From Luteimonas panaciterrae (GTDB lineage Bacteria > Pseudomonadota > Gammaproteobacteria > Xanthomonadales > Xanthomonadaceae), in NCBI RefSeq assembly GCF_020511115.1, contig NZ_JAJAVH010000007.1, positions 1 to 64,000 on the forward strand: DNA of 64,000 nt. The letters run 5' to 3'. Below the pieces are notes generated by a model. It worked only from the letters and a program-made list of their open reading frames with translations. It made no database searches and had not been told where the DNA came from. The first letter of the stretch is position 1; every line of letters begins with the position of its first letter. Shown piece by piece: positions 1 to 64,000 of the stretch. A program made the position numbers and the translations under genes.

Positions 1-1913
1 CTCGAGAGCGTGGTGACGTTGTTGTTGCCGTCCTTCACCGTGGCGACCGTGCCGTCGGTGTTGTAGGTGAGGGTTTGCTTGAGCTTGCCGAAGGCATAGG
101 TCTTCAGCGGCAGCGCGGTATTGGCGTCGTAGTCGGTCTGCGACATGACATCGCCGTCGCAAGCGGAGCTGGCCGGGACCGAGGCTGTGCAGGTCACGGA
201 CTTGATCTGGCCTAGCACCCACTTCGACAAATGATCTGAGTACGCCGTTGTCTCGCTGCGGCTGTAGCCCAACGAACTCGACTTGGTCACGCTCAAGGGG
301 CGGGCAAAAGTGTCGAACGCATTTGCGCCCACCGTATTAGTAAACGTCACGCCGTCCTGCGTGATAGTGGTCTTCTTTACCGGCCGGATAAGGCTGTCGT
401 CTAAGGTCGGTGCTCTAATATTTCTTATGAAGGGCAAGCTCTGACCAGGGACATTCTGATACTCGATCAATTTATCCATAACAACAGCCCCGCTCGCAGC
501 AAGAATACGTTCCTGCAATAACAACCCCTCGTCTACCGGCGTCTCAGCCGCCTCCGAAGCGAACCTCTTCCCATATCGATATTGGTGCTTGGTACCATCA
601 GGGGCGGCTAATATGCTCCATTTTTCCGAGCTACCCGATATGGTTTGATCGAAAGAAAAAGTCGTCGTTTGTGATTCGACACCCAGCCCGGAAATGACCT
701 TCTCGGATATCGCCCACCTATCGAAAAATGCGGGATTGCTGCAACTATTATTTACCGCAGGAACTCGCCACGCCCTTACCTTATTAAAGGTGAATCTTCC
801 ATTTATGCCAGCCGGATGCCTAATCGAGTATTGGAATGGCGGCGGGTAAATGGTTTCCCAGGACATGCATGGATCAGCTATTTCACCATCAGGCGGATCG
901 ACTTCCCTCGAAGCCCTCAAACTCCCAGATTTTTGATAGGTCCATTGCTCTCCTGTTGGCAGAGTTACGCTAATCAGTCCATAAGCACCATCGCCATAAC
1001 CATAAGACCAGACTCGACCATTAGCAGAAGCCGTTGCAACGCGCCCACCAGAATAAGTGATGGAAATATCCCTCCCATCACTGGATGAAATTCCCGACAA
1101 CATTCCACCAGAATAACTATAGCTTACCCAATTCCCGACTCTATCTTCGACCCTGGTAGCTAAAAGAAAAACACGCTTTCGGTACGCTCTAGCGATAGTC
1201 CCTGGACCAGAAAGATACTTTTGTATTTGAGCAGCGCCACGCTCAACCCCCCAATCGAAGTAATATTTCGTACCGTCTGGAGCCAGAGCAACAAAGCCTT
1301 CTCCGGAGTAATTCTTCGTTTGCGCCAAACAGCCGAGGCGCATGCCACTCACTGTTGCCCACGGATAGCTTGCTCCAGACACCGTCGGCACCCCGGGGTC
1401 CGCAACAACGATTTTTTCATCGCCACGCCCTGGAATATGCAAAGTTGTCCCACGCCAGAAATCGAAGATATAAAAATTATCTACAAACTCTGCAGGCAGC
1501 TTTAATTCACTACAGCGTTTACCACGATCGGGGGCGTCTACAACCCATCCATCTGTCGAAAAAGTGCCTTCAAGGTAAGGGACTTCAACATCCCAATCCT
1601 CGAAGCCACCAAGAAACCAGTCATTGTTGTCAGTATTGTCTTGCCAGTTGGCGTTCCGATCAGAAATTGAGAAGCGTCGCCCCAACGCAACGGGAAGGGC
1701 ATTGTTCCCTGGGAGACTTATGTCGTTAATCACGAACTCCGCAGAACCCGAGAACATAGAGATTTTCTCTCCAAACGGGGCATCTCCCAATGGTGAAACT
1801 TGTCGGGCGGCTGTCACACTTTTTTCATATTCTTGATACGGATAAACAGCCTGCGCCATGACATCAGGCGCCACGGCTGCCAATGCAACCAATCCCCAAA
1901 CAAAATTTTTCAT
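1..1913 (-). CDS. RHS/YD-repeat family protein, N-terminal part (3' end outside window)
   Basis: An open frame runs from an ATG at 1911-1913 to the window edge without a stop, giving about 637 residues. A GGAGGCGG ribosome binding site lies directly upstream. The protein begins with a signal peptide (MKNFVWGLVALAAVAPDVMA). The next stretch, with GNNALPVALGRRF and WFLGGFEDWDVEVPYLEGTF, resembles the N-terminal region of secreted RHS proteins of Xanthomonadales. The last residues before the edge (YNTDGTVATVKDGNNNVTTL) are a YD repeat, so the repeat array is only starting. Such proteins form large secreted or surface shells, some carrying toxic C-terminal tips. The C-terminus is not visible, so toxin content cannot be judged. 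AT content is visibly higher than in the neighbours, and the codon use is less biased, which fits horizontal acquisition. Confidence 0.8.
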   Translation of the reverse strand, partial: MKNFVWGLVALAAVAPDVMAQAVYPYQEYEKSVTAARQVSPLGDAPFGEKISMFSGSAEFVINDISLPGNNALPVALGRRFSISDRNANWQDNTDNNDWFLGGFEDWDVEVPYLEGTFSTDGWVVDAPDRGKRCSELKLPAEFVDNFYIFDFWRGTTLHIPGRGDEKIVVADPGVPTVSGASYPWATVSGMRLGCLAQTKNYSGEGFVALAPDGTKYYFDWGVERGAAQIQKYLSGPGTIARAYRKRVFLLATRVEDRVGNWVSYSYSGGMLSGISSSDGRDISITYSGGRVATASANGRVWSYGYGDGAYGLISVTLPTGEQWTYQKSGSLRASREVDPPDGEIADPCMSWETIYPPPFQYSIRHPAGINGRFTFNKVRAWRVPAVNNSCSNPAFFDRWAISEKVISGLGVESQTTTFSFDQTISGSSEKWSILAAPDGTKHQYRYGKRFASEAAETPVDEGLLLQERILAASGAVVMDKLIEYQNVPGQSLPFIRNIRAPTLDDSLIRPVKKTTITQDGVTFTNTVGANAFDTFARPLSVTKSSSLGYSRSETTAYSDHLSKWVLGQIKSVTCTASVPASSACDGDVMSQTDYDANTALPLKTYAFGKLKQTLTYNTDGTVATVKDGNNNVTTLS

Positions 1914-2028
1914 TCCGCCTCCATGACGGCCAATCAAAAAAACGGCACCTCTGAATTTCCGGGTTGATTTAATCATTGGGCCATCTCAAAACTCAAGAAT
2001 GGATTTATGAATACGTGGACACAAAAAA

Positions 2029-2048
2029 GCGGGCCCTTTCGGGCCCGC
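2029..2048 (-). terminator. Intrinsic terminator of the TonB-dependent receptor gene
   Basis: On the minus strand GCGGGCCC, loop GAAA, GGGCCCGC is followed at once by six T. It lies 28 bases after the stop codon of the receptor gene. The 8-bp all-GC stem with a tetraloop and U-tract is a textbook rho-independent terminator. Confidence 0.9.
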
Positions 2049-2076
2049 CTCAGTACAACAACTTTACTAGTTGGTC

Positions 2077-4866
2077 TTACTTGAAGGTGTACTTCACGCC
2101 CAGCGTGTAGTAACGACCAATCGCACCATCGAAGTCCATCGGGTTGTAGTTGATGGCACCGTAGGTCGTCGGATCCAGAGGCGCGATCCGGTCGGTCACG
2201 TTCTGAATCGAACCGAAGACTTCCCACGACTCGGCCGGGCTCCAGCGACCCGACAGATCGATGGTATAGAACGAGTCGACACGGCAACCATGCGGCGCAT
2301 CGGGACCGTCATCCGTGTAGATGGCGGCGCAACCGTTTTCGTCGTTCTCGAACGCGACGTTCTTCATGCCGCTGCGATAGTTGACGACGCTGCTGAGGGT
2401 GAAGTTATCGTTGTAGTCCCAGGTGGCGCCAAAGTTGATGCGATCCTTCGGAGTACCGATGCAGTTCGTGACGTCGCAGTTGCCGTGAGTGCCGGCGTAC
2501 TCGACCTTGTCATCACCGTCTTCACGCTCGAACTTGGTGACGTGGCTCCACTGCAGGTCAAGCGTCAGCTTGCCGGCACTGCCCAGCTCGAAGCGCTGGC
2601 GCACGTCGAGGTCAACACCACGCACGCGGGTGGAGGTGGAGTTGATGTACTGAGACAGCACGGCCAGCAAGGTACCGGTGTTCGGGATCTCCGCACCATT
2701 GACGATCAGGTTGTCATCGCTACGGAGCGCACGGCCATTGGCGATCGAGTTGCCGACGGATTCCGTGTTGATCTCGTTGTCGCGATCGATCTGCCAAGCA
2801 TCGAGCGTGATCGACGTGCTGGACGTCGGATCGAACACCAGACCCACCGTATAGCTCTTGGACTCTTCGGGCTTCAGATCGGTGTTACCCGTCGTGATCA
2901 GGCCGACAGTTCCGGAACCGCAGGTCGGAACCGGATTGGCACCCGGATACGGGTTGCCGCCCGGGCAACGGATCGGATCGCTCGCCGTCGTGAACGCGGC
3001 CAGCTGGCCGGTCTTTTCCGCCGGGTTCGGAGCGCGGAAGCCTTCGGCGTAGGTGGCGCGCAGCGCGACCCACTCAGCCGGCTTCCACTTGATGCCGAAC
3101 TTCGGCGTGAAGGAATTGTCACCATCCTTGTAGCTGTCGAAGCGCAGCGCGCCGGACAGTTCCAGGGACTCCAGCACCGGTGCATTCAATTCCGCGTAGG
3201 CGCTGGCGACTTCTTCCTTGCCGTCATAAGCCGAGTAACCGAGACCGATGATGTCACCGATGTCGGTGAAGGTGGTCGGCACCAGCTTGACGGTCTGACG
3301 GCGATATTCGGCGCCAAACGCCAGGCCGAGCGCGCCGCCCTTCAGATCCATCAGAGCGCGCGAAGCCTTGAAGTCGACGGTGTCGAGCTTCGTCTGGCCG
3401 TTGGCTTCGATCGTCGGCGAGATGTAGTCGTAGAGTGCCTGCGAGTTCTGGCCTGCATCGGCACCGATGCGCCACCAGCCGACCGGGCTGTTGGGATCAT
3501 TCAGCACCGTGCGAACGCGGCTGTTCACCAGGAAGCCATCGCGCTTGTTGACGATGTCGCTCTGGGAGTGCAGGTATCCGACGTCGTAATCCCACGCGCC
3601 CGCCGTACCCTTGACGCCGGCGAGGAAGCGCATGAACTCATTGTCGGTGTTGTTGGTGCGCGGACCGACGTCCCATGCCGAATAACGTATGCGGCCCGTC
3701 AGGCCAAGCACGTTGTCGGGATGCGCGGCATTGATCGTCATCTGAGTCGGACCGCTGCCGGTCACGACCGCGCCACCCGGATAACCCCACGTACCGGACA
3801 CGGCCGACGGGGTGTTGTGGAACGTGGTTTCCTTCTTCGAATAACCGAACTCGGTGTAGAGCTCCGCGTTGTCGTTGATCGCGAAGGTGCCGCGCGCGAA
3901 GAAGTTCATGAACTTCTCGCTGGGCGCCAGATCGCGGAACTTGGAAACGTCCCAAAGGCAGCCGCCATTCGGATCGCCCGGAGGTGCGACGTTGGTGAAC
4001 TGCTCGCAGCCTTCGAGGTAGGTGTATTCCAGCGTGTTCGGATCACGGATCGCGCCGACCGGAGAGTTGGTGGCCACGCCGTTGTTCATGAAACCAGCCA
4101 GGCCGGAAGCGTGGTTGATGGCATAGCCCCAGCGACGCAGGTCACCGCTACCGATCCACTTGCGATCCTTGCGATCGCTCATCTTGATGCCGTCGGACTT
4201 GCTGGCTTCCGCGGTGAAGAAGAAGTTGTAGCCGTCGGTCGACAGATCACCCCAGCCAGCGGTGACGGAGCCCTTGCGGGTATCGCCGTCGCCATCGCCG
4301 GAGATGCCGTACGAACCGCGCACGGTCACGCCGTTGAAATCCTTGCGGAGGATGATGTTCACCACGCCCGCGATCGCGTCGGAACCGTAGATCGCCGAAG
4401 CGCCGTCCTTCAGGACGTCGACGCGTTCGACCGCATCCAGAGGAATCGTGCTGAGGTCGGTGAAGACCTTCTGGCCGTCATCCGCCAGACCGAACGGCGC
4501 GATGCGGCGACCGTTCAACAGAACCAGCGTGGAGCCTGCGCCCAGACCGCGCAGCGAGATACCGGCGCCGCCGCCTGCGAAGCCGTTGCCGAAGGTCTTG
4601 GGAATCGATCCCTGACCGTCCACCGTCAGCGTCTGCAAATATTCGGCGATCGTGGTCTTGCCCGTGCGATCGATCTCTTCGCGCGTGATCACCTGCACCG
4701 GCGAAGCGGTTTCGGTGTCGGTACGCGGGATGTTGGAGCCGGTGACCTCGATGCGATCGAGGGTCTTGGGCTCTTCCTGGGCTGCCGCGCTGCCGGCGAA
4801 GGCAACGACGCCCGTCGTCATCGCCAGCGCGATGGCATCGCGCAGGCAGTTACGTCTGAAGTTCAT
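2077..4866 (-). CDS. TonB-dependent outer-membrane receptor
   Basis: A 929-residue protein with a signal peptide (residues 1 to about 29, ending AGSAAAQ), then a plug domain (RIEVTGSNIPRTD; SPVQVITREEID; GFAGGGAGISLRGLG; DGASAIYGSDAIAGVVNIIL) and a long beta-barrel with TonB-dependent receptor features such as YAEGFRAPNPAE and a final strand LGVKYTFK. It would import a large or scarce substrate across the outer membrane using TonB energy. The substrate cannot be told; this class in Xanthomonadales includes many oligosaccharide and peptide receptors. The ATG at 4864-4866 is preferred over an in-frame TTG four codons upstream because GGAGAG sits just before it and the signal peptide then starts MNFRR. 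A divergent TonB-type gene is next to it. Confidence 0.92.
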   Translation of the reverse strand: MNFRRNCLRDAIALAMTTGVVAFAGSAAAQEEPKTLDRIEVTGSNIPRTDTETASPVQVITREEIDRTGKTTIAEYLQTLTVDGQGSIPKTFGNGFAGGGAGISLRGLGAGSTLVLLNGRRIAPFGLADDGQKVFTDLSTIPLDAVERVDVLKDGASAIYGSDAIAGVVNIILRKDFNGVTVRGSYGISGDGDGDTRKGSVTAGWGDLSTDGYNFFFTAEASKSDGIKMSDRKDRKWIGSGDLRRWGYAINHASGLAGFMNNGVATNSPVGAIRDPNTLEYTYLEGCEQFTNVAPPGDPNGGCLWDVSKFRDLAPSEKFMNFFARGTFAINDNAELYTEFGYSKKETTFHNTPSAVSGTWGYPGGAVVTGSGPTQMTINAAHPDNVLGLTGRIRYSAWDVGPRTNNTDNEFMRFLAGVKGTAGAWDYDVGYLHSQSDIVNKRDGFLVNSRVRTVLNDPNSPVGWWRIGADAGQNSQALYDYISPTIEANGQTKLDTVDFKASRALMDLKGGALGLAFGAEYRRQTVKLVPTTFTDIGDIIGLGYSAYDGKEEVASAYAELNAPVLESLELSGALRFDSYKDGDNSFTPKFGIKWKPAEWVALRATYAEGFRAPNPAEKTGQLAAFTTASDPIRCPGGNPYPGANPVPTCGSGTVGLITTGNTDLKPEESKSYTVGLVFDPTSSTSITLDAWQIDRDNEINTESVGNSIANGRALRSDDNLIVNGAEIPNTGTLLAVLSQYINSTSTRVRGVDLDVRQRFELGSAGKLTLDLQWSHVTKFEREDGDDKVEYAGTHGNCDVTNCIGTPKDRINFGATWDYNDNFTLSSVVNYRSGMKNVAFENDENGCAAIYTDDGPDAPHGCRVDSFYTIDLSGRWSPAESWEVFGSIQNVTDRIAPLDPTTYGAINYNPMDFDGAIGRYYTLGVKYTFK

Positions 4867-5359
4867 CTCTCTCTCCAAAAATGAAATAACAAATTTTGCT
4901 CCCCGCTTGGGCGATCCCTAAGATTGCCGGGCCAAAGCCCCTAGCCCGACCACCCAGAGGTCGATACTAGATGGGTTTTAACAATATTTAAACCCCACGA
5001 GAAAATCTTGACATCCCGTTCAGGGAATTTGTGATTTTGGTTCCAGTCAGGAAGCCGTCAGGCTTTCCGGAAGGCATCCGAGCGCGGCGCACCCCCGCCT
5101 CCGGCCGACAAGAAATCCAATGATTTGAACCTCTTACGAAGATCGCATGCTCTTCGGAACGGGCTCGCCGATCCGGGACCAGCGCCGTTCGCCTCCGCTT
5201 CCGCTCGGTAGCGCAAGAGGACCCCTTCTTGCCCCCTCTTGCACCGCAGCATCGACTAAGCGCAATTTTGATTCGCCGTGGCGTCCGGATGCAGGACCTA
5301 ACCCCGGATGTGGACTACGTGCGTTATCGACTGTGCTTTGCAACCAATGGAGGTGGGTC
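4867..5359. promoter_or_regulatory. Long divergent intergenic region between receptor and TonB-type gene
   Basis: This 493-bp stretch separates two divergent start codons and carries no credible gene. An exact TTGACA (-35 consensus) is at 5008-5013 on the plus strand, but the hexamer 17 bases later is a poor -10. The AT-rich patch around 4975-4995 could serve a minus-strand promoter. The size suggests a regulated pair of promoters, but no operator could be assigned. Confidence 0.35.
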
Positions 5360-6031
5360 ATGGTGCTGCAACACGCTCGTTCTTCTTTTCATATCCCGTG
5401 GGACAAGGTCGAAACCTCTCGCATCGTTGCCACGACAGGTGCGATCGCGCTCAACATAGCGATTCTGATGTTGTTGCTAGTGCCAGCAGCACGCCTGCTG
5501 CCTCAGCCGGACAAGCCGTTTATCTGGTACATGCCGCCGGAGAAGGTAACTCCGCCCCCGACCCCACCACCGACAACGGTTCCCGTTACCCCCACCACTC
5601 AGCCCACGGCACGGATACCCGTCGTGACGCCTCCCGCTGTCGATCCGCCGTTATCGGAGCAAATCATCGATCCGATGGGCACGATACCTGCCGATCCCGT
5701 CGTCACTACGCCTGCCGTCACCACGCCACCCACAACGATCGCTTCAACCGAGCCTATAGCTGGCGCGCATTTGGAATATCTGCATGCGCCGCCACCGAAA
5801 TACACCCGCGAACTCATGATGGCGCGCGCGGAGGGAACGGTATTGTTGCAAGTGTTGGTTGATGTCGATGGCAAACCGCTGGAAGTCAAGATTCTGAAGA
5901 GCAGCGGCACACGGCAGCTCGACGAACTGGCACGGCGTACTGTGTTGAAGTGGGCCTTCCGGCCGGCAACTCGCGACGGACAACCCGTAAAGGCAATCGG
6001 CAACATCCCGATCGACTTCAAGCTCCAATGA
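5360..6031 (+). CDS. TonB family energy transducer
   Basis: A 223-residue inner-membrane protein with TonB architecture: a short cytoplasmic start, a membrane anchor at about residues 24-45 (VATTGAIALNIAILMLLLVP), a proline/threonine-rich periplasmic linker (about 60-145), and a C-terminal TonB domain with YTRELMMARAEGTVLLQVLV and KWAFRPATRDGQPV. The domain contacts TonB boxes of outer-membrane receptors and passes on proton-motive energy from ExbB/ExbD. The ATG at 5360 is chosen because GGAGGT lies 5 bases upstream and the membrane anchor is then correctly placed; the frame stays open further upstream but lacks a site. No exbB/exbD is nearby, so it probably uses complexes encoded elsewhere. 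The adjacent divergent receptor is its likely client, by position only. Confidence 0.85.
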   Translation: MVLQHARSSFHIPWDKVETSRIVATTGAIALNIAILMLLLVPAARLLPQPDKPFIWYMPPEKVTPPPTPPPTTVPVTPTTQPTARIPVVTPPAVDPPLSEQIIDPMGTIPADPVVTTPAVTTPPTTIASTEPIAGAHLEYLHAPPPKYTRELMMARAEGTVLLQVLVDVDGKPLEVKILKSSGTRQLDELARRTVLKWAFRPATRDGQPVKAIGNIPIDFKLQ

Positions 6032-6051
6032 TTGGATAGACAATCAATACG

Positions 6052-6076
6052 AAAGCCCGCCATCAAGGCGGGCTTT
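6052..6076. terminator. Terminator between convergent tonB-type gene and rlmH
   Basis: AAAGCCCGCC, loop ATCAA, GGCGGGCTTT, then CTTTT on the plus strand. The 10-bp perfect stem ends the plus-strand gene 20 bases after its stop. The A-rich left side gives a weaker T-tract on the minus strand, so it may act in both directions. Confidence 0.88.
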
Positions 6077-6161
6077 CTTTTCCATAGACACCTGTTTCAG
6101 AAACGCAGCCTGCTCCGTTCCGCTGCGGAACGTGGATCAGGCGCCCCGTATCGCCGATGTT

Positions 6162-6632
6162 TCACGCGCGGTGATAAGGATGATTCGTCAGCAACGCCGC
6201 AGCGCGATACAGCTGCTCGGCCAACACCAGCCGCACCAGCATGTGCGGCAACGTCAAGGGTCCCAGCGACCACCGCTCGTCCGCGCGTGTTAGCACTTCG
6301 GCGGCATGCCCTTCGGGCCCGCCGATCAGAAAGGCGAGATCGCGCCCCTGCCCGCGCCAATGTTCGAGACGCTGGGCCAGCTGTTCGGAGGTGTAAGGCG
6401 TCCCTCGCCCATCGAGCACGACGACATGCGCTTGCTTCGGCAATGCGGCCAGCACGCGCGCGCCCTCGTCCTGGGTGGCGCGTGCGACGTCGCGATTCTT
6501 GCCGCGAAGTCCCGGCGCGATCTCGACCAGGTCGAGCGGCAGCCAGTGCGAGAGGCGTTTGCGATATTCGGCGAAGCCTTCCGCGACCCAGGGCGGTGCG
6601 TTTTCGCCGACGGCGATGAGGCGGGCTTTCAT
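6162..6632 (-). CDS. rlmH: 23S rRNA (pseudouridine1915-N3)-methyltransferase RlmH
   Basis: A 156-residue SPOUT methyltransferase, the normal length for RlmH. It begins MKARLIAVGENAPPWVAEGF, followed by FAEYRKRL. The cofactor knot shows FLIGGPEGH and a C-terminal SLGPLTLPHMLVRLVLAEQLYRA segment typical of the family. The enzyme methylates pseudouridine 1915 in helix 69 of 23S rRNA on assembled 70S ribosomes. It follows rsfS on the same strand after 75 bases, the conserved gammaproteobacterial order. Nothing in the sequence is abnormal. Confidence 0.97.
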   Translation of the reverse strand: MKARLIAVGENAPPWVAEGFAEYRKRLSHWLPLDLVEIAPGLRGKNRDVARATQDEGARVLAALPKQAHVVVLDGRGTPYTSEQLAQRLEHWRGQGRDLAFLIGGPEGHAAEVLTRADERWSLGPLTLPHMLVRLVLAEQLYRAAALLTNHPYHRA

Positions 6633-6707
6633 GCGCGGATGGTAGCGTCAGCGACATGAGCCGCTCCGCCCCCGCTTCCATCCGTCATCGACGGACGAAA
6701 GAAAGGC

Positions 6708-7136
6708 TCAGAGCGATCGTTCGGCCGCGGTTCCCGAATCGGCGTCTTCCGGCGGCTGGTCGCCGACCGTCCACAGCCGCTCCAGCGCGTAGAACTCACG
6801 CACGCGCGGCAGCATGATGTGAACGACGACGTCGCCAAGATCGACCAGCACCCATTCGGCCTCACGCTCGCCTTCCACGCCGAGCGGTTGGCAATCGAGC
6901 TGCTTGGCGTGCTTGATCACCTCGTCGGCCACCGATTTGACGTGGCGTGACGAAGTGCCGGAAGCGACGATCATGAAATCGCAGACGCTGGTCTTGCCGC
7001 GAACATCGATCTCGACGACATCCTGGGCCTTGAGGTTGTCGACGGCAGCATGGACGGCCTTGAGCAAGGCTTCGGCCGGCGGCGGCGGATTGGGAAGACG
7101 GGTCTTGATGACTTGGGCGGGACTGGTCAAGGGCAC
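6708..7136 (-). CDS. rsfS: Ribosomal silencing factor RsfS
   Basis: RsfS (YbeB/Iojap) binds protein uL14 of the large ribosomal subunit and blocks joining with the small subunit when nutrients are low. The core is clear: LKAQDVVEIDVRGKTSVCDFMIVASGTS, then WVLVDLGDVVVHIMLPRVREFYALERLW (given here as motifs in separate pieces of the same fold). The frame from a GTG at 7136 gives 142 residues, longer than usual, with a proline-rich N-terminus (LPNPPPPAEAL) and an acidic tail. The start is uncertain because no good ribosome binding site is seen; the family core begins near LLKAVHAAV. It lies 23 bases after nadD. Confidence 0.93.
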   Translation of the reverse strand: MPLTSPAQVIKTRLPNPPPPAEALLKAVHAAVDNLKAQDVVEIDVRGKTSVCDFMIVASGTSSRHVKSVADEVIKHAKQLDCQPLGVEGEREAEWVLVDLGDVVVHIMLPRVREFYALERLWTVGDQPPEDADSGTAAERSL

Positions 7137-7159
7137 TGACTCGTGGGGTTGCGCCTGAA

Positions 7160-7840
7160 TTATAGCGAAGACGATCGCCGGGACTCGTGACCGTACAGAT
7201 GGTGCCGTTCGATGTAGTCGGCGACGGCGGCGGGCACGCCATCCCGCCAGGGCGCGCCCGAGGCGATCAGATCGCGGATTTCGGTCGCGGATTCGTCGTG
7301 CAGCGGCTGGCGCAGGCGGAAGATACGGCCGGCGGGCGCGGTTTCGAGGTCGGAAGGGGCACTGACCCAGCGTCCGGACGCGATGGCGGCCAGTTCAGGC
7401 GGCAGGCCGTCGTCTAGCGGGTTGCCGGGGCGCTCGGCCACCACGAAATGGGCGAAGGTGAACAGGTCGCGCCAATCCTTCCAGGTCGGCAGCCCGAGGA
7501 AGCTGTCGGCACCGACCAGTAGCGCCAGGGGCGCTTCGGGGCCGTATTCGGCGCGCAGGGCATGCAGGGTGTCGATGCTGTAGCTGCGGCCCTCTCCGCT
7601 CTCAAAGGCACGCCTGAGTTCGAGGCGATCGACGCACAGGCCGGCCTCGCCGGCGACGGCCAGATCCAGCATCGCCGCGCGCTGCCGCGCATCGGCGCCC
7701 GGCGGCGGACGGTGCGGCGGGTCCGCGGCCGGCATCAGCCGGATCGTGCGGTCGAGCGCGGCATGCGCGGCGCGCGCGATCGCCAGATGGCCGTTGTGGA
7801 CGGGGTCGAAGGTGCCGCCGTAGTAGACGCGCAGCTTCAC
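7160..7840 (-). CDS. nadD: Nicotinate-nucleotide adenylyltransferase NadD
   Basis: A 226-residue nucleotidyltransferase that joins ATP and nicotinate mononucleotide to give deamido-NAD. The signature GGTFDPVHNGH (residues 8-18) holds the HxGH motif. LLVGADSFLGLPTWKDW and SATEIRDLIASG are the family's middle and C-terminal motifs. The start is a GTG at 7838-7840 that overlaps the holA stop codon by four bases (GTGA), which implies translational coupling. An open frame continues far upstream but is antisense-frame overlap with holA. nadC is also in this window, at 62441. Confidence 0.96.
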   Translation of the reverse strand: MKLRVYYGGTFDPVHNGHLAIARAAHAALDRTIRLMPAADPPHRPPPGADARQRAAMLDLAVAGEAGLCVDRLELRRAFESGEGRSYSIDTLHALRAEYGPEAPLALLVGADSFLGLPTWKDWRDLFTFAHFVVAERPGNPLDDGLPPELAAIASGRWVSAPSDLETAPAGRIFRLRQPLHDESATEIRDLIASGAPWRDGVPAAVADYIERHHLYGHESRRSSSL

Positions 7841-8865
7841 GGGACGAGGGATGCGGCCTTGGCTTCGCTCACCGCCAGCAGCAGGCGTTCGAGCACCTGC
7901 CAGGCGTCTCCGGCCGCGCGGCCCTTGCTGATGCGGTCGACACGGCCGGCTTCGGCCACGAAACGCTCCCAGCGCGGCGCGGCATGGCGTTGCAGCGCGC
8001 GGCGATAGGTGGCCTGCTTGGAGTCCCATACGCGTTGCGCCTTGAACTCGCCGGCGAGATTGCCGCCACGTGCCTGCACGCGTGCGAGCGCGGCCGTGAG
8101 CTGCAGCTCCCGCACCACCATGCCCATCAGCGCCGGCACCGCCTCGCCCTCGGCGCGCAGGCCGGCAAGCATGCGCGAGACTTGCGCGGGCTGACCGTTG
8201 AGCGTGGCGTCGATCAGGCGGAACACGTCGAAACGGGCGGCATCGGCCACCAGCGATTCCATACGCGCGGCATCCAGCGGCTGGCCATCGGCGAGCAGCG
8301 CGAGCTTGTCGATCTCCTGCGCGGCCGCCAGCAGATTGCCCTCCACGCGCTGGACCAGTCGCTGCACGGCGTCGCGGTCGGCATGCACGCCGCGGCTGCG
8401 CAGGCGGCTTTCGACCCAGTCGGTCATCTCGTGCGGTTTCACCGCCCAGGCGACGACGAGATGGCCGATGCGGGCGATGGCCTCGCTCCACTTGCCGCCG
8501 TGCTGACGGCTCCACTCGCCGCCGGTGATGAGCAGCGCGGTGTCACCGGGCGGCTCGGCGCAATAGTCGGCGATGACCTCGGCGCCGTCCTTGCCGGGCT
8601 TGGCGGTCGGCAGGCGCAATTCGATCAGGCGTTGCGCGGAGAACAGGCTCGGGGCGCGGAAGCTCGCCGCGAGCGCGTCCCAGTCGAAATCGCGGCTGTC
8701 GGCGTCGAACACTTCGCGCTCGGCGTAGCCCTGCTCGCGCGCCCGCGCGCGAACGGCGTCGGCGGCCTCGATCACGCGCAGCGGTTCCGGCCCGGCGATC
8801 AGATAGGCCGGACGCAACGGTTCGGCGCGCAACTGCGCGGAGAGGCGTTCCGGACTCAGTTCCAT
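7837..8865 (-). CDS. holA: DNA polymerase III subunit delta
   Basis: A 342-residue protein of the expected length for HolA, the clamp-loader subunit that opens the beta sliding clamp. Recognisable stretches are LSAQLRAEPLRPAYLIAGPEP at the N-terminus, FDADSRDFDWDAL, APSLFSAQRLIELRLPTAKP, and VEGNLLAAAQEIDKLALL with DAARFDVFRLIDATLNG. The ATG at 8863-8865 follows lptE by 37 bases, and the stop overlaps the nadD start. The lptE-holA-nadD order is conserved in gammaproteobacteria. Confidence 0.96.
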   Translation of the reverse strand: MELSPERLSAQLRAEPLRPAYLIAGPEPLRVIEAADAVRARAREQGYAEREVFDADSRDFDWDALAASFRAPSLFSAQRLIELRLPTAKPGKDGAEVIADYCAEPPGDTALLITGGEWSRQHGGKWSEAIARIGHLVVAWAVKPHEMTDWVESRLRSRGVHADRDAVQRLVQRVEGNLLAAAQEIDKLALLADGQPLDAARMESLVADAARFDVFRLIDATLNGQPAQVSRMLAGLRAEGEAVPALMGMVVRELQLTAALARVQARGGNLAGEFKAQRVWDSKQATYRRALQRHAAPRWERFVAEAGRVDRISKGRAAGDAWQVLERLLLAVSEAKAASLVP

Positions 8866-8902
8866 GCCAGCATCGCGACCGACATTCCGCTCATCGCATT
8901 GA

Positions 8903-9490
8903 TCAGGGCGGCGCGTTGAGATCGGGCAGCGTGACGTCCGTGGGCTCGGTCGGCGTTTCCGGCTTCGGCGAGCGTGCGGCGGCGTCGATGCGGCGCAGGA
9001 TCGCCGCCGTCATGTCCTTGCGCATTTCCTTGGTGAGCAGGTCGACCTCGCTCTCGGCGCCGGTGGGGCTGGTCGGCGACGACACATAATCGCGCGCCAG
9101 CTCCACCACCTGCTTCGGCACGAACACGGAGCCGTCGGCCTTGGTGAAGGAGAACACCACCGCGTAGCGCAGCGTGAATTCCTGCGCGCGGCCGTACTGG
9201 TCGACGCTGATCGGCAACGAGCCCCACTTCTCCGACACGACGCTCAACACCGCCTTGCCGGTGGGAGCGCCTTCGGTCGACGCCTCGACCCCGGCGCGTT
9301 CCAGCGCCTGCACCACCGACTGCGCCAGCGGGCTGTAGGGATTGCGCGACGCCACGAGGATCTGGCCGACATCCGGCGGCAGCGTCAACGCGCTGCGCAG
9401 ATGGAATCCGCACGCGGTCAGGACCAGCGCGAGGGCGGCGATCGCAGCGGTTCGAAGAAGGCGGGGCCTGCTCGGAAGGGCTTTTCTCAT
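8903..9490 (-). CDS. lptE: LPS-assembly lipoprotein LptE
   Basis: A 195-residue outer-membrane lipoprotein that plugs the LptD barrel during delivery of lipopolysaccharide to the cell surface. The signal peptide ends in a lipobox LTAC with Cys27, followed by GFHLRSALTLPPDV, the family hallmark. Further down come SYSP-like NPYSPLAQSVVQALERAGV and AVVFSFTKADG. The ATG at 9488-9490 is chosen since it gives a short, basic n-region before the hydrophobic stretch; the frame is open further upstream. The C-terminus is proline-rich (PKPETPTEPTDVTLPDLNAP). It lies between leuS and holA, as expected. Confidence 0.95.
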   Translation of the reverse strand: MRKALPSRPRLLRTAAIAALALVLTACGFHLRSALTLPPDVGQILVASRNPYSPLAQSVVQALERAGVEASTEGAPTGKAVLSVVSEKWGSLPISVDQYGRAQEFTLRYAVVFSFTKADGSVFVPKQVVELARDYVSSPTSPTGAESEVDLLTKEMRKDMTAAILRRIDAAARSPKPETPTEPTDVTLPDLNAPP

Positions 9491-9566
9491 GCGCGCAGTC
9501 TGGACGAGACGGCTATGGGCGGCAAGCGCGAGGGGTTGGGGATCGCGCCCTGCCGCCATTTCGCGT

Positions 9567-12293
9567 TCAGGCAACAACGATGTTGACGATCTTGCCGGGC
9601 ACGATGATCAGCTTGCGTATCTGCTGGCCCTCGACGAACTTCGCCACATTCGGCTCGGCCAACGCAGCGGCTTCGATCTGTTCGCGCGGCGCATCGGCGG
9701 CGGCCTCGATCGTGCCGCGCAGCTTGCCGTTGACCTGCACCGCCAGCGTCACGCTGTCGCGCACGAGCGCGGCGGGATCGGCCTGCGGGAACGGCACGTC
9801 CTCGAGCACCGTCTCGGCATGGCCGAGCGCCTGCCACAGGGCGTGGCTGACGTGCGGCGTCACCGGGTTGAGCAGCAGCACCATCGTCTGCAGCGTCTCG
9901 TGGCGCAGCGCGCGGCCCTGGTCGCTCATGTCATCGAACTTCGACACCGCGTTGAGCAATTCCATCAGCGCCGCGATCGCGGTGTTGAAACTGTGGCGGC
10001 GGCCGTAATCGTCGCCCACTTTCTGGATGGTTTCGTGCAGCTGGCGGCGCAGCGTCTTCTGCGCCGGCGTCAGTGCCGAAACATCGACTTGCGGATGATC
10101 CGGCTGCGCGACATGCGTGGTCACCTCGCGCCAGAAGCGACGCAGGAAGCGGGCCATGCCTTCGACGCCGGCATCGCTCCACTCCAGCGACATGGTCGGC
10201 GGCGAGGCGAACATCGAGAACAGGCGCACGGTATCGGCGCCGTATTGCTCGACCAGCACCACCGGATCGACGCCGTTGTTCTTGGACTTGGACATCTTCT
10301 CGATGCCGCCGATCGCGACCGGCCCGCCGTCGCTCTTCAGCACCGCGCCGGTGATCTTGGCGCGTTCGTCGCGCAGGATTTCAACATCCGCGGGGTTGAA
10401 CCATTCCTTGTTGCCGTTTTCCGTTTCGCGATAGAACGTTTCCGCCACCACCATGCCCTGCGTCAGCAGATTCGTCGCCGGCTCGTCGCTGTCGACCATG
10501 CCGGCGTCGCGCAGCAGCTTGTGATAGAAGCGGAAGTACATCAGATGCAGGATCGCGTGCTCGATGCCGCCGATGTACTGGTCCACCGGCAGCCAGTAGC
10601 GCGCGCGCTCGTCGATCATGTCGCTCGCGCCCGGCGAGGTGTAGCGGGCGTAGTACCAGCTCGACTCCATGAAGGTGTCGAAGGTGTCGGTCTCGCGCTC
10701 GGCCGCGCCGCCGCATTGCGGGCAGGTGGTCTTGCGCCATGCGGGATCGGCCTTGATCGGCGACTGCACGCCGGAAAACGCGACGTCTTCCGGCAGCAGC
10801 ACCGGCAGCTGATCTTCCGGCACCGGCACGTCGCCGCACTTCGGGCACAGGATCACCGGAATCGGGCAACCCCAGTAGCGCTGGCGGCTCACGCCCCAGT
10901 CGCGCAGACGGTAGTTGACGCGGCGCGCACCGCGGCCGTCGTGTTCGAACTTCGCCGCCAGCGCGTCGAAGCTCTCGCGGTAATCCATGCCGTTGTATTC
11001 GTCGGAATTCACCAGCCAGCCGCGCTCGGTATAGGCCGCGTCGTCCTGGATGCCGCGCTCGAAGGCTTCCACCACCTGCACCGCGGCGCCGGTGTCGTAG
11101 ACGTCGACCGCACCGCTTCCACCCAGCGCGGCGCGCATCGGGTCCTGGGCGCGCTCGACATCGGAGGCGATCTCGCTCAACGCATCGCGCACCTCCAGCG
11201 GCACCACCACCATGCGGATCGGCAGGCCGTAGGCCTTGGCGAATTCCCAGTCGCGCTGATCGTGCCCAGGCACCGCCATCACCGCGCCGGTGCCGTAGCC
11301 CATCAGCACGAAGTTGGCCACCCACACCGGCACTTCCTCGCCGCTGATCGGGTGGATCGCGCGCAGGCCGGTGTCCATGCCACGCTTCACCTGCGTTTCC
11401 AGTTCGGCTTCGGAGACGCCGCCCTTGCGCAGATCCTCGATGAAATCCGCCAGCTCGGAATTGGCCTGCGCGGCCTTATGTGCCAGCGGATGCTCGGCGG
11501 CGATCGAAATGAAGGTCACGCCCATCAATGTGTCGGGGCGCGTGGTGAACACGGTGAGCGGCGCGTCCTCGCCCTCGATGCGGAACTGGATCTCCAGGCC
11601 TTCGCTGCGGCCGATCCAGTTGCGCTGCATGGTCTTGACCGAATCCGGCCAACCGGGCAGCGCGTCGAGGCCATCCAGCAGCTCCTGCGCGTAGTCGGTG
11701 ATCTTCAGGAACCACTGCGGAATCTCGCGCTTCTCGACCAAAGCACCGGTGCGCCAGCCGCGGCCGTCGATCACCTGTTCGTTGGCCAGCACGGTCTGGT
11801 CGACCGGGTCCCAGTTCACCACCGAGTTCTTGCGATAGGCCAATCCCTTTTTCATCAGCCGCACGAACATGCGCTGCTCGTGCACGTAGTACTCGGGCCG
11901 GCAGGTGGCGAACTCGCGCGACCAGTCGATGGCATAACCCATCGATTTCAGCTGCGCGCGCATGTGGTCGATGTTGGCGTAGGTCCACTTGGCCGGCGCG
12001 GTGTTGTTCTTGATCGCCGCGTTCTCGGCCGGCAGGCCGAAGGCGTCCCATGCCATCGGCTGCAGCACGTTCTTGCCGATCATGCGCTGGTAGCGGCTGA
12101 TCACATCGCCGATGGTGTAGTTGCGCACATGGCCTACATGGAGCGCGCCGGACGGATACGGCAGCATCGAAAGGCAGAAATACTTCGGCTTCGAAGCATC
12201 CTCGCGCACCTCGTAGGCACGGGTGTCGGCCCAGTACTGCTGGGCGGCGGTTTCGACGGCTTTGGGGTCGTAGGCGGCGGTTTCGGCGGACAC
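9567..12293 (-). CDS. leuS: Leucyl-tRNA synthetase
   Basis: A 908-residue class I synthetase that charges tRNA-Leu. The HIGH-type motif reads HVGH at residues 52-55 within [18 protein letters not shown], and the KMSKS motif is at about 666-670 ([13 protein letters not shown]). The editing domain contains [13 protein letters not shown] and the zinc-type segment [15 protein letters not shown] with a second CPQCGG pair. The start is a GTG at 12291-12293; no ATG lies nearby. The gene heads the minus-strand block leuS-lptE-holA-nadD-rsfS-rlmH. The opposite strand is open over most of its length, but that frame is a GC-bias shadow. Confidence 0.98.
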
Positions 12294-12555
12294 GGGGACG
12301 GCTGGCGCGCGGCCAGGCGGAAAGGATCAGGGCCGGAAAGCCTACCGCAGCGCAGCATTCACCGCCATCGCCGGAGCGCCGACAGCTCCAATGCCAGGCG
12401 CACGAGAGGTCTGGCGAAGCGCATCCCGGCATCGGGCCGGCAGGCCGGATGACGATGGACACCCGACAGGTTGCCGATGACGGACAGCACATGAGATTCG
12501 ATGAAAGACCAGGCAAATTCGCACGCTCGCTTTGCACGCTTCTGGAGAATTGGGG

Positions 12556-13752
12556 ATGAGGCCGCATCGATCCATGCGCAGCGCAGCATCGTTGACGGCG
12601 TTGTTGTGCCTCGTCGCGGCCTGGCTCCCGGGCGCCATCGCCGCCGTGCCGATGCGCACCTCGTTCGACATGCAGGTGCCCCTGGCGCCGACGCCGCTGA
12701 AAATCGCCGGCGTTCCGCAGCTCGTTTACGAATTGCACCTCACCAATTTCGCGGACGATGCCTTGACGCTCAAGCATGTCCAGGTGCTCGACGCGGCCGG
12801 CGCAACTCTGATCGACCTGCGCGGGCAGGAACTCGACCACAGGCTCGGAAGACCAGGCCTGACGACGGGCCAGAAAGACAAACGCGAGATCGCGCCAGGC
12901 ATGCGCGCGGTGCTCTACATCGAGGTGCCGGTCCGCGACCGCGCGATGCCGCGCGAATTGCGGCATCGCATCGAGTACGCCAGCGCCAGCACGGGCGAAG
13001 CGACCGAGGTCGACGCCGTCGTCGAGGGCGCCCGCATCGCCGTGCTCGAGACACCACCTCCGTCGCTCAGCCCGCCGCTGCGGGGCGGGCCTTGGGCGGC
13101 GATCCATGATCCCGCGTGGCCGCGCGGACATCGCCGCGTGTTCTATGCGGTCGACGGCCGCGCATTTCTTCCGGGCCGCTATGCCATCGACTGGGTCAAG
13201 CTGGACGATCAGGGGCGCGAGGAGCGCTCCAGGAACGGCGGCAGCGACCAGGTGACCGACTGGTACGGTTACGGCGAAGACGTGCTGGCCGTCGCCGACG
13301 GCGTGATCGCCTCCACTCGCGACGATGTCGTCGAAAGCGCCACGATTTCCGCGCATCCCAAGCATTCGATTACCGATGCCAGCGGCAACTATGTCGCCCT
13401 CGATATCGGCAACGGCCGTTACGCTTTTTACGAGCATCTGAAACCCGGCAGCCTGCGCGTTCGCCCTGGACAGCGTGTGCGGCGCGGCGACGTCATCGCT
13501 TCGCTGGGTTTCACCGGCGATTCGACCGGTCCGCACCTGCATTTCCATGTCGCCGATGCCGACTCGCCGCTTGGTGCCGAAGGCGTGCCATACGTCTTCG
13601 ACGGTTTCGAGATCCTCGGCCGTTACGAGGCGATCGGCGATCTCGGCAAGAAACGCTGGCAGCCCTATCCCGTGCCGGCGGAAGCCCATCGCAGCGGAGA
13701 ACGCCCCGCTGCCAATGTCGTCTTGAAATTCGAAGCAGCATCGAAGCCGTAG
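12556..13752 (+). CDS. Secreted M23-like (LytM-fold) peptidase
   Basis: A 398-residue exported protein. After a signal peptide (LTALLCLVAAWLPGAIAA) comes a beta-rich N-terminal region of about 200 residues, then a LytM/peptidase M23 domain at about 225-375. That domain holds FYEHLKPGSLRVRPGQRVRRGD and GPHLHFHV, the latter carrying the HxH zinc ligands. The upstream ligand motif usually seen as HxxxD is not obvious: the matching place reads SDQVTDWYGYGEDVLAVADG. M23 enzymes cut glycine or stem-peptide bonds in peptidoglycan or other proteins; the target here is unknown. The ATG at 12556 has GGAG 9 bases upstream and a better signal peptide than the in-frame TTG at 12532. It is divergent from leuS across 262 bases. 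Confidence 0.82.
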   Translation: MRPHRSMRSAASLTALLCLVAAWLPGAIAAVPMRTSFDMQVPLAPTPLKIAGVPQLVYELHLTNFADDALTLKHVQVLDAAGATLIDLRGQELDHRLGRPGLTTGQKDKREIAPGMRAVLYIEVPVRDRAMPRELRHRIEYASASTGEATEVDAVVEGARIAVLETPPPSLSPPLRGGPWAAIHDPAWPRGHRRVFYAVDGRAFLPGRYAIDWVKLDDQGREERSRNGGSDQVTDWYGYGEDVLAVADGVIASTRDDVVESATISAHPKHSITDASGNYVALDIGNGRYAFYEHLKPGSLRVRPGQRVRRGDVIASLGFTGDSTGPHLHFHVADADSPLGAEGVPYVFDGFEILGRYEAIGDLGKKRWQPYPVPAEAHRSGERPAANVVLKFEAASKP

Positions 13753-13885
13753 CCATGTGCTCTCGTGATTCGCTCCGTAGCCACGGCTGCAAGCGCTCTG
13801 TCGGCACAGCCCCTCGCCGCGATGCGCAACCGGCCTCCCGCATACCGCTATGATCCTTGCGAATTTCTTACCCAGGGAAATCTCC

Positions 13886-15238
13886 GTGCATAGAATCGCT
13901 CCCGCGCTCGCATCCGCCATCGCCCTGGCTTCATCCGCGCCCCTGTTCGCCGCCGATGCTCCAACGGCTGTCGCCACCAAGGCGGTAGCACTGCATTGCG
14001 AGCATCTGTTCGACAGCCGCGGCGGCCGCGTCCTGGGCGCGCATACCGTGGTGGTGCGCGAGGGAAAAGTGGCCGACGTGGTGCCCGGGCGCGCCGAGAT
14101 TCCCGATGCCGAATCCGTCGATCTGGCTGGCCGCACCTGCCTGCCGGGCTGGACCGACCTGCACGTGCACCTGGGCTCGCAATCCAGCCCGCAAAGCTAT
14201 TCCGAAGGCTTTCGTCTCGACGAGGTCGATTTCGCCTTCCGCAGCGTCGGCTACGCCGAGAAGACCCTGCTCGCCGGCTTCACCAGCGTGCGCGACCTCG
14301 GCGGCGAAGTGGCGCCGCACCTGCGCGACGCGATCAACCAGGGCCTCGTGCGCGGTCCACGCATCTTTGCCGCCGGCAAGTCGATCGCCACCACCGGCGG
14401 CCATGCCGATCCCACCAACGGCTACAACTCCGAACTGTCGCACCTGCTCGGCCCGCCCGGCCCCACCGAGGGCGTGATCAACTCGATCGACGACGCCCGC
14501 CAGGCCGTGCGCCAGCGCTACAAGGACGGCAGTGACGTCATCAAGATCACCGCCACCGGCGGCGTGCTGTCGTACGCGAAATCCGGCGACGCGCCGCAGT
14601 TCACCGTGGACGAGGTGAAGGCCATCGTCGACACGGCCAAGGACTACGGCTACAAGGTCGCCGCGCACGCGCACGGCACCGAAGGCATGAAGCGCGCGGT
14701 GCTGGGCGGCGTGACCAGCATCGAGCACGGCACCTACATGACCGACGAGGTCATCTCGCTGATGAAGCAGAAAGGCACCTGGTACGTGCCGACGATCTAC
14801 GCCGGCCGCTTCGTCGCCGACAAGGCCAAGGTCGATGGCTACTACCCCGAGGTCGTGCGCGCGAAGGCGGCACGTATCGGCGCGCAGATCCAGGGCACCG
14901 CCGCCAAGGCCTACAAGTCCGGTGTGAAGATCGCCTTCGGCACCGACATGGGCGTCGGTCCGCATGGCGACAACGCGCGCGAATTTCTCTACATGGTCGA
15001 AGCCGGCATGCCGGCCGCCTATGCGCTGCAGGCGGCGACGATCCGCGCCGCCGAAGTGCTTGGCGTCAGCGACCAGGGCGTGATCGAGGCCGGCAAGCGC
15101 GCCGACATCATCGCCCTGCCCGGCGACCCGGTCGCCGAGATCGGCAACGTGCTGAAGGTGGATTTCGTGATGAAGGACGGCGCGATCTACAAGCGCCCGG
15201 CGCAGAACGCTTCCGCATCGGGCAGCATTGTGCAGTGA
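13886..15238 (+). CDS. Secreted metal-dependent amidohydrolase (Xaa-Pro dipeptidase-like)
   Basis: A 450-residue protein with a signal peptide (about residues 1-23, ending PLFAADA) and an amidohydrolase TIM barrel. Metal-site motifs in order are DLHVHLG, VIKITATGG (the lysine usually carbamylated), AAHAHG, SIEHGTYM and FGTDMG, followed by the small beta-sandwich end IEAGKRADIIALPGDP. This subfamily covers periplasmic enzymes that split dipeptides ending in proline or hydrolyse cyclic amides; the exact substrate is not readable. The GTG at 13886 is chosen as start because AGGGAAA precedes it and the signal peptide follows at once. Its last codons overlap the start of the SemiSWEET gene by four bases. 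Confidence 0.88.
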   Translation: MHRIAPALASAIALASSAPLFAADAPTAVATKAVALHCEHLFDSRGGRVLGAHTVVVREGKVADVVPGRAEIPDAESVDLAGRTCLPGWTDLHVHLGSQSSPQSYSEGFRLDEVDFAFRSVGYAEKTLLAGFTSVRDLGGEVAPHLRDAINQGLVRGPRIFAAGKSIATTGGHADPTNGYNSELSHLLGPPGPTEGVINSIDDARQAVRQRYKDGSDVIKITATGGVLSYAKSGDAPQFTVDEVKAIVDTAKDYGYKVAAHAHGTEGMKRAVLGGVTSIEHGTYMTDEVISLMKQKGTWYVPTIYAGRFVADKAKVDGYYPEVVRAKAARIGAQIQGTAAKAYKSGVKIAFGTDMGVGPHGDNAREFLYMVEAGMPAAYALQAATIRAAEVLGVSDQGVIEAGKRADIIALPGDPVAEIGNVLKVDFVMKDGAIYKRPAQNASASGSIVQ

Positions 15239-15486
15239 ACGCGCACTGGCTCGGCGCCGTCGCGGCCACGCTGACCACCGTGGCCTTCGTGCCACAGGCG
15301 CTGAAGACCATCCGCACGCGCGACACTCGCGGCATCTCGCTCGGGATGTACGTGATCTTCACGATCGGGATCGTTTGCTGGTTCGGCTATGGCCTGCTGC
15401 TGCAGTCGTGGCCGATGATCATCTCGAACGCGATCACCTTTTTGCTGGCGGCGACGATCCTGGCGCTGAAGCTTCGCTACGGGTGA
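15235..15486 (+). CDS. SemiSWEET-type small membrane transporter
   Basis: An 83-residue protein with three predicted membrane helices (about 5-22, 38-55, 60-78). The PQ-loop signature FVPQALKTIRTRDTRGIS lies after the first helix. This is the half-size unit of SWEET sugar transporters, which works as a dimer. The GTG start sits inside the stop of the upstream amidohydrolase (GTGA overlap), so the two are translated together. The pairing of a periplasmic hydrolase with a small transporter is suggestive, but the transported substrate is unknown. Confidence 0.85.
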   Translation: MNAHWLGAVAATLTTVAFVPQALKTIRTRDTRGISLGMYVIFTIGIVCWFGYGLLLQSWPMIISNAITFLLAATILALKLRYG

Positions 15487-15574
15487 ACGCAGCCGCGCAT
15501 TTCGTTCAACGCAGGGTTTCGAACCATTCACTACTCCGTCGCGACGGGGCGCCGTAGCATGCCTGCTTTCGCCA

Positions 15575-16510
15575 GTGGAACGCGCCGTGGACAACAAAGA
15601 GAATCTTGCTGTTGAGAAGCGCGTCGTTTTCGATTTCGAAATCGACTTCTCCAATGGCGGCGGCATCCAGGGTCAGGACTTCCGCCTCGACATCGACGGC
15701 GACGACATCTCCGATCACGAACTGGGCGATTACATCGTCCGTGATCTGCGCCTGCTGATGGTCGGCACCATCCGCATCCTCAACAAGCGGATCATCCGCG
15801 AGCGTCACAAGCGTGGCGAGATTTCCGTCGACGCGGCCGCAAACTCGGGCGCGCGCTTCATCGACCTCAGCCACAGCATCGAGCACGGCATGATCACCTA
15901 CAAGGGGGTGCCGGCGCCGATCATCTGCGACTACTTGAGCCGTGAGCAGTCGCGCGCGCATTACGCATCGGGCACCGAGTTCCACATCGGCCAGGTGACG
16001 ATGGTCGCCAACACCGGCACTTATCTCGACAGCCCTTTCCATCGCTATGCCGACGGCACCGATCTCGCCGGACTCGAACTCGACACGCTGGCGGAACTCG
16101 ATGCCGTGGTCGTGCGCGTCACCGGTACCGGCAGCCGCGCGATCGGCCGCGAGGCCTTCCTCGCCAGCGACATCCACGGCAAGGCCGTGCTGGTGGAGAC
16201 GGGATGGTCGCGACACTGGCGCACGGACCAGTATTTCGAAGGCCATCCCTATCTGACGGCAGAAGCCGCCACCCATCTGCGCGATGCCGGCGCGAAGCTG
16301 GTCGGCATCGATTCGTTGAACATCGACGACATCGAAGACGGCGAGCGCCCCGTGCACAGCACGCTGCTGCGCGCGGTCATTCCGATCGTGGAACATCTGT
16401 GCCGGCTCGATCAGCTGCCGATCGATGGTTTTCGCTTCAGCGCGGTGCCGGTGAAGGTGCACGGGATGGGCACCTTTCCCGTGCGCGCCTACGCCACGCT
16501 CCCTGCCTGA
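15575..16510 (+). CDS. Cyclase-family hydrolase with N-terminal extension
   Basis: About 311 residues. Residues from about 95 on match the cyclase/kynurenine-formamidase fold: FIDLSHSIEHGMITYKG, then TGTYLDSPFHRYADG, VLVETGWSRHW, and VGIDSLNIDD. The usual metal motif HxGTHxDxPxH is changed: the first His is Asn and the second Tyr (NTGTYLDSPFH). The first 85 residues (VVFDFEIDFSNGGGIQGQDF, then LDIDGDDISDHELGDYIV) form an extra acidic domain I cannot name. The start is uncertain: GTG at 15575 gives the longest form, GTG at 15587 a shorter one; a TAGCAT box at 15555-15560 is a possible -10. The 3' end overlaps the convergent gene at 16489 by 22 bases. Confidence 0.75.
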   Translation: MERAVDNKENLAVEKRVVFDFEIDFSNGGGIQGQDFRLDIDGDDISDHELGDYIVRDLRLLMVGTIRILNKRIIRERHKRGEISVDAAANSGARFIDLSHSIEHGMITYKGVPAPIICDYLSREQSRAHYASGTEFHIGQVTMVANTGTYLDSPFHRYADGTDLAGLELDTLAELDAVVVRVTGTGSRAIGREAFLASDIHGKAVLVETGWSRHWRTDQYFEGHPYLTAEAATHLRDAGAKLVGIDSLNIDDIEDGERPVHSTLLRAVIPIVEHLCRLDQLPIDGFRFSAVPVKVHGMGTFPVRAYATLPA

Positions 16511-17094
16511 CGCGCCGCCCGCGCGAGCGCGAGCCACCACAGGAACCAGACCGCGAACGCCGCGCGCTGCGCGATCGCCGCCGGCATCACCAGCGGTCCG
16601 AGCAGCGCCAGCATCACCAGTGTCGTCGCGGCCAGCACGACCGACCAGGCGGGTAGCGGACTGTCGCTGCCGCGCCATCGACCGATGGCGATCAGGATCG
16701 TGCCCGCGGCGAAGGCCACCCACCACAGCGTCCAGACCGAGGCGTGCAACCGGCTGACCACGGCTTCCAGATCTTGCGGATCGAGACGCAGCACGCCCTG
16801 CATGGCGAAGGCGAGCGCCGACAGCACTACCAGCCAGGCGCCGATGCGCAGCGACCATGGCGCGTTCGCCGACTGCGCTTCGCGCAGACGCCAGCCCACG
16901 AATGCCAGCAACAGTCCTGGCAATACGAATCCTGCGAAATTGAAGACCGGCGCGCGTGCGATGCCCTGCGCTCCCAGCAACGCGACCGGATGCAGCGTCT
17001 GCGAATAGCCTTCCAACACGCTTCCGAACACGATCACGCAGCCGGCGAACAGCAATGCGGCGACCCAGGCCGCCACGCGCACAGCGCGATTCAT
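16489..17094 (-). CDS. DUF998-like integral membrane protein
   Basis: A 201-residue hydrophobic protein with about six membrane helices. It begins MNRAVRVAAWVAALLFAGCV, and GYSQTLHPVALLGAQGIARA followed by FNFAGFVLPGLLLAFVGWRL matches the general look of DUF998 proteins. Their function is unknown. The ATG is at 17092-17094. It converges on the cyclase-family gene with a 22-bp overlap of coding sequence. Confidence 0.7.
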   Translation of the reverse strand: MNRAVRVAAWVAALLFAGCVIVFGSVLEGYSQTLHPVALLGAQGIARAPVFNFAGFVLPGLLLAFVGWRLREAQSANAPWSLRIGAWLVVLSALAFAMQGVLRLDPQDLEAVVSRLHASVWTLWWVAFAAGTILIAIGRWRGSDSPLPAWSVVLAATTLVMLALLGPLVMPAAIAQRAAFAVWFLWWLALARAARQAGSVA

Positions 17095-17169
17095 GCGATT
17101 CCCCGGCGCAATACGATTTCGGCCAATCCGGTTTTCCAGCTGCGATGCATCAATCGTCCGATCCGCGAT

Positions 17170-17547
17170 CTAGTAATCGCGCGCACCCATCAAGCCGACC
17201 GAATAGCCGGCCTTCTCCAGCCTCGCCGTGGCGCGGGAATTGAGCACGACCAGCGCCAGCAATCCCACGAGCGGCACCAGCATCATCAGAAGCAGGAGGA
17301 TCCTGCCCCACACCGGGTATCCCAGGCCGCGGCCGATCTTGTAGATCCCCACCCACGACATGCCGAGGCAGATCAGGATGGGCAGCAACGCGAGCGGGCC
17401 GAGGATCGCGCGCGACGCCGCCGCGACGAAGTACAGAAGGATGGCGTAGATCACCAGTTTCTGCCCCGAGACCACATCATCGAGCGCGGGATTGCGTTGC
17501 TCCCGCACCGAAACGACCGAATTCGGACTCTGATAAGGATTTTCCAC
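17170..17547 (-). CDS. Hypothetical small membrane protein
   Basis: A 125-residue protein that starts from GTG at 17545-17547 with GGGGCGG just upstream. The N-terminus MENPYQSPNS is a short motif often seen at the start of otherwise unrelated bacterial membrane proteins. Three hydrophobic segments follow (about 31-55, 57-72, 82-104), the last rich in leucine and methionine (ILLLLMMLVPLVGLLALVVL). I do not recognise a family with a known role. It lies 75 bases from the DUF998-like gene on the same strand, and may be transcribed with it. Confidence 0.65.
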   Translation of the reverse strand: MENPYQSPNSVVSVREQRNPALDDVVSGQKLVIYAILLYFVAAASRAILGPLALLPILICLGMSWVGIYKIGRGLGYPVWGRILLLLMMLVPLVGLLALVVLNSRATARLEKAGYSVGLMGARDY

Positions 17548-17681
17548 GCCGCCCCTTTGATCACTGCAAACCTTGATCTCTTATGGTGACATCCGATCCG
17601 GCCATTCGGTTGGAACATTCGGTTGGAAATGGTCACCCCAGGCACAATCTACTGCCGATAGCCTCCCCGCCCGGACTCCGC

Positions 17682-18563
17682 ATGTTCTCCCAAACCGCCG
17701 CTCCCGACGCCGCCGCCCACGTCTTCGACGCTACCACCGCCACCTTCGAAGCCGAGGTCCTGCAGAAATCACTGCAGACGCCGGTGCTCGTGGATTTCTG
17801 GGCCGAGTGGTGCGGGCCGTGCAAGACGCTCGGGCCGATCCTCGAGAAGCTGGCCGCCGAATTCCACGGCGCCTTCGAACTGGCCAAGGTCGACACCGAG
17901 CAGGAACCGCAGATCGCCTCCGCCTTCCAGATCCGCTCGATCCCGACCGTGTTCCTGGTCGTGGGCGGCCAGATCGTCGACGGATTCCAGGGCGCGCTGC
18001 CGGAAGGTCAGGTCCGCCAGTTCCTCAAGCATCACGGCATCGAGCCGGCCCAGCCGGTCGAGGACGTCGAACCCGCGGCCGCGCCGCCGGTCGATCCGCA
18101 TGCCGAGGTGATGCGCCTGCGCAAGGCGGTCGAGGCCGAGCCGGACAAGGCCGAACTCAAGCTCGATCTCGCCCTCGCCCTGCTGCAGACCGGCAGCGCG
18201 CACGAGGCCGAGCAGTTGCTCGACGCCCTCCCCGCCAACCTGTCCACCGACGACCGCACGATCCGCGCCCGCGCCAGGCTCGGCTTCGCGGCCCTGCTGA
18301 AGGACGCACCGCCGGAGCAGACGCTGGAAGCGGCCATCGCCACCAACGGCGACGACCTGCGCGCCCGCCATCTGCTCGGCGTGCGCCGCATCGTCGCCGG
18401 CGATGCCGAAGGCGGGCTTGAACAACTGCTGGAAATGCTTCGCCGCAACCGGAATTTCGAGGACGGGCTGCCGCGCAAGGTGCTGATCGACGCCTTCCGC
18501 GTGGTCGAGGACGAGGATCTGGTGGGCCGCTACCGCCGCAAGATGTCGTCGCTGCTGTTCTGA
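17682..18563 (+). CDS. ybbN: Thioredoxin-TPR co-chaperone YbbN (CnoX-type)
   Basis: A 293-residue protein with an N-terminal thioredoxin domain (about 10-115) that includes VLVDFWAEWCGPCKTLGPIL, so both cysteines of WCGPC are present. After a proline/alanine linker (VEPAAAPPVDP) come TPR-like helices (about 150-290), ending with the family's C-terminal DGLPRKVLIDAFRVV. The E. coli homologue holds oxidised proteins and passes them to GroEL and DnaK. E. coli YbbN has lost one active-site cysteine, while this one keeps the redox pair, so it may also act as an oxidoreductase. The ATG at 17682 gives a normal N-terminus; the frame is open upstream. Confidence 0.93.
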   Translation: MFSQTAAPDAAAHVFDATTATFEAEVLQKSLQTPVLVDFWAEWCGPCKTLGPILEKLAAEFHGAFELAKVDTEQEPQIASAFQIRSIPTVFLVVGGQIVDGFQGALPEGQVRQFLKHHGIEPAQPVEDVEPAAAPPVDPHAEVMRLRKAVEAEPDKAELKLDLALALLQTGSAHEAEQLLDALPANLSTDDRTIRARARLGFAALLKDAPPEQTLEAAIATNGDDLRARHLLGVRRIVAGDAEGGLEQLLEMLRRNRNFEDGLPRKVLIDAFRVVEDEDLVGRYRRKMSSLLF

Positions 18564-18573
18564 CCCGGCATAA

Positions 18574-18593
18574 ACCATACCTTTGCGTATGGT
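18574..18593. promoter_or_regulatory. Palindrome ahead of the DUF4442 gene
   Basis: ACCATAC, spacer CTTTGC, GTATGGT: a 7-bp perfect inverted repeat placed 37 bases before the next start codon. It is followed by TAGGCT, which could be a weak -10 box. It could be an operator or a weak hairpin. Confidence 0.35.
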
Positions 18594-18629
18594 AGGCTCC
18601 GCCTCGTTTCCGTCCGAGGCCGTTGCCGC

Positions 18630-19088
18630 ATGTCTCCGTCCAAGTTCCGCCACATCATGAACGTGTGGCCGCCGTTCCTCTTCAGCGGCATCCGCGTCCG
18701 CGAGATCAGTGCCGGCTGGCGTTCCGTGCGCGTGGAGCTGCGCCAGCACTGGTACAACCGCAACTACGTCGGCACCCACTTCGGCGGCAGCCTGTTCGCG
18801 ATGACCGATCCGTTCTGGATGATCATGACGATGCAGGCGCTGGGGCGCGGCTACATCGTCTGGGACAAGGCCGCCACGATCGACTTCATCAAACCGGGGC
18901 GCGGCACCGTCACCGCGCGCTTCGCTCTGGACGATGCCACGCTGGATGCGATTCGCGCCGCGACCGCTGGCGGCGAGAAAACCTTGCACTGGTTCGAGAC
19001 GCCGGTCACCGATGCCGGCGGCGAGACGGTGGCTCTGGTGCGCAAGCAGATCTACGTCCGCCGCAAGCGCGAGACCCCGCAGGGCTGA
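18630..19088 (+). CDS. DUF4442 hot-dog fold protein (thioesterase-like)
   Basis: A 152-residue protein of the DUF4442/YiiD C-terminal type. Sequence signs are MNVWPPFLFSGIRVREISAGW, then NRNYVGTHFGGSLFAMTDP, FIKPGRGTV, and VTDAGGETVALVRKQIYVRR. Hot-dog proteins of this type are usually acyl-CoA thioesterase-like, but the substrate is not known. The length fits the family and no defect is seen. Confidence 0.82.
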   Translation: MSPSKFRHIMNVWPPFLFSGIRVREISAGWRSVRVELRQHWYNRNYVGTHFGGSLFAMTDPFWMIMTMQALGRGYIVWDKAATIDFIKPGRGTVTARFALDDATLDAIRAATAGGEKTLHWFETPVTDAGGETVALVRKQIYVRRKRETPQG

Positions 19089-19186
19089 GTCGCGACATCC
19101 TCGCGATATCCCAATGATCTCCCGGGATATCCGAACCGCGACGTGCGTCGCGCTGCACATCGCGCGACAAGCTGTACATATTCATT

Positions 19187-19226
19187 CTGTTAACGCCGGG
19201 AGCGCGTATTCTCCGCAGGTTAACAG
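19187..19226 (+). promoter_or_regulatory. Inverted TTAAC half-sites at the kinase gene promoter
   Basis: CTGTTAAC at 19187-19194 and its exact complement GTTAACAG at 19219-19226 are 24 bases apart. A TATTCT box at 19207-19212 lies between them, suitable as a -10. A start point near 19219 would put the right half-site on the transcript start, so binding there would block transcription. The kinase ATG is at 19235, with GGGGG just before it. Confidence 0.45.
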
Positions 19227-19234
19227 GGGGACGC

Positions 19235-21358
19235 ATGTACAAGGCGCCACAGGACAAGCCTCGTGATCCGGCGCTGCCGGAGATCGCCGGTTATCGCCTG
19301 CTGCGCGTGATCGGCAGCGGCGGCATGTCGACCGTCTATCTCGCCGACCAGCTTTCGCTCGACCGCCAGGTCGCGATCAAGGTGATGCGGCCCGAGGCCC
19401 TCGCCGATGAAGTCAGCCGGCGCCGCTTCGAGAACGAAGCGCGCACCATCGCGCGCCTGGAACATCCGCATATCGTCGGCATCTACGAAGTCGGGCGCAC
19501 CAGCGACGGCCTGCCCTACTACGCGATGCCGCATCTCTCGCGCGGCCATCTCGGCGAACGCATCACCGCGGCGGGCGAAGCCGGCATGGACCCGCAGCGC
19601 GTGCGCGACATCCTGCATGCGCTGCTGTCGGCGCTCGGCTACGCGCATGCGCGCGGCACCATCCATCGCGACGTCAAGGCCGAGAACGTGCTCTTCGACG
19701 ACGCCGATCGTCCGATGCTCGCCGACTTCGGCATCGCATTGCGTCGCGGCTACGGCGCGCGCGTCACCACCACCGGCTTCGCCGTCGGCAGCACCGCCTA
19801 CATGGCGCCGGAGCAGGCGCGCGGCGACGAAGTGGACCACCGTACCGATCTCTACGCCGTCGGCGTGCTGGCCTGGGAAATGCTGGCCGGCGAACTGCCC
19901 TACAACGCCGCCGATGCGGTGTCGATGGCGGTGATGCACGTCAAGGATCCGATTCCGCGCCTGCCCTTCCGGCTGCGGCATTGGCAGCGCTTCTTCGATC
20001 GCGCGCTGGCGAAGGGGCCGCTCAAGCGTTATCGCGATGCGCGGCACATGCAGGAAAGCCTCGACCAGGTCCCGCATCGGCAGGTGACGCGCGAAATCCT
20101 CGCCGTGCCCGCGCTGCGTCGCGGCGCCGGCGTGCTCGGCGCGATGCCCCTGCTCGGCTGGTTCGGCGTGCTGGTCGTGGTCGCCGCCGCGCTCGGCCTG
20201 TTCCTGCACGGACAAAGCGAAAAAGACAACGCCGTCGCGGCGACACCGCCCGCGCCGCCCGCCATCACCATCGTGATGCCGTCGGCCGATGCTTCCGCCG
20301 CGGCCCAGAAACCGATCGAACAAGCCGCGCCCGCCGTCGCGACCGAGGAAGACCCCACCAAGGCGATGCTGCGCGCCGCGCCGACCTCGGAAGCCGAACG
20401 CTGGGTCACCGCCGCCGACGCGCAGATCCGTGCCGGCCGCCTGCTCACCCCGAAAAACGCCAACGCTTTCGACAGCCTGCTCGCGGCGCGCCAGCGCGAT
20501 CCCGGCTACGACGCACTGGTGCCGGCCATCGGCCGTCTCGTCGATGCTTTCAGCCGCGAAGCCGTGCGCGCCATCGGCAAGGGCGAGGACACACGCGCCA
20601 AGCAGCAGATCGCCGCCGCCACGCAGCTCGCCCAGCGCATGCAGCAGCCGGGGCATCCGGCGATCGCACGCCTGCGCACCGAGGTCGAGAAGGCCTACGA
20701 CGCGCGCGTCACGCTCGCCACTGCGGATTTCGATCGCGAGGCCGGCAAGAAAGCCATCGCCGGCGCGAAAACGATCGGCGTGATCGAAGCCGCCAACCTG
20801 CGCAAGCTCGCAGCGCGCGCAGAAAAGATTCCCGCGCCGGGCGATCGCCTGAAGCAGGCCGGCAACATGGTGCTGGTGCGCAGCAACGGTCTCGCTTTCG
20901 CCGCGTCGGCCGCGCCGGTCACCCGCGACGAATACGCGCGCTTCGCCACCGCCACGCATCGCAGCATGGCGCTATGCCGCGAGCGTGGCTCGCTGCTGCG
21001 CATCTTCGCGCCGCGCAACTGGAAATCGCCGGGCTTCGCCCAGGTCGGCAGCCAGCCTGTCGTCTGCGTCTCGTGGGCCGATGCCGAAGCCTACGCGCAG
21101 TGGCGCAGCGCGCAGGACGGCCGCCGCTATCGACTGCCGAACGCGGACGAAGCCAAGCTCCTGCCCGCCGATCCGGAACAGGCACGCACCGTCGCCGAAT
21201 GGAACAACGATTGCAGCGGCGGTTGCGACAAGCGCATCAGCAACGGCAGCAGTTGGCGCGGCGCCAAGGGTACCCGCCCTCTCCCCTCGGACCGTGGCTA
21301 TGACGATGTCGGCATCCGCCTGATCAGCGATTTGCCGGAAGTGCTCGCCAAGCGCTGA
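19235..21358 (+). CDS. Membrane Ser/Thr protein kinase with C-terminal SUMF1-like domain
   Basis: A 707-residue Hanks-type kinase. The kinase domain (about 20-280) has a glycine loop GSGGMSTVY (27-35), Lys49 in VAIKV, Glu68 in ENEAR, the catalytic loop HRDVKAEN (144-151) and DFG at 164-166, with APE at 191-193, so it looks active. A single membrane helix lies at about 303-326. The outer part begins with a Pro/Ala linker and a helical region, and ends in a formylglycine-generating-enzyme-like domain (about 565-700): TRDEYARFATATH, QPVVCVSWADAEAYAQWR, RYRLPNADEA, SSWRG and DDVGIRLISD. Kinase/SUMF1 fusions occur in Xanthomonadales and myxobacteria; the sensing role of the outer domain is inferred. 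No phosphatase gene is adjacent. Confidence 0.9.
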   Translation: MYKAPQDKPRDPALPEIAGYRLLRVIGSGGMSTVYLADQLSLDRQVAIKVMRPEALADEVSRRRFENEARTIARLEHPHIVGIYEVGRTSDGLPYYAMPHLSRGHLGERITAAGEAGMDPQRVRDILHALLSALGYAHARGTIHRDVKAENVLFDDADRPMLADFGIALRRGYGARVTTTGFAVGSTAYMAPEQARGDEVDHRTDLYAVGVLAWEMLAGELPYNAADAVSMAVMHVKDPIPRLPFRLRHWQRFFDRALAKGPLKRYRDARHMQESLDQVPHRQVTREILAVPALRRGAGVLGAMPLLGWFGVLVVVAAALGLFLHGQSEKDNAVAATPPAPPAITIVMPSADASAAAQKPIEQAAPAVATEEDPTKAMLRAAPTSEAERWVTAADAQIRAGRLLTPKNANAFDSLLAARQRDPGYDALVPAIGRLVDAFSREAVRAIGKGEDTRAKQQIAAATQLAQRMQQPGHPAIARLRTEVEKAYDARVTLATADFDREAGKKAIAGAKTIGVIEAANLRKLAARAEKIPAPGDRLKQAGNMVLVRSNGLAFAASAAPVTRDEYARFATATHRSMALCRERGSLLRIFAPRNWKSPGFAQVGSQPVVCVSWADAEAYAQWRSAQDGRRYRLPNADEAKLLPADPEQARTVAEWNNDCSGGCDKRISNGSSWRGAKGTRPLPSDRGYDDVGIRLISDLPEVLAKR

Positions 21359-21410
21359 GCATTGTTCGAACGCCAGATCGCGTGGGACGGCCATTGCCTG
21401 CTTTTGCCCA

Positions 21411-21434
21411 TCATTCCCGCGAAGGCGGGAATGA
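21411..21434. repeat. REP-like palindrome, copy 1
   Basis: TCATTCCCGC, loop GAAG, GCGGGAATGA: a 10-bp perfect stem in the space after the kinase gene. The same core recurs at 44359, 50878, 55982 and 56054. Confidence 0.85.
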
Positions 21435-21477
21435 CGAAACAGGCAACCGCGCTTTTCTCTACTCATGGCGGACACCG

Positions 21478-21483
21478 TAGAAT
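21478..21483 (+). promoter_or_regulatory. -10 box of the DUF502 gene
   Basis: TAGAAT ends 7 bases before the ATG at 21491. With the usual 6-8 base distance, transcription would begin at or next to the start codon, giving a leaderless mRNA. No convincing -35 was seen. Confidence 0.45.
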
Positions 21484-21490
21484 CACCGCC

Positions 21491-22171
21491 ATGAGCACCA
21501 ACACCTCCACCAGCCGCCGCCTGCAGCGGCTGTTCCTCACCGGTCTGCTCACCCTGCTGCCGATCTGGCTGACCTGGGTGGTGATCAAATTCGTCTTCGT
21601 ATTGCTCAGCGATCTCAGCAAGCCCTGGGTGCAGCCGCTGTCGCAGCGCATCGCCGCGGCCGATCCGCGCCTGCTCAGCTGGTTCGGCGACGACTGGGTG
21701 CAGACCACAATCGCGATGATCGCCACCCTGTTCGTGATCCTCCTCGTCGGCTGGATGGCGCGACGCGTGGTCGGGCAACGCCTGCTCGGCTGGTTCGAAG
21801 CGCTGGTCGCGCGCGTGCCGCTGGCCAACATGATCTATGGCAGCGCACGCAAGTTGCTCGACATCCTCCAGACCAAGCCGGACGGCACCCAGCGCGTCGT
21901 GCTGATCGACTTCCCGCACAGCCAGATGAAGTCGGTCGGCTTCGTCACCCGCGTGATCCGCGAAGCCGGCACCGGCCGTGAACTGGCCGCCGTGTACGTG
22001 CCGACCACGCCGAACCCGACCTCCGGCTATCTCGAGATCGTGCCGGTGGAAAAGATCACGCCCACCGACTGGACCGTGGATCAGGCGATGAGCTTCATCA
22101 TCTCCGGCGGCGCGGTGGCGCCGGAGACGATTCCATTCGATCCGCCAGCATCGCAGACGACCACCCGATGA
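21491..22171 (+). CDS. DUF502 family membrane protein
   Basis: A 226-residue protein with two N-terminal membrane helices: FLTGLLTLLPIWLTWVVIKF and a second at about 75-95 (IAMIATLFVILLVGWMARRV). A soluble part follows with ANMIYGSARKLLDILQ, QRVVLIDFPH, IGFVT-like VGFVTRVIREAGTG and VYVPTTPNPTSGYLEIVPVE, all characteristic of DUF502. The end MSFIISGGAVAPETI is also typical. The function is unknown; plant relatives (COV family) affect vascular patterning. Its stop overlaps the yhhQ start (ATGA at 22168-22171), so the two are translationally coupled. Confidence 0.9.
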   Translation: MSTNTSTSRRLQRLFLTGLLTLLPIWLTWVVIKFVFVLLSDLSKPWVQPLSQRIAAADPRLLSWFGDDWVQTTIAMIATLFVILLVGWMARRVVGQRLLGWFEALVARVPLANMIYGSARKLLDILQTKPDGTQRVVLIDFPHSQMKSVGFVTRVIREAGTGRELAAVYVPTTPNPTSGYLEIVPVEKITPTDWTVDQAMSFIISGGAVAPETIPFDPPASQTTTR

Positions 22172-22944
22172 AAATAGCGCACCTGTTCGAAGACCGCGCC
22201 ACTCGCCTCTTCGTCGCGCTCGCTGCTTTCTTCTGCGTCAACGCAGTACTGGCGGAATTCATCGGCGTGAAAATCTTCGCGCTCGAGGACACGCTCGGCA
22301 TCAAGCCGCTGGAATGGAACCTGTTCGGACAGACCGGCTCGCTCAACTTCACCGCGGGCACACTGCTGTGGCCGATCGTGTTCATCATGACCGACACGAT
22401 CAACGAATACTTCGGCCGTCGCGGCGTGCGCTTCATCAGCTGGCTGGCGGCGGCCCTGATCGTGTACGGCTTCGCCTTCGCCTTCATCGCCATCCATCTT
22501 GCGCCGGCATCCTGGTGGGTGGGCGTGGCGAAGGATCAGGGCGTGCCCGATTACCAGGCCGCGTTCTCGGCGGTGTTCGGACAAGGCCTGTGGACGATCT
22601 GGGGTTCGCTGATCGCCTTCATCATCGGGCAATTGATCGACGTCGCCGTCTATCACCGCATTCGTCGACACACCGGCGACCGCCATGCCTGGCTGCGCGC
22701 GACCGGCTCCACCGCGGTGTCGCAGCTGGTCGACAGCTTCGTCGTGCTCTACATCGCATTCGTGCTCGGCCCGCAGCATTGGCCGATGTCGCTGTTCGCC
22801 GCCGTCGCCAGCTTGAATTATGTCTACAAGATGCTGGCTGCGATCGCGCTGATTCCGTTGTTGTATCTGGCTCGCGCCGGCATCCATCGTTATCTCGGTC
22901 ATGCACGCGCGGCGGAATTGCGCGAGCATGCGGCGGCCGCTTGA
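22168..22944 (+). CDS. yhhQ: Queuosine precursor transporter YhhQ (VUT family)
   Basis: A 258-residue, roughly six-helix membrane protein of the DUF165/VUT family. Signs are NAVLAEFIGVKIF, FTAGTLLWPIVFIMTDTINE, GQLIDVAVYHRIRR and TAVSQLVDSFVVL. Such proteins take up the queuosine precursors preQ0/preQ1 for tRNA modification. The start overlaps the DUF502 stop by four bases. The C-terminus ends in a short Ala-rich tail. No queuosine riboswitch is seen, as expected for the internal gene of an operon. Confidence 0.9.
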   Translation: MKIAHLFEDRATRLFVALAAFFCVNAVLAEFIGVKIFALEDTLGIKPLEWNLFGQTGSLNFTAGTLLWPIVFIMTDTINEYFGRRGVRFISWLAAALIVYGFAFAFIAIHLAPASWWVGVAKDQGVPDYQAAFSAVFGQGLWTIWGSLIAFIIGQLIDVAVYHRIRRHTGDRHAWLRATGSTAVSQLVDSFVVLYIAFVLGPQHWPMSLFAAVASLNYVYKMLAAIALIPLLYLARAGIHRYLGHARAAELREHAAAA

Positions 22945-23033
22945 TTCAACGCGGATTCTGCGTGGTGACCTTCGGCCCATGCGAGCCGCGGCCCGCATGC
23001 GGATAGTCCTCAAAATTGTCCCGGGAGCACGCA

Positions 23034-24851
23034 ATGACCCTCCGACCACTTCTTCTCAGCCTCGCGATCGCATCGGTCGCGACAGGCACCGCACTATCCG
23101 TCCATGCCGAAACCGCGAAGACGGATAACGCGGCCACGCCCGCCAGCACCAAGGCGGCCAAGCTCGACGCGCTGTACGCGGAATACTGGGAAGCGTATCT
23201 GAAGCTGCATCCGGTCGAAGCCACGTTCCAGGGTGACAACCGCTACAACGATCAGCTGCCGGATTCCGGCAGCGCCGAATATCGCGAAAAGACGCGCAAA
23301 TTCACCGAGGACTGGCTGAAGAAGATCGAAGCGATCGGCGCGGACGGCCTCGCCGGACAGAGTCTGATCAGCTATCAGATCTTCGTGCGCGAAGCCAAGG
23401 ACGATCTGGAGTCCTACCAGTATCCCGACTGGATGATGCCGGTGAACCAGATGTTCAGCCTGCCCATCGCCGCCGTGCAGTTCGGCTCGGGCACCGGCGC
23501 GCAGCCGTTCAAGACGGTGAAGGATTACGACAACTGGCTCGCGCGCGGCAATCGACTGCCGGTGCTGATCGATACCGACATCGACAACATGCGGCAAGGC
23601 ATCAAAGCCGGCGTCGTGCAGCCGCGCGCGCTGATGGAAAAGGTGTTGCCGCAGCTGGCCGCGCTGATCAAGGACAAGCCCGAGGACACGCTGCTGTGGG
23701 GGCCGATCCAGTCGATGCCCGAAAGCTTCAGCGCCGCCGACAAGACGCGGCTCACCGAGGCGTATCGCGAAATGATCGGCGAACGCATCATGCCCGCCTA
23801 TCGCAAGCTGCACGATTTCATCGACAAGGAATACCTGCCGAAGACACGTGCCAGCGTCGGCCTCGACAAGCTGCCGAACGGCGCGGCCTGGTATGCCTAC
23901 GGCGCGCGCAAGTCGACGACGACCGACATGTCGCCCGCCGAAATCCATCAGATCGGATTGGATGAAGTCGCGCGCATCCACGGCGAGATCCGCAAGATCA
24001 TGGTCGAGACCGGCTTCAAGGGATCGCTGCAGGATTTCTTCCAGTTCATGAAGTCCGATCCGAAGTTCAGCTTCAAGAGCGAGGACGCGTTGCTGGCCTA
24101 CTACCGTGCTCTCGAAGCGAAGATCAACAAGCGCATTCCCGAGCAGTTCTCGCTAACGCCGAAAGCGCCGTTCGAGATTCGCCCGGTCGAGGCGTTCCGC
24201 GCGAAATCCGCGGCCGGTGGCGAATACATGCAGCCGAGCGAGGACGGTTCGCGTCCCGGTATCTTCTACGTCAACACCTACGACCTGCCCACCCGCAAGA
24301 CCTGGGACGCGGAGGATCTCTATCTGCACGAAGCGATTCCCGGCCATCACTTCCAGATCGCCCTGCAGCAAGAACTGAAGAGCCTGCCGGCTTTCCGCCG
24401 CTTCGGTGGCGAGACCGCCTTCATCGAAGGCTGGGGACTGTACGCGGAATCGCTGGGCAAGAGTCTGGGCGTGTACGAATCGCCCTATGACTATTTCGGT
24501 TATCTGCAGAACGAACTCTGGCGCGCGATCCGCCTGGTGACCGACACCGGACTGCACAGCAAGGGCTGGACGCGCGAGCAAGTGATCAAATACATGCTCG
24601 ACAATTCCGCCGAGAGCGAAGTCCAGTCCACCGCGGAAGCGGAACGCTACATTGCGTGGCCGGGGCAGGCACTGGCCTACAAGATCGGCGAGTTGAAGAT
24701 CAAATCGCTGCGCGCGAAGGCGGAGCGTGAGCTTGGCACGAACTTCGACATCCGCGAATTCCATGCCGAGGTGCTGAAGGACGGCGCCGTGCCGCTGGAC
24801 ATCCTGGAAGGCAAGATCGATCGCTGGATCGCCGAGAAAAAGAAGGGCTGA
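23034..24851 (+). CDS. DUF885 family secreted protein (putative metallopeptidase)
   Basis: A 605-residue protein with a signal peptide (MTLRPLLLSLAIASVATGTA, ending near SVHAET) and a DUF885 body. A zinc-type motif HEAIPGHHF is present, together with FIEGWGLYAESLG, PYDYFGYLQNELWRAIRLV and the end region AYKIGELKIKSLR. The fold is related to M32-like and other thermolysin-clan peptidases; activity is inferred from the HExxxxHH arrangement. The ATG at 23034 is chosen for its GGGAG site and signal peptide. arsC follows after 20 bases on the same strand. Confidence 0.88.
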   Translation: MTLRPLLLSLAIASVATGTALSVHAETAKTDNAATPASTKAAKLDALYAEYWEAYLKLHPVEATFQGDNRYNDQLPDSGSAEYREKTRKFTEDWLKKIEAIGADGLAGQSLISYQIFVREAKDDLESYQYPDWMMPVNQMFSLPIAAVQFGSGTGAQPFKTVKDYDNWLARGNRLPVLIDTDIDNMRQGIKAGVVQPRALMEKVLPQLAALIKDKPEDTLLWGPIQSMPESFSAADKTRLTEAYREMIGERIMPAYRKLHDFIDKEYLPKTRASVGLDKLPNGAAWYAYGARKSTTTDMSPAEIHQIGLDEVARIHGEIRKIMVETGFKGSLQDFFQFMKSDPKFSFKSEDALLAYYRALEAKINKRIPEQFSLTPKAPFEIRPVEAFRAKSAAGGEYMQPSEDGSRPGIFYVNTYDLPTRKTWDAEDLYLHEAIPGHHFQIALQQELKSLPAFRRFGGETAFIEGWGLYAESLGKSLGVYESPYDYFGYLQNELWRAIRLVTDTGLHSKGWTREQVIKYMLDNSAESEVQSTAEAERYIAWPGQALAYKIGELKIKSLRAKAERELGTNFDIREFHAEVLKDGAVPLDILEGKIDRWIAEKKKG

Positions 24852-24871
24852 GTCGACGGACTTCCGCAACG

Positions 24872-25291
24872 ATGATCACGATCTACCACAACCCCGCTTG
24901 CGGCACCTCGCGCAACACGCTCGCGCTGATCCGCAACAGCGGCGTCGAGCCGACCGTCATCGAGTATCTGAAGACGCCGCCCGACCGCGACACGCTGATC
25001 GGCTTGATCGCCGCTTGCGGGTTAAGCGTGCGCGAAGTGCTGCGTGAAAAAGGAACGCCCTACGCCGAACTCGGCCTGGGCGATCCAGCGTTGTCGGACG
25101 AAGCTTTGATCGACGCCATGCTGGCGCATCCGATCCTGATCAATCGTCCGATCGTCGTCACGCCGCTCGGTACACGGCTCTGCCGGCCCTCCGAACTCGT
25201 ACTCGACATCCTGCCGGATCCGCAGCGCGGACCGTTCACGAAGGAAGACGGCGAAGTGGTGATCGACGAACAAGGCCGGCGCGTCCTCTGA
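24872..25291 (+). CDS. arsC: Glutaredoxin-type arsenate reductase ArsC
   Basis: A 139-residue ArsC. The active-site motif ACGTSRNTLALI has the catalytic Cys10. INRPIVVTPLGTRLCRPSE contains the arginines that hold arsenate. ArsC reduces arsenate to arsenite with glutathione and glutaredoxin. There is no arsR, arsB or acr3 gene near it; the gene seems to sit as a passenger downstream of the DUF885 gene. The substrate could be another oxyanion, but the family match is close. Confidence 0.92.
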   Translation: MITIYHNPACGTSRNTLALIRNSGVEPTVIEYLKTPPDRDTLIGLIAACGLSVREVLREKGTPYAELGLGDPALSDEALIDAMLAHPILINRPIVVTPLGTRLCRPSELVLDILPDPQRGPFTKEDGEVVIDEQGRRVL

Positions 25292-25315
25292 CTCGACCGG
25301 CCCCTTGTTGCTTAC

Positions 25316-26665
25316 TTACGCGCGCGTATCGCGCCTCGCCCCGGGCTTGCCGCTGCTGCGATGCTGCTTCGGTCCCGCGTGCGAATGCGCGCCGCGCGAG
25401 GCGGGCTTACCGTGCGCGCGATGCGCGGGCTTGCCTGCTGCGCGCGTCGGCGGACGCTGGCCACCCGGCTTCTGACTGGTTGCACGCTGCCCGCCATTCT
25501 TGGGGATCGGCGCATCGAGGCGGATCGGCTTGCTCGGCGCATAACCTGGCACCGTGTCCATCACGATGTCGGCGTTGAGCATGCGCTGAATCTGACGCAA
25601 CAGGCCACCCTCTTCCGGCGATACCAGCGACAGCGCCTCGCCTGTCGAACCGGCGCGGCCGGTGCGGCCAATGCGGTGGATGTAGTCCTCGGCCACCATC
25701 GGCAGGTCATGGTTGATGACCAGCGGCAGATTGGGGATGTCCAGACCACGCGCCGCGACGTCGGTGGCGACCAGAATGCGTGCCTTGCCGGTCTTGAACT
25801 GGATCAGCGCCTTCTGCCGCTGCGCCTGGCTCTTGTTGCCGTGGATGGCGACGGCTTTGAGGCCGGCGGTTTCCAGCTGTTCGGCGAGGCGGTTGCAGCC
25901 GTGCTTGGTCTTGCCGAACACCAGCACCTGATCGGTGTGGCGCGAAGTCAGGATGCTGATCAGCAGATCGCGCTTGCGCGAGCCGTCGACCGGATGCGCG
26001 CGATGCACGATGGTCTCGGCAATGGTGTTACGCGCGGTCACCTGCACTTGCTGCGGGTTGCGCATGAATTCCATCGCCAACGCCTTGATCCGCTCCTCGA
26101 AAGTCGCCGAGAACAACAGCGTCTGGCGCTCCTTCGGCACGCGATTGATGATGCGCTTGATCGCGGGCAGGAAGCCCATGTCGAGCATGCGATCGGCCTC
26201 GTCGAGGACGAGGATTTCCACCGCGTCGAGCTTGGCGCTGCCGCGCTCGAGATGATCGATGAGCCGGCCGGGCGTGGCCACGAGGATGTCGGCGCCGCGC
26301 CGCAGGTTGTCGACCTGCGGCCCCATGCCGGCACCACCGTAGATGGTGGTGACGTTGAGACGCAGCTGACGACCATAGGTCTTCAGGCTGTCGGCGACCT
26401 GCACGGCAAGTTCGCGGGTCGGCACCAGGATCAGCGCGCGCGGCTTGCGCGGGCCGTTAGGCGGGGTTTGCTTGGACAGGCGCTGCAACAGCGGCAGGCT
26501 GAAGGCAGCGGTTTTGCCGGTGCCGGTCTGGGCACCACCGAGCAGATCATGACCGGCCAGCGCCAACGGGATGGCCTGAGCCTGGATCGGGGTGGGAACG
26601 GTGTATTGGCTGTCGGCCAATGCACGCAGCAGCGCGGGCGAGAGCCCGAGGGATTCAAAACTCAT
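25316..26665 (-). CDS. rhlE: DEAD-box RNA helicase, RhlE type
   Basis: A 449-residue helicase. In order: Q motif region (MSFESLGLSPALLRAL, then PTPIQAQAIP), Walker A AQTGTGKT, PTRELA, DEAD in LVLDEADRMLDMGF, SAT, the second domain with VLVFGKTKHGCNRLAEQL, DVAARGLDIP and HRIGRTGR. The last 75 residues are a basic, low-complexity tail with Gly, Pro, Lys, Arg and His, which would add general RNA affinity. RhlE helps remodel ribosome assembly intermediates and mRNA decay complexes. The ATG at 26663-26665 gives the family N-terminus; a distant GGAG lies 11 bases upstream. The long leader (479 bases to the next gene) is not explained. Confidence 0.95.
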   Translation of the reverse strand: MSFESLGLSPALLRALADSQYTVPTPIQAQAIPLALAGHDLLGGAQTGTGKTAAFSLPLLQRLSKQTPPNGPRKPRALILVPTRELAVQVADSLKTYGRQLRLNVTTIYGGAGMGPQVDNLRRGADILVATPGRLIDHLERGSAKLDAVEILVLDEADRMLDMGFLPAIKRIINRVPKERQTLLFSATFEERIKALAMEFMRNPQQVQVTARNTIAETIVHRAHPVDGSRKRDLLISILTSRHTDQVLVFGKTKHGCNRLAEQLETAGLKAVAIHGNKSQAQRQKALIQFKTGKARILVATDVAARGLDIPNLPLVINHDLPMVAEDYIHRIGRTGRAGSTGEALSLVSPEEGGLLRQIQRMLNADIVMDTVPGYAPSKPIRLDAPIPKNGGQRATSQKPGGQRPPTRAAGKPAHRAHGKPASRGAHSHAGPKQHRSSGKPGARRDTRA

Positions 26666-27144
26666 GTTATGGATAACTCCGAAAAATCGGCCATCCGCGC
26701 CCGGAAGTCGCGCATCGAACCGCGCCATGAGCGCGTTGAGGCGTGCGACCATCCGGCCGTGGGAACGGCACGATTGCTTACCCGGAGCTATCCAAAAACC
26801 GCGCTGCGAGTGAGGGTTGAACGGCTGCCGGACGCTCCGGGCCGTGTTTGCGCGACATCGAGCTCCGCCGACGGGGGCGAAGTCTCCAGCTTCACGTGCG
26901 GGATAGGTGCGGGACAGGCGTGAGAAAAAAGCCCCTTCCCCAACGAACATACCAGGATCGTGACTGCCCGAAGGCAGGGTCAAGCCATGTTGCAGAACAG
27001 GGGAATTGTAGCCGATTCCGGCGGTCGAAGCCAGCCGGGGCCGGCCCGGACACCCGTACAGGGCGGCGCGGCGGCCGTCAAGTTGTACGGTGGGCCGAGT
27101 TTTCGCGGACAATATTCCTTTGGCAGGGACGGGAATCCTCACTC
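26666..27144. other. Intergenic region between rhlE and the LysM-FecR gene
   Basis: This 479-bp divergent spacer holds no gene I can support. Frames are open through it on both strands but have no family features. It must contain both promoters. TTGTAC at 27083-27088 could be a -35 for the plus-strand gene, but no good -10 is spaced from it. An RNA leader for rhlE is possible, without a recognisable structure. Confidence 0.4.
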
Positions 27145-28836
27145 TTGAAACGGGCATACGTCACAACTTGTTCGCAAAACCGTGCCGCCAGTCGCTTCGG
27201 CTCGCAGACTTTCCGGCGATCGATCGCAGCCCTGCTGGGGCTGGCGATCCTGTGCTGCGCCGCGAGCGCGACCGCGCAAGAATGGCGTTATCGGGTACGC
27301 CCGGGCGACAACGTCTGGGATCTGGCCGCGAAGTATCTGCGCAGCGACGTGCCGTGGCAGAAGCTGCAGGAACACAATAACGTCGCCGATCCCTTGCGTC
27401 TGCCGCCGGGATCGCAAATGAGTTTTCCCGTCTCCTGGCTGAAGCAGCAGCCGGCGAAGGCGAAGGTGATCGGCGTGCAAGGCAGCGCCACCGCGCGCGA
27501 TGCGCGCGGCAAGGAATCGCCCGTCACCGAAGGCATGCAACTCGGCATCGGCGCCACGTTGCGCACCGCCACCGACGCCAACCTCACGCTGCAATTCGCC
27601 GACGGTTCGCGGCTCTTGCTGCAGGGCGACAGCGAACTCGTGCTCGACAAGCTCAGCGCCTACGGCGCCACCGGCATGACCGACACCCGCCTGCGCCTGC
27701 CGCGCGGACGTGCGGGCAATGCCGTGCATCCGATGCGCGGACCGGCGGCGAACTACATCATCGCCACGCCGAACACGATCTCGAGCGTGCGCGGCACGCA
27801 GTTCCGCATCGGCAGCGACGGCGCGCGCTCGCAGGCCGAAGTCACCGAAGGCAAGGTCGCGGTGAGCGGCGGCGGCGGACAAGTGCTGCTCAAGCGCGGC
27901 CAGGGCACGGCCAGTGATGCCAACAATCGTCCGCTGCCACCACGCGAACTGCTGGCGGCGCCGGAGCCGGCGTCGATCGCACTTTCGCTCGATCAGATTC
28001 CCGCGCGCCTGACCTGGAAGCCGGTACCGGGCGCGGTGCGTTATCGCGTGCAGGTCTCGGCGACACCCGAGTTCGTCACGCTGCTGCACGATCGCGTCGT
28101 CGACGCGCCGCAGGATGCGCTGCCGGCACTACCGGACGGCACCTACAGCGTGCGCGTGCGCGCCATCGACGACCGCGACATCGAAGGCCAGGATGCCACC
28201 GTGTCGGTGCACGCGGCGCGGCAGCCGCCGTTCGCGATCGCGCCGACCGAAGGCAGCAGCACCGATGCCGAGCGCCCGCGCTTCCGCTGGGCTTCGATGG
28301 GCGATGGCGTGCGCTATCGCTTCCAGCTGGCGAGCGCCGCCGGTTTCGATGCGCCATTGGTTGACCAGACCATCAAGTCGACCGACCTGCGCAGCCCGCA
28401 GGCGCTCGCGCCGGGCGACTATCAATGGCGCGTGGCCGCCATCGACAGCGAGGACCGCGCCACCGGCTTCAGCGAAGGCCAGCATTTCAACGTGCGCGCC
28501 CCTGGCCCCGGACCGGAACTGCAGAGCGAGGCGGCCGCGGCCGACAAGCGCACGCTGCAAATCCGCTGGCCGGCCGGCGCGAAGGGCCAGCGTTTCCGCT
28601 TCCAGCTCTCGCGCAAGGCCGACTTCTCGAAATTGGAGGTAGACCGCGAACTGGACGAGAACCAGATCACGTTGCCCAAGCTGCGCACCGGGACCTGGTA
28701 CGCACGTATCCAGACCATCGAGAGCGACGGCTATGCCGGTCCCTACGGACCGACTCAGACCATCAAGCTGGGATGCCTCTCCTGCCGCATCGCCGCGATC
28801 GGCGGCGGCGTGGTATTGATATTGCTCGCGCTCTGA
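27145..28836 (+). CDS. LysM-FecR domain protein with fibronectin-like repeats
   Basis: A 563-residue envelope protein. After an N-terminal hydrophobic segment (IAALLGLAILCCAASATAQ, about 27-45) come a LysM peptidoglycan-binding domain (about 48-98: YRVRPGDNVWDLAAKYL), a FecR domain (about 130-240: LQFADGSRLLLQGDSELVL, NTISSVRGTQFRI, VTEGKVAVSG), then three beta-sandwich repeats with the pattern FRWASMGDGVRYRFQLA, and a C-terminal membrane helix (about 547-563) after a CLSC cysteine pair. The start is the TTG at 27145, chosen for the signal-like segment; no ATG or clear ribosome site is near. It ends 13 bases before a CHASE2-GGDEF gene. LysM-FecR proteins of this layout commonly pair with CHASE2 signalling proteins; a sensing role is inferred. 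Confidence 0.85.
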   Translation: MKRAYVTTCSQNRAASRFGSQTFRRSIAALLGLAILCCAASATAQEWRYRVRPGDNVWDLAAKYLRSDVPWQKLQEHNNVADPLRLPPGSQMSFPVSWLKQQPAKAKVIGVQGSATARDARGKESPVTEGMQLGIGATLRTATDANLTLQFADGSRLLLQGDSELVLDKLSAYGATGMTDTRLRLPRGRAGNAVHPMRGPAANYIIATPNTISSVRGTQFRIGSDGARSQAEVTEGKVAVSGGGGQVLLKRGQGTASDANNRPLPPRELLAAPEPASIALSLDQIPARLTWKPVPGAVRYRVQVSATPEFVTLLHDRVVDAPQDALPALPDGTYSVRVRAIDDRDIEGQDATVSVHAARQPPFAIAPTEGSSTDAERPRFRWASMGDGVRYRFQLASAAGFDAPLVDQTIKSTDLRSPQALAPGDYQWRVAAIDSEDRATGFSEGQHFNVRAPGPGPELQSEAAAADKRTLQIRWPAGAKGQRFRFQLSRKADFSKLEVDRELDENQITLPKLRTGTWYARIQTIESDGYAGPYGPTQTIKLGCLSCRIAAIGGGVVLILLAL

Positions 28837-28849
28837 GATGCGCTGACGC

Positions 28850-30553
28850 ATGCCCAGCCGTTCCCGCCGCAAATCGTTTCCGCTGGCGTTGCTGCTGACG
28901 CTGGCGGCGATCGCGTGCGTGACGTTGCTGACGCTGGGCAAGCTCACCTGGAAAGCCGATTACCGGGTCTACGACACGCTGCTGCGTCACGCGGGCGAAC
29001 GCGCTGACGACAGCATCGTGATCATCGCCATCGACGACAAGAGCGTGTCCGCGCTGGGCCGCTGGCCGTGGCGGCGGAGCGTGCACGCGGACCTGATCGA
29101 TCGGTTGAGCCGCGCCGGCACGCGCGGCGTCGCGCTGGATGTGGTGTTCGCCGAACCGGACAGCGCCGATCCCGATGGCGACACCGCGCTCGCGAAGGCG
29201 ATCCAGCGCCACGGCCACGTCGTATTGCCGGTATTGGCCGAACCGTCCGAACCCAATGGCCCGCCGGTGGAAGTGCTGCCCCTGCCCGCGCTGGTGTCGG
29301 CGGCGGCGGGACTGGGGCATGTCGCGGTGGACGAGAGCCGCGACGGCATCACTCGCGACGCGCATCTGTATGCCGGTCTCGGCGACGCGCATTGGCCGGT
29401 GCTGGCGCTGGCACTGCGCAATCTGGACACGACGGCGAGCAAGTCCATCCCAGGATTGCGGGATGCGCACACCGATCCGGCATCGCCCTATCTGTGGAAT
29501 CGCAACTACTGCGTCCTGATCCCCTACGTGTCGGCGGGCGCTGGCTTCCAGCAGGTGTCCTACGTCGACGTCCTCAACGGTCGCATCCCGGACAACCTGC
29601 TGCGCGATCGCTGGGTCCTGGTCGGCGCGACTGCTTACGGCACCGGCGACACCATCCTCACCCCGATGCAGCCCGGTGATGGCCGCATCACGGGCGTGGA
29701 GTACCAGGCTTCGCTGCTCAACATGCTGCTGAGCGGACACACCATCGTCCCGCTCGAGCACGGCTGGCAACTGGGCGCGGGCATCTTCGCGGTGCTGCTG
29801 CCGACCTGGCTGCTGTTCCGCGTGCGCATGCGCAGCATCGGCTGGATGGTGCCGATCGCGATGATGGTCGTGCTGCTCTCCAGCGCCCTGCTGCTGTACC
29901 GCGCGCACATCTGGTTCGCGCCGATGCCGGCGCTGGTGACGCTGCTCGCGAGTGTCGCCTTGTGGCTTTTCCTCGATCTGCGCCAGTCGCAGCGCCAGGC
30001 GCACTACGATTCGCTCACGCAGCTGGCCAACCGGCGCCTGTTCGACACGATCCTGGCGCGCGAGCTCTCCTCCGCGCGTCGCAGCGAGGCACCGCTGTCA
30101 TTGCTGCTGATCGATGTCGACCACTTCAAGCACTACAACGACCGTTACGGCCATCAGGCCGGCGACGACCTCCTGCGGCGCGTTGCGCAGGCGGTCTCCA
30201 CGCATGCGCGGCGCCCGCGCGACCTGCCCGCGCGCTACGGTGGCGACGAGCTGGCGGTGATCCTGCCCGAGACCAGCGGCCTCACCGCCTATGCCATCGC
30301 CGACGCGATCGTCGACGAGGTGCGCGCGCTCGCCATTCCGCATGCCGATTCTGGCGTGGCGCCGGTGGTGACGGTCAGCATCGGCGTGGCCAGTTGCGAT
30401 CCGGGCAGCGACACCCGCCCGGACCTGCTGATCCGCCGCACCGACGTCGCGCTGTATCGCGCCAAGGAACTCGGCCGCAACTGCAGTTATCGTGCGCCGG
30501 TGTGGACGCCGGAGAATTCCGAAACCCAGTTCGACATCAAGCTGGTCGGTTGA
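28850..30553 (+). CDS. CHASE2 domain diguanylate cyclase
   Basis: A 567-residue inner-membrane signalling enzyme. One helix (11-30), a periplasmic CHASE2 domain (about 35-300: YDTLLRHAGERADDSIVIIA, RWPWRRSVHADLIDRL, GVALDVVFAEPD), three more helices (about 311-323, 333-350, 359-376) and a GGDEF domain (about 383-550). The active site reads GGDEL at 464-468, with DVDHFKHYNDRYGHQAGDD upstream. An inhibitory site RPRD at 455-458 lies five residues before it, so the product c-di-GMP should feed back. It would make c-di-GMP in response to a periplasmic signal. The gene follows the LysM-FecR gene by 13 bases, which suggests an operon and a sensor-partner relation. Confidence 0.93.
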   Translation: MPSRSRRKSFPLALLLTLAAIACVTLLTLGKLTWKADYRVYDTLLRHAGERADDSIVIIAIDDKSVSALGRWPWRRSVHADLIDRLSRAGTRGVALDVVFAEPDSADPDGDTALAKAIQRHGHVVLPVLAEPSEPNGPPVEVLPLPALVSAAAGLGHVAVDESRDGITRDAHLYAGLGDAHWPVLALALRNLDTTASKSIPGLRDAHTDPASPYLWNRNYCVLIPYVSAGAGFQQVSYVDVLNGRIPDNLLRDRWVLVGATAYGTGDTILTPMQPGDGRITGVEYQASLLNMLLSGHTIVPLEHGWQLGAGIFAVLLPTWLLFRVRMRSIGWMVPIAMMVVLLSSALLLYRAHIWFAPMPALVTLLASVALWLFLDLRQSQRQAHYDSLTQLANRRLFDTILARELSSARRSEAPLSLLLIDVDHFKHYNDRYGHQAGDDLLRRVAQAVSTHARRPRDLPARYGGDELAVILPETSGLTAYAIADAIVDEVRALAIPHADSGVAPVVTVSIGVASCDPGSDTRPDLLIRRTDVALYRAKELGRNCSYRAPVWTPENSETQFDIKLVG

Positions 30554-30658
30554 GATGTCCGGACCTCGCCGTTTCGTCTTGCCATTCGTCGGCGGACGAG
30601 AACGGTCATGGTCGTCATCGACCGCAAGTTCACCATTCTTTCGCACACGGGGAAAACG

Positions 30659-30913
30659 ATGCATACATTGCTGGTGATCCTGGGCGGCTTCGCCCTGCTG
30701 GCGCTCTGTCTGCTCATCGCGCGCTTGACCGGCGCATCGCGGCGCAAGGCGGTGCTGGTCTTCCTGCCGCTGTGGCTGATCGGCGCGGCGATCAACATGT
30801 GGGTGGGGGTGTCCACCGCCGGCTACTCGGTGGCCGACGAATTCCCGATCTTCCTCGTCATCTTCGCCGTGCCGGCCGTCGTCGCCGGCCTGCTCTACCG
30901 CAAACTGCGCTGA
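30659..30913 (+). CDS. Small membrane protein of unknown function
   Basis: An 84-residue protein with three hydrophobic helices (about 3-22, 32-48, 58-77), beginning MHTLLVILGGFALLALCLLI and ending AVPAVVAGLLYRKLR. GGGGAAA stands 3 bases before the ATG at 30659. I do not recognise a family with known function. It is 105 bases after the diguanylate cyclase and 10 bases before ltrA, so it may be cotranscribed with ltrA. Confidence 0.6.
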   Translation: MHTLLVILGGFALLALCLLIARLTGASRRKAVLVFLPLWLIGAAINMWVGVSTAGYSVADEFPIFLVIFAVPAVVAGLLYRKLR

Positions 30914-30923
30914 GCGCGAACCG

Positions 30924-32105
30924 ATGACGAAGCCCAGTCTCCTGCGCGGCCGCGGCACCCATGACAGCGGCAAGGTCGGCATGGTCGAACTGTTCTTCGA
31001 CCTCGTGTTCGTCTTCGCCGTCACCCAGCTCTCGCACACATTGCTCGCGCATCTGGACCTGGCCGGCGCGCTGAAGGTCGGCCTATTGATGCTGGCGGTG
31101 TGGTGGGTGTGGATCTACACCTCGTGGGTGACCAACTGGCTCGACCCGGAACGGCAGCCGGTGCGCTTGTGTCTGTTCGCGCTGATGCTGGCGGGATTGT
31201 TGATGTCCTCGTCGATCCCGGAGGCCTTCACCGAGCACGGCGCGAGCTTCGCCGGCGCCTACGTGGCGATGCAGATCGGCCGCACGCTGTTCTCCCTGTG
31301 GGCGGTGCGGAACGAACCGGTCGAGCGTCGCCGCAACTTCCAGCGCATCCTGGCCTGGCTGGTGCTGTCGGGTGTGTTCTGGATCGCGGGCGGTCTGCAC
31401 GAGGGCCAGATGCGGCTGTGGTTGTGGGGTGTGGCGCTGGCGATCGAATTCGTCTCGCCCTCGCTGTATTTCTGGGTGCCGGGACTCGGCCGCTCCACCA
31501 CGGACGACTGGGACATCGACGGCCACCACATGGCCGAGCGTTGCGCCCTGTTCGTGATCATCGGGCTCGGCGAATCGCTGCTGGTCACCGGCGCCACCTT
31601 CGCCGAGCTGGAACGCAGCTTCGATGCCGTCGCCGCGCTGCTGACCGCCTTCCTCGGCAGCGTAGCGATGTGGTGGCTGTACTTCGACACCAGCGCCGAA
31701 CGCGCCACGCATCGCTTCGCGCATTCCGACGACCCCGGCCGCATCGCGCGCATCGCCTACACCTATCTGCATCTGCCGATCGTGGCCGGCATCATCGTCT
31801 GCGCGGTGGCGGACGAACTGGTGCTCATGCATCCCGACCACGCCAGCGATGCCGGCATCGCCGCGATCCTCGGCGGCCCGGCGCTGTATCTGCTCGGAAA
31901 CGCATTGTTCAAATGGGTGACCAACGATCGCCGGCTGCCGCCGCTGTCGCATCTGGTCGGCCTGCTCCTGCTGCTGGCGCTGCTGCCCTTCGCATACGGG
32001 CACCTGTTCTCGGCGCTGGCGCTCGGCGCGATCACCACGGCGGTGCTGATGCTGGTCGCCGCCTGGGAAAGCCTCGCCCTGCGCCGGCCGGCGCGCGTGG
32101 CGTAA
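30924..32105 (+). CDS. ltrA: Low temperature requirement A (LtrA) family membrane protein
   Basis: A 393-residue protein with about ten membrane helices. The N-terminal VGMVELFFDLVFVFAVTQLSH and the middle segment HHMAERCALFVIIGLGESLL are the signature of the LtrA family. The first member was linked to growth at low temperature in Listeria, but the molecular role is unknown. ATG at 30924 lies 10 bases after the small membrane protein gene. No truncation is seen. Confidence 0.9.
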   Translation: MTKPSLLRGRGTHDSGKVGMVELFFDLVFVFAVTQLSHTLLAHLDLAGALKVGLLMLAVWWVWIYTSWVTNWLDPERQPVRLCLFALMLAGLLMSSSIPEAFTEHGASFAGAYVAMQIGRTLFSLWAVRNEPVERRRNFQRILAWLVLSGVFWIAGGLHEGQMRLWLWGVALAIEFVSPSLYFWVPGLGRSTTDDWDIDGHHMAERCALFVIIGLGESLLVTGATFAELERSFDAVAALLTAFLGSVAMWWLYFDTSAERATHRFAHSDDPGRIARIAYTYLHLPIVAGIIVCAVADELVLMHPDHASDAGIAAILGGPALYLLGNALFKWVTNDRRLPPLSHLVGLLLLLALLPFAYGHLFSALALGAITTAVLMLVAAWESLALRRPARVA

Positions 32106-32167
32106 CCGTTTTCCCTATGACCTTCGACACCCGCCGGTCGCCGGCTCGAGGGGTATCGTCCCTGGCT

Positions 32168-32188
32168 CCTGCCGCCTGGCGCGGCAGG
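32168..32188 (+). terminator. Possible terminator after ltrA
   Basis: CCTGCCGC, loop CTGGC, GCGGCAGG, then CATTCTTCTTTG. The 8-bp GC stem is strong, but the T-tract is broken. It lies between ltrA and the M13 peptidase gene. Confidence 0.45.
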
Positions 32189-32229
32189 CATTCTTCTTTG
32201 CAAAGCCCGATCCGGGCCGGAGTCCGTCT

Positions 32230-34353
32230 GTGAGCGCGAAACTTCTTCAAGTGCAGGCCCCACGCGTCCTGCTGTTGTCCCTGGCCGTCACCCTGGCCCT
32301 GTCCGCCTGCAACCGCGAGGCGCCGGCACCGGCCGCCGACACGTCGGCCGCAAAACCCGAGGCCACCGAAGCGAAGCAGCTCACGCTCGACGAAAGCAAG
32401 CTGCCGCAATACAACGCCTTCTCGGTCAACGACCTCGACAGCACCAAGAACGCCTGCACCGACTTCGGCGCCTACGCCAACGGCAAGTGGCTGGCCGCCA
32501 ACGAGATCCCGGCCGACCGCACCTCCTGGGGTGCCTTCTCGATCCTGGCCGAGCGCTCGATCGCCGCGCAGCACCAGCTGGCCGAACAGGCCGCCGCCGA
32601 CGCCAAGGCCACGGGCGTGGAGAAGATCGTCGGTGACTTCTGGTCGACCGGCATGGACGAAGCCAAGGTCAACGCCCAGGGCATCGAGCCGCTGAAGGAG
32701 CGCCTGGCCGCCATCGACGCGCTCAACGACAAGGACGCCATCGCCGACTATCTGCGCAAGACCGCGGCGAAGGGCGAGAACGTGCTGTTCGGCTTCGACG
32801 CCGAACCCGACTTCAAGGATTCCACCGTCAACATCGCCTACGCGATGCAGGGCGGCCTGGGCCTGCCCGACAAGAGCTACTACTCCGACAAGGACAAGAA
32901 GGACAAGCTCGACGCGTATCAGGCGCACGTCGCCAAGACGCTGGAGCTTTCCGGCGTGGCCGCCGCCGACGCGGCCGAGCAGTCCAAGGCGATCGTGGCG
33001 TTCGAAACCCGCCTGGCCAAGGCATCGAAGTCGAGCGAGGAACTCTCGCGCGACGTGTCGCTGTACTACAACCCGGTGACGCTCGCCGACGCCGACAAGC
33101 TGACGCCGAACTTCCCCTGGACCAAGTTCTTCGAAGCGCAAGGCGTCGCCGCGCCGGCGAAGTTCTCGCTGGCCATTCCCGCCTTCCACGAGGAAGTCAG
33201 CAAGGCCATCGCCGACACCGCTCCGGCCACCTGGCGCGCCTATCTGCGCTTCCACACCGTCGACGCCGCCTCGCCGTACCTGAGCGACGCCTTCGTGCAG
33301 GAGAACTACAACTTCTACGGCAAGACGCTCAACGGCCAGAAGGAAATCCAGCCGCGCTGGAAGCGCGTGCTGCACACCATCGAGGACGAGGCCGGCGAAG
33401 CGTTCGGCCAGCTCTACGTCAAGGTCGCGTTCTCGCCCGATGCCAAGGCGAAGATGGAGACGCTCGTCGGCAACCTGCGCACCGCGCTCAAGGCCCGCAT
33501 CGAGAACCTGAAGTGGATGAGCGACGAGACCAAGAAGAAGGCCATCGCCAAGTGGGAAACCTTCACGCCGAAGATCGGCTACCCCGACAAGTGGCGTGAC
33601 TGGGCCGGCCTGACCACCAACCGCGACAGCTATCTCGGCAACGTCCTGGCCGCCAACGAGTTCAACTACAAGTGGGAGCTGTCGAAGATCGGCAAGCCGG
33701 TCGACAAGACCGAGTGGGGCATGACACCGCAGACGGTGAACGCCTACTACAACCCGCAGCAGAACGAGATCGTGTTCCCGGCCGCGATCCTGCAGCCGCC
33801 GTTCTTCGATCTGAAGGCCGACGACGCCCTCAACTACGGCGGCATCGGCGCGGTGATCGGCCATGAAATGACCCACGGCTACGACGATCAGGGCTCGCGC
33901 TTCGGACCCAGCGGCAACTTCGAGAACTGGTGGACCAAGGCCGATTCCGACGGCTTCTCTGCTCTGACCGACAAGCTGGTGAAGCAGTTCGACGGCTACG
34001 ACGCCGGCGGCCAGCACGTCAACGGCAAGCTCACGCTGGGCGAGAACATCGCCGACCTCGGCGGCATCGCCACCGCCTACGACGCGATGAAGAAGGCCAC
34101 CGACGGCCAGCCCGATCCCAAGACCGACGGCCTCACCCGCGACCAGCGCTTCTTCCTCAACTGGGCGACGGTGTGGCGCACCAAGTACACGCCGGAAAAC
34201 CTCAAGGTGCGCCTGACCACCGATCCGCACGCCCCCGCCACCTTCCGCGCCATCGGCGCGCCGTCGAACATGCCCGCGTTCGCCGCCGCGTTCCAGTGCA
34301 AGGCCGGCGACGCCATGGTGCGCGACGGCGACAAGCAGGTCGTGATCTGGTGA
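32230..34353 (+). CDS. M13 family zinc metallopeptidase, lipoprotein
   Basis: A 707-residue neprilysin/PepO-type peptidase anchored as a lipoprotein (lipobox LSAC, Cys27). The zinc site is complete: HEMTH at 545-549 in IGHEMTHGYDDQGSRFGPSG, and Glu605 with Asp609 in GENIADLGG. The substrate-binding NAYYNPQQNEIVFPAAILQPP and a C-terminal HAPATFRAIGAPSN also fit M13. It would cut small peptides in the periplasm. The start is GTG at 32230. The next gene is a degenerate paralogue 108 bases downstream on the same strand. Confidence 0.95.
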   Translation: MSAKLLQVQAPRVLLLSLAVTLALSACNREAPAPAADTSAAKPEATEAKQLTLDESKLPQYNAFSVNDLDSTKNACTDFGAYANGKWLAANEIPADRTSWGAFSILAERSIAAQHQLAEQAAADAKATGVEKIVGDFWSTGMDEAKVNAQGIEPLKERLAAIDALNDKDAIADYLRKTAAKGENVLFGFDAEPDFKDSTVNIAYAMQGGLGLPDKSYYSDKDKKDKLDAYQAHVAKTLELSGVAAADAAEQSKAIVAFETRLAKASKSSEELSRDVSLYYNPVTLADADKLTPNFPWTKFFEAQGVAAPAKFSLAIPAFHEEVSKAIADTAPATWRAYLRFHTVDAASPYLSDAFVQENYNFYGKTLNGQKEIQPRWKRVLHTIEDEAGEAFGQLYVKVAFSPDAKAKMETLVGNLRTALKARIENLKWMSDETKKKAIAKWETFTPKIGYPDKWRDWAGLTTNRDSYLGNVLAANEFNYKWELSKIGKPVDKTEWGMTPQTVNAYYNPQQNEIVFPAAILQPPFFDLKADDALNYGGIGAVIGHEMTHGYDDQGSRFGPSGNFENWWTKADSDGFSALTDKLVKQFDGYDAGGQHVNGKLTLGENIADLGGIATAYDAMKKATDGQPDPKTDGLTRDQRFFLNWATVWRTKYTPENLKVRLTTDPHAPATFRAIGAPSNMPAFAAAFQCKAGDAMVRDGDKQVVIW

Positions 34354-34362
34354 TGCTCGAAG

Positions 34363-34388
34363 CCCCTCTCCCGCTCGCGGGGGAGGGG
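34363..34388 (+). terminator. Imperfect GC-rich hairpin after the first M13 gene
   Basis: CCCCTCTCCC, loop GCTCGC, GGGGGAGGGG, then TTT. One mismatch in a 10-bp stem. It resembles the CTCTCCC/GGGAGAG intergenic hairpins seen elsewhere in this window (38323 and 60229), so it may be a repeat family used as a terminator. Confidence 0.5.
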
Positions 34389-34424
34389 TTTGCCCCACGG
34401 GGTTCAGGAAGTACCACCGCGGCT

Positions 34425-34433
34425 TGCTAAACT
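34425..34433 (+). promoter_or_regulatory. Extended -10 promoter of the second M13 gene
   Basis: TGCTAAACT, an extended -10 (TGn followed by TAAACT), lies 28 bases before the ATG at 34462. It suggests the paralogue has its own promoter in addition to any read-through. Confidence 0.45.
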
Positions 34434-34461
34434 CCCGCGACTTCCCAGTGCGGATCCCGTG

Positions 34462-36525
34462 ATGCCCAAGCTGCGCCCTCTCGCCCTTGTCCTCAGCCTG
34501 ACCCTTGTTGCCGGCCTGGCCGCGCACGACGCCGACGCCGCCAAGAAGAAGCGCGCGCCCGCCAAGAAGGCTGCTCCCGCGGCTACCGCCTGCACCGATT
34601 TCTACAGCTTCACCAACAAGGACTGGCTGGCCAGCAATACCATCGTCGGCGGCAGCGGATCGGTGTCCGCGCTGAGCCAGCTCTACAGCCTCGCCCAGCA
34701 ACAGCAGCGCGACCTGCTCAACGCCGCGATGCAGTCGCCGCAGAACAACGTGCAGAAGCTGCTCGGCGACTTCTGGGCCAGCGGCCTCGACGAAGCCGCC
34801 GTGGAACGCGATGGCGCCAACCCGATCGCGCCCCTGCTCTCGCGCATCGATGGCATCAAGCGCGCCAAGGACATCCCGCCTTCGATCGCCGCGCTGCATC
34901 AGGTCGGCATCCCGGTCGTCTTCAATTTCAGCGCCGACGTCGATCTCGCCGACCTGTCCCGCCACGTCGGCTACTTCACCCAGGGCGGCACCGGCCTCAC
35001 CGATCCGGCCTACTACACTCGCACCGATGCCGACACGCGCGCCCTGCTCGGCCGCTACAACAACTACGTGCAGAAGATCCTCGCCCTGACCGGCACGCCC
35101 GCCGACAAGCTGGCGGCGCAGGCGCAACTGGTGATCGATCTGGAAACGCGCATCGCCCGCGTCTCCAAGCCCGAATCCGCACTGCTCGATCCGCGCGCCA
35201 ACTACGCGCTCGTGCCCGTGGCCACGCTCGGCAAGACCTACAAGCGCCTGCAGCTCGGCGATTTCATCAAAGCGCAGGGCGTGAAGGACGACACCGTCTC
35301 CCTCGCCAATCCCGCGCTGTTCACCGAACTCGACGGGCTGATCAACAGCCTCAAGCCCGAACAGTGGAAGGCCTATCTGCGCTTCCAGGTCGGCGACGCC
35401 ATGGCGCAGTATCTGTCGAAGAGTTTCCGCGACGCCGATTTCGAATTCCGCGGGCGCGTGCTGCGCGGCCTGACGACGCAGCCGACGCGTCAGCAGCAGG
35501 TGCTGGACGCCATCAACGATGCCGCCGGCCCGATGCTCGGGCGCGAATACGTCGGCCGCTATCTGCCCGCCGCCACCAAATCGCGCGCAGAAACCATCGC
35601 CAACGAAGTGCGTGACGCGCTCGGCCGCGCCATCGATCGCAGCACCTGGATGGCCGAGCCGACCAAGGCCGAAGCCAAGGCCAAGGTCGCCAAGCTCAAG
35701 ATCGAAATCGGCGCGCCGCGCCGCGATCTCGACTACAGCGTGCAGCCGATGGGCCGCGGCAGCTTCGGCGGCAACATGCTGATCGCGTCCACCTGGCAGC
35801 ATCGCGAGGAAATGAAGCGCATCGGCCGCGGCAACGCCGACCGCCGCTGGGATGTATTGCCGCAAAACCCGGCCCTGGCTTACGACATCGCGCAGAACCG
35901 CCTGATCGTCACCGCCGCCGTGCTGCAGGCGCCGGTCCTGGACCAGACGCAGGATGCCGCCGCGCATTACGGCGCCTACGGCGCCATGGTCGGACACGAA
36001 CTTAACCGCAGCATCGACAGGAAGGGCAGCCTCGTCAACACCGCCGGCGAGCTGAAGACGTGGTGGACGCCGGCCGACGTCGCCGCGTGGGACGCGCGCA
36101 CCGCACCGCTGTCCGTGCAATACAGCGGCTACACATATCCCGATCTCAAGAACGTCCGGGTCAACGGTGCGCAGACGCTCGACCAGAACGTCGCCGACCT
36201 CGCCGGGGTCGAACTCGCCTGGGACGCACTCACCACTGCGCAGCCGGCCTTGTCCGAGACCTCCAAGCAAGCCTTCTTCCAGGGCTGGGCGCAGTTGTGG
36301 CGCGAGCAGATGTCCGCAGACGTCGCCACCCGCATGGCCGCGACCTCCGTGCATGCCCCCGGCCAATGGCGTGCCAATGGTCCGCTGATGAACGAGCCCG
36401 CCTTCGGCGAAGCCTTCAGCTGCAACGCCGCAGCGAGCGGCAAGACCGCCAAGGGCAAGGCCAAGCCGGCGGTGTCGGTGCCGATGCAGCTCAAGCCGGA
36501 GCAGCAGGTGTCGATCTGGCGCTAG
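34462..36525 (+). CDS. M13 family peptidase homologue lacking the zinc site
   Basis: A 687-residue secreted paralogue of the preceding M13 peptidase, with a signal peptide ending in AAHDADA followed by a lysine-rich stretch (KKKRAPAKKAAP). The overall M13 fold is kept (TACTDFYSFTNKDWLASNTI; FRLQVGD-like YLRFQVGDAMAQYLSKSF; AHYGAYGAMVGHELNRSIDR). The zinc motif reads HELNR at 512-516 where HExTH is required, so the second His is Arg. The third ligand, Glu of GENxAD, is Gln575 in LDQNVADLAG. The NAYY substrate motif is LAYD. The two changes at ligand positions make catalysis unlikely. The frame is intact and well conserved otherwise, so it is more likely a working pseudoenzyme than a decaying gene. 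Confidence 0.88.
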   Translation: MPKLRPLALVLSLTLVAGLAAHDADAAKKKRAPAKKAAPAATACTDFYSFTNKDWLASNTIVGGSGSVSALSQLYSLAQQQQRDLLNAAMQSPQNNVQKLLGDFWASGLDEAAVERDGANPIAPLLSRIDGIKRAKDIPPSIAALHQVGIPVVFNFSADVDLADLSRHVGYFTQGGTGLTDPAYYTRTDADTRALLGRYNNYVQKILALTGTPADKLAAQAQLVIDLETRIARVSKPESALLDPRANYALVPVATLGKTYKRLQLGDFIKAQGVKDDTVSLANPALFTELDGLINSLKPEQWKAYLRFQVGDAMAQYLSKSFRDADFEFRGRVLRGLTTQPTRQQQVLDAINDAAGPMLGREYVGRYLPAATKSRAETIANEVRDALGRAIDRSTWMAEPTKAEAKAKVAKLKIEIGAPRRDLDYSVQPMGRGSFGGNMLIASTWQHREEMKRIGRGNADRRWDVLPQNPALAYDIAQNRLIVTAAVLQAPVLDQTQDAAAHYGAYGAMVGHELNRSIDRKGSLVNTAGELKTWWTPADVAAWDARTAPLSVQYSGYTYPDLKNVRVNGAQTLDQNVADLAGVELAWDALTTAQPALSETSKQAFFQGWAQLWREQMSADVATRMAATSVHAPGQWRANGPLMNEPAFGEAFSCNAAASGKTAKGKAKPAVSVPMQLKPEQQVSIWR

Positions 36526-36544
36526 ACGTCAGGATGTATGGAAA

Positions 36545-36576
36545 CGAAAACGGCGCGGATATCCGCGCCGTTTTCG
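36545..36576. terminator. Bidirectional terminator between convergent M13 and rhomboid genes
   Basis: A perfect 32-base palindrome: CGAAAACGGCGCGGAT followed by its exact complement. It carries a T-tract on either strand, so it can end both the M13 paralogue and the rhomboid gene. Confidence 0.88.
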
Positions 36577-36628
36577 CATGCAAGCCTTCGAATTCTCGTC
36601 AGACTATCTCGTCAAAGCGTACCGCGCT

Positions 36629-37294
36629 TCAGAAACGCCGTATACGCGGCGAGCCGCTGCGACTGAACGGCGGTTTGCCGCGCCAGTAATTGATCAGCAG
36701 CCAGCCGAACAACATGCCGCCCAGATGCGCGAAGTGCGCAACGCCCGGCTGCAAGCCCGTGAACCCGAGCAGCAGTTCGATCGCGCCGTAGATGATCACC
36801 AGCGTGCGTGCCTTCATCGGGATCGGTGGAATCAACAGCATCACGCGCTGATTCGGGAACAGCAAACCATAGGCGAGCAGCAATCCGAATACCCCGCCGG
36901 AAGCGCCGATTGTCTGCCCGATATTGCCGCCTTGCGCCGCCATCCAAGTGGTCAGCATCAGCTGACATAGGCCCGCACCGAAAACACAGACCAGATAGTA
37001 CGTAAGAAACCGGCGGCTTCCCCATGTGTATTCGAGCGGTGAACCAAACATCAGCAACATGAGCATGTTGAAAATCAAATGCGCGTAATTCGACGGATCG
37101 TGCAGGAAGCCATAGGTCAACAACTGCCATGGCATGAACAACTGCCCGCCACCAATCTCGGGAATGCCCCCAGGCACATAGGGCCACAACTCGAACAAGG
37201 CATATCGTGACTCTCCGACCAGCAACTGGAGGAGAAACGCCAGGACATTGAGGGTCAATAACGCCTTGATGACAGGCGGAAGATTGGTGAACAT
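36629..37294 (-). CDS. Rhomboid family intramembrane serine protease
   Basis: A 221-residue six-helix membrane protease. The catalytic Ser132 lies in IGASGGVFG and the His190 in AHFAHLGGMLFG. The first loop contains PWQLLTYGFLHDPSNYAHLIFNM, including the HxxxN-like region of the oxyanion site, and EYTWGSRRF follows. Rhomboids cut membrane proteins within or near helices; substrates are unknown. The ATG at 37292-37294 with AGAAGGA upstream is preferred over the open frame further upstream. The C-terminus ends in a basic tail (FSRSGSPRIRRF). Confidence 0.93.
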   Translation of the reverse strand: MFTNLPPVIKALLTLNVLAFLLQLLVGESRYALFELWPYVPGGIPEIGGGQLFMPWQLLTYGFLHDPSNYAHLIFNMLMLLMFGSPLEYTWGSRRFLTYYLVCVFGAGLCQLMLTTWMAAQGGNIGQTIGASGGVFGLLLAYGLLFPNQRVMLLIPPIPMKARTLVIIYGAIELLLGFTGLQPGVAHFAHLGGMLFGWLLINYWRGKPPFSRSGSPRIRRF

Positions 37295-37368
37295 CCGGAT
37301 TCCTTCTACTGCCGGCGCATGATACCGGTTAAGCGCGAGCCAATTGCGTGACTGGCCGGCGCTCGCAC

Positions 37369-37854
37369 CTATCCCGATGCCTTTTTGTTTACCTTTTTCC
37401 GAGCGCTGGAAGCCACCGCGGGACGCCCGCCCTTCGCGGCACGCACTCGGCCTGATGGGGATGGCTTTGGTGTCTTGACGGGACGCTTCTTGGCACCGCC
37501 CAGCACTTCGTCCTGCTGGAGCGCCGGTCCACCCCAGATCATCGCATCGAGCGAAACATCCGCTTGCGGCATCCGCACACGGCCGCTCTCGACCCTGACA
37601 CCTTCGGCACGCAACCGCTGCGACTGCTCGCGCCACCCGCGCGAGCCTTCCGGGAACGCGATGCGGCCATCGCTGCGCAACACGCGATGCCAGGGCAGTT
37701 TCGAATCCTCGTTGCCGGCCAGGATGCGCGCGACCAACCGCGCGCGACCCGGCAGGCCGGCGCGCTGGGCGATATGTCCGTAGCCGGCGACCTGCCCGCG
37801 CGGGATCGCGCGGATCGCAGCTAGGATGCGGTCTTCAGCGGATCGTTCCGGCAT
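37369..37854 (-). CDS. Alkyltransferase-like protein (ATL) with basic tail
   Basis: A 161-residue protein with the DNA-binding domain of O6-methylguanine methyltransferase. In the active-site position the acceptor Cys is Trp55 (LPWHRVLRSDG), which defines alkyltransferase-like proteins: they bind damaged guanine and flag it for nucleotide excision repair instead of reversing it. RGQVAGYGHIAQRAGLPGRA is the typical helix-turn-helix. The ATL core ends near 100-110; the rest is an unusual lysine/arginine/proline tail (KKRPVKTPKPSPSGRVRAAK) that may add DNA affinity. It lies 74 bases upstream of the rhomboid gene on the same strand. Confidence 0.9.
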   Translation of the reverse strand: MPERSAEDRILAAIRAIPRGQVAGYGHIAQRAGLPGRARLVARILAGNEDSKLPWHRVLRSDGRIAFPEGSRGWREQSQRLRAEGVRVESGRVRMPQADVSLDAMIWGGPALQQDEVLGGAKKRPVKTPKPSPSGRVRAAKGGRPAVASSARKKVNKKASG

Positions 37855-37901
37855 TGCGTTAGCATAGCCTCCCCCTTCCCCCGTTGCTCGCCTGCCGGCT
37901 C

Positions 37902-38312
37902 ATGCAGAACTTCGAGAAAATCCGCCACCACCTCGTCGCCGGGCCCTTCCGCGTCACCATGCAGGACCCCTATGTGCTGTGCGTGGAGCTTTCTCTCGAC
38001 GGCGGTCGCCGCCATCAGGCGATCTTCCTCTCGGAACTGCAGGACGACGACGGCCGCAACTACCTGCGTGTGAGCACGGTGATCGCGCCGACCACCGGCA
38101 TCGACGGCAAGCGCGCGCTGGCCTTCAACTGGCAGAGCCGCGTCGGCTATCTCGCCATCGGCGATCTCGACGGCGTGCCCTATCTGCAGCTGTGCGAGAA
38201 CCGTCCATACGATGGCCTGAGCGCGGCCGAACTCGATCGCCTGATCCTGGAAATCGGCGGTATGGGCGATCGCCTGGAACGCGCGCTGTCCGCCGAGGGC
38301 GACCTGCTCTGA
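37902..38312 (+). CDS. Hypothetical protein, YbjN/secretion-chaperone-like
   Basis: A 136-residue acidic protein starting MQNFEKIRHHL, with SELQDDDGRNYLRVSTVIAP and NWQSRVGYLAIGDLDGVPYL in a mixed alpha/beta layout. It has no signal peptide and no membrane segment. The look is that of small one-domain proteins related to type III secretion chaperones or YbjN, but I cannot assign it. It is divergent from the ATL gene, whose start is 48 bases away. Confidence 0.6.
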   Translation: MQNFEKIRHHLVAGPFRVTMQDPYVLCVELSLDGGRRHQAIFLSELQDDDGRNYLRVSTVIAPTTGIDGKRALAFNWQSRVGYLAIGDLDGVPYLQLCENRPYDGLSAAELDRLILEIGGMGDRLERALSAEGDLL

Positions 38313-38322
38313 TTTCGAATCC

Positions 38323-38341
38323 CTTCTCCCCGCGGGAGAAG
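38323..38341. terminator. Hairpin between convergent hypothetical gene and pit
   Basis: CTTCTCCC, loop CGC, GGGAGAAG: 8-bp perfect stem between two convergent stops. There is no clear U-tract. It shares the CTTCTCCC/GGGAGAAG pattern with a hairpin near 60229. Confidence 0.5.
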
Positions 38342-38349
38342 AAGCAACA

Positions 38350-39471
38350 TCAAGTCCAACCGGCGAACGCGAACAGCCGGAACAGCCCGTAGGCGACGCC
38401 ACCCGCCGCCGGAATCGTCAGAATCCACGCCCAGACGATGCGCTCGATCACGCCGATCTTGAGCGCGCGCGGATTCTTTGCGAAGCCCACGCCCATGATC
38501 GCGGTGGAAATGCTGTGCGTGGTCGACACCGGCATGCCGAAATGCGCGGCCGTCACCAGGATCGTGGCCGAGGCTGTCTCCGCGGCGAAGCCGTCGATCG
38601 GGTGCAGCTTCACCATCTTGTGACCGAGCGTCTTGATGATGCGCCAGCCGCCGGAAGCCGTGCCGGCCGCCATCACCAGCGCGCAAGTCGCGATCACCCA
38701 GCGATCGATGTCGTCCTTGCCCCCATCCGGGTGCAGGAACTGCAGCCACGACGGCAGGTCGTTCAACGTGCCCGCAGACTGCGCCGCGAAAATAGCCAGC
38801 GCGATGATGCCCATCGTCTTCTGCGCATCCTGGCGGCCATGCGCGAAGCCCATGTAGGCGGCCGAGACGAACTGCGCCTTGCCGAAGAAGGCGTTGACCC
38901 AATGCGGTCGCGCGATGCGCGCCAGCGGCCCGCCCGCGCGCGTGAACGAGGCGATCAACAGATACAGCAGCGTGATGATCAGAACGCCGAGCGTGAAGCC
39001 GGCGATCGGCGAGGTGACCATCGGCATCACCACCTTCCACAACAATCCCTTGTTGGTGGACCAACCGGCATCGCCCGCCTTCGACCAGATCAGCGCCGCC
39101 CAGTTGTTGTGCGCGGCGGCCAGTGCGGCACCGCACAGGCCGCCGATCAGCGCATGCGAGGAGGACGAGGGCAATCCGCGCCACCAGGTGATCAGGTTCC
39201 AGACGATCGCGCCGAGCAACGCGCAGATCAGCACCTGCGAAGTGACGTTGACCACATCGGTGTCGACCAGCCCCGAGGCGATCGTCTTGGCCACCGCTGT
39301 GCCCCAGAACGCACCGACCAGGTTGGTGCAGGCCGCGAGCATGATCGCCTGCCCCGGCGTCAGCACCTTGGTGGCGACGACGGTGGCGATGGAGTTGGCT
39401 GTGTCGTGGAATCCGTTGATGAACTCGAAGATCAGCGCGGCCAGGATCACCACCAGCAGCAGGGTCAGCAT
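38350..39471 (-). CDS. pit: Inorganic phosphate transporter, Pit family
   Basis: A 373-residue membrane protein with about ten helices. The Pit signature appears twice: FINGFHDTANSIATVVATKVL near the N-terminus and ISTAIMGVGFAKNPRALKIG with FGMPVSTTHS near the C-terminus; PSSSSHALIGGLCGAAL is the first-half copy. It takes up phosphate with cations. The ATG is at 39469-39471. The DUF47 gene ends 11 bases upstream on the same strand, the standard pairing of accessory protein and transporter. Confidence 0.95.
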   Translation of the reverse strand: MLTLLLVVILAALIFEFINGFHDTANSIATVVATKVLTPGQAIMLAACTNLVGAFWGTAVAKTIASGLVDTDVVNVTSQVLICALLGAIVWNLITWWRGLPSSSSHALIGGLCGAALAAAHNNWAALIWSKAGDAGWSTNKGLLWKVVMPMVTSPIAGFTLGVLIITLLYLLIASFTRAGGPLARIARPHWVNAFFGKAQFVSAAYMGFAHGRQDAQKTMGIIALAIFAAQSAGTLNDLPSWLQFLHPDGGKDDIDRWVIATCALVMAAGTASGGWRIIKTLGHKMVKLHPIDGFAAETASATILVTAAHFGMPVSTTHSISTAIMGVGFAKNPRALKIGVIERIVWAWILTIPAAGGVAYGLFRLFAFAGWT

Positions 39472-39482
39472 GGCGGCTCGCC

Positions 39483-40109
39483 TTACGAGTTCTTCAGGAC
39501 GATCTGGTAGGCGACGACGCCCGCCTCGCGGCAGCGATCGATGGCCTTCTCCAGGATCTCGAAGAACTCCTTCAGCAGGAACATCTGCTGGTAATCGAGC
39601 CGGCCGGAATAGATGTCGCGATACAGCTCGAGCATCAGGCGATCGGCTTCGTTCTCGATCGCGCGCAGTTTCTCGTTGAGCGCGGTCATGCGGTCGATAT
39701 CGAGCTTCGACAGCTCGTGCACCATCTCGCGGACCACCGCGGCAGCCTGTTCCAGCATCGCCGCGCGCGGCGCGAAGTCGATGCCTTCCAGATGATGCGT
39801 CGCCAGCGAATAGCGATCGGCGAACTTCTCGATCTGCTTCGGAATCTTGTACAGGGCCGAGCCGAGCGCCTCGATGTCCTCGCGCTCGATCGGCGTGATG
39901 AAGCTGTCGACCAGCGCCTTGCTGATCTTGTCGGAGACGGTCCGCTCCCGCTGGCGGGCCAGCTTGAAGGCATCCAGCGCCGGCTGGCGGTTGGTCGCCC
40001 GCATCATCTGATGCAGGGCCTGGGCGCTGTCGTGGGCGCCTTCGGCGGCCTCGCTCAAAAGCGCATAGAACTGCTTGCCGGAACCGAAAATCGTCTGCAG
40101 GGAGAACAT
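39483..40109 (-). CDS. DUF47/PhoU-like phosphate transport accessory protein
   Basis: A 208-residue all-helical cytoplasmic protein related to PhoU. Features are MFSLQTIFGSGKQFYALLSEA, DAFKLARQRERTVSDKISKAL, PIEREDIEALGSALYKIPKQI and ADRLMLELYRDIYSG. In other bacteria the protein encoded beside pit is needed for Pit-based phosphate uptake and probably regulates it. It precedes pit by 11 bases. Confidence 0.93.
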   Translation of the reverse strand: MFSLQTIFGSGKQFYALLSEAAEGAHDSAQALHQMMRATNRQPALDAFKLARQRERTVSDKISKALVDSFITPIEREDIEALGSALYKIPKQIEKFADRYSLATHHLEGIDFAPRAAMLEQAAAVVREMVHELSKLDIDRMTALNEKLRAIENEADRLMLELYRDIYSGRLDYQQMFLLKEFFEILEKAIDRCREAGVVAYQIVLKNS

Positions 40110-40205
40110 CTGAGAGGGCCTCGTCGCGTCTGGAGGGCGTGGCGAAGGCGCGATTATGACGGTTTTGCGTCAATTCCGGGTCGCGGCGGGGCCATCCGGA
40201 GGTCC

Positions 40206-40214
40206 TGCTATGAT
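40206..40214 (+). promoter_or_regulatory. Extended -10 promoter upstream of the DUF21/CBS gene
   Basis: TGCTATGAT is a near-consensus extended -10 on the plus strand, with no TTGACA upstream. It would give a leader of about 117 bases to the ATG at 40338. Confidence 0.4.
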
Positions 40215-40337
40215 GCCCAGGCGTCCCCGGACGCGACCTATGGACGATTCGCCGCTACCCCCACCCCCGCCCGATCGCCTGTTCCGCGCCCGCCTCGCGA
40301 GGAACGCGCATGGCCGCAGCCCTGACGGGGGCCAAGG

Positions 40338-41645
40338 ATGATCGAGATCCTGATTGTCATCGTGCTGATCTTCCTCAATGGCTTCTTCGCCATGTCGGAG
40401 ATGGCCCTGATGACCGCGCGCAAGTCGCGCCTGAAACAAATGGGCGAGACCAGCCGTGGCGCCCGCAAAGCGTTGGCGCTGGCCGAACATCCGGACAATC
40501 TATTGTCCACCGTGCAGATAGGCATCACCGCGATCGGCGTGCTGGCTGGCTCTTTGGGTGCCGACGCCATCGGCGTAATCATCGCCGGATGGCTCGACGG
40601 CATATGGCCGGAAGCGCAGAAGTACGCCACGAGCATTGGTTTCGGTACCGCGGTCACCCTGATCACGGCCGGCTCGGTCATCTTCGGCGAACTCATCCCT
40701 AAGCGGCTCGCCCTGACCAACGCCGAGAACATCGCTTCGGTGGTCGCCATCCCGCTCGATTGGCTGTCACGCGTCGCCCGCCCCGTCGTGTTTGTACTGG
40801 GCGCGATCAACCGCTTGGTCCTGCGCCTGCTCGGCATCCGCGACGATGCCCGCAACGCCATCAGCGAAGAGGAAATCCGCCTGCTCGTCAGCGAAGGCCA
40901 CGAGCAGGGCGTGATCGACGAAGACGAACGCAACATGATGAACCGCGTGCTGCGCCTGGGCGATCGCAGCACCGCGAGCCTGATGACCCCGCGCATGCGT
41001 ATCGCCTGGCTCGATGCGGCCGAAAGCTTCGAGGAGAACCTGGCGGTGATGCGTGAAACGCCGTTCTCGCGCTATCCCGTCTATCGCGGCAGCGACGCCG
41101 ACGTGGTGGGCGTGCTCGAGGTCAAGTCGCTGATCGATCGCATCGAACTGACCGAGTTCGACCTGTTCAAATACTTGCGCGAGGCCTTGTTCGTCTCCGA
41201 ATCCACGCCCGCGCTGAAACTGCTGGAAATCCTGCGCGAGGAGCAGCAATCGCTGGCCCTGGTGGTCGACGAGTACGGCGACATCACCGGCCTGGTCACC
41301 ATCAACGACGTCATGGAAACCGTGATCGGCCGTACCCAGACCAGCGACGGCGGCGACGCCACACCGCTGGTGGTGGCGCGCGAGGACGGTTCGTATCTGG
41401 TCGACGGCAGTCTCACCATCGACAATCTGCGCGAGTTGCTCGGCGGCAGCCCGCTGCCGCTGGAAGGCGATTATGACTATCACACCGCGGCCGGCATGAC
41501 GATCGCGCATTTCGGCCGCATTCCCAACGTCGCGGAATATTTCGACTGGAACGGCTGGCGCATCGAAGTGGTCGATCTCGATGGTCCGCGCGTCGACAAA
41601 TTGCTGCTCCGGCGCATCGCCGAGCCCGAACACGATGAGGCCTGA
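40338..41645 (+). CDS. DUF21/CBS-pair/CorC_HlyC membrane protein
   Basis: A 435-residue protein. N-terminal DUF21 (CNNM) transmembrane domain (about 1-190: LIFLNGFFAMSEMALMTARKSRLKQ, FGELIPKRLAL), two CBS motifs (about 215-335: LMTPRMRIAWLDAAE; VVDEYGDITGLVTINDVME) and a C-terminal CorC_HlyC domain (about 350-430). The family includes putative magnesium/cobalt exporters and was first named for hemolysins; ion specificity is inferred. The start is the ATG at 40338. The stop codon lies inside the start of the next gene (11-bp overlap). Confidence 0.92.
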   Translation: MIEILIVIVLIFLNGFFAMSEMALMTARKSRLKQMGETSRGARKALALAEHPDNLLSTVQIGITAIGVLAGSLGADAIGVIIAGWLDGIWPEAQKYATSIGFGTAVTLITAGSVIFGELIPKRLALTNAENIASVVAIPLDWLSRVARPVVFVLGAINRLVLRLLGIRDDARNAISEEEIRLLVSEGHEQGVIDEDERNMMNRVLRLGDRSTASLMTPRMRIAWLDAAESFEENLAVMRETPFSRYPVYRGSDADVVGVLEVKSLIDRIELTEFDLFKYLREALFVSESTPALKLLEILREEQQSLALVVDEYGDITGLVTINDVMETVIGRTQTSDGGDATPLVVAREDGSYLVDGSLTIDNLRELLGGSPLPLEGDYDYHTAAGMTIAHFGRIPNVAEYFDWNGWRIEVVDLDGPRVDKLLLRRIAEPEHDEA

Positions 41646-42294
41646 ACCGGACGGCGCGGACGACGACCGCCGCGCTGAAGCATCCCGTTTGGAGGCGAGC
41701 GGAACCCGCGAACTGCTGGCCGCTTTCACCCGCGGCGATCCCGACGATCAGATCCGTTTCCGCGATGTCTTCGCCGGGCTCGAAGAGCGTGCCTTCGGCA
41801 TGCTGCTGTTCGTCGCCACGCTGCCCGCCTTCATCCCCGTGCCCATCGGCGGTGCGATCAGCGGCCCGTTGGCGGTGCTGATCGGCGCGCAGTTGCTGAT
41901 CGGCCTGCACCGCCCGTGGCTGCCGCGGTTCATCGCCGAGCGCGGGCTGCATCGCAGCGCGATGATCCGCTTCGAGCATCGGCTGTCTCCCTGGCTGAAC
42001 CGCCTCGAGCGTCTGGTCAAACCGCGCTGGACGGCGCTGCTCGATCACCGCCTCGCCAACTTCTTCAGCGGCCTGTTGCTGGTCCTGCTCGGCCTGCTGC
42101 TGTCGTTGCCGATTCCGCTCACCAACTATCTGTTCGCCGCGCTGCTGCTGTTGTTCGCGCTGGCGCTTCTGGAGCGCGATGGCGCGTTGATGACTGTTGC
42201 CTGGGTGGCGGGCGTCACGGCGATTGTCGTGTCCGGCGTGCTGTCGGGAAATCTGGCGACGCTGGTCATGGAATGGATCGACCGCCTGCGATAG
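41635..42294 (+). CDS. ExoD family membrane protein
   Basis: A 219-residue protein with the ExoD layout: a short soluble start, then FRDVFAGLEERAFGMLLFVATLPAFIPV (hairpin helices) and IGGAISGPLAVLIGAQLLIGL, a basic loop, and further helices with SLPIPLTNYLFAALLLLFAL. Rhizobial exoD affects exopolysaccharide production and alkali tolerance; the mechanism is unknown. The ATG at 41635 overlaps the previous gene by 11 bases, implying coupled translation. Confidence 0.88.
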   Translation: MRPEPDGADDDRRAEASRLEASGTRELLAAFTRGDPDDQIRFRDVFAGLEERAFGMLLFVATLPAFIPVPIGGAISGPLAVLIGAQLLIGLHRPWLPRFIAERGLHRSAMIRFEHRLSPWLNRLERLVKPRWTALLDHRLANFFSGLLLVLLGLLLSLPIPLTNYLFAALLLLFALALLERDGALMTVAWVAGVTAIVVSGVLSGNLATLVMEWIDRLR

Positions 42295-42320
42295 CGCCGC
42301 CCTTCCGTGTCCGGGAAAGG

Positions 42321-43082
42321 CTATTCGCGTGCGATTCTCGCCATCCGCTGCGCATCGGCCAGGATGCCGCGTAGCAGCCGCACCTCGCGTTCATCGAGAT
42401 CGCTGCGCAGGAACAGCCTGCGTAGCTTGCGCATCGCCGACTCCGGTGCCCTGCCCTTGTGGAAATCGATGTCGTCCAGGGTTTGCGCCAACTGATCGAA
42501 GAATCCTTCCAATTGCGTGTGACTGGCCGGGGAGCCGGCGTGTGCGCCGTCCTCCCGCTGCGGAATCTCACCCGCGGAGAGCATCGCAAGCCGCAACTCG
42601 TAGGTCAGCACCTGCACGGCCGCGGCGAGATTGAGCGAGCCGTAATCCGGATTCGAAGGGATATGCACGGCCGCATGGCAGAGCTGCAATTCCTCGTTTT
42701 CCAGACCGGTGCGTTCACGCCCGAACAACAACGCCACCTCACCGCCCTCCCGCGCCACGGCGAGCATGCGCGCGGCCGCATCGCGCGGCATCAGCTCCTG
42801 CAACTGCACGCGCCGGCTGCGCGCCGTGCAACCGAGTACCAGACGGCAATCGGCCACCGCCTCGGCCAGCGCCTCGTGACGCTGCGCCGACTCGAGCACG
42901 TCGCCGGCACCGGCCGCCATGGCCTCGGCGTCTGCATGCGGGAATCGCTGCGGCGCCACAAGTGACAGCCGGTGCAGGCCCATCGTCTTCATCGCGCGCG
43001 CCGCCGAGCCGATGTTGCCGGGATGCTGGGTGCCCACCAGCACGATGCGGATGCGGGAGAACGGTGTCGTATCGGGATTCAT
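42321..43082 (-). CDS. trmJ: tRNA (cytidine/uridine-2'-O-)-methyltransferase TrmJ
   Basis: A 253-residue SPOUT methyltransferase. Signature segments are RIVLVGTQHPGNIGSAARAMKT at the N-terminus, LLFGRERTGLENEELQLC and IPSNPDYGSLNLAAAVQVLTYEL, and a C-terminal helical part. TrmJ methylates the ribose at position 32 in the tRNA anticodon loop. The ATG is at 43080-43082. The frame continues upstream, but that part runs into a structured repeat element which begins only 9 bases before the ATG. No ribosome binding site is seen in the intervening bases. suhB is divergent on the other side of the element. Confidence 0.93.
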   Translation of the reverse strand: MNPDTTPFSRIRIVLVGTQHPGNIGSAARAMKTMGLHRLSLVAPQRFPHADAEAMAAGAGDVLESAQRHEALAEAVADCRLVLGCTARSRRVQLQELMPRDAAARMLAVAREGGEVALLFGRERTGLENEELQLCHAAVHIPSNPDYGSLNLAAAVQVLTYELRLAMLSAGEIPQREDGAHAGSPASHTQLEGFFDQLAQTLDDIDFHKGRAPESAMRKLRRLFLRSDLDEREVRLLRGILADAQRMARIARE

Positions 43083-43091
43083 GGTGACAGG

Positions 43092-43351
43092 GCGTGCCGG
43101 TATGGGTGGAACAGGCCGCGCCGGGCCTGAGGGTGTGCGAGGCAAGGAAGAGTGAGGGCGCGTATGCCGATACGCAACTGAGCGATGACGTGGCATCGCG
43201 TACCCTCAGGCCCGGCCCTTCGGGTTGCTTGGCAATGGCCGCCAGCCGGCGCCGCGAAGCTTGATCTTGCTTCCGCGAGGCACTGCGCCGCACAACACCA
43301 CCTGACGGCCATTGCCAAGCAACGCGGCCTATTCCACCCATACCGGCACGC
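43092..43351. repeat. Structured 260-bp element with nested inverted repeats (multi-branch junction)
   Basis: Outer arms at 43092-43120 and 43323-43351 are 29 bases each and complementary except for one C-A mismatch. Directly inside the left arm is a 14-bp perfect stem (43121-43134 with 43202-43215). Directly inside the right arm is a 17-bp perfect stem (43225-43241 with 43306-43322). The nine bases between the two inner stems read CCCTTCGGG, itself a 3-bp hairpin. The loops hold more stems: GCGTAT/ATACGC (43160-43175), GCGATG/CATCGC (43182-43199), CGGCGC (43247-43252) with GCGCCG (43285-43290), and inside it a bulged CGCGAAGC/GCTTCCGCG. It may be a miniature mobile element with terminal inverted repeats or a folded RNA. 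It fills the space between trmJ and suhB. Confidence 0.75.
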
Positions 43352-43354
43352 GCT

Positions 43355-43363
43355 TGGTAAACT
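43355..43363 (+). promoter_or_regulatory. Extended -10 promoter of suhB
   Basis: TGGTAAACT is an extended -10 four bases right of the structured element. The leader to the ATG at 43433 would be about 63 bases. Any -35 would lie inside the element. Confidence 0.4.
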
Positions 43364-43432
43364 GCGCGCCCGGCCACCGAGCCGGTTCGCTCTTTTCCTT
43401 CCGATCCCCATCTGCGCCCGGAGCCGTCCGCG

Positions 43433-44260
43433 ATGCAAAAACCTGCTGTCAACGTAATGATCAAGGCGGCGCGCGCCGGCGGCAATGTCCTACTACGGAA
43501 CATGCACCGGCTGGATGCGCTCAACGTGGTTGAGAAGGATCGCATGGACTACGCCAGCGAGGTCGATCGCCTGGCCGAGGCCGAGATCATCAAGGAACTC
43601 AAGCGCGCCAACCCCGAGTACACCATCCTCGGCGAGGAAGGCGGCATCCAGAAGAGCAATCGCGGCCCAAGCCGCTATACCTGGGTGATCGACCCGCTCG
43701 ACGGCACCAGCAACTACCTGCACGGCATCCCGCACTGGTGCGTCTCGATCGCGCTGTGCGAGGGCCCCGACCCGCTGCACGCGGTGATCTTCGACCCGCT
43801 GCGCAACGAACTCTTCACTGCGACCCGCGGCGCCGGCACGCAACTCAACGAACGTCGCGTCCGCGTGTCCGAACGCAAGGACCTGAACGGCGCGATGCTG
43901 ATCACCGGCTTTCCGCCGCGCGAGCGCAAGCGCGTCTCCGCTCATCTCAAATGCGTGGATGCCCTGCTCACCGAAGCGGAAGACATCCGCCGCACGGGCT
44001 CGGCTGCGCTCGATCTTGCCTACGTCGCCTGCGGGCGGAGCGATGGTTATTTCGAAGCTGGCGTACAGCCTTGGGATATTGCCGCCGGCATTCTGCTGGT
44101 GCGTGAGGCCGGTGGGCGCGTTTGTGACTTCCGTGGTTCCAGCACCGGGCCGGTGCATATCGAGAGCGGACCGCGGCAGTTGATCGCCGGCAATGTCAAG
44201 ATTGTTGAGCCGTTGCAGAAGGCGATTGTGTCTTCGGGGTATTTGCAGGCGTTTTCCTGA
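43433..44260 (+). CDS. suhB: Inositol-1-monophosphatase SuhB
   Basis: A 275-residue member of the inositol monophosphatase family. The metal sites are [21 protein letters not shown] and [20 protein letters not shown]. In E. coli SuhB also joins the rRNA antitermination complex. The start [20 protein letters not shown] is typical for the family. It is divergent from trmJ, with the structured element between them. The end is followed by a strong terminator. Confidence 0.95.
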
Positions 44261-44295
44261 CGCTATTAAAAACTGAAGCATTTCGTCTAGAAGCA

Positions 44296-44330
44296 AAAGC
44301 GTTTCGCCCCTTTTGGGCGAAACGCTTTTG
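44296..44330. terminator. Terminator after suhB
   Basis: AAAAGCGTTTCGCCC, loop CTTTT, GGGCGAAACGCTTTT: a 15-bp perfect stem with T-runs on either strand, 35 bases after the suhB stop. It can work in both directions, also for lysR coming from the right. Confidence 0.9.
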
Positions 44331-44358
44331 ATCTTCAAAGACAAGGCAAAGACGCTGG

Positions 44359-44485
44359 ATTCCCGCCTTCGCGGGAATGACGAGCAAAAGCAAAAGCCAA
44401 ATGGATCCCAGCTTTCGCTGGGACGACGGCAAGCGGAAGGCTGGATGACCAGCCATACGGCTGTTAAAAACCCGGCTTCCGCCGG
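44359..44485. repeat. Cluster of three REP-like palindromes
   Basis: Three hairpins stand in a row between suhB and the LysR gene. ATTCCCGC-CTTC-GCGGGAAT is at 44359-44378, TCCCAGC-TTTC-GCTGGGA at 44406-44423 and CCGGC-TTCC-GCCGG at 44472-44485. Each is followed by a related tail: GACGAGCAAAA, GACGACGGCAAG and, after four more bases, GACGAGCAAAAA. The second and third have different stems with compensating changes on both arms, so the folding rather than the exact sequence is kept. Confidence 0.75.
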
Positions 44486-44518
44486 AATGACGAGCAAAAA
44501 CAACAACGACAGCAGCCC

Positions 44519-45430
44519 CTACCCCCTCTCCCACGGCGGCTCATCCCCCAACCTCTCCGCAAGAAAATCCACAAACGCACTCACCCGCCTAGGCACCATC
44601 CGCCGCTGCGGCATCACCGCATAAATCCCTGTCTCCGTGATCGGATACTCCGGAAGTACCGGCTTCAACCGCCCGCTGCGCAGATCCTCGTGCACATGCC
44701 AGTACGAGTGGATCGCGATCCCCAAATCCGCCACCGCCGCATCACGCAATGCTTCGCCGTAATTGCATTCGAAGCGGCCCTGCACCCGCACTTCGATCTC
44801 GCGTCCGTCGTGATCATGCAGGCGCCATAGATCCTGCCGCCCGTCGCGCCCGACCAGCAGGATGCAGTCGTGATCGACGAGATCCGCAGGTGTCTTTGGC
44901 GTCCCACGTTTGCGCAGATATCCTGGAGATGCGCACAACACGCGCCGGTTCGCGGCCAGCCTGCGCGCCACCAGCGTGGAATCATCGAGCGCGCCGATCC
45001 GGATCGCCAGGTCGAAGCCGGAGCCGACCAGATCGGTCACGCGATCGTCCAGATTCAGACTGACCCGCAACGCCGGGTGCAGCGCCAGGAATTCCGGCAG
45101 CAGCGGCGAGATGTACTGCCGCCCGAACGATGCCGAGGCGGTGACCCGCAGCGTCCCCGCCACGGCGGAACCTGCCCGGCGCAGGTTGCCCGCGAGCGCT
45201 TCGAATTCGTCGACGAGGGCGCGCCCCTGCTCCGCCAGCACCAGCCCCTCGGGCGTCGCATGCAGCCGGCGCGTGGTCCGGTGCAACAGACGCGTGCCCA
45301 GATCCTGCTCCAGCCGCTTCAGACGCTGGCTGGCGACCGCCGCCGACAAGTCCAGGCTGCGGGCGGCGGCGCTGATCGAGCCGAGGTCGAGCACGCGCAG
45401 GAACAGGGCGAGGTCGCCGATCCGGTCCAT
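44519..45430 (-). CDS. LysR family transcriptional regulator
   Basis: A 303-residue regulator. The N-terminal winged helix-turn-helix (residues 1-60: LALFLRVLDLGSISAAARSL, SAAVASQRLKRLEQDLGTRL, LLHRTTRRL) is followed by a LysR substrate domain (about 90-295: GTLRVTASASFGRQYISPLLPEFLA, GSGFDLAIRIGALDDSTLVA). The type is that of the large group beside oxidoreductases and exporters in proteobacteria. The ATG at 45428-45430 is chosen from the family; the frame is open upstream. It is divergent from an MFS exporter gene, with 96 bases between starts, and probably controls it. Confidence 0.92.
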   Translation of the reverse strand: MDRIGDLALFLRVLDLGSISAAARSLDLSAAVASQRLKRLEQDLGTRLLHRTTRRLHATPEGLVLAEQGRALVDEFEALAGNLRRAGSAVAGTLRVTASASFGRQYISPLLPEFLALHPALRVSLNLDDRVTDLVGSGFDLAIRIGALDDSTLVARRLAANRRVLCASPGYLRKRGTPKTPADLVDHDCILLVGRDGRQDLWRLHDHDGREIEVRVQGRFECNYGEALRDAAVADLGIAIHSYWHVHEDLRSGRLKPVLPEYPITETGIYAVMPQRRMVPRRVSAFVDFLAERLGDEPPWERG

Positions 45431-45449
45431 TTTCAATATTTCATTGAAA
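45431..45449. promoter_or_regulatory. LysR-type operator at the regulator's start codon
   Basis: TTTCAAT, spacer ATTTC, ATTGAAA: a 7-bp perfect inverted repeat with the T-N11-A spacing of LysR sites. It touches the regulator's ATG and lies downstream of its likely -10, which suggests autorepression. Confidence 0.6.
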
Positions 45450-45452
45450 GTG

Positions 45453-45458
45453 ATTCTA
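45453..45458 (-). promoter_or_regulatory. -10 box of the LysR gene
   Basis: TAGAAT on the minus strand, 22 bases before the ATG. The transcript would start around 45446, inside the inverted repeat. Confidence 0.45.
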
Positions 45459-45526
45459 CATTCTTCCTGTTTTTGCGAATGATGCAAGCCCCTACCGTGT
45501 GCGTCTCCCCATCCGGATCTGACGCC

Positions 45527-46759
45527 ATGACCACCGCCTCTCCCGCCAGCTCGCGCATGCCGGTTGCGCTCTACGCGCTGACCGCCGGCTCGTTCGGGAT
45601 CGGATGCGCCGAGTTCGTGATGATGGGCCTGCTGCTGCAGGTGGCGACCGACCTGCACATCTCGATCGCCTCGGCCGGTCTTCTGATCTCGATCTACGCC
45701 CTCGGCGTGTTCGTCGGCGCGCCGGTGCTGACCATCGCCAGCCGGCGCATGCCGCGCAAGGCCGTGCTGATCGCGCTGATGGCGATCTACGCGGTCGGCA
45801 ACCTCGCCTGCGCGGTCGCGCCGAACTACGAAATGCTGATGATCGCCCGCGTGATCACCTCGCTCACCCACGGCACCTTCTTCGGTGTCGGCGCGGTGGT
45901 GGCGACCAGCCTCGTCGCCGAGGACCGCAAGGCCTCGGCGATCTCGATCATGTTCTCCGGCCTCACGCTGGCCACGCTGCTCGGCATGCCGGCCGGCGCT
46001 TGGCTCGGCCTGCATTTCGGCTGGCGTTCGACCTTCTGGGCGATGACGCTGATCGGCATTGCCTCGATGGCGACCATCGCGTTGTGGGTGCCGCGCAGCC
46101 GCGAGGCGATGGCGCCAGCACCGCTGCGCGAGGAGCTGCGCGCGATCGCCAAGCCACAGGTGCTGCTGGGCCTGCTGATGACGATGCTCGGCTTCGCCGG
46201 CGTGTTCGTGGTGATCACCTACGTGCAGCCGCTGCTGACCCGCATGGCCGGGTTCGCGGAGAGCGCGGTGTCGCCGATCCTGCTGATGTTCGGCGGCGGC
46301 ATGATCATCGGCAATCTGCTGGGCGGGCGTCTGGCCGATCGGAAGCCGGTTCCGGCATTGGTCGGCACGTTGCTGGCGCTGGCGGTCGTGCTCGGCGTCA
46401 TGAGTTTCACTCTGCACAGCAAGATCGCCATCATCGTTTTCGTCGGACTGCTCGGCATCGCCGCATTCGCCACCGTCTCGCCGCTGCAATTGCGCGTGCT
46501 GCGCAAGGCTGAAGGTGTCGGCCAGAACCTCGCCTCCAGCTTCAACATCGCCTTCTTCAATCTCGGCAACGCGCTCGGCGCCTGGCTTGGCGGGGTGGTC
46601 ATCGATCACGGTCCTGGTCTGAGCGCGGTGACCTGGGTGGCGGCATTGGTGACGTTGTCGGGGCTGCTCGTCGCGCTGTGGAGCCTCTATCTGGATCGCA
46701 CACCTTCAGCTGAGCCGATCGAGGCCGGCATGGCCACATGCGATTCGACCGCATCGTGA
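45527..46759 (+). CDS. MFS drug/sugar exporter (AraJ-like)
   Basis: A 410-residue major facilitator with twelve helices. It opens with SSRMPVALYALTAGSFGIGCAEFVMMGLL, a pattern typical of the AraJ/YdhP group; SRRMPRKAVLIALMAIYAVGN holds the loop 2-3 motif; GTFFGVGAVVATSLVAEDRKASA and GVFVVITYVQPLL follow. It exports small molecules by proton antiport; the substrate is unknown. The ATG at 45527 gives this start; an in-frame ATG at 45482 is an alternative. The gene is divergent from the LysR regulator. Confidence 0.9.
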   Translation: MTTASPASSRMPVALYALTAGSFGIGCAEFVMMGLLLQVATDLHISIASAGLLISIYALGVFVGAPVLTIASRRMPRKAVLIALMAIYAVGNLACAVAPNYEMLMIARVITSLTHGTFFGVGAVVATSLVAEDRKASAISIMFSGLTLATLLGMPAGAWLGLHFGWRSTFWAMTLIGIASMATIALWVPRSREAMAPAPLREELRAIAKPQVLLGLLMTMLGFAGVFVVITYVQPLLTRMAGFAESAVSPILLMFGGGMIIGNLLGGRLADRKPVPALVGTLLALAVVLGVMSFTLHSKIAIIVFVGLLGIAAFATVSPLQLRVLRKAEGVGQNLASSFNIAFFNLGNALGAWLGGVVIDHGPGLSAVTWVAALVTLSGLLVALWSLYLDRTPSAEPIEAGMATCDSTAS

Positions 46760-46781
46760 TTGCGAAACCGTTCTCGATTTT

Positions 46782-46858
46782 TCACATCGTTCCATCGGTC
46801 CCTCACATCGTTCTACAACCAACGTATTGAAATGAAGGTGCATCGAACGTAGTTCGAT
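46782..46858 (+). promoter_or_regulatory. Operator-like repeats upstream of the SDR gene
   Basis: TCACATCGTTC occurs at 46782-46792 and again at 46803-46813, a period of 21 bases, or two turns of DNA. Further down, ATCGAAC-GTA-GTTCGAT at 46842-46858 is a 7-bp perfect inverted repeat. The SDR start follows at 46891. Confidence 0.5.
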
Positions 46859-46890
46859 ACTCGCCCCTTTCCACATCATCGAATCCCCTC

Positions 46891-47685
46891 ATGAACACTC
46901 CCCTCTCCGGCTGGACTTCCGTCGTCACCGGCTCCACCGCGGGCATCGGCTACGCGATCGCGGAAGAACTCGCGCGCGCCGGCGCGTCGGTGGTCGTCAA
47001 CGGCCGCACCGCCGAACGTGTCGATGCCGCCGTGCAATCGCTCTCGAAGGCCGTGCCCGGCGCACAGTTGCGTGGCGTGGCCGCTGATCTCTCCACCGTC
47101 GCGGGCGCCGCGGCCTTCCTCAAGGAAGTGCCGCAGACCGACATCCTCATCAACAACCTCGGCATCTTCGTACCGACCGCATTCCATGACATCGACGACG
47201 AGGAATGGAACCGCCTCTGGGAAGCCAACGTGATGAGCGGCGTGCGACTCTCACGCCACTATTTCAAGGGCATGCTGGAGCGCAATCGCGGCCGCGTGGT
47301 GTTCATCTCCAGCGAATCCGGGCTGCAGATCCCCGCTGAAATGATCCACTACGGCGTGACCAAGACCGCGCAGATCGCCCTCGCCCGCGGCATGGCTCAA
47401 CTGACCGCAGGCACAGAAGTCACGGTCAATTCCGTGCTGGCCGGTCCGACCAGTTCGGAAGGCGTCGGCGTGTTCGTGAAACAACTCGCCGAGCAGCAAG
47501 GCGTCAGCACCGAAGCCTTCGAGAAGGAATTCTTCAAGAGCGTGCGTCCGACCTCGCTGCTGCAACGCTTCGCCGAACCGGCCGAGATCGCGCGCGTGGT
47601 CGCGTTCGTCGCGAGCCCCGCCGCCTCGGTCGTCAATGGTGCCGCCATCCGCGCCGAAGGCGGGCTGGTCGTCTCCGCATTCTGA
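46891..47685 (+). CDS. Short-chain dehydrogenase/reductase
   Basis: A 264-residue SDR with the nucleotide-binding TGSTAGIG at 13-20, NNLG, SSESG and the catalytic pair Tyr154/Lys158 in YGVTK. An NADP preference is hinted at by the NGRTAERV stretch after the second strand. Substrates cannot be told. AKR and PhzF genes follow on the same strand after 51 and 147 bases. It could belong to the LysR regulon, by position. Confidence 0.9.
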   Translation: MNTPLSGWTSVVTGSTAGIGYAIAEELARAGASVVVNGRTAERVDAAVQSLSKAVPGAQLRGVAADLSTVAGAAAFLKEVPQTDILINNLGIFVPTAFHDIDDEEWNRLWEANVMSGVRLSRHYFKGMLERNRGRVVFISSESGLQIPAEMIHYGVTKTAQIALARGMAQLTAGTEVTVNSVLAGPTSSEGVGVFVKQLAEQQGVSTEAFEKEFFKSVRPTSLLQRFAEPAEIARVVAFVASPAASVVNGAAIRAEGGLVVSAF

Positions 47686-47736
47686 TTTCCCACTACACCG
47701 ACGATGTCATCGCCGGCCTGAAAGGCAACACCTCCC

Positions 47737-48792
47737 ATGGAATATCGTTTTCTCGGCAATTCCGGCCTGAAAGTACCGGCTCTCGGTTTCGGCGTCGGCA
47801 CCTTCGGCGGCAAGGGCCCCTTGTTCAGCGCCTGGGGTAATAGCGATGTCAACGATGCGACGCGGCTGATCGATGTCGCGCTCGATGCCGGCGTGAATCT
47901 CTTCGACACCGCTGATGTGTATTCCGACGGCGCGTCCGAGGAAATCCTCGGCGCGGCGATCAAGGGCCGGCGCGATCACGTGCTGCTGTCGAGCAAGGTC
48001 ACGTTGCGTCTTGGCGACGGGCCGAACGATATCGGCGCTTCGCGCCATCACCTGATCACCGCCATCAACAATTCGCTGCGACGTCTCGGCACGGATTATC
48101 TCGATCTCTTGCAGCTGCATCACTTCGACGCCAGGACGCCGATCGAGGAAACGCTGTCCGTGCTCGACGATCTGGTCCGCGCGGGCAAGCTGCGCTACGT
48201 CGGTGCGTCGAATTTTTCGGGATGGCAGCTGATGAAATCGCTGGCCGCTTCCGAACGTCATGATCGCGCGCGCTATGTCGCCCATCAGGTCTACTACTCG
48301 CTGATCGGCCGCGACTACGAATGGGAACTCATGCCGCTGGCGCTCGACCAGGGCGTGGGCGCGGTGGTGTGGAGCCCGCTCGGATGGGGCCGCCTCACCG
48401 GCAAGATCCGCCGCGGACAGCCTTGGCCGGAAGGTAGTCGTCTGCACGACACCGCCGCGTTCGCGCCGCCGGTGGACGAGGAGCGCCTGTATCGCGTGGT
48501 CGATGCGCTCGATGCGATCGCCGCCGAAACGGGGAAGACCATCCCGCAGATCGCGTTGAATTGGCTGCTGCAACGTCCGAGCGTATCGACCGTGCTGATC
48601 GGCGCGCGCAACGAAACACAGCTGCGTGACAATCTCGGTGCCGTCGGCTGGCAATTGAGCGCCGAACAGATCGCCAGGCTCGATGCCGCCAGCGCCGTGA
48701 CGCCGCCGTATCCCTACTATCCCTACTGGAACGGGATGTTCAGCGAGCGCACTCCACCTCCTGTCGCCTTTCCCGCCACCGCCTCGACATGA
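47737..48792 (+). CDS. Aldo/keto reductase
   Basis: A 351-residue NADPH-dependent reductase. The catalytic residues are Asp57 and Tyr62 (LFDTADVYSDGASEEILGAA), Lys87 (LLSSKVTL) and a His in LLQLHHFDARTP. The C-terminal NADPH site has NWLLQRPSVSTVLIGARNETQL. This is the YakC/Tas-like group acting on aldehydes and ketones. The C-terminus has a short extra proline-rich tail (TPPPVAFPATAS). It is in the run SDR-AKR-PhzF-quinone reductase. Confidence 0.9.
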   Translation: MEYRFLGNSGLKVPALGFGVGTFGGKGPLFSAWGNSDVNDATRLIDVALDAGVNLFDTADVYSDGASEEILGAAIKGRRDHVLLSSKVTLRLGDGPNDIGASRHHLITAINNSLRRLGTDYLDLLQLHHFDARTPIEETLSVLDDLVRAGKLRYVGASNFSGWQLMKSLAASERHDRARYVAHQVYYSLIGRDYEWELMPLALDQGVGAVVWSPLGWGRLTGKIRRGQPWPEGSRLHDTAAFAPPVDEERLYRVVDALDAIAAETGKTIPQIALNWLLQRPSVSTVLIGARNETQLRDNLGAVGWQLSAEQIARLDAASAVTPPYPYYPYWNGMFSERTPPPVAFPATAST

Positions 48793-48804
48793 ACCGATTC
48801 GCAC

Positions 48805-48835
48805 GTCGACATTCGATGAGGCATCGAATGTCGAC
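48805..48835. promoter_or_regulatory. Perfect 14-bp inverted repeat between AKR and PhzF genes
   Basis: GTCGACATTCGATG, loop AGG, CATCGAATGTCGAC. There is no T-tract after it. It shares the ATTCGAT/ATCGAAT core with the palindrome at 46842. It may be a terminator of the AKR gene or a binding site. Confidence 0.55.
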
Positions 48836-48854
48836 ATCGCTCTGTTCCGGAAAG

Positions 48855-48869
48855 GTGGGATTTTCCCAC
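48855..48869. promoter_or_regulatory. Short palindrome ahead of the PhzF gene
   Basis: GTGGGA, spacer TTT, TCCCAC. It lies about 14 bases before TAGTCT, a possible weak -10 for the PhzF gene. Confidence 0.3.
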
Positions 48870-48939
48870 GCGACATGTGCGTTAGTCTGCGTGACGATCC
48901 TGGGCTCCCCTCGCCCTTGTCCGACTGCAAGGTAAAAAC

Positions 48940-49821
48940 ATGACTACCGGTACGCTGCACCGCTATTCGGCATTTTCCGACGATCCCACAGGCGGCAATC
49001 CCGCGGGCGTCTGGATCGGCGATGCCTTTCCCGACACCGACACCATGCAGCGAATCGCCGCCGACATCGGCTATTCCGAAACCGCCTTCGTCGTTCCCGC
49101 TCGCGGCAAGGAGCGCAAGGTTCTCTACTACAGTCCGGAAGCTGAAGTTCCCTTCTGTGGACATGCCACTATCGCCACAGGCGTGGTGCTGGGCACGACG
49201 GAAGGCGACGGCGTCTATCGTCTCGCCACCTCGGTAGGCGAAGTACCCGTCTCGGTGCAAATGCAAGGCGAGATTCGCAAGGCGGCGCTCACTTCGATCA
49301 CGCCCAGGCAGGCCGAAGCTCCGCCCACGCTCGTCGATGCCGCTCTGTCGGCGCTCGGTTGGCGACACGATGATTTGGATGCGTCGATTCCTCCCATCAA
49401 GGCTTTCGCCGGTGCATGGCATCTGGTCCTAGCCGTCACCGAACGTGCTCGCCTCGACGATCTGAACTACGACTTCGATCGCCTCAAGCGTCTGATGCTC
49501 GCTGAAGATCTGACGACGCTGCAACTGATCTGGCGCGAACGGCAGGGTGTCTTCCATGCACGCAACCCGTTCCCTGTCGGCGGCGTCGTGGAAGATCCCG
49601 CGACAGGCGCGGCCGCCGCCGCGCTCGGCGGCTATCTTCGCGATGCGGGGCTGCTGCCGACACCGACTACGATCCTGATCCGCCAGGGAGAAGCCATGGG
49701 ACGTCCGAGTCGTTTGAATGTGGAAATTCCCGCAAGCGGCGGCATCGTCGTCAGCGGCACCGCCGTGGCGATTCCGACACCGCTCGCATCCCCCAACACC
49801 CCGGACACCGTCAAGCCATGA
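48940..49821 (+). CDS. PhzF-family isomerase-like protein
   Basis: A 293-residue protein of the PhzF/YddE fold. Signature parts are YSAFSDDPTGGNPAGVWIGD near the start, with IGYSETAFV carrying the catalytic Glu (about residue 46), FCGHATIATGVVLG, and VEDPATGAAAAALGGYL in the second half. Members isomerise small metabolites; phenazine synthesis is not implied as no other phz gene is near. AAGGT lies 7 bases before the ATG. The stop overlaps the next start by four bases (ATGA). Confidence 0.88.
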   Translation: MTTGTLHRYSAFSDDPTGGNPAGVWIGDAFPDTDTMQRIAADIGYSETAFVVPARGKERKVLYYSPEAEVPFCGHATIATGVVLGTTEGDGVYRLATSVGEVPVSVQMQGEIRKAALTSITPRQAEAPPTLVDAALSALGWRHDDLDASIPPIKAFAGAWHLVLAVTERARLDDLNYDFDRLKRLMLAEDLTTLQLIWRERQGVFHARNPFPVGGVVEDPATGAAAAALGGYLRDAGLLPTPTTILIRQGEAMGRPSRLNVEIPASGGIVVSGTAVAIPTPLASPNTPDTVKP

Positions 49822-50906
49822 AAGCCGTTGCCCTCACGCGTTACCTGCCGATCGACGATCCGCAGTCCCTGTTCGACGTCGAACTTCCGAAGCCCGAAGC
49901 TACCGGACACGATCTGCTGGTGCGCGTGGAAGCGATCTCCGTGAATCCGGTCGACACCAAGGTGCGCTCGCCCAAGCCGCAGGAGGAGAGCGAACCGAAA
50001 GTCCTGGGTTACGACGCCGCGGGTGTGGTCGAGGCGGTCGGGCCTCGCGTCACGCTGTTCAAGCCGGGCGATGCGGTGTTCTACGCTGGCGACATCACGC
50101 GTCCGGGCAGCAATGCGCAGTACCAGCTCGTCGACGAGCGGATCGTCGGGCTGAAGCCGGAATCCCTCGACTTCGTGCAGGCCGCCGCGATTCCACTCAC
50201 CGCGATCACGGCGTGGGAACTGTTGTTCCAGCGCCTGCCTTTCAGCATCGACAGCGGCGGATACGAGAAGACGCTGCTGATCATCGGCGGCGCCGGCGGC
50301 GTAGGTTCGATCGCGATCCAGTTGGCCAAGCTGGCGAGCTTCACCGTGATCGCCACCGCATCGCGGCCGGAAACGGTGGCGTGGTGCAAGTCGCTGGGCG
50401 CCGATCATGTGATCGACCATCGTCAGCCGTTGGCACCGCAGCTGAAAGCATGTGACTTCGAACAGATCGACGCCGCGCTCAATCTTGCCGATACCGACCG
50501 CTATTGGGAAACGCTGGGTGAATTGCTGGCGCCGCAAGGCCATGTCGGCCTGATCGTGGAACCGCGCGGCGCGCTCAATATCGGCGGTTCGTACAAGTCG
50601 AAATGCATCGGCATCCACTGGGAGACGATGTTCGGGCGCTCACGCTTCCAGACGGATGACATGATCGAACAGCATCGCCTGCTCAATCAGGTCGCCGCAC
50701 TGATCGATGATGGCCACCTGCGCGGAACGCATACCGAAACACTGGGCACGATCAATGCCGCCAATTTGCGCGAGGCGCATCGGAGGCTGGAATCGGGCAC
50801 CACGATCGGCAAACTGGTGTTGGCCGGTTGGGGGAGTGAAGGCTTCGCCTCGCTCGCTCTTTTTCGTGCATCCCAAGGCTCGTCATTCCCGCGAAGGCGG
50901 GAATGA
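49818..50906 (+). CDS. Zinc-type alcohol dehydrogenase-like quinone oxidoreductase
   Basis: A 362-residue MDR-family protein. It begins MKAVALTRYLPIDDPQSLFD, then VEAISVNPVDTKVRSP, LGYDAAGVVEAVG, the Rossmann stretch LLIIGGAGGVGSIAIQLAKL, and KCIGIHWETMFGRS. It lacks zinc-binding cysteines despite the family name. It would reduce quinones or enones with NADPH. The natural C-terminus should be near GTTIGKLVLAGW. Here the frame runs about 25 residues further into a REP-like palindrome, and the TGA stop (50904-50906) is part of that palindrome. Translation is coupled to the PhzF gene. Confidence 0.88.
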   Translation: MKAVALTRYLPIDDPQSLFDVELPKPEATGHDLLVRVEAISVNPVDTKVRSPKPQEESEPKVLGYDAAGVVEAVGPRVTLFKPGDAVFYAGDITRPGSNAQYQLVDERIVGLKPESLDFVQAAAIPLTAITAWELLFQRLPFSIDSGGYEKTLLIIGGAGGVGSIAIQLAKLASFTVIATASRPETVAWCKSLGADHVIDHRQPLAPQLKACDFEQIDAALNLADTDRYWETLGELLAPQGHVGLIVEPRGALNIGGSYKSKCIGIHWETMFGRSRFQTDDMIEQHRLLNQVAALIDDGHLRGTHTETLGTINAANLREAHRRLESGTTIGKLVLAGWGSEGFASLALFRASQGSSFPRRRE

Positions 50907-50911
50907 CGAGC
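50878..50911. repeat. REP-like palindrome, longest copy
   Basis: GCTCGTCATTCCCGC, loop GAAG, GCGGGAATGACGAGC: 15-bp perfect arms. The stop codon of the quinone reductase gene lies in its right arm. Confidence 0.9.
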
Positions 50912-50923
50912 GAAAAAAGCGCC

Positions 50924-55148
<4,225 letters not shown>

Positions 55149-55479
55149 GCGCCTGTCGCGAGGATTGCGTCAACGGCTTACAAGCGGATTCAGAACAAAA
55201 ACTCCAATCGAATCAATCATTTCTGACTAGCGGTTCAGCCCAGGTTGGGAAACCGGAGGCTACCGTGCGCGCACTTTGTTCCGCCAGCGGTTTCCGGTGG
55301 AACAGGCTCCACCCGCCCCTTTTGCGGTTTTCGGAGTTAAGCCCGCAGCCACGGCGGCCGCCCAGATGATGCGGCTCGGCTCGCGGACTTCCCAATTCGC
55401 CATGCCCGTTTCTCCAGCCCTGATGCCTCCACGGCAGCGGCGGAAGGGAGCGCGGGCGCAACGGAGTAAGGAGTACTCA
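55149..55479. other. Intergenic region with hairpins before the SleB-like gene
   Basis: 331 bp without a supportable gene. GGTT-GGGA-AACC (55242-55253) and GTTCCGCC (55278-55285) pairing with GGTGGAAC (55296-55303, one G-U pair) could form hairpins in a leader of the next gene. No known riboswitch consensus was recognised. AAGGAG at 55469-55474 is the ribosome site of the following gene. Confidence 0.4.
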
Positions 55480-55941
55480 ATGAAACTGGCTTGGATCCTG
55501 TGGTTGGCTTCGGTACTGCCGCCACAAGCCGCTGATTCCCTCTGCCTCAGTACCACCGTGTACCTGGAGGCCCGCGACCAGTCCGCCCGCGGCCAGCAGG
55601 CGGTGGCCGAGGTCGCCCTGCGCCGCCAGGACAGCGGCCTGTGGGGCAAGTCGATGTGCGAGGTGGTCACCGCGCGCAGCCAATTCGCGCCCTCCCTGGT
55701 GCCGGCCGGAACACGGCTGAGCAACATCGAGGCCTGGTCGCAGGCGGTGGGCATCGCCCTCGAGTCCGAACGCAACTGGGCCCTGCCGCCCGGCCAGCGC
55801 AAGGAGATCGTGCCCGGCGCCAGCCACTTCATGGCGCACGACATCGCCGCGCCGAGTTGGCGCAATGCCTATCAGGTGGCGACGATTGGGGATCACACCT
55901 TTTTGAAGGTGCAGAGCTTGAAGCCGCGGCGCCGCGGCTGA
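55480..55941 (+). CDS. SleB-fold cell wall hydrolase
   Basis: A 153-residue exported protein with a signal peptide (MKLAWILWLASVLPPQAA). The body matches the Hydrolase_2/SleB fold: TTVYLEARDQSARGQQAVAEV with the catalytic Glu, CEVVTARSQFA, and SHFMAHDIAAPSW. SleB proteins are lytic transglycosylases; outside spore formers they act on the cell wall. The usual bacterial members are similar in size, so it appears complete. The ATG at 55480 follows an AAGGAG site. It converges on prpC with a repeat pair between them. Confidence 0.82.
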   Translation: MKLAWILWLASVLPPQAADSLCLSTTVYLEARDQSARGQQAVAEVALRRQDSGLWGKSMCEVVTARSQFAPSLVPAGTRLSNIEAWSQAVGIALESERNWALPPGQRKEIVPGASHFMAHDIAAPSWRNAYQVATIGDHTFLKVQSLKPRRRG

Positions 55942-55976
55942 TCGCGCGCAAGCAGGCTTTCGTCTTTCGCCTTTGT

Positions 55977-56078
55977 TCGTCATTCCCGCGCAGGCGGGAA
56001 TCGCTCCTTACCATCCGTCGCCTGTTGTTTTTTGCAAGACAAAGGCAAGAGCGATTCCCGCCTGCGCGGGAATGACGA
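55977..56078. repeat. Inverted pair of REP-like palindromes
   Basis: The 30 bases at 55977-56006 are the exact reverse complement of 56049-56078, with 42 bases between. Each arm also has its own small palindrome: ATTCCCGC-GCAG-GCGGGAAT and ATTCCCGC-CTGC-GCGGGAAT. The unit sits between the convergent SleB-like and prpC genes and could serve as a terminator of both. Confidence 0.88.
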
Positions 56079-56087
56079 GCGAAACCG

Positions 56088-57239
56088 TCAGCGCTTGTCG
56101 ATCGGAACGAACTTGCGATCCTCGGGCCCAACGTAATTCGCGCTCGGCCGAATGATCTTGCCGTCGATGCGCTGCTCGATCACATGCGCGCTCCAGCCGC
56201 TGGTACGCGCGATCACGAAAAGCGGCGTGAACATCGCCGTCGGCACGCCCATCATGTGATAGCTCACCGCGCTGAACCAGTCGAGGTTCGGGAACATCTT
56301 CTTGATGTCCCACATCACTGCTTCCAGACGATCGGCGATGTCGAACATCTTCGTATTCTTCTGCTCGACCGACAGCTCGCGCGACACTTCCTTGATGACC
56401 TGATTGCGCGGATCGCTCACCGTGTAGACGGGATGTCCGAAACCGATGATCACTTCCTTGCGCTCCACGCGCGCCTTGATGTCGGCCTCAGCCTCGTCCG
56501 GCGTTTCGTAGCGCTTCTGCACTTCGAACGCAACTTCGTTGGCGCCGCCATGCTTGGGGCCGCGCAGCGCGCCGATCGCACCGGTGATGCACGAATGCAT
56601 GTCGCTGCCGGTGCCCGCGATCACGCGCGCGGTGAACGTGGAGGCGTTGAATTCATGCTCCGCATACAGGATCAGCGAGGTGTGCATCGCGCGCACCCAC
56701 GACTCGCGCGGCTTCTCGCCGTGCAGAAGATGCAGAAAGTGGCCACCGATGCTGTCGTCGTCGGTATCCACCTCGATGCGCTTGCCGTTGTGGCTGTAGT
56801 GATACCAGTACAGCAGCATCGAACCGAGCGAGGCCATCAGCTTGTCGGCGATGTCGCGCGCGCCGGGATGGTTGTGGTCGTCCTTCTCCGGCGAGACGCA
56901 ACCCAGCACGGAAACGCCGGTGCGCATCACGTCCATCGGATGCGCGGACGGCGGCAGTTGCTCCAGCGCCGTCTTCACCGCCGCGGACACGCCGCGCAGG
57001 GATTTCAGCTTGGCCTTGTAGGCGACCAGTTCGGCCACGGTCGGCAGCGAGCCGTGCACGAGCAGATGCGCGATCTCCTCGAACTCGCAGGTGCGCGCGA
57101 TGTCGAGGATGTCATAGCCGCGGTAATGCAGATCGTTGCCGCTGCGGCCGACGGTGCACAGCGCGGTGTTGCCGGCGGCGGTGCCGCTCAGGGCGACGGA
57201 TTTCTTCGGCTTGAAACCGGTGCTCGGTGCGTCGGACAT
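56088..57239 (-). CDS. prpC: 2-methylcitrate synthase
   Basis: A 383-residue citrate-synthase fold enzyme that joins propionyl-CoA and oxaloacetate. PrpC features are [45 protein letters not shown] (active-site His), [18 protein letters not shown] and the end [16 protein letters not shown]. It is the last of three genes in the order prpE-prpB-prpC on the minus strand, 74 bases after prpB. GGAG stands 9 bases before the ATG. The gene is likely repressed unless propionate is present, but no regulator gene lies here. Confidence 0.95.
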
Positions 57240-57313
57240 TGCATATCTCCGTGAACAGCGAAGGGGGTGGCGCCTCCCTCGGAAGAAGGAAGCAGCCGTA
57301 ACTGGAGGGCCTG

Positions 57314-58198
57314 TTATTTCTTGGCGGCGAACAGAGCGTCGAGTCTGCGCTCGTAGTCGTGGTAGCCGATGCGCTCGTAGAGTTCCTCGCGCGTCTGCAT
57401 CTGGTCGACCACGTTCTTCTGATGGCCGTCGCGACGGATCGCCGTGTAGACGTTCTCCGCGGCCTTGTTCATGGCACGGAATGCCGACAGCGGATACAGC
57501 TGGATGGCAACGCCCGCCGAAGCCAGTTCCTCGCGCGTAAATAGCGGCGTCTGGCCGAACTCGGTGATGTTGGCGAGCACCGGCACCTTCACCGTATCGA
57601 CGAAGCGGCGATAGGTGTCGAGATCGTATGCGGCCTCGGCGAAGATGCCGTCGGCGCCGGCCTCGACGCAGGCGATGGCGCGCTCGATCGCGGCATCCAC
57701 GCCGTCGACGGCGATGGCGTCGGTGCGCGCGATCAGGAAGAAATCGGCGTCGGTCTTGGCATCGGCGGCCGCCTTGACGCGATCGGCCATTTCACCGGCG
57801 GAGACGATCTCCTTGCCGGGACGATGTCCGCAACGCTTGGCGCCGACCTGATCTTCGATATGACAAGCCGCGGCGCCCGCCTTGATCAGCGACTTCACCG
57901 TGCGCGCGATGTTGAAGGCGCTCGGCCCGAAGCCGGTGTCGATATCGACCAGCAGCGGCAGCGGGCAGACGTCGGTGATGCGCCGCGTATCGATCAGCAC
58001 ATCCTCGAGCGTGTTGATGCCGAGGTCCGGCATGCCCAGGGAACCGGCCGCGACGCCGCCGCCGGACAGGTAGATCGCGCGGTATCCGGCGCGCTGGGCG
58101 AGCAAGGCGTGATTGGCGTTGATGGCGCCGATGACCTGCAGCGGCGATTCTGCGGCAAGCGCGGCGCGGAACCTTGCGCCGGCGGAAGACTGGGACAT
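57314..58198 (-). CDS. prpB: Methylisocitrate lyase
   Basis: A 294-residue ICL/PEPM family enzyme that splits 2-methylisocitrate into pyruvate and succinate. The catalytic Cys123 is in [10 protein letters not shown], a motif typical for Prp[26 protein letters not shown] and ACHIEDQVG also match. The ATG at 58196-58198 has GGAG 8 bases upstream. It lies 120 bases after prpE. Confidence 0.95.
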
Positions 58199-58318
58199 CT
58201 GTGAGCTCCGTACGGATTGACTCGTGACGGCGGCATTTTACCCTGACGCGCCCGTGACGGCCTCGTCGTAGCCGACGATGCTGCGTCCTATCCTGCCTCG
58301 GTGCCGGCAACCCGGTGC

Positions 58319-60208
58319 TCAGCCTCCCGCGTCCGCCCCCCGAGCCAGCGCCTGCTTCACTTCCTCCAGCGCGTTCGGATCGTCCAGCGTGGACAGATCC
58401 CCAGGATCGCGCTGTTCCGCCAATGCCTGCAGCGAACGCCGCAGCAGCTTGCCCGAACGCGTTTTCGGCAGCGCGGCCACCACATACACGCGCGCCGGTC
58501 GCGCCAACGCGCCCAATTGCCGGCTCACGCAATCGCGCATTTCCTCCGCGGCCGTCGCCGCGATGCCCGCCTGCTTGAGCGTGGCGAACACCACGGGCAC
58601 CTGCCCCTTCAGTTCGTCGCGCACGCCGATCACCGCGGCTTCGGCGACGTTGGGATGGCTGGAAACGGATTCCTCGATCTCGCGCGTGCCCAGGCGATGG
58701 CCGGCCACGTTGATCACGTCGTCGGTGCGGCCGAGGATGAAGGTGTAGCCGTCCTCGTCGCGAATCGCCCAATCGAGCGAGCTGTAGACGAGTTGCTTGA
58801 AATGCGAGAAGTAGCTCCGCACGAAGCGGGCGTCGTCGCGCCAGACCGTCGTCATGCAGCCCGGCGGCAACGGCGGCTCGATCACCAGCACGCCTTTCTG
58901 GTTCGGCGCGACTTCCTCACCGCTCACCTCATCGATCACGCGCAGGTTGTAGCCGGGCGTCGGCAAGCCCGGCGATCCGAACTTGACCGGCTTGAGTTCC
59001 AAACCCGGCATCAATGCAAGCACCGGCCATCCGGTTTCGGTCTGCCAGTAGTTGTCGATGATGGTCTTGCCGATACCGTCGGTGATCCAGTGCGCGGTCG
59101 GCTCGTCGAGCGGTTCTCCGGCGAGGAACAGATACTGCAATGACGACAGATCATGCTTCTTCAGCCACGACGCATCCTGCTTCTTCAGCACGCGGATACC
59201 GGTCGGCGAGGAGAACATGGTGCGCACGACGTAGCGTTCGCAGATCGACCACCAGATGCCGGGATCAGGCGCCGTGGGCAGACCTTCGTAGAGGATCGAG
59301 GTCGCACCCGCGATCAGCGGGCCGTAGACGTTGTAGGAATGACCCACCGCCCAGCCGACGTCGGACGTGGAGAACATCACCTGCCCCGCGCGCACGTCGT
59401 AGATCGACCACATCGACAACGCCAATGCCACGGCGTAGCCGCCGACATCGCGCTGCACGCCCTTCGGCTTGCCGGTGGTGCCGGAGGTGTAGAGCAGATA
59501 GCTCGGTTCGTTCGATTCGAGCCAGGTGACGTCCACCTGCGCATCGGCGTGTCGTTCTCGCAGCGTTGCGTAATCGACGTCGCGGCCTTCGACTTTCGCG
59601 TAATCGGGATCGAGCCCGCGATCGACCATCAGCACACGCGGCGGCGGAAACGATGCTTCCGCGCAAGCCGCATCCACCAGCGGCTTGTACGGAATCACCT
59701 TGCCGCCGCGGCTGCCGGCATCGGCCGCGATCAGCAGTTTCGGTTCCGCATCATCGATGCGCAGCGCCAGGTTGTGCGCGGCGAAGCCGCCGAACACCAC
59801 CGAATGCACCGCACCGATGCGCGCGCAGGCCAGCATCGCGAACACCGCCTCGGCGATGTTCGGCATGTAGATCACCACGCGATCGCCACGGCCGACATCG
59901 AGCGACTTCAGCACGGCGGCGAAGATGTTCACTTCGCGATGCAACTGGTGATAGGTGATCTCGCGGGTAAGGCCGGTCTCGGTGGAGATCGCCACCAGCG
60001 CGAGCTGATCGCCCCGTGCCGGCAGATGCCGATCGACCGCGTTGTAGCAGAGATTGGTTTCCCCGCCCGCAAACCAGCGCCGGAACGGCGGGTTGTCGTA
60101 TTCGAGGATCTTGTCCGGCGTTTTGTGCCAGTGGATCGCCTGCGCCTGTTCGGCCCAGAACGCCTCGGGGTCCTCGATGGAGCGGCGATGGAAATCTTCG
60201 TAGCGCAT
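58319..60208 (-). CDS. prpE: Propionyl-CoA synthetase
   Basis: A 629-residue acyl-CoA synthetase. The AMP-binding motif is YTSGTTGKPKG, with NYWQTETGWP and the C-terminal lysine motif RSGKLLRR. The region YNAVDRHLPARGDQLALVAI and FGGFAAHNLALRIDDAEPKL distinguishes PrpE from acetyl-CoA synthetase in my reading. It activates propionate for the methylcitrate cycle. The ATG at 60206-60208 has GGAGA 6 bases before it. It heads the prpE-prpB-prpC unit. Confidence 0.92.
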   Translation of the reverse strand: MRYEDFHRRSIEDPEAFWAEQAQAIHWHKTPDKILEYDNPPFRRWFAGGETNLCYNAVDRHLPARGDQLALVAISTETGLTREITYHQLHREVNIFAAVLKSLDVGRGDRVVIYMPNIAEAVFAMLACARIGAVHSVVFGGFAAHNLALRIDDAEPKLLIAADAGSRGGKVIPYKPLVDAACAEASFPPPRVLMVDRGLDPDYAKVEGRDVDYATLRERHADAQVDVTWLESNEPSYLLYTSGTTGKPKGVQRDVGGYAVALALSMWSIYDVRAGQVMFSTSDVGWAVGHSYNVYGPLIAGATSILYEGLPTAPDPGIWWSICERYVVRTMFSSPTGIRVLKKQDASWLKKHDLSSLQYLFLAGEPLDEPTAHWITDGIGKTIIDNYWQTETGWPVLALMPGLELKPVKFGSPGLPTPGYNLRVIDEVSGEEVAPNQKGVLVIEPPLPPGCMTTVWRDDARFVRSYFSHFKQLVYSSLDWAIRDEDGYTFILGRTDDVINVAGHRLGTREIEESVSSHPNVAEAAVIGVRDELKGQVPVVFATLKQAGIAATAAEEMRDCVSRQLGALARPARVYVVAALPKTRSGKLLRRSLQALAEQRDPGDLSTLDDPNALEEVKQALARGADAGG

Positions 60209-60262
60209 GGCGCGTCTCCGGCTCTTTCCCTTCTCCCACCGGGAGTAGGTGGCGCGCAGCGC

Positions 60263-60330
60263 CGGATGAGGGCGGGAAAATCACTAGCCGGGGAACGATA
60301 CCGCGAGTGGGATTCCCCCGCCCTCATCCG
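60263..60330. repeat. Inverted repeat between purK and prpE
   Basis: CGGATGAGGGCGGG (60263-60276) and CCCGCCCTCATCCG (60317-60330) are exact complements, 40 bases apart. Outside them lie TTCTCCCACCGGGAG (from 60230) and CTTCTCCC (from 60344), the same motif as at 38323. The unit could end purK transcription before prpE. Confidence 0.6.
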
Positions 60331-60425
60331 CCCCTACGGGGCACCTTCTCCCAGAGGAAGAAGGAACAGCAGAGACGAAGACTAAACTGCACGTTCGTAT
60401 ACCCGCGCTACGACCTTGGTCGTAC

Positions 60426-61574
60426 TCAGCCATGCTCCCGCAGGCGCGCGATCACGGGCGCGACCTGGGATTCACGACCGAGCCCTGTCCCGACAGCCAG
60501 CAATGCCTGTGTCAGCGCTTCCACGGAATCCGCGCGCAGCGTGGCGTGTCCGACCTTGCGCCCCTGGCGCGGCGATTTGCCGTAATCGTGCCAATGCCCG
60601 CCGGCTTCTCGCAACACGGCGCCAGCATCCGGCATCTCCCCGATCCAGTTGAGCATGCAGGCATGCCCGCGCATGCGCGTGGAGCCGATCGGCAATCCGA
60701 GCACGGCGCGCAGATGGTTCTGGAACTGCGAAGTCTCCGCGCCCTCGATGGTCCAATGACCAGAGTTGTGCACGCGTGGCGCCAATTCGTTCGCGAGCAA
60801 TTGGCCCTCCCGGCAAAACAGTTCGAGCGCGAACACGCCGACGTAATCCAATGCTTCCGCCAGCGCACGCGCGTGGCCGAACGCCTGCGCAGCGAGCGCC
60901 TCGCCCGCACGCGCGGGCGCGAGACTGGCGGAGAGCACACCGTCGACGTGCCAGTTCTCGGTCAGCGGCCAGGCCAGGAATTCGCCGGCGCGGCTGCGCA
61001 CCGCCACCACGCTCAATTCACGCTCGAAGGGAATGAACGCCTCGACGATCAATCCCACCGTCTGCGCCTGCGCGCCCAGCGCTTCCCATGCGGCATCGAT
61101 GTCGGCGGCGGTCTTGATGCGGAACTGGCCCTTGCCGTCGTATCCCAGGCGCCGCGTCTTGAGAATGCACGGGGCGCCGATGCGAGCCACTTCGGCGTCG
61201 AGCTGCGCGCGCGTATCCACCGCCGCGAATTCGCCCACCGGAATGCCCAGGCTGCGGAACAGCGTCTTCTCGACCAACCGGTCCTGCGCCGCCGCCAACG
61301 CATGCGGATTGGGGAAGACCGGCACGCGCTCGGCCAGCCAGCGCGCGCTTTCGGCGGGCACGTTCTCGAAATCGAAGGTCGCCACGTCGACGGCGGCGGC
61401 GAACTCGGCCAGCGCCTTCTCGTCACGATAATCGCCTACCAGCAGCGGCGCGAACTGCCCCGCGCAGGCATCCGGCTCGGTATCCATCGCCAGGAAGCGC
61501 AATCCCAGCGGCGCGCCGGAAAGGGCCAGCATGCGGGCCAGTTGCCCGCCGCCGAGGATGCCGACCGTGGTCAT
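60426..61574 (-). CDS. purK: N5-carboxyaminoimidazole ribonucleotide synthase
   Basis: A 382-residue ATP-grasp enzyme of purine synthesis. It starts [18 protein letters not shown] and has [16 protein letters not shown] and [20 protein letters not shown] with [15 protein letters not shown]. It turns AIR, bicarbonate and ATP into N5-CAIR. The start overlaps the purE stop by four bases (ATGA at 61571-61574), so the two enzymes of consecutive steps are made together. Confidence 0.96.
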
Positions 61575-62092
61575 TTGCGCGGATCGTCGTTATTGGCGAC
61601 GTCGTCGGTCTGTTTGCGGCGATACGCCGCGAGCGCTTCACCGATCGCAGGATGATCCGCCGCCAGCAGCGCCGCGGCGAACAGGGCCGCGTTGGCCGCG
61701 CCGGCCTGGCCGATGGCGAAGGTGGCGACCGGAATGCCGGCCGGCATCTGCACGATCGACAGCAGCGAATCCAGCCCGTTCAGCGCCTTCGACTGCACCG
61801 GCACGCCCAGCACCGGCACGGCGGTCTTGGCGGCCAGCATGCCCGGCAGATGCGCGGCGCCACCGGCGCCGGCGACGATCGCCCGCAAGCCACGCGATTG
61901 CGCGCTGGCGGCGTATTCGAACAGGACATCCGGCGTCCGATGCGCCGAAACCACGCGCGCCTCGAACGGGACGCCCAGCGTCTCCAGCATCTGCGCGGCG
62001 TGCTGCATCGTCTCCCAGTCGGAGCGCGAGCCCATGACGAGGCCGACGAGCGGCGCGGCGGCGTTGAGGGCAGCAGTGGGCTGGTCCGGCAT
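61571..62092 (-). CDS. purE: N5-carboxyaminoimidazole ribonucleotide mutase
   Basis: A 173-residue class I PurE. Key parts are [47 protein letters not shown] and [20 protein letters not shown]. It moves the carboxyl group of N5-CAIR to form CAIR. The C-terminal tail ([11 protein letters not shown]) is acidic and family-variable. purK follows with a four-base overlap. Confidence 0.96.
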
Positions 62093-62117
62093 TGGTCGTC
62101 CCCAGTCGCAAAGACGT

Positions 62118-62123
62118 ATTCTA
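62118..62123 (-). promoter_or_regulatory. -10 box of purE-purK
   Basis: TAGAAT on the minus strand, 25 bases before the purE ATG. On the plus strand the same bases overlap TATTCT (62117-62122), a possible -10 of the Trm112-like gene. No PurR site was recognised. Confidence 0.4.
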
Positions 62124-62160
62124 CCGGCCCCACGATGTAGATGGCTGTATCAATACCCCC

Positions 62161-62430
62161 ATGGATCGCAAACTGCTCGACATCCTCGTCTGCCCGGCCA
62201 CCCGCCAGTCGCTGTCCCTGCTCGACAAGGCCGGCCTGGACGCGCTCAACCGCACGATCGACGGCGGCGGCATCAAGCGGGCCGACGACAGCCTGCAGTC
62301 CGAAGCGCTGCGTGAAGCCCTGGTGACGCGCGATCGCAAGCTCGTCTACCGCATCGACGACGGCATTCCGGTGCTGCTGGCCGAAGAAGGCATCGCGACC
62401 GCGCAGGTCTCCGACTTCCCGAAGGCATGA
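62161..62430 (+). CDS. Trm112/YcaR family protein
   Basis: An 89-residue small protein starting MDRKLLDILVCPATRQSLSL, with YRIDDGIPVLLAEE near the end. Trm112-like proteins in eukaryotes activate methyltransferases; bacterial ones are of unknown role. It is longer than the typical 60 residues by an insert between the two halves (about 22-55). NadC follows after 10 bases. The ATG is at 62161, divergent from purE. Confidence 0.9.
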   Translation: MDRKLLDILVCPATRQSLSLLDKAGLDALNRTIDGGGIKRADDSLQSEALREALVTRDRKLVYRIDDGIPVLLAEEGIATAQVSDFPKA

Positions 62431-62440
62431 CCCAGACGAC

Positions 62441-63319
62441 ATGACGGCCGACGACAACCGCTTCGCTCCGCCGCCGGCCGCGATCGTCGAGGCCGACGTC
62501 GCCCGCGCGCTCGCCGAGGACCTAGGCACCGGCGACGTCACCGCCGCGCTGCTGCCCGATCACGACGACATCGCCTATCTGCTCTGCAAGGAGGACGCCG
62601 TGGTCTGCGGGCGTCCCTGGTTCGACGCCTGTCACCATGCGCTCGACCCGCGGGTAAAGATCGACTGGCGCGTGGCCGAAGGCGACCGCGTCGCCAAGGG
62701 CACCGTGCTGGCCACGCTCGCCGGACGCGCCCGCAGCCTGGTCAGCGCCGAACGCACGTCGCTGAATTTCATGCAGACGCTTAGTGGCGTCGCCACCGTC
62801 ACCGCGGCGTATGTCGAAGCCGTGCGCGGCACGCGGGCGAAGATCCTCGACACGCGCAAGACGATTCCGGGCCTGCGCCTCGCAGAGAAATACGCGGTGC
62901 GCGTGGGTGGCGGCAGCAACCATCGCATCGGCCTGTTCGATGCCGTGATGCTGAAGGAAAACCACATCCGCGCCGCCGGTTCGCTCACGGCCGCGATCGA
63001 CAAGGCGCGCGAAGCGCAACCGACACTGCCGCTGATCGTGGAAGTGGAAACGCTGGTGCAGCTGCGGGAAGCGCTGCAGGCCGGCTGCACCCGTATCCTG
63101 ATCGACGATTTCGATGCGGCCACGCGACGTGAGGCGGTGCGGATCGCGGCGGAAGCGCCTTTCAACGGTTCGATTCCGCTGGAAGTTTCCGGCGGTGTCG
63201 ACCTGACCAGCATTCGCCCGGTCGCCGAGGACGGTGTCGACTGCATTTCGATCGGTGCATTGACCAAGCACGTGCACGCGATCGATCTGTCGCTAAAACT
63301 CGGCCCTCCACCCGGCTGA
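62441..63319 (+). CDS. nadC: Quinolinate phosphoribosyltransferase (decarboxylating)
   Basis: A 292-residue NadC that turns quinolinate and PRPP into nicotinate mononucleotide in NAD synthesis. Features are ALAEDLGTGDVTAALLP, TSLNFMQTLSGVATVTAAYV, KILDTRKTIPGLRLAEKYAV, GGGSNHRIGLFDAVMLKENH and EVSGGVDLTSI. NadD, the next enzyme, is encoded at 7160. The ATG at 62441 follows the Trm112-like gene by ten bases. Confidence 0.96.
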   Translation: MTADDNRFAPPPAAIVEADVARALAEDLGTGDVTAALLPDHDDIAYLLCKEDAVVCGRPWFDACHHALDPRVKIDWRVAEGDRVAKGTVLATLAGRARSLVSAERTSLNFMQTLSGVATVTAAYVEAVRGTRAKILDTRKTIPGLRLAEKYAVRVGGGSNHRIGLFDAVMLKENHIRAAGSLTAAIDKAREAQPTLPLIVEVETLVQLREALQAGCTRILIDDFDAATRREAVRIAAEAPFNGSIPLEVSGGVDLTSIRPVAEDGVDCISIGALTKHVHAIDLSLKLGPPPG

Positions 63320-63329
63320 GCCTGCCGAC

Positions 63330-63656
63330 ATGCCTACCCTGGTCATCCTCATGATCGTCGGCGCCGCCGCATTCGCGTACTGGAACGCGGCGCGCGCGGC
63401 GACCGAACGCGCCATCGAAGTCGGCCGCAACGCCTGCCGCGCCACCGGCGTGCAGTTGCTCGACCAGACCGTGCACGCCAACGGCCTGCGCCTGCGTCGC
63501 AACGAGGATGGGCGGCTCGGTTTCGAGCGCAGCTTCCGCTTCGAATATTCGTACGACGGGCAGGACCGCCATGTCGGCCGCCTGATTCTGCGCGGCGACG
63601 AGCTGGTCTACTTCAGCGGGCCGACGCAGGCGGAGAACGTGATCAGTCTCAACTGA
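63330..63656 (+). CDS. DUF3301 family protein
   Basis: A 108-residue protein with an N-terminal membrane helix (about 3-20, LVILMIVGAAAFAYWNAAR) and a small beta-rich domain with LLDQTVHANGLRLRRNEDGR, RSFRFEYSYDG and RLILRGDELVYF. This matches DUF3301, of unknown function, found next to housekeeping genes in gammaproteobacteria. It follows nadC by ten bases. Confidence 0.88.
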   Translation: MPTLVILMIVGAAAFAYWNAARAATERAIEVGRNACRATGVQLLDQTVHANGLRLRRNEDGRLGFERSFRFEYSYDGQDRHVGRLILRGDELVYFSGPTQAENVISLN

Positions 63657-63710
63657 TCCGGGCGGCGTAAATTCTCAGGCTTCACACGGAATCGAAGCCG
63701 AACAAACCGA

Positions 63711-64000
63711 TTACTTCACCACGCGCAAATGCCCGCCACGACGCGGCGGCGGCGTCTCGTCATCATCCGGCGGGCCGTCGGCGATGTCGCTTTCACTTTC
63801 GGAGATCGGCATTTCTTCATCGCCCTGCGCGTCGCCGTTGCCGGGAATGTCTTCCGGCAGCGCCATCCCCTGCCCCGTCTCGCGCGCGTAGATCGCCAGC
63901 ACGGCGGAAATCGGCACCGCCACCGGATGGCTGACACCGCCGAAACGCGCGGTGAAGCGAATGCTCTCGTTGTCCATCTCGAGCATGGCGACAGCGCGCT
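63711..64000 (-). CDS. sspB: ClpXP specificity-enhancing factor SspB, C-terminal part (5' end outside window)
   Basis: The frame ends with TAA at 63711-63713 and runs open to the window edge, giving 96 residues of the C-terminal part. RAVAMLEMDNESIRFTARFG and PVAVPISAVLAIYARETGQG are typical of SspB, which delivers ssrA-tagged proteins to ClpXP. The rest is an acidic linker (ESESDIADGPPDDDETPPP) and the end GGHLRVVK, the short ClpX-binding motif. The N-terminal SsrA-binding half lies outside. Confidence 0.93.
   Translation of the reverse strand, partial: RAVAMLEMDNESIRFTARFGGVSHPVAVPISAVLAIYARETGQGMALPEDIPGNGDAQGDEEMPISESESDIADGPPDDDETPPPRRGGHLRVVK

What the first reader, a model, noticed from the sequence alone, without database searches (positions are those of the whole stretch)
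43092..43351. Cloverleaf-like folded element filling the trmJ-suhB divergent spacer
Sequence shows: 29-bp outer arms (one mismatch), directly abutting a 14-bp perfect stem on the left and a 17-bp perfect stem on the right, with a CCCTTCGGG mini-hairpin between them and at least three more hairpins in the loops. No base is left unpaired at either outer junction. Such closure is more than a simple MITE needs and looks like a folded RNA or a hairpin-forming mobile DNA. The element starts 9 bases before the trmJ ATG, in place of a normal leader, and ends four bases before a likely suhB -10. It may be a regulatory leader, a noncoding RNA, or a nonautonomous element moved by a transposase in trans. 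No target-site duplication was seen.
Basis: partly seen in the sequence, partly recalled or inferred. Interest (0 to 1): 0.75.

Follow-up and report, generated by a model that had tools for sequence, protein, structure and literature searches.

The report
Mobile cloverleaf DNA element family
The folded stretch between two genes is one copy of a small jumping DNA element, found in many bacteria of one order, that keeps its folded shape while its letters change and shares its end sequences with known jumping genes.

Summary
The fold is real: a 266-bp element at 43089-43354. It is mobile. Nine further places in the same genome hold copies, and 80 of 80 relatives read lack it in the trmJ-suhB spacer.

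A model of its left hairpin matches 93 of 397 genomes of the order (30 of 98 genera). Loops are conserved; stems differ between copies but stay paired: 95 pairs, 77 changed on both sides, 95.6% of cells paired against 73.5% shuffled.

In two subtypes the outer 16-18 bases match terminal repeats of two kinds of IS5-family insertion sequences. Ten young copies in one genome all follow CT; nine precede AG. I read it as a nonautonomous (MITE-like) element moved in trans by IS5-family transposases.

In 8 same-site pairs stems changed no more slowly than loops (44 single, 2 double changes); 13 different-site pairs show 88 single and 37 double. So folding seems needed for spreading rather than host regulation, though two same-site pairs left out show double changes. 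The mobiliser of most copies, and whether RNA or DNA folds, are unknown.

The parts
43089..43354 (.). Whole element, 266 bp, one copy of the mobile cloverleaf family
   Evidence: Arms and folds; alignment with 36 other copies; absent from relatives' spacers
43089..43120 (+). Left outer arm, 32 nt; its outer part corresponds to the terminal repeat
   Evidence: in other subtypes the outer 16-18 nt equal IS5-family terminal repeats. No IS with this copy's own end was found
43323..43354 (-). Right outer arm, 32 nt, pairs with the left arm (mismatches at 43091/43352 and 43112/43331)
43121..43215 (+). Left hairpin, 95 nt, with the conserved loop AAGGAAGAG..GAGCGATGACG
   Evidence: 95 nt in 35 of 37 representatives; scored by covariance model R1 at 43121-43215
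43216..43224 (+). Mini hairpin CCCTTCGGG at the junction
43225..43322 (+). Right hairpin with conserved inner sequence
42321..43082 (-). TrmJ-family gene; its ATG is 6 bp from the element (neighbour, not part)
43433..44260 (+). suhB-like gene (neighbour, not part)

Best explanation
It is a nonautonomous transposable element (MITE-like) moved in trans by IS5-family transposases. Shown: it has further copies in the genome and is missing from the same spacer in every relative read; the ends of two subtypes equal IS5-family terminal repeats; young copies sit at CT|AG; stems covary while loops stay fixed. Inferred: the transposase binds the outer 16-18 bp of each arm, cuts there and joins the element at a YTAR-like site, probably doubling TA or TNA. 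Also inferred: the inner stems and loops must fold (extruded DNA, single-stranded DNA or RNA) at some step of spreading, so that mostly well-folded copies leave descendants. The window copy is one resident insertion.
For: Nine further places in the genome. Spacer of 350 bp here, 73-181 bp in 80 of 80 relatives. In G035 an 857-bp unit with an IS5-family transposase in pieces (DUF4096, DDE_Tnp_1) has the ends of the AGA subtype; IS5 relatives on plasmids have the same or similar ends with TAA or TTA beside them. For the GGG subtype, an Acidovorax unit with an annotated IS5 transposase opens with 17 identical bases plus CT. Ten young copies: CT left 10 of 10, AG right 9 of 10. Covariation. Same-site against different-site changes.
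Against: No mobiliser found where young GGG-type copies are numerous: PF13340 in 5 of 12 and PF01609 in 0 of 8 genomes searched, and the IS of G338 and G320 whose ends could be read have other ends. A direct-repeat test shows no target duplication (it cannot see an invariant TA). At 3 of 13 compared sites 3-5 target bases were replaced, which simple insertion does not explain. Exact 18-19-nt end matches have E 0.9-3 each. No end-matching IS was found for the window copy's own arms.
Confidence: 0.76

Rival explanations
1. A structured noncoding RNA that is also mobile: the transcript folds into the cloverleaf and its conserved internal loops bind a protein or act in its spread, for instance through an RNA copy.
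For: 95 pairs, 77 with both-side changes; unpaired columns more conserved than paired (0.82 against 0.75). In the upper left stem G-T mismatch events exceed A-C, 56 to 10, as expected for RNA of the + strand.
Against: The right stem leans the other way (22 G-T, 53 A-C) and the outer arms show no lean (48, 50). No Rfam family at its cut-off. Ends match DNA transposon repeats. No transcript data.
Confidence: 0.15
2. A single-stranded DNA element moved by Y1 (REP/RAYT-like) transposases that cut at CT.
For: CT left of the element at 50 of 110 sites and no detectable target duplication; TnpA-REP cuts at a CT dinucleotide (passages of PMC8266576).
Against: 17 of 73 element-bearing genomes show no Y1 match, 106 of 395 overall, so no association; 0 of 20 Y1 neighbourhoods read hold the element; ends match IS5-family repeats instead.
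Confidence: 0.05
3. A conserved regulatory leader of trmJ or suhB.
For: It lies 6 bp before the trmJ ATG and fills most of the spacer.
Against: 80 of 80 relatives read lack it; other copies lie beside other sequences and some inside reading frames; no promoter-like or terminator-like site.
Confidence: 0.03
4. The stems stay paired by a mutation process (template switching that copies one arm onto the other), not by selection.
For: At site L226 the right flank beside the element differs between genomes and in some becomes complementary to the left flank; one same-site pair, L171/L218, shows 4 both-side and 3 one-side arm changes by my hand count on the printed arms.
Against: 8 disjoint same-site pairs show 2 double and 44 single changes, stem rate equal to loop rate.
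Confidence: 0.2

Closest known systems
IS5-family insertion sequences (ISStma16-like and the Acidovorax type)
   Same: Same outermost 16-18 bases in two subtypes; TA/TNA-like flanks; similar target
   Different: The element carries no gene, is about 267 bp, and arm positions beyond about 18 do not match the IS
Prokaryotic MITEs in general (review PMC10969869, passages seen)
   Same: Small, noncoding, terminal inverted repeats, mostly near gene ends, stable predicted folds
   Different: Here the interior is the conserved part in many genera and covaries pair by pair, while the ends differ between subtypes; G+C-rich
REP/REPIN elements with RAYT (PMC8266576, passages seen; PMC3116915 listing only)
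   Same: Palindromic, dispersed, CT next to the ends
   Different: Length 267 bp with a four-way junction; no association with Y1 genes
Rfam structured RNA families
   Same: Conserved loops with covarying stems
   Different: No family at its cut-off; best matches up to E 10 are far below cut-offs and mostly microRNA models

Membership tests
MITE derived from an IS5-family element | Multicopy, dispersed, with empty sites in relatives | tested here: met
MITE derived from an IS5-family element | Terminal inverted repeats shared with an autonomous IS | tested here: met
   Met for the AGA subtype and one GGG end type; not found for the window copy's own ends
MITE derived from an IS5-family element | Target duplication as made by the parent (TA or TNA) | tested here: inconclusive
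   CT|AG at 9 of 10 young copies fits a doubled TA or a split CTAG; direct-repeat test without signal; 3 of 13 sites show replaced bases
MITE derived from an IS5-family element | Transposed by the parent's transposase | not testable with these tools
   Needs an assay
REP/RAYT system | Y1 transposase gene associated with the repeats | tested here: not met
   17 of 73 element genomes without a Y1 match against 106 of 395 overall; 0 of 20 neighbourhoods
Structured noncoding RNA | Base-pair covariation | tested here: met
   (the structure was derived from the same alignment)
Structured noncoding RNA | One strand favoured by wobble pairs | tested here: inconclusive
   Stems disagree
Structured noncoding RNA | Transcript | not testable with these tools
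   No expression data

The most novel reading that the evidence does not exclude
A transposon satellite whose spread requires a specific four-way folded nucleic acid: its core is a structured RNA or extruded DNA that recruits a host or transposase function, while its ends are exchangeable, so that it shifts between different IS5-family transposases. It would be a folded parasite with its own evolutionary identity through a whole order, not a decayed insertion sequence.
Probability: 0.3. Interest if true: 0.85.

Novelty: new variant of a known kind. Interest (0 to 1): 0.62.

Why it matters
MITEs are usually seen as debris that keeps only the ends of its parent. Here the interior is the conserved part, with pair-by-pair covariation on 77 of 95 pairs, and the ends vary. 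The contrast between same-site and different-site copies can separate selection for spreading from selection for host use, and makes it testable whether transposition can depend on a folded core. Genomes with many such stems are also prone to mistaken small-RNA or terminator annotation.

Tried and rejected
RAYT/Y1 mobilisation: no association, 0 of 20 neighbourhoods. Long autonomous unit by terminal pattern: in G289 and G338 no convergent pair at kilobase distance among the 54 listed matches; in G014, G028, G000, G402 and G136 none recognised (where I looked at part of the unpaired ends); in G035 found. PF13340 in 5 of 12 genomes, PF01609 in 0 of 8 (PF01609 was not searched in G338 or G320). 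Window element in plasmids: no match; a G435 copy: one Xanthomonas sacchari plasmid. Phage records: no match for a g26 copy; exact loop pattern in viral contigs: none. Strand test: contradictory. Stop-codon placement: 63 of 122 TAG-making sides are open in that frame against 48 and 29 in the other frames, suggestive only. Literature: searches list nothing that describes this family; there I saw titles and abstract starts, plus passages of PMC8266576 and PMC10969869; the library is open-licence only. The script stopped with an error after printing the results used here.

Rows dropped: one search skipped 11 of 116 copies; one search set aside 45 places (cut by contig ends, partial or decayed) and kept 145; one search used 96 of these; A1 uses 37 of 39 clusters. 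Against my reading: the looser same-site set (17 pairs) has 98 single and 19 double changes, 14 of the 19 from L191/L259, whose flanks match only 40 of 60; it also holds L190/L254, two places of one genome that share an IS on the right. The stricter, disjoint set leaves these out. L171/L218 (same flanks, not in either set because of its ends and length) shows double changes too. Also mended there: nine, not ten, further places in the genome.

Full report
Observation. Inverted arms at 43089-43120 and 43323-43354 are 94% complementary; left, right and mini hairpins abut them. The folding energy is 12 standard deviations below shuffles.

Mobility. A DNA search of the genome itself finds nine further distinct places (E 2e-59 to 8e-8), leaving aside one 28-nt hit and the element's own arms. 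Of 341 relatives found by the TrmJ protein, the best 80 were kept; in 80 of 80 the divergent spacer is 73-181 bp, against 350 bp here, so none can hold the element. The nearest, Luteimonas aquatica (L058), reads GGGGAC AAA TGGTAAACTG where the window has GGTGAC, element, TGGTAAACTG. So this copy is an insertion.

Family. By DNA, 12 of 61 genomes matched, all in the window's genus, and 73 of 395 in the family, in 25 of 54 genera, with two candidates scored per genome. The covariance model R1 of the left hairpin, built from 37 copies, matches 93 of 397 genomes of the order at E up to 1e-5, in 30 of 98 genera, with strict filters and at most ten candidates scored per genome. A second family (f12) gives many strong hits; those in f7 and f11 are weak.

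Anatomy. Of 145 arm-set copies, 90 are 265-268 bp long and 58 exactly 267; shorter kinds exist, such as 185-186 bp. In an earlier set of 105, the first two bases are A (93) and G (102), the last two C (101) and T (97). The left hairpin is 95 nt in 35 of 37 representatives. Unpaired columns are more conserved than paired ones (0.82 against 0.75 mean top frequency, 96 copies). On one representative per cluster (37 copies), 95 pairs are predicted and 77 keep pairing through changes on both sides. 95.6% of 3497 cells pair against 73.5% after shuffling, 761 cells changed on both sides against 211, and slid structures pair at 32-43%. The structure was derived from the same alignment, which favours it; shuffles also ignore relatedness. 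The margin is still very large.

Ends, AGA subtype. In G035 58 places match AGARCCTGTTCACGATC within two mismatches, among them copies of 185-186 bp. Such ends also bound an 857-bp unit, L429 661-1517, one end with one difference. It holds DUF4096 and DDE_Tnp_1 pieces of an IS5-family transposase in different frames; L405 is a second, partial one. Of six IS5 relatives fetched from plasmids, L481 has the 17-mer exactly at both ends and the other five have variants of it; four have TAA or TTA on both sides.

Ends, GGG subtype. A 34-nt arm with CT before it returned 29 plasmid records. Among the 15 listed, most match only the first 18-19 letters (CT plus 16-17 element bases), exactly, on Acinetobacter, Crinalium and Acidovorax; E is 0.9-3, so single hits prove nothing. 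But in the Acidovorax record the match opens an 877-bp unit with an annotated IS5 transposase 50 bp inside and a far end matching 18 of 20. Two Acinetobacter records have far ends matching 14 and 17 of 20 and frames that look to me like the same transposase (not searched). For Embleya and Crinalium no far end was found. Beyond about 18 nt the arms no longer match the IS, yet arm positions 19-31 covary as strongly as the rest.

Target. Ten copies of G435 with near-identical arms have CT on the left in 10 and AG on the right in 9. Among 110 distinct sites, CT left occurs at 50, AG right at 45, both at 29. At 13 sites compared with other genomes, 6 fit a clean split at CT|AG, CT|GA or AT|AG, allowing a base change there (L255/L258, L259, L256, L263, L228, L267); 1 shows exchanged bases (L172); 3 show replacement of 3-5 bases (L183, L186, L176/L262); 1 is ambiguous (L242); 2 carry remnants of the element elsewhere (L188, L226). 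Which state is ancestral was not tested with a tree, so some 'empty' CTAG sites may be scars of lost copies. At site L226 the full copy of G347 stands against remnants of about 170, 91, 68, 36 and 36 bp and one empty site in six other genomes.

Selection. In 8 disjoint same-site pairs, stems changed at 3.3% per side and unpaired columns at 3.5%, with 44 single and 2 double changes. In 13 disjoint different-site pairs of up to 6% loop divergence, stems changed at 6.9% against 2.7%, with 88 single and 37 double changes (5.6 expected if sides were independent; Fisher p 0.0003 for double against single). Double changes lie in all main stems: 16 in arm positions 1-18, 9 in 19-32, 6 in the left and 6 in the right stem. 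I read this as near-neutral decay of resident copies with pairing constraint along mobile lineages. Caveats: exchange of arms or cores by recombination between copies could mimic it, above all in L195/L185 (8 double changes); the looser set has 19 double changes, 14 of them in the doubtful pair L191/L259; and the same-site pair L171/L218, outside both sets, shows 4 both-side and 3 one-side arm changes by my hand count.

RNA or DNA. Mismatch events in the outer arms show no strand preference (48 G-T, 50 A-C); the upper left stem leans one way (56, 10) and the right stem the other (22, 53). Clusters share ancestry, so events are not independent. I do not decide.

Verdict. A mobile, nonautonomous, IS5-type element with an unusually conserved folded core: a new variant of a known kind. 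The searches of the held library list no description, which does not prove absence from print.

Noticed in passing
window 44196-44534, minus strand frames: Translations downstream of suhB contain repeated peptides such as VIPAKAGIQ and FPRRRESS, which I recall as the read-through of ordinary short REP palindromes.
   Followed up: no
G338 copies L190 and L254, right flanks: A different IS5-type IS (ends CTAG, then GCTGTATCGACATTCA) sits directly at the right end of two copies, as if inserted into the CTAG at the element's end.
   Followed up: partly
G266, at least ten places listed: Ten listed Y1 transposase matches in one genome (10 of 31 candidates scored) each carry one in-frame TAG, as if a disabled or recoded copy had multiplied.
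   Followed up: no
G347 L226 site and orthologous places L354-L359: One insertion site shows full, several shortened and empty states in seven genomes, a natural deletion series.
   Followed up: partly
L306 1501-1556 and L320 1501-1600 (G289): Very short hairpins of 56 and 100 bp with the same ends as the element exist.
   Followed up: partly
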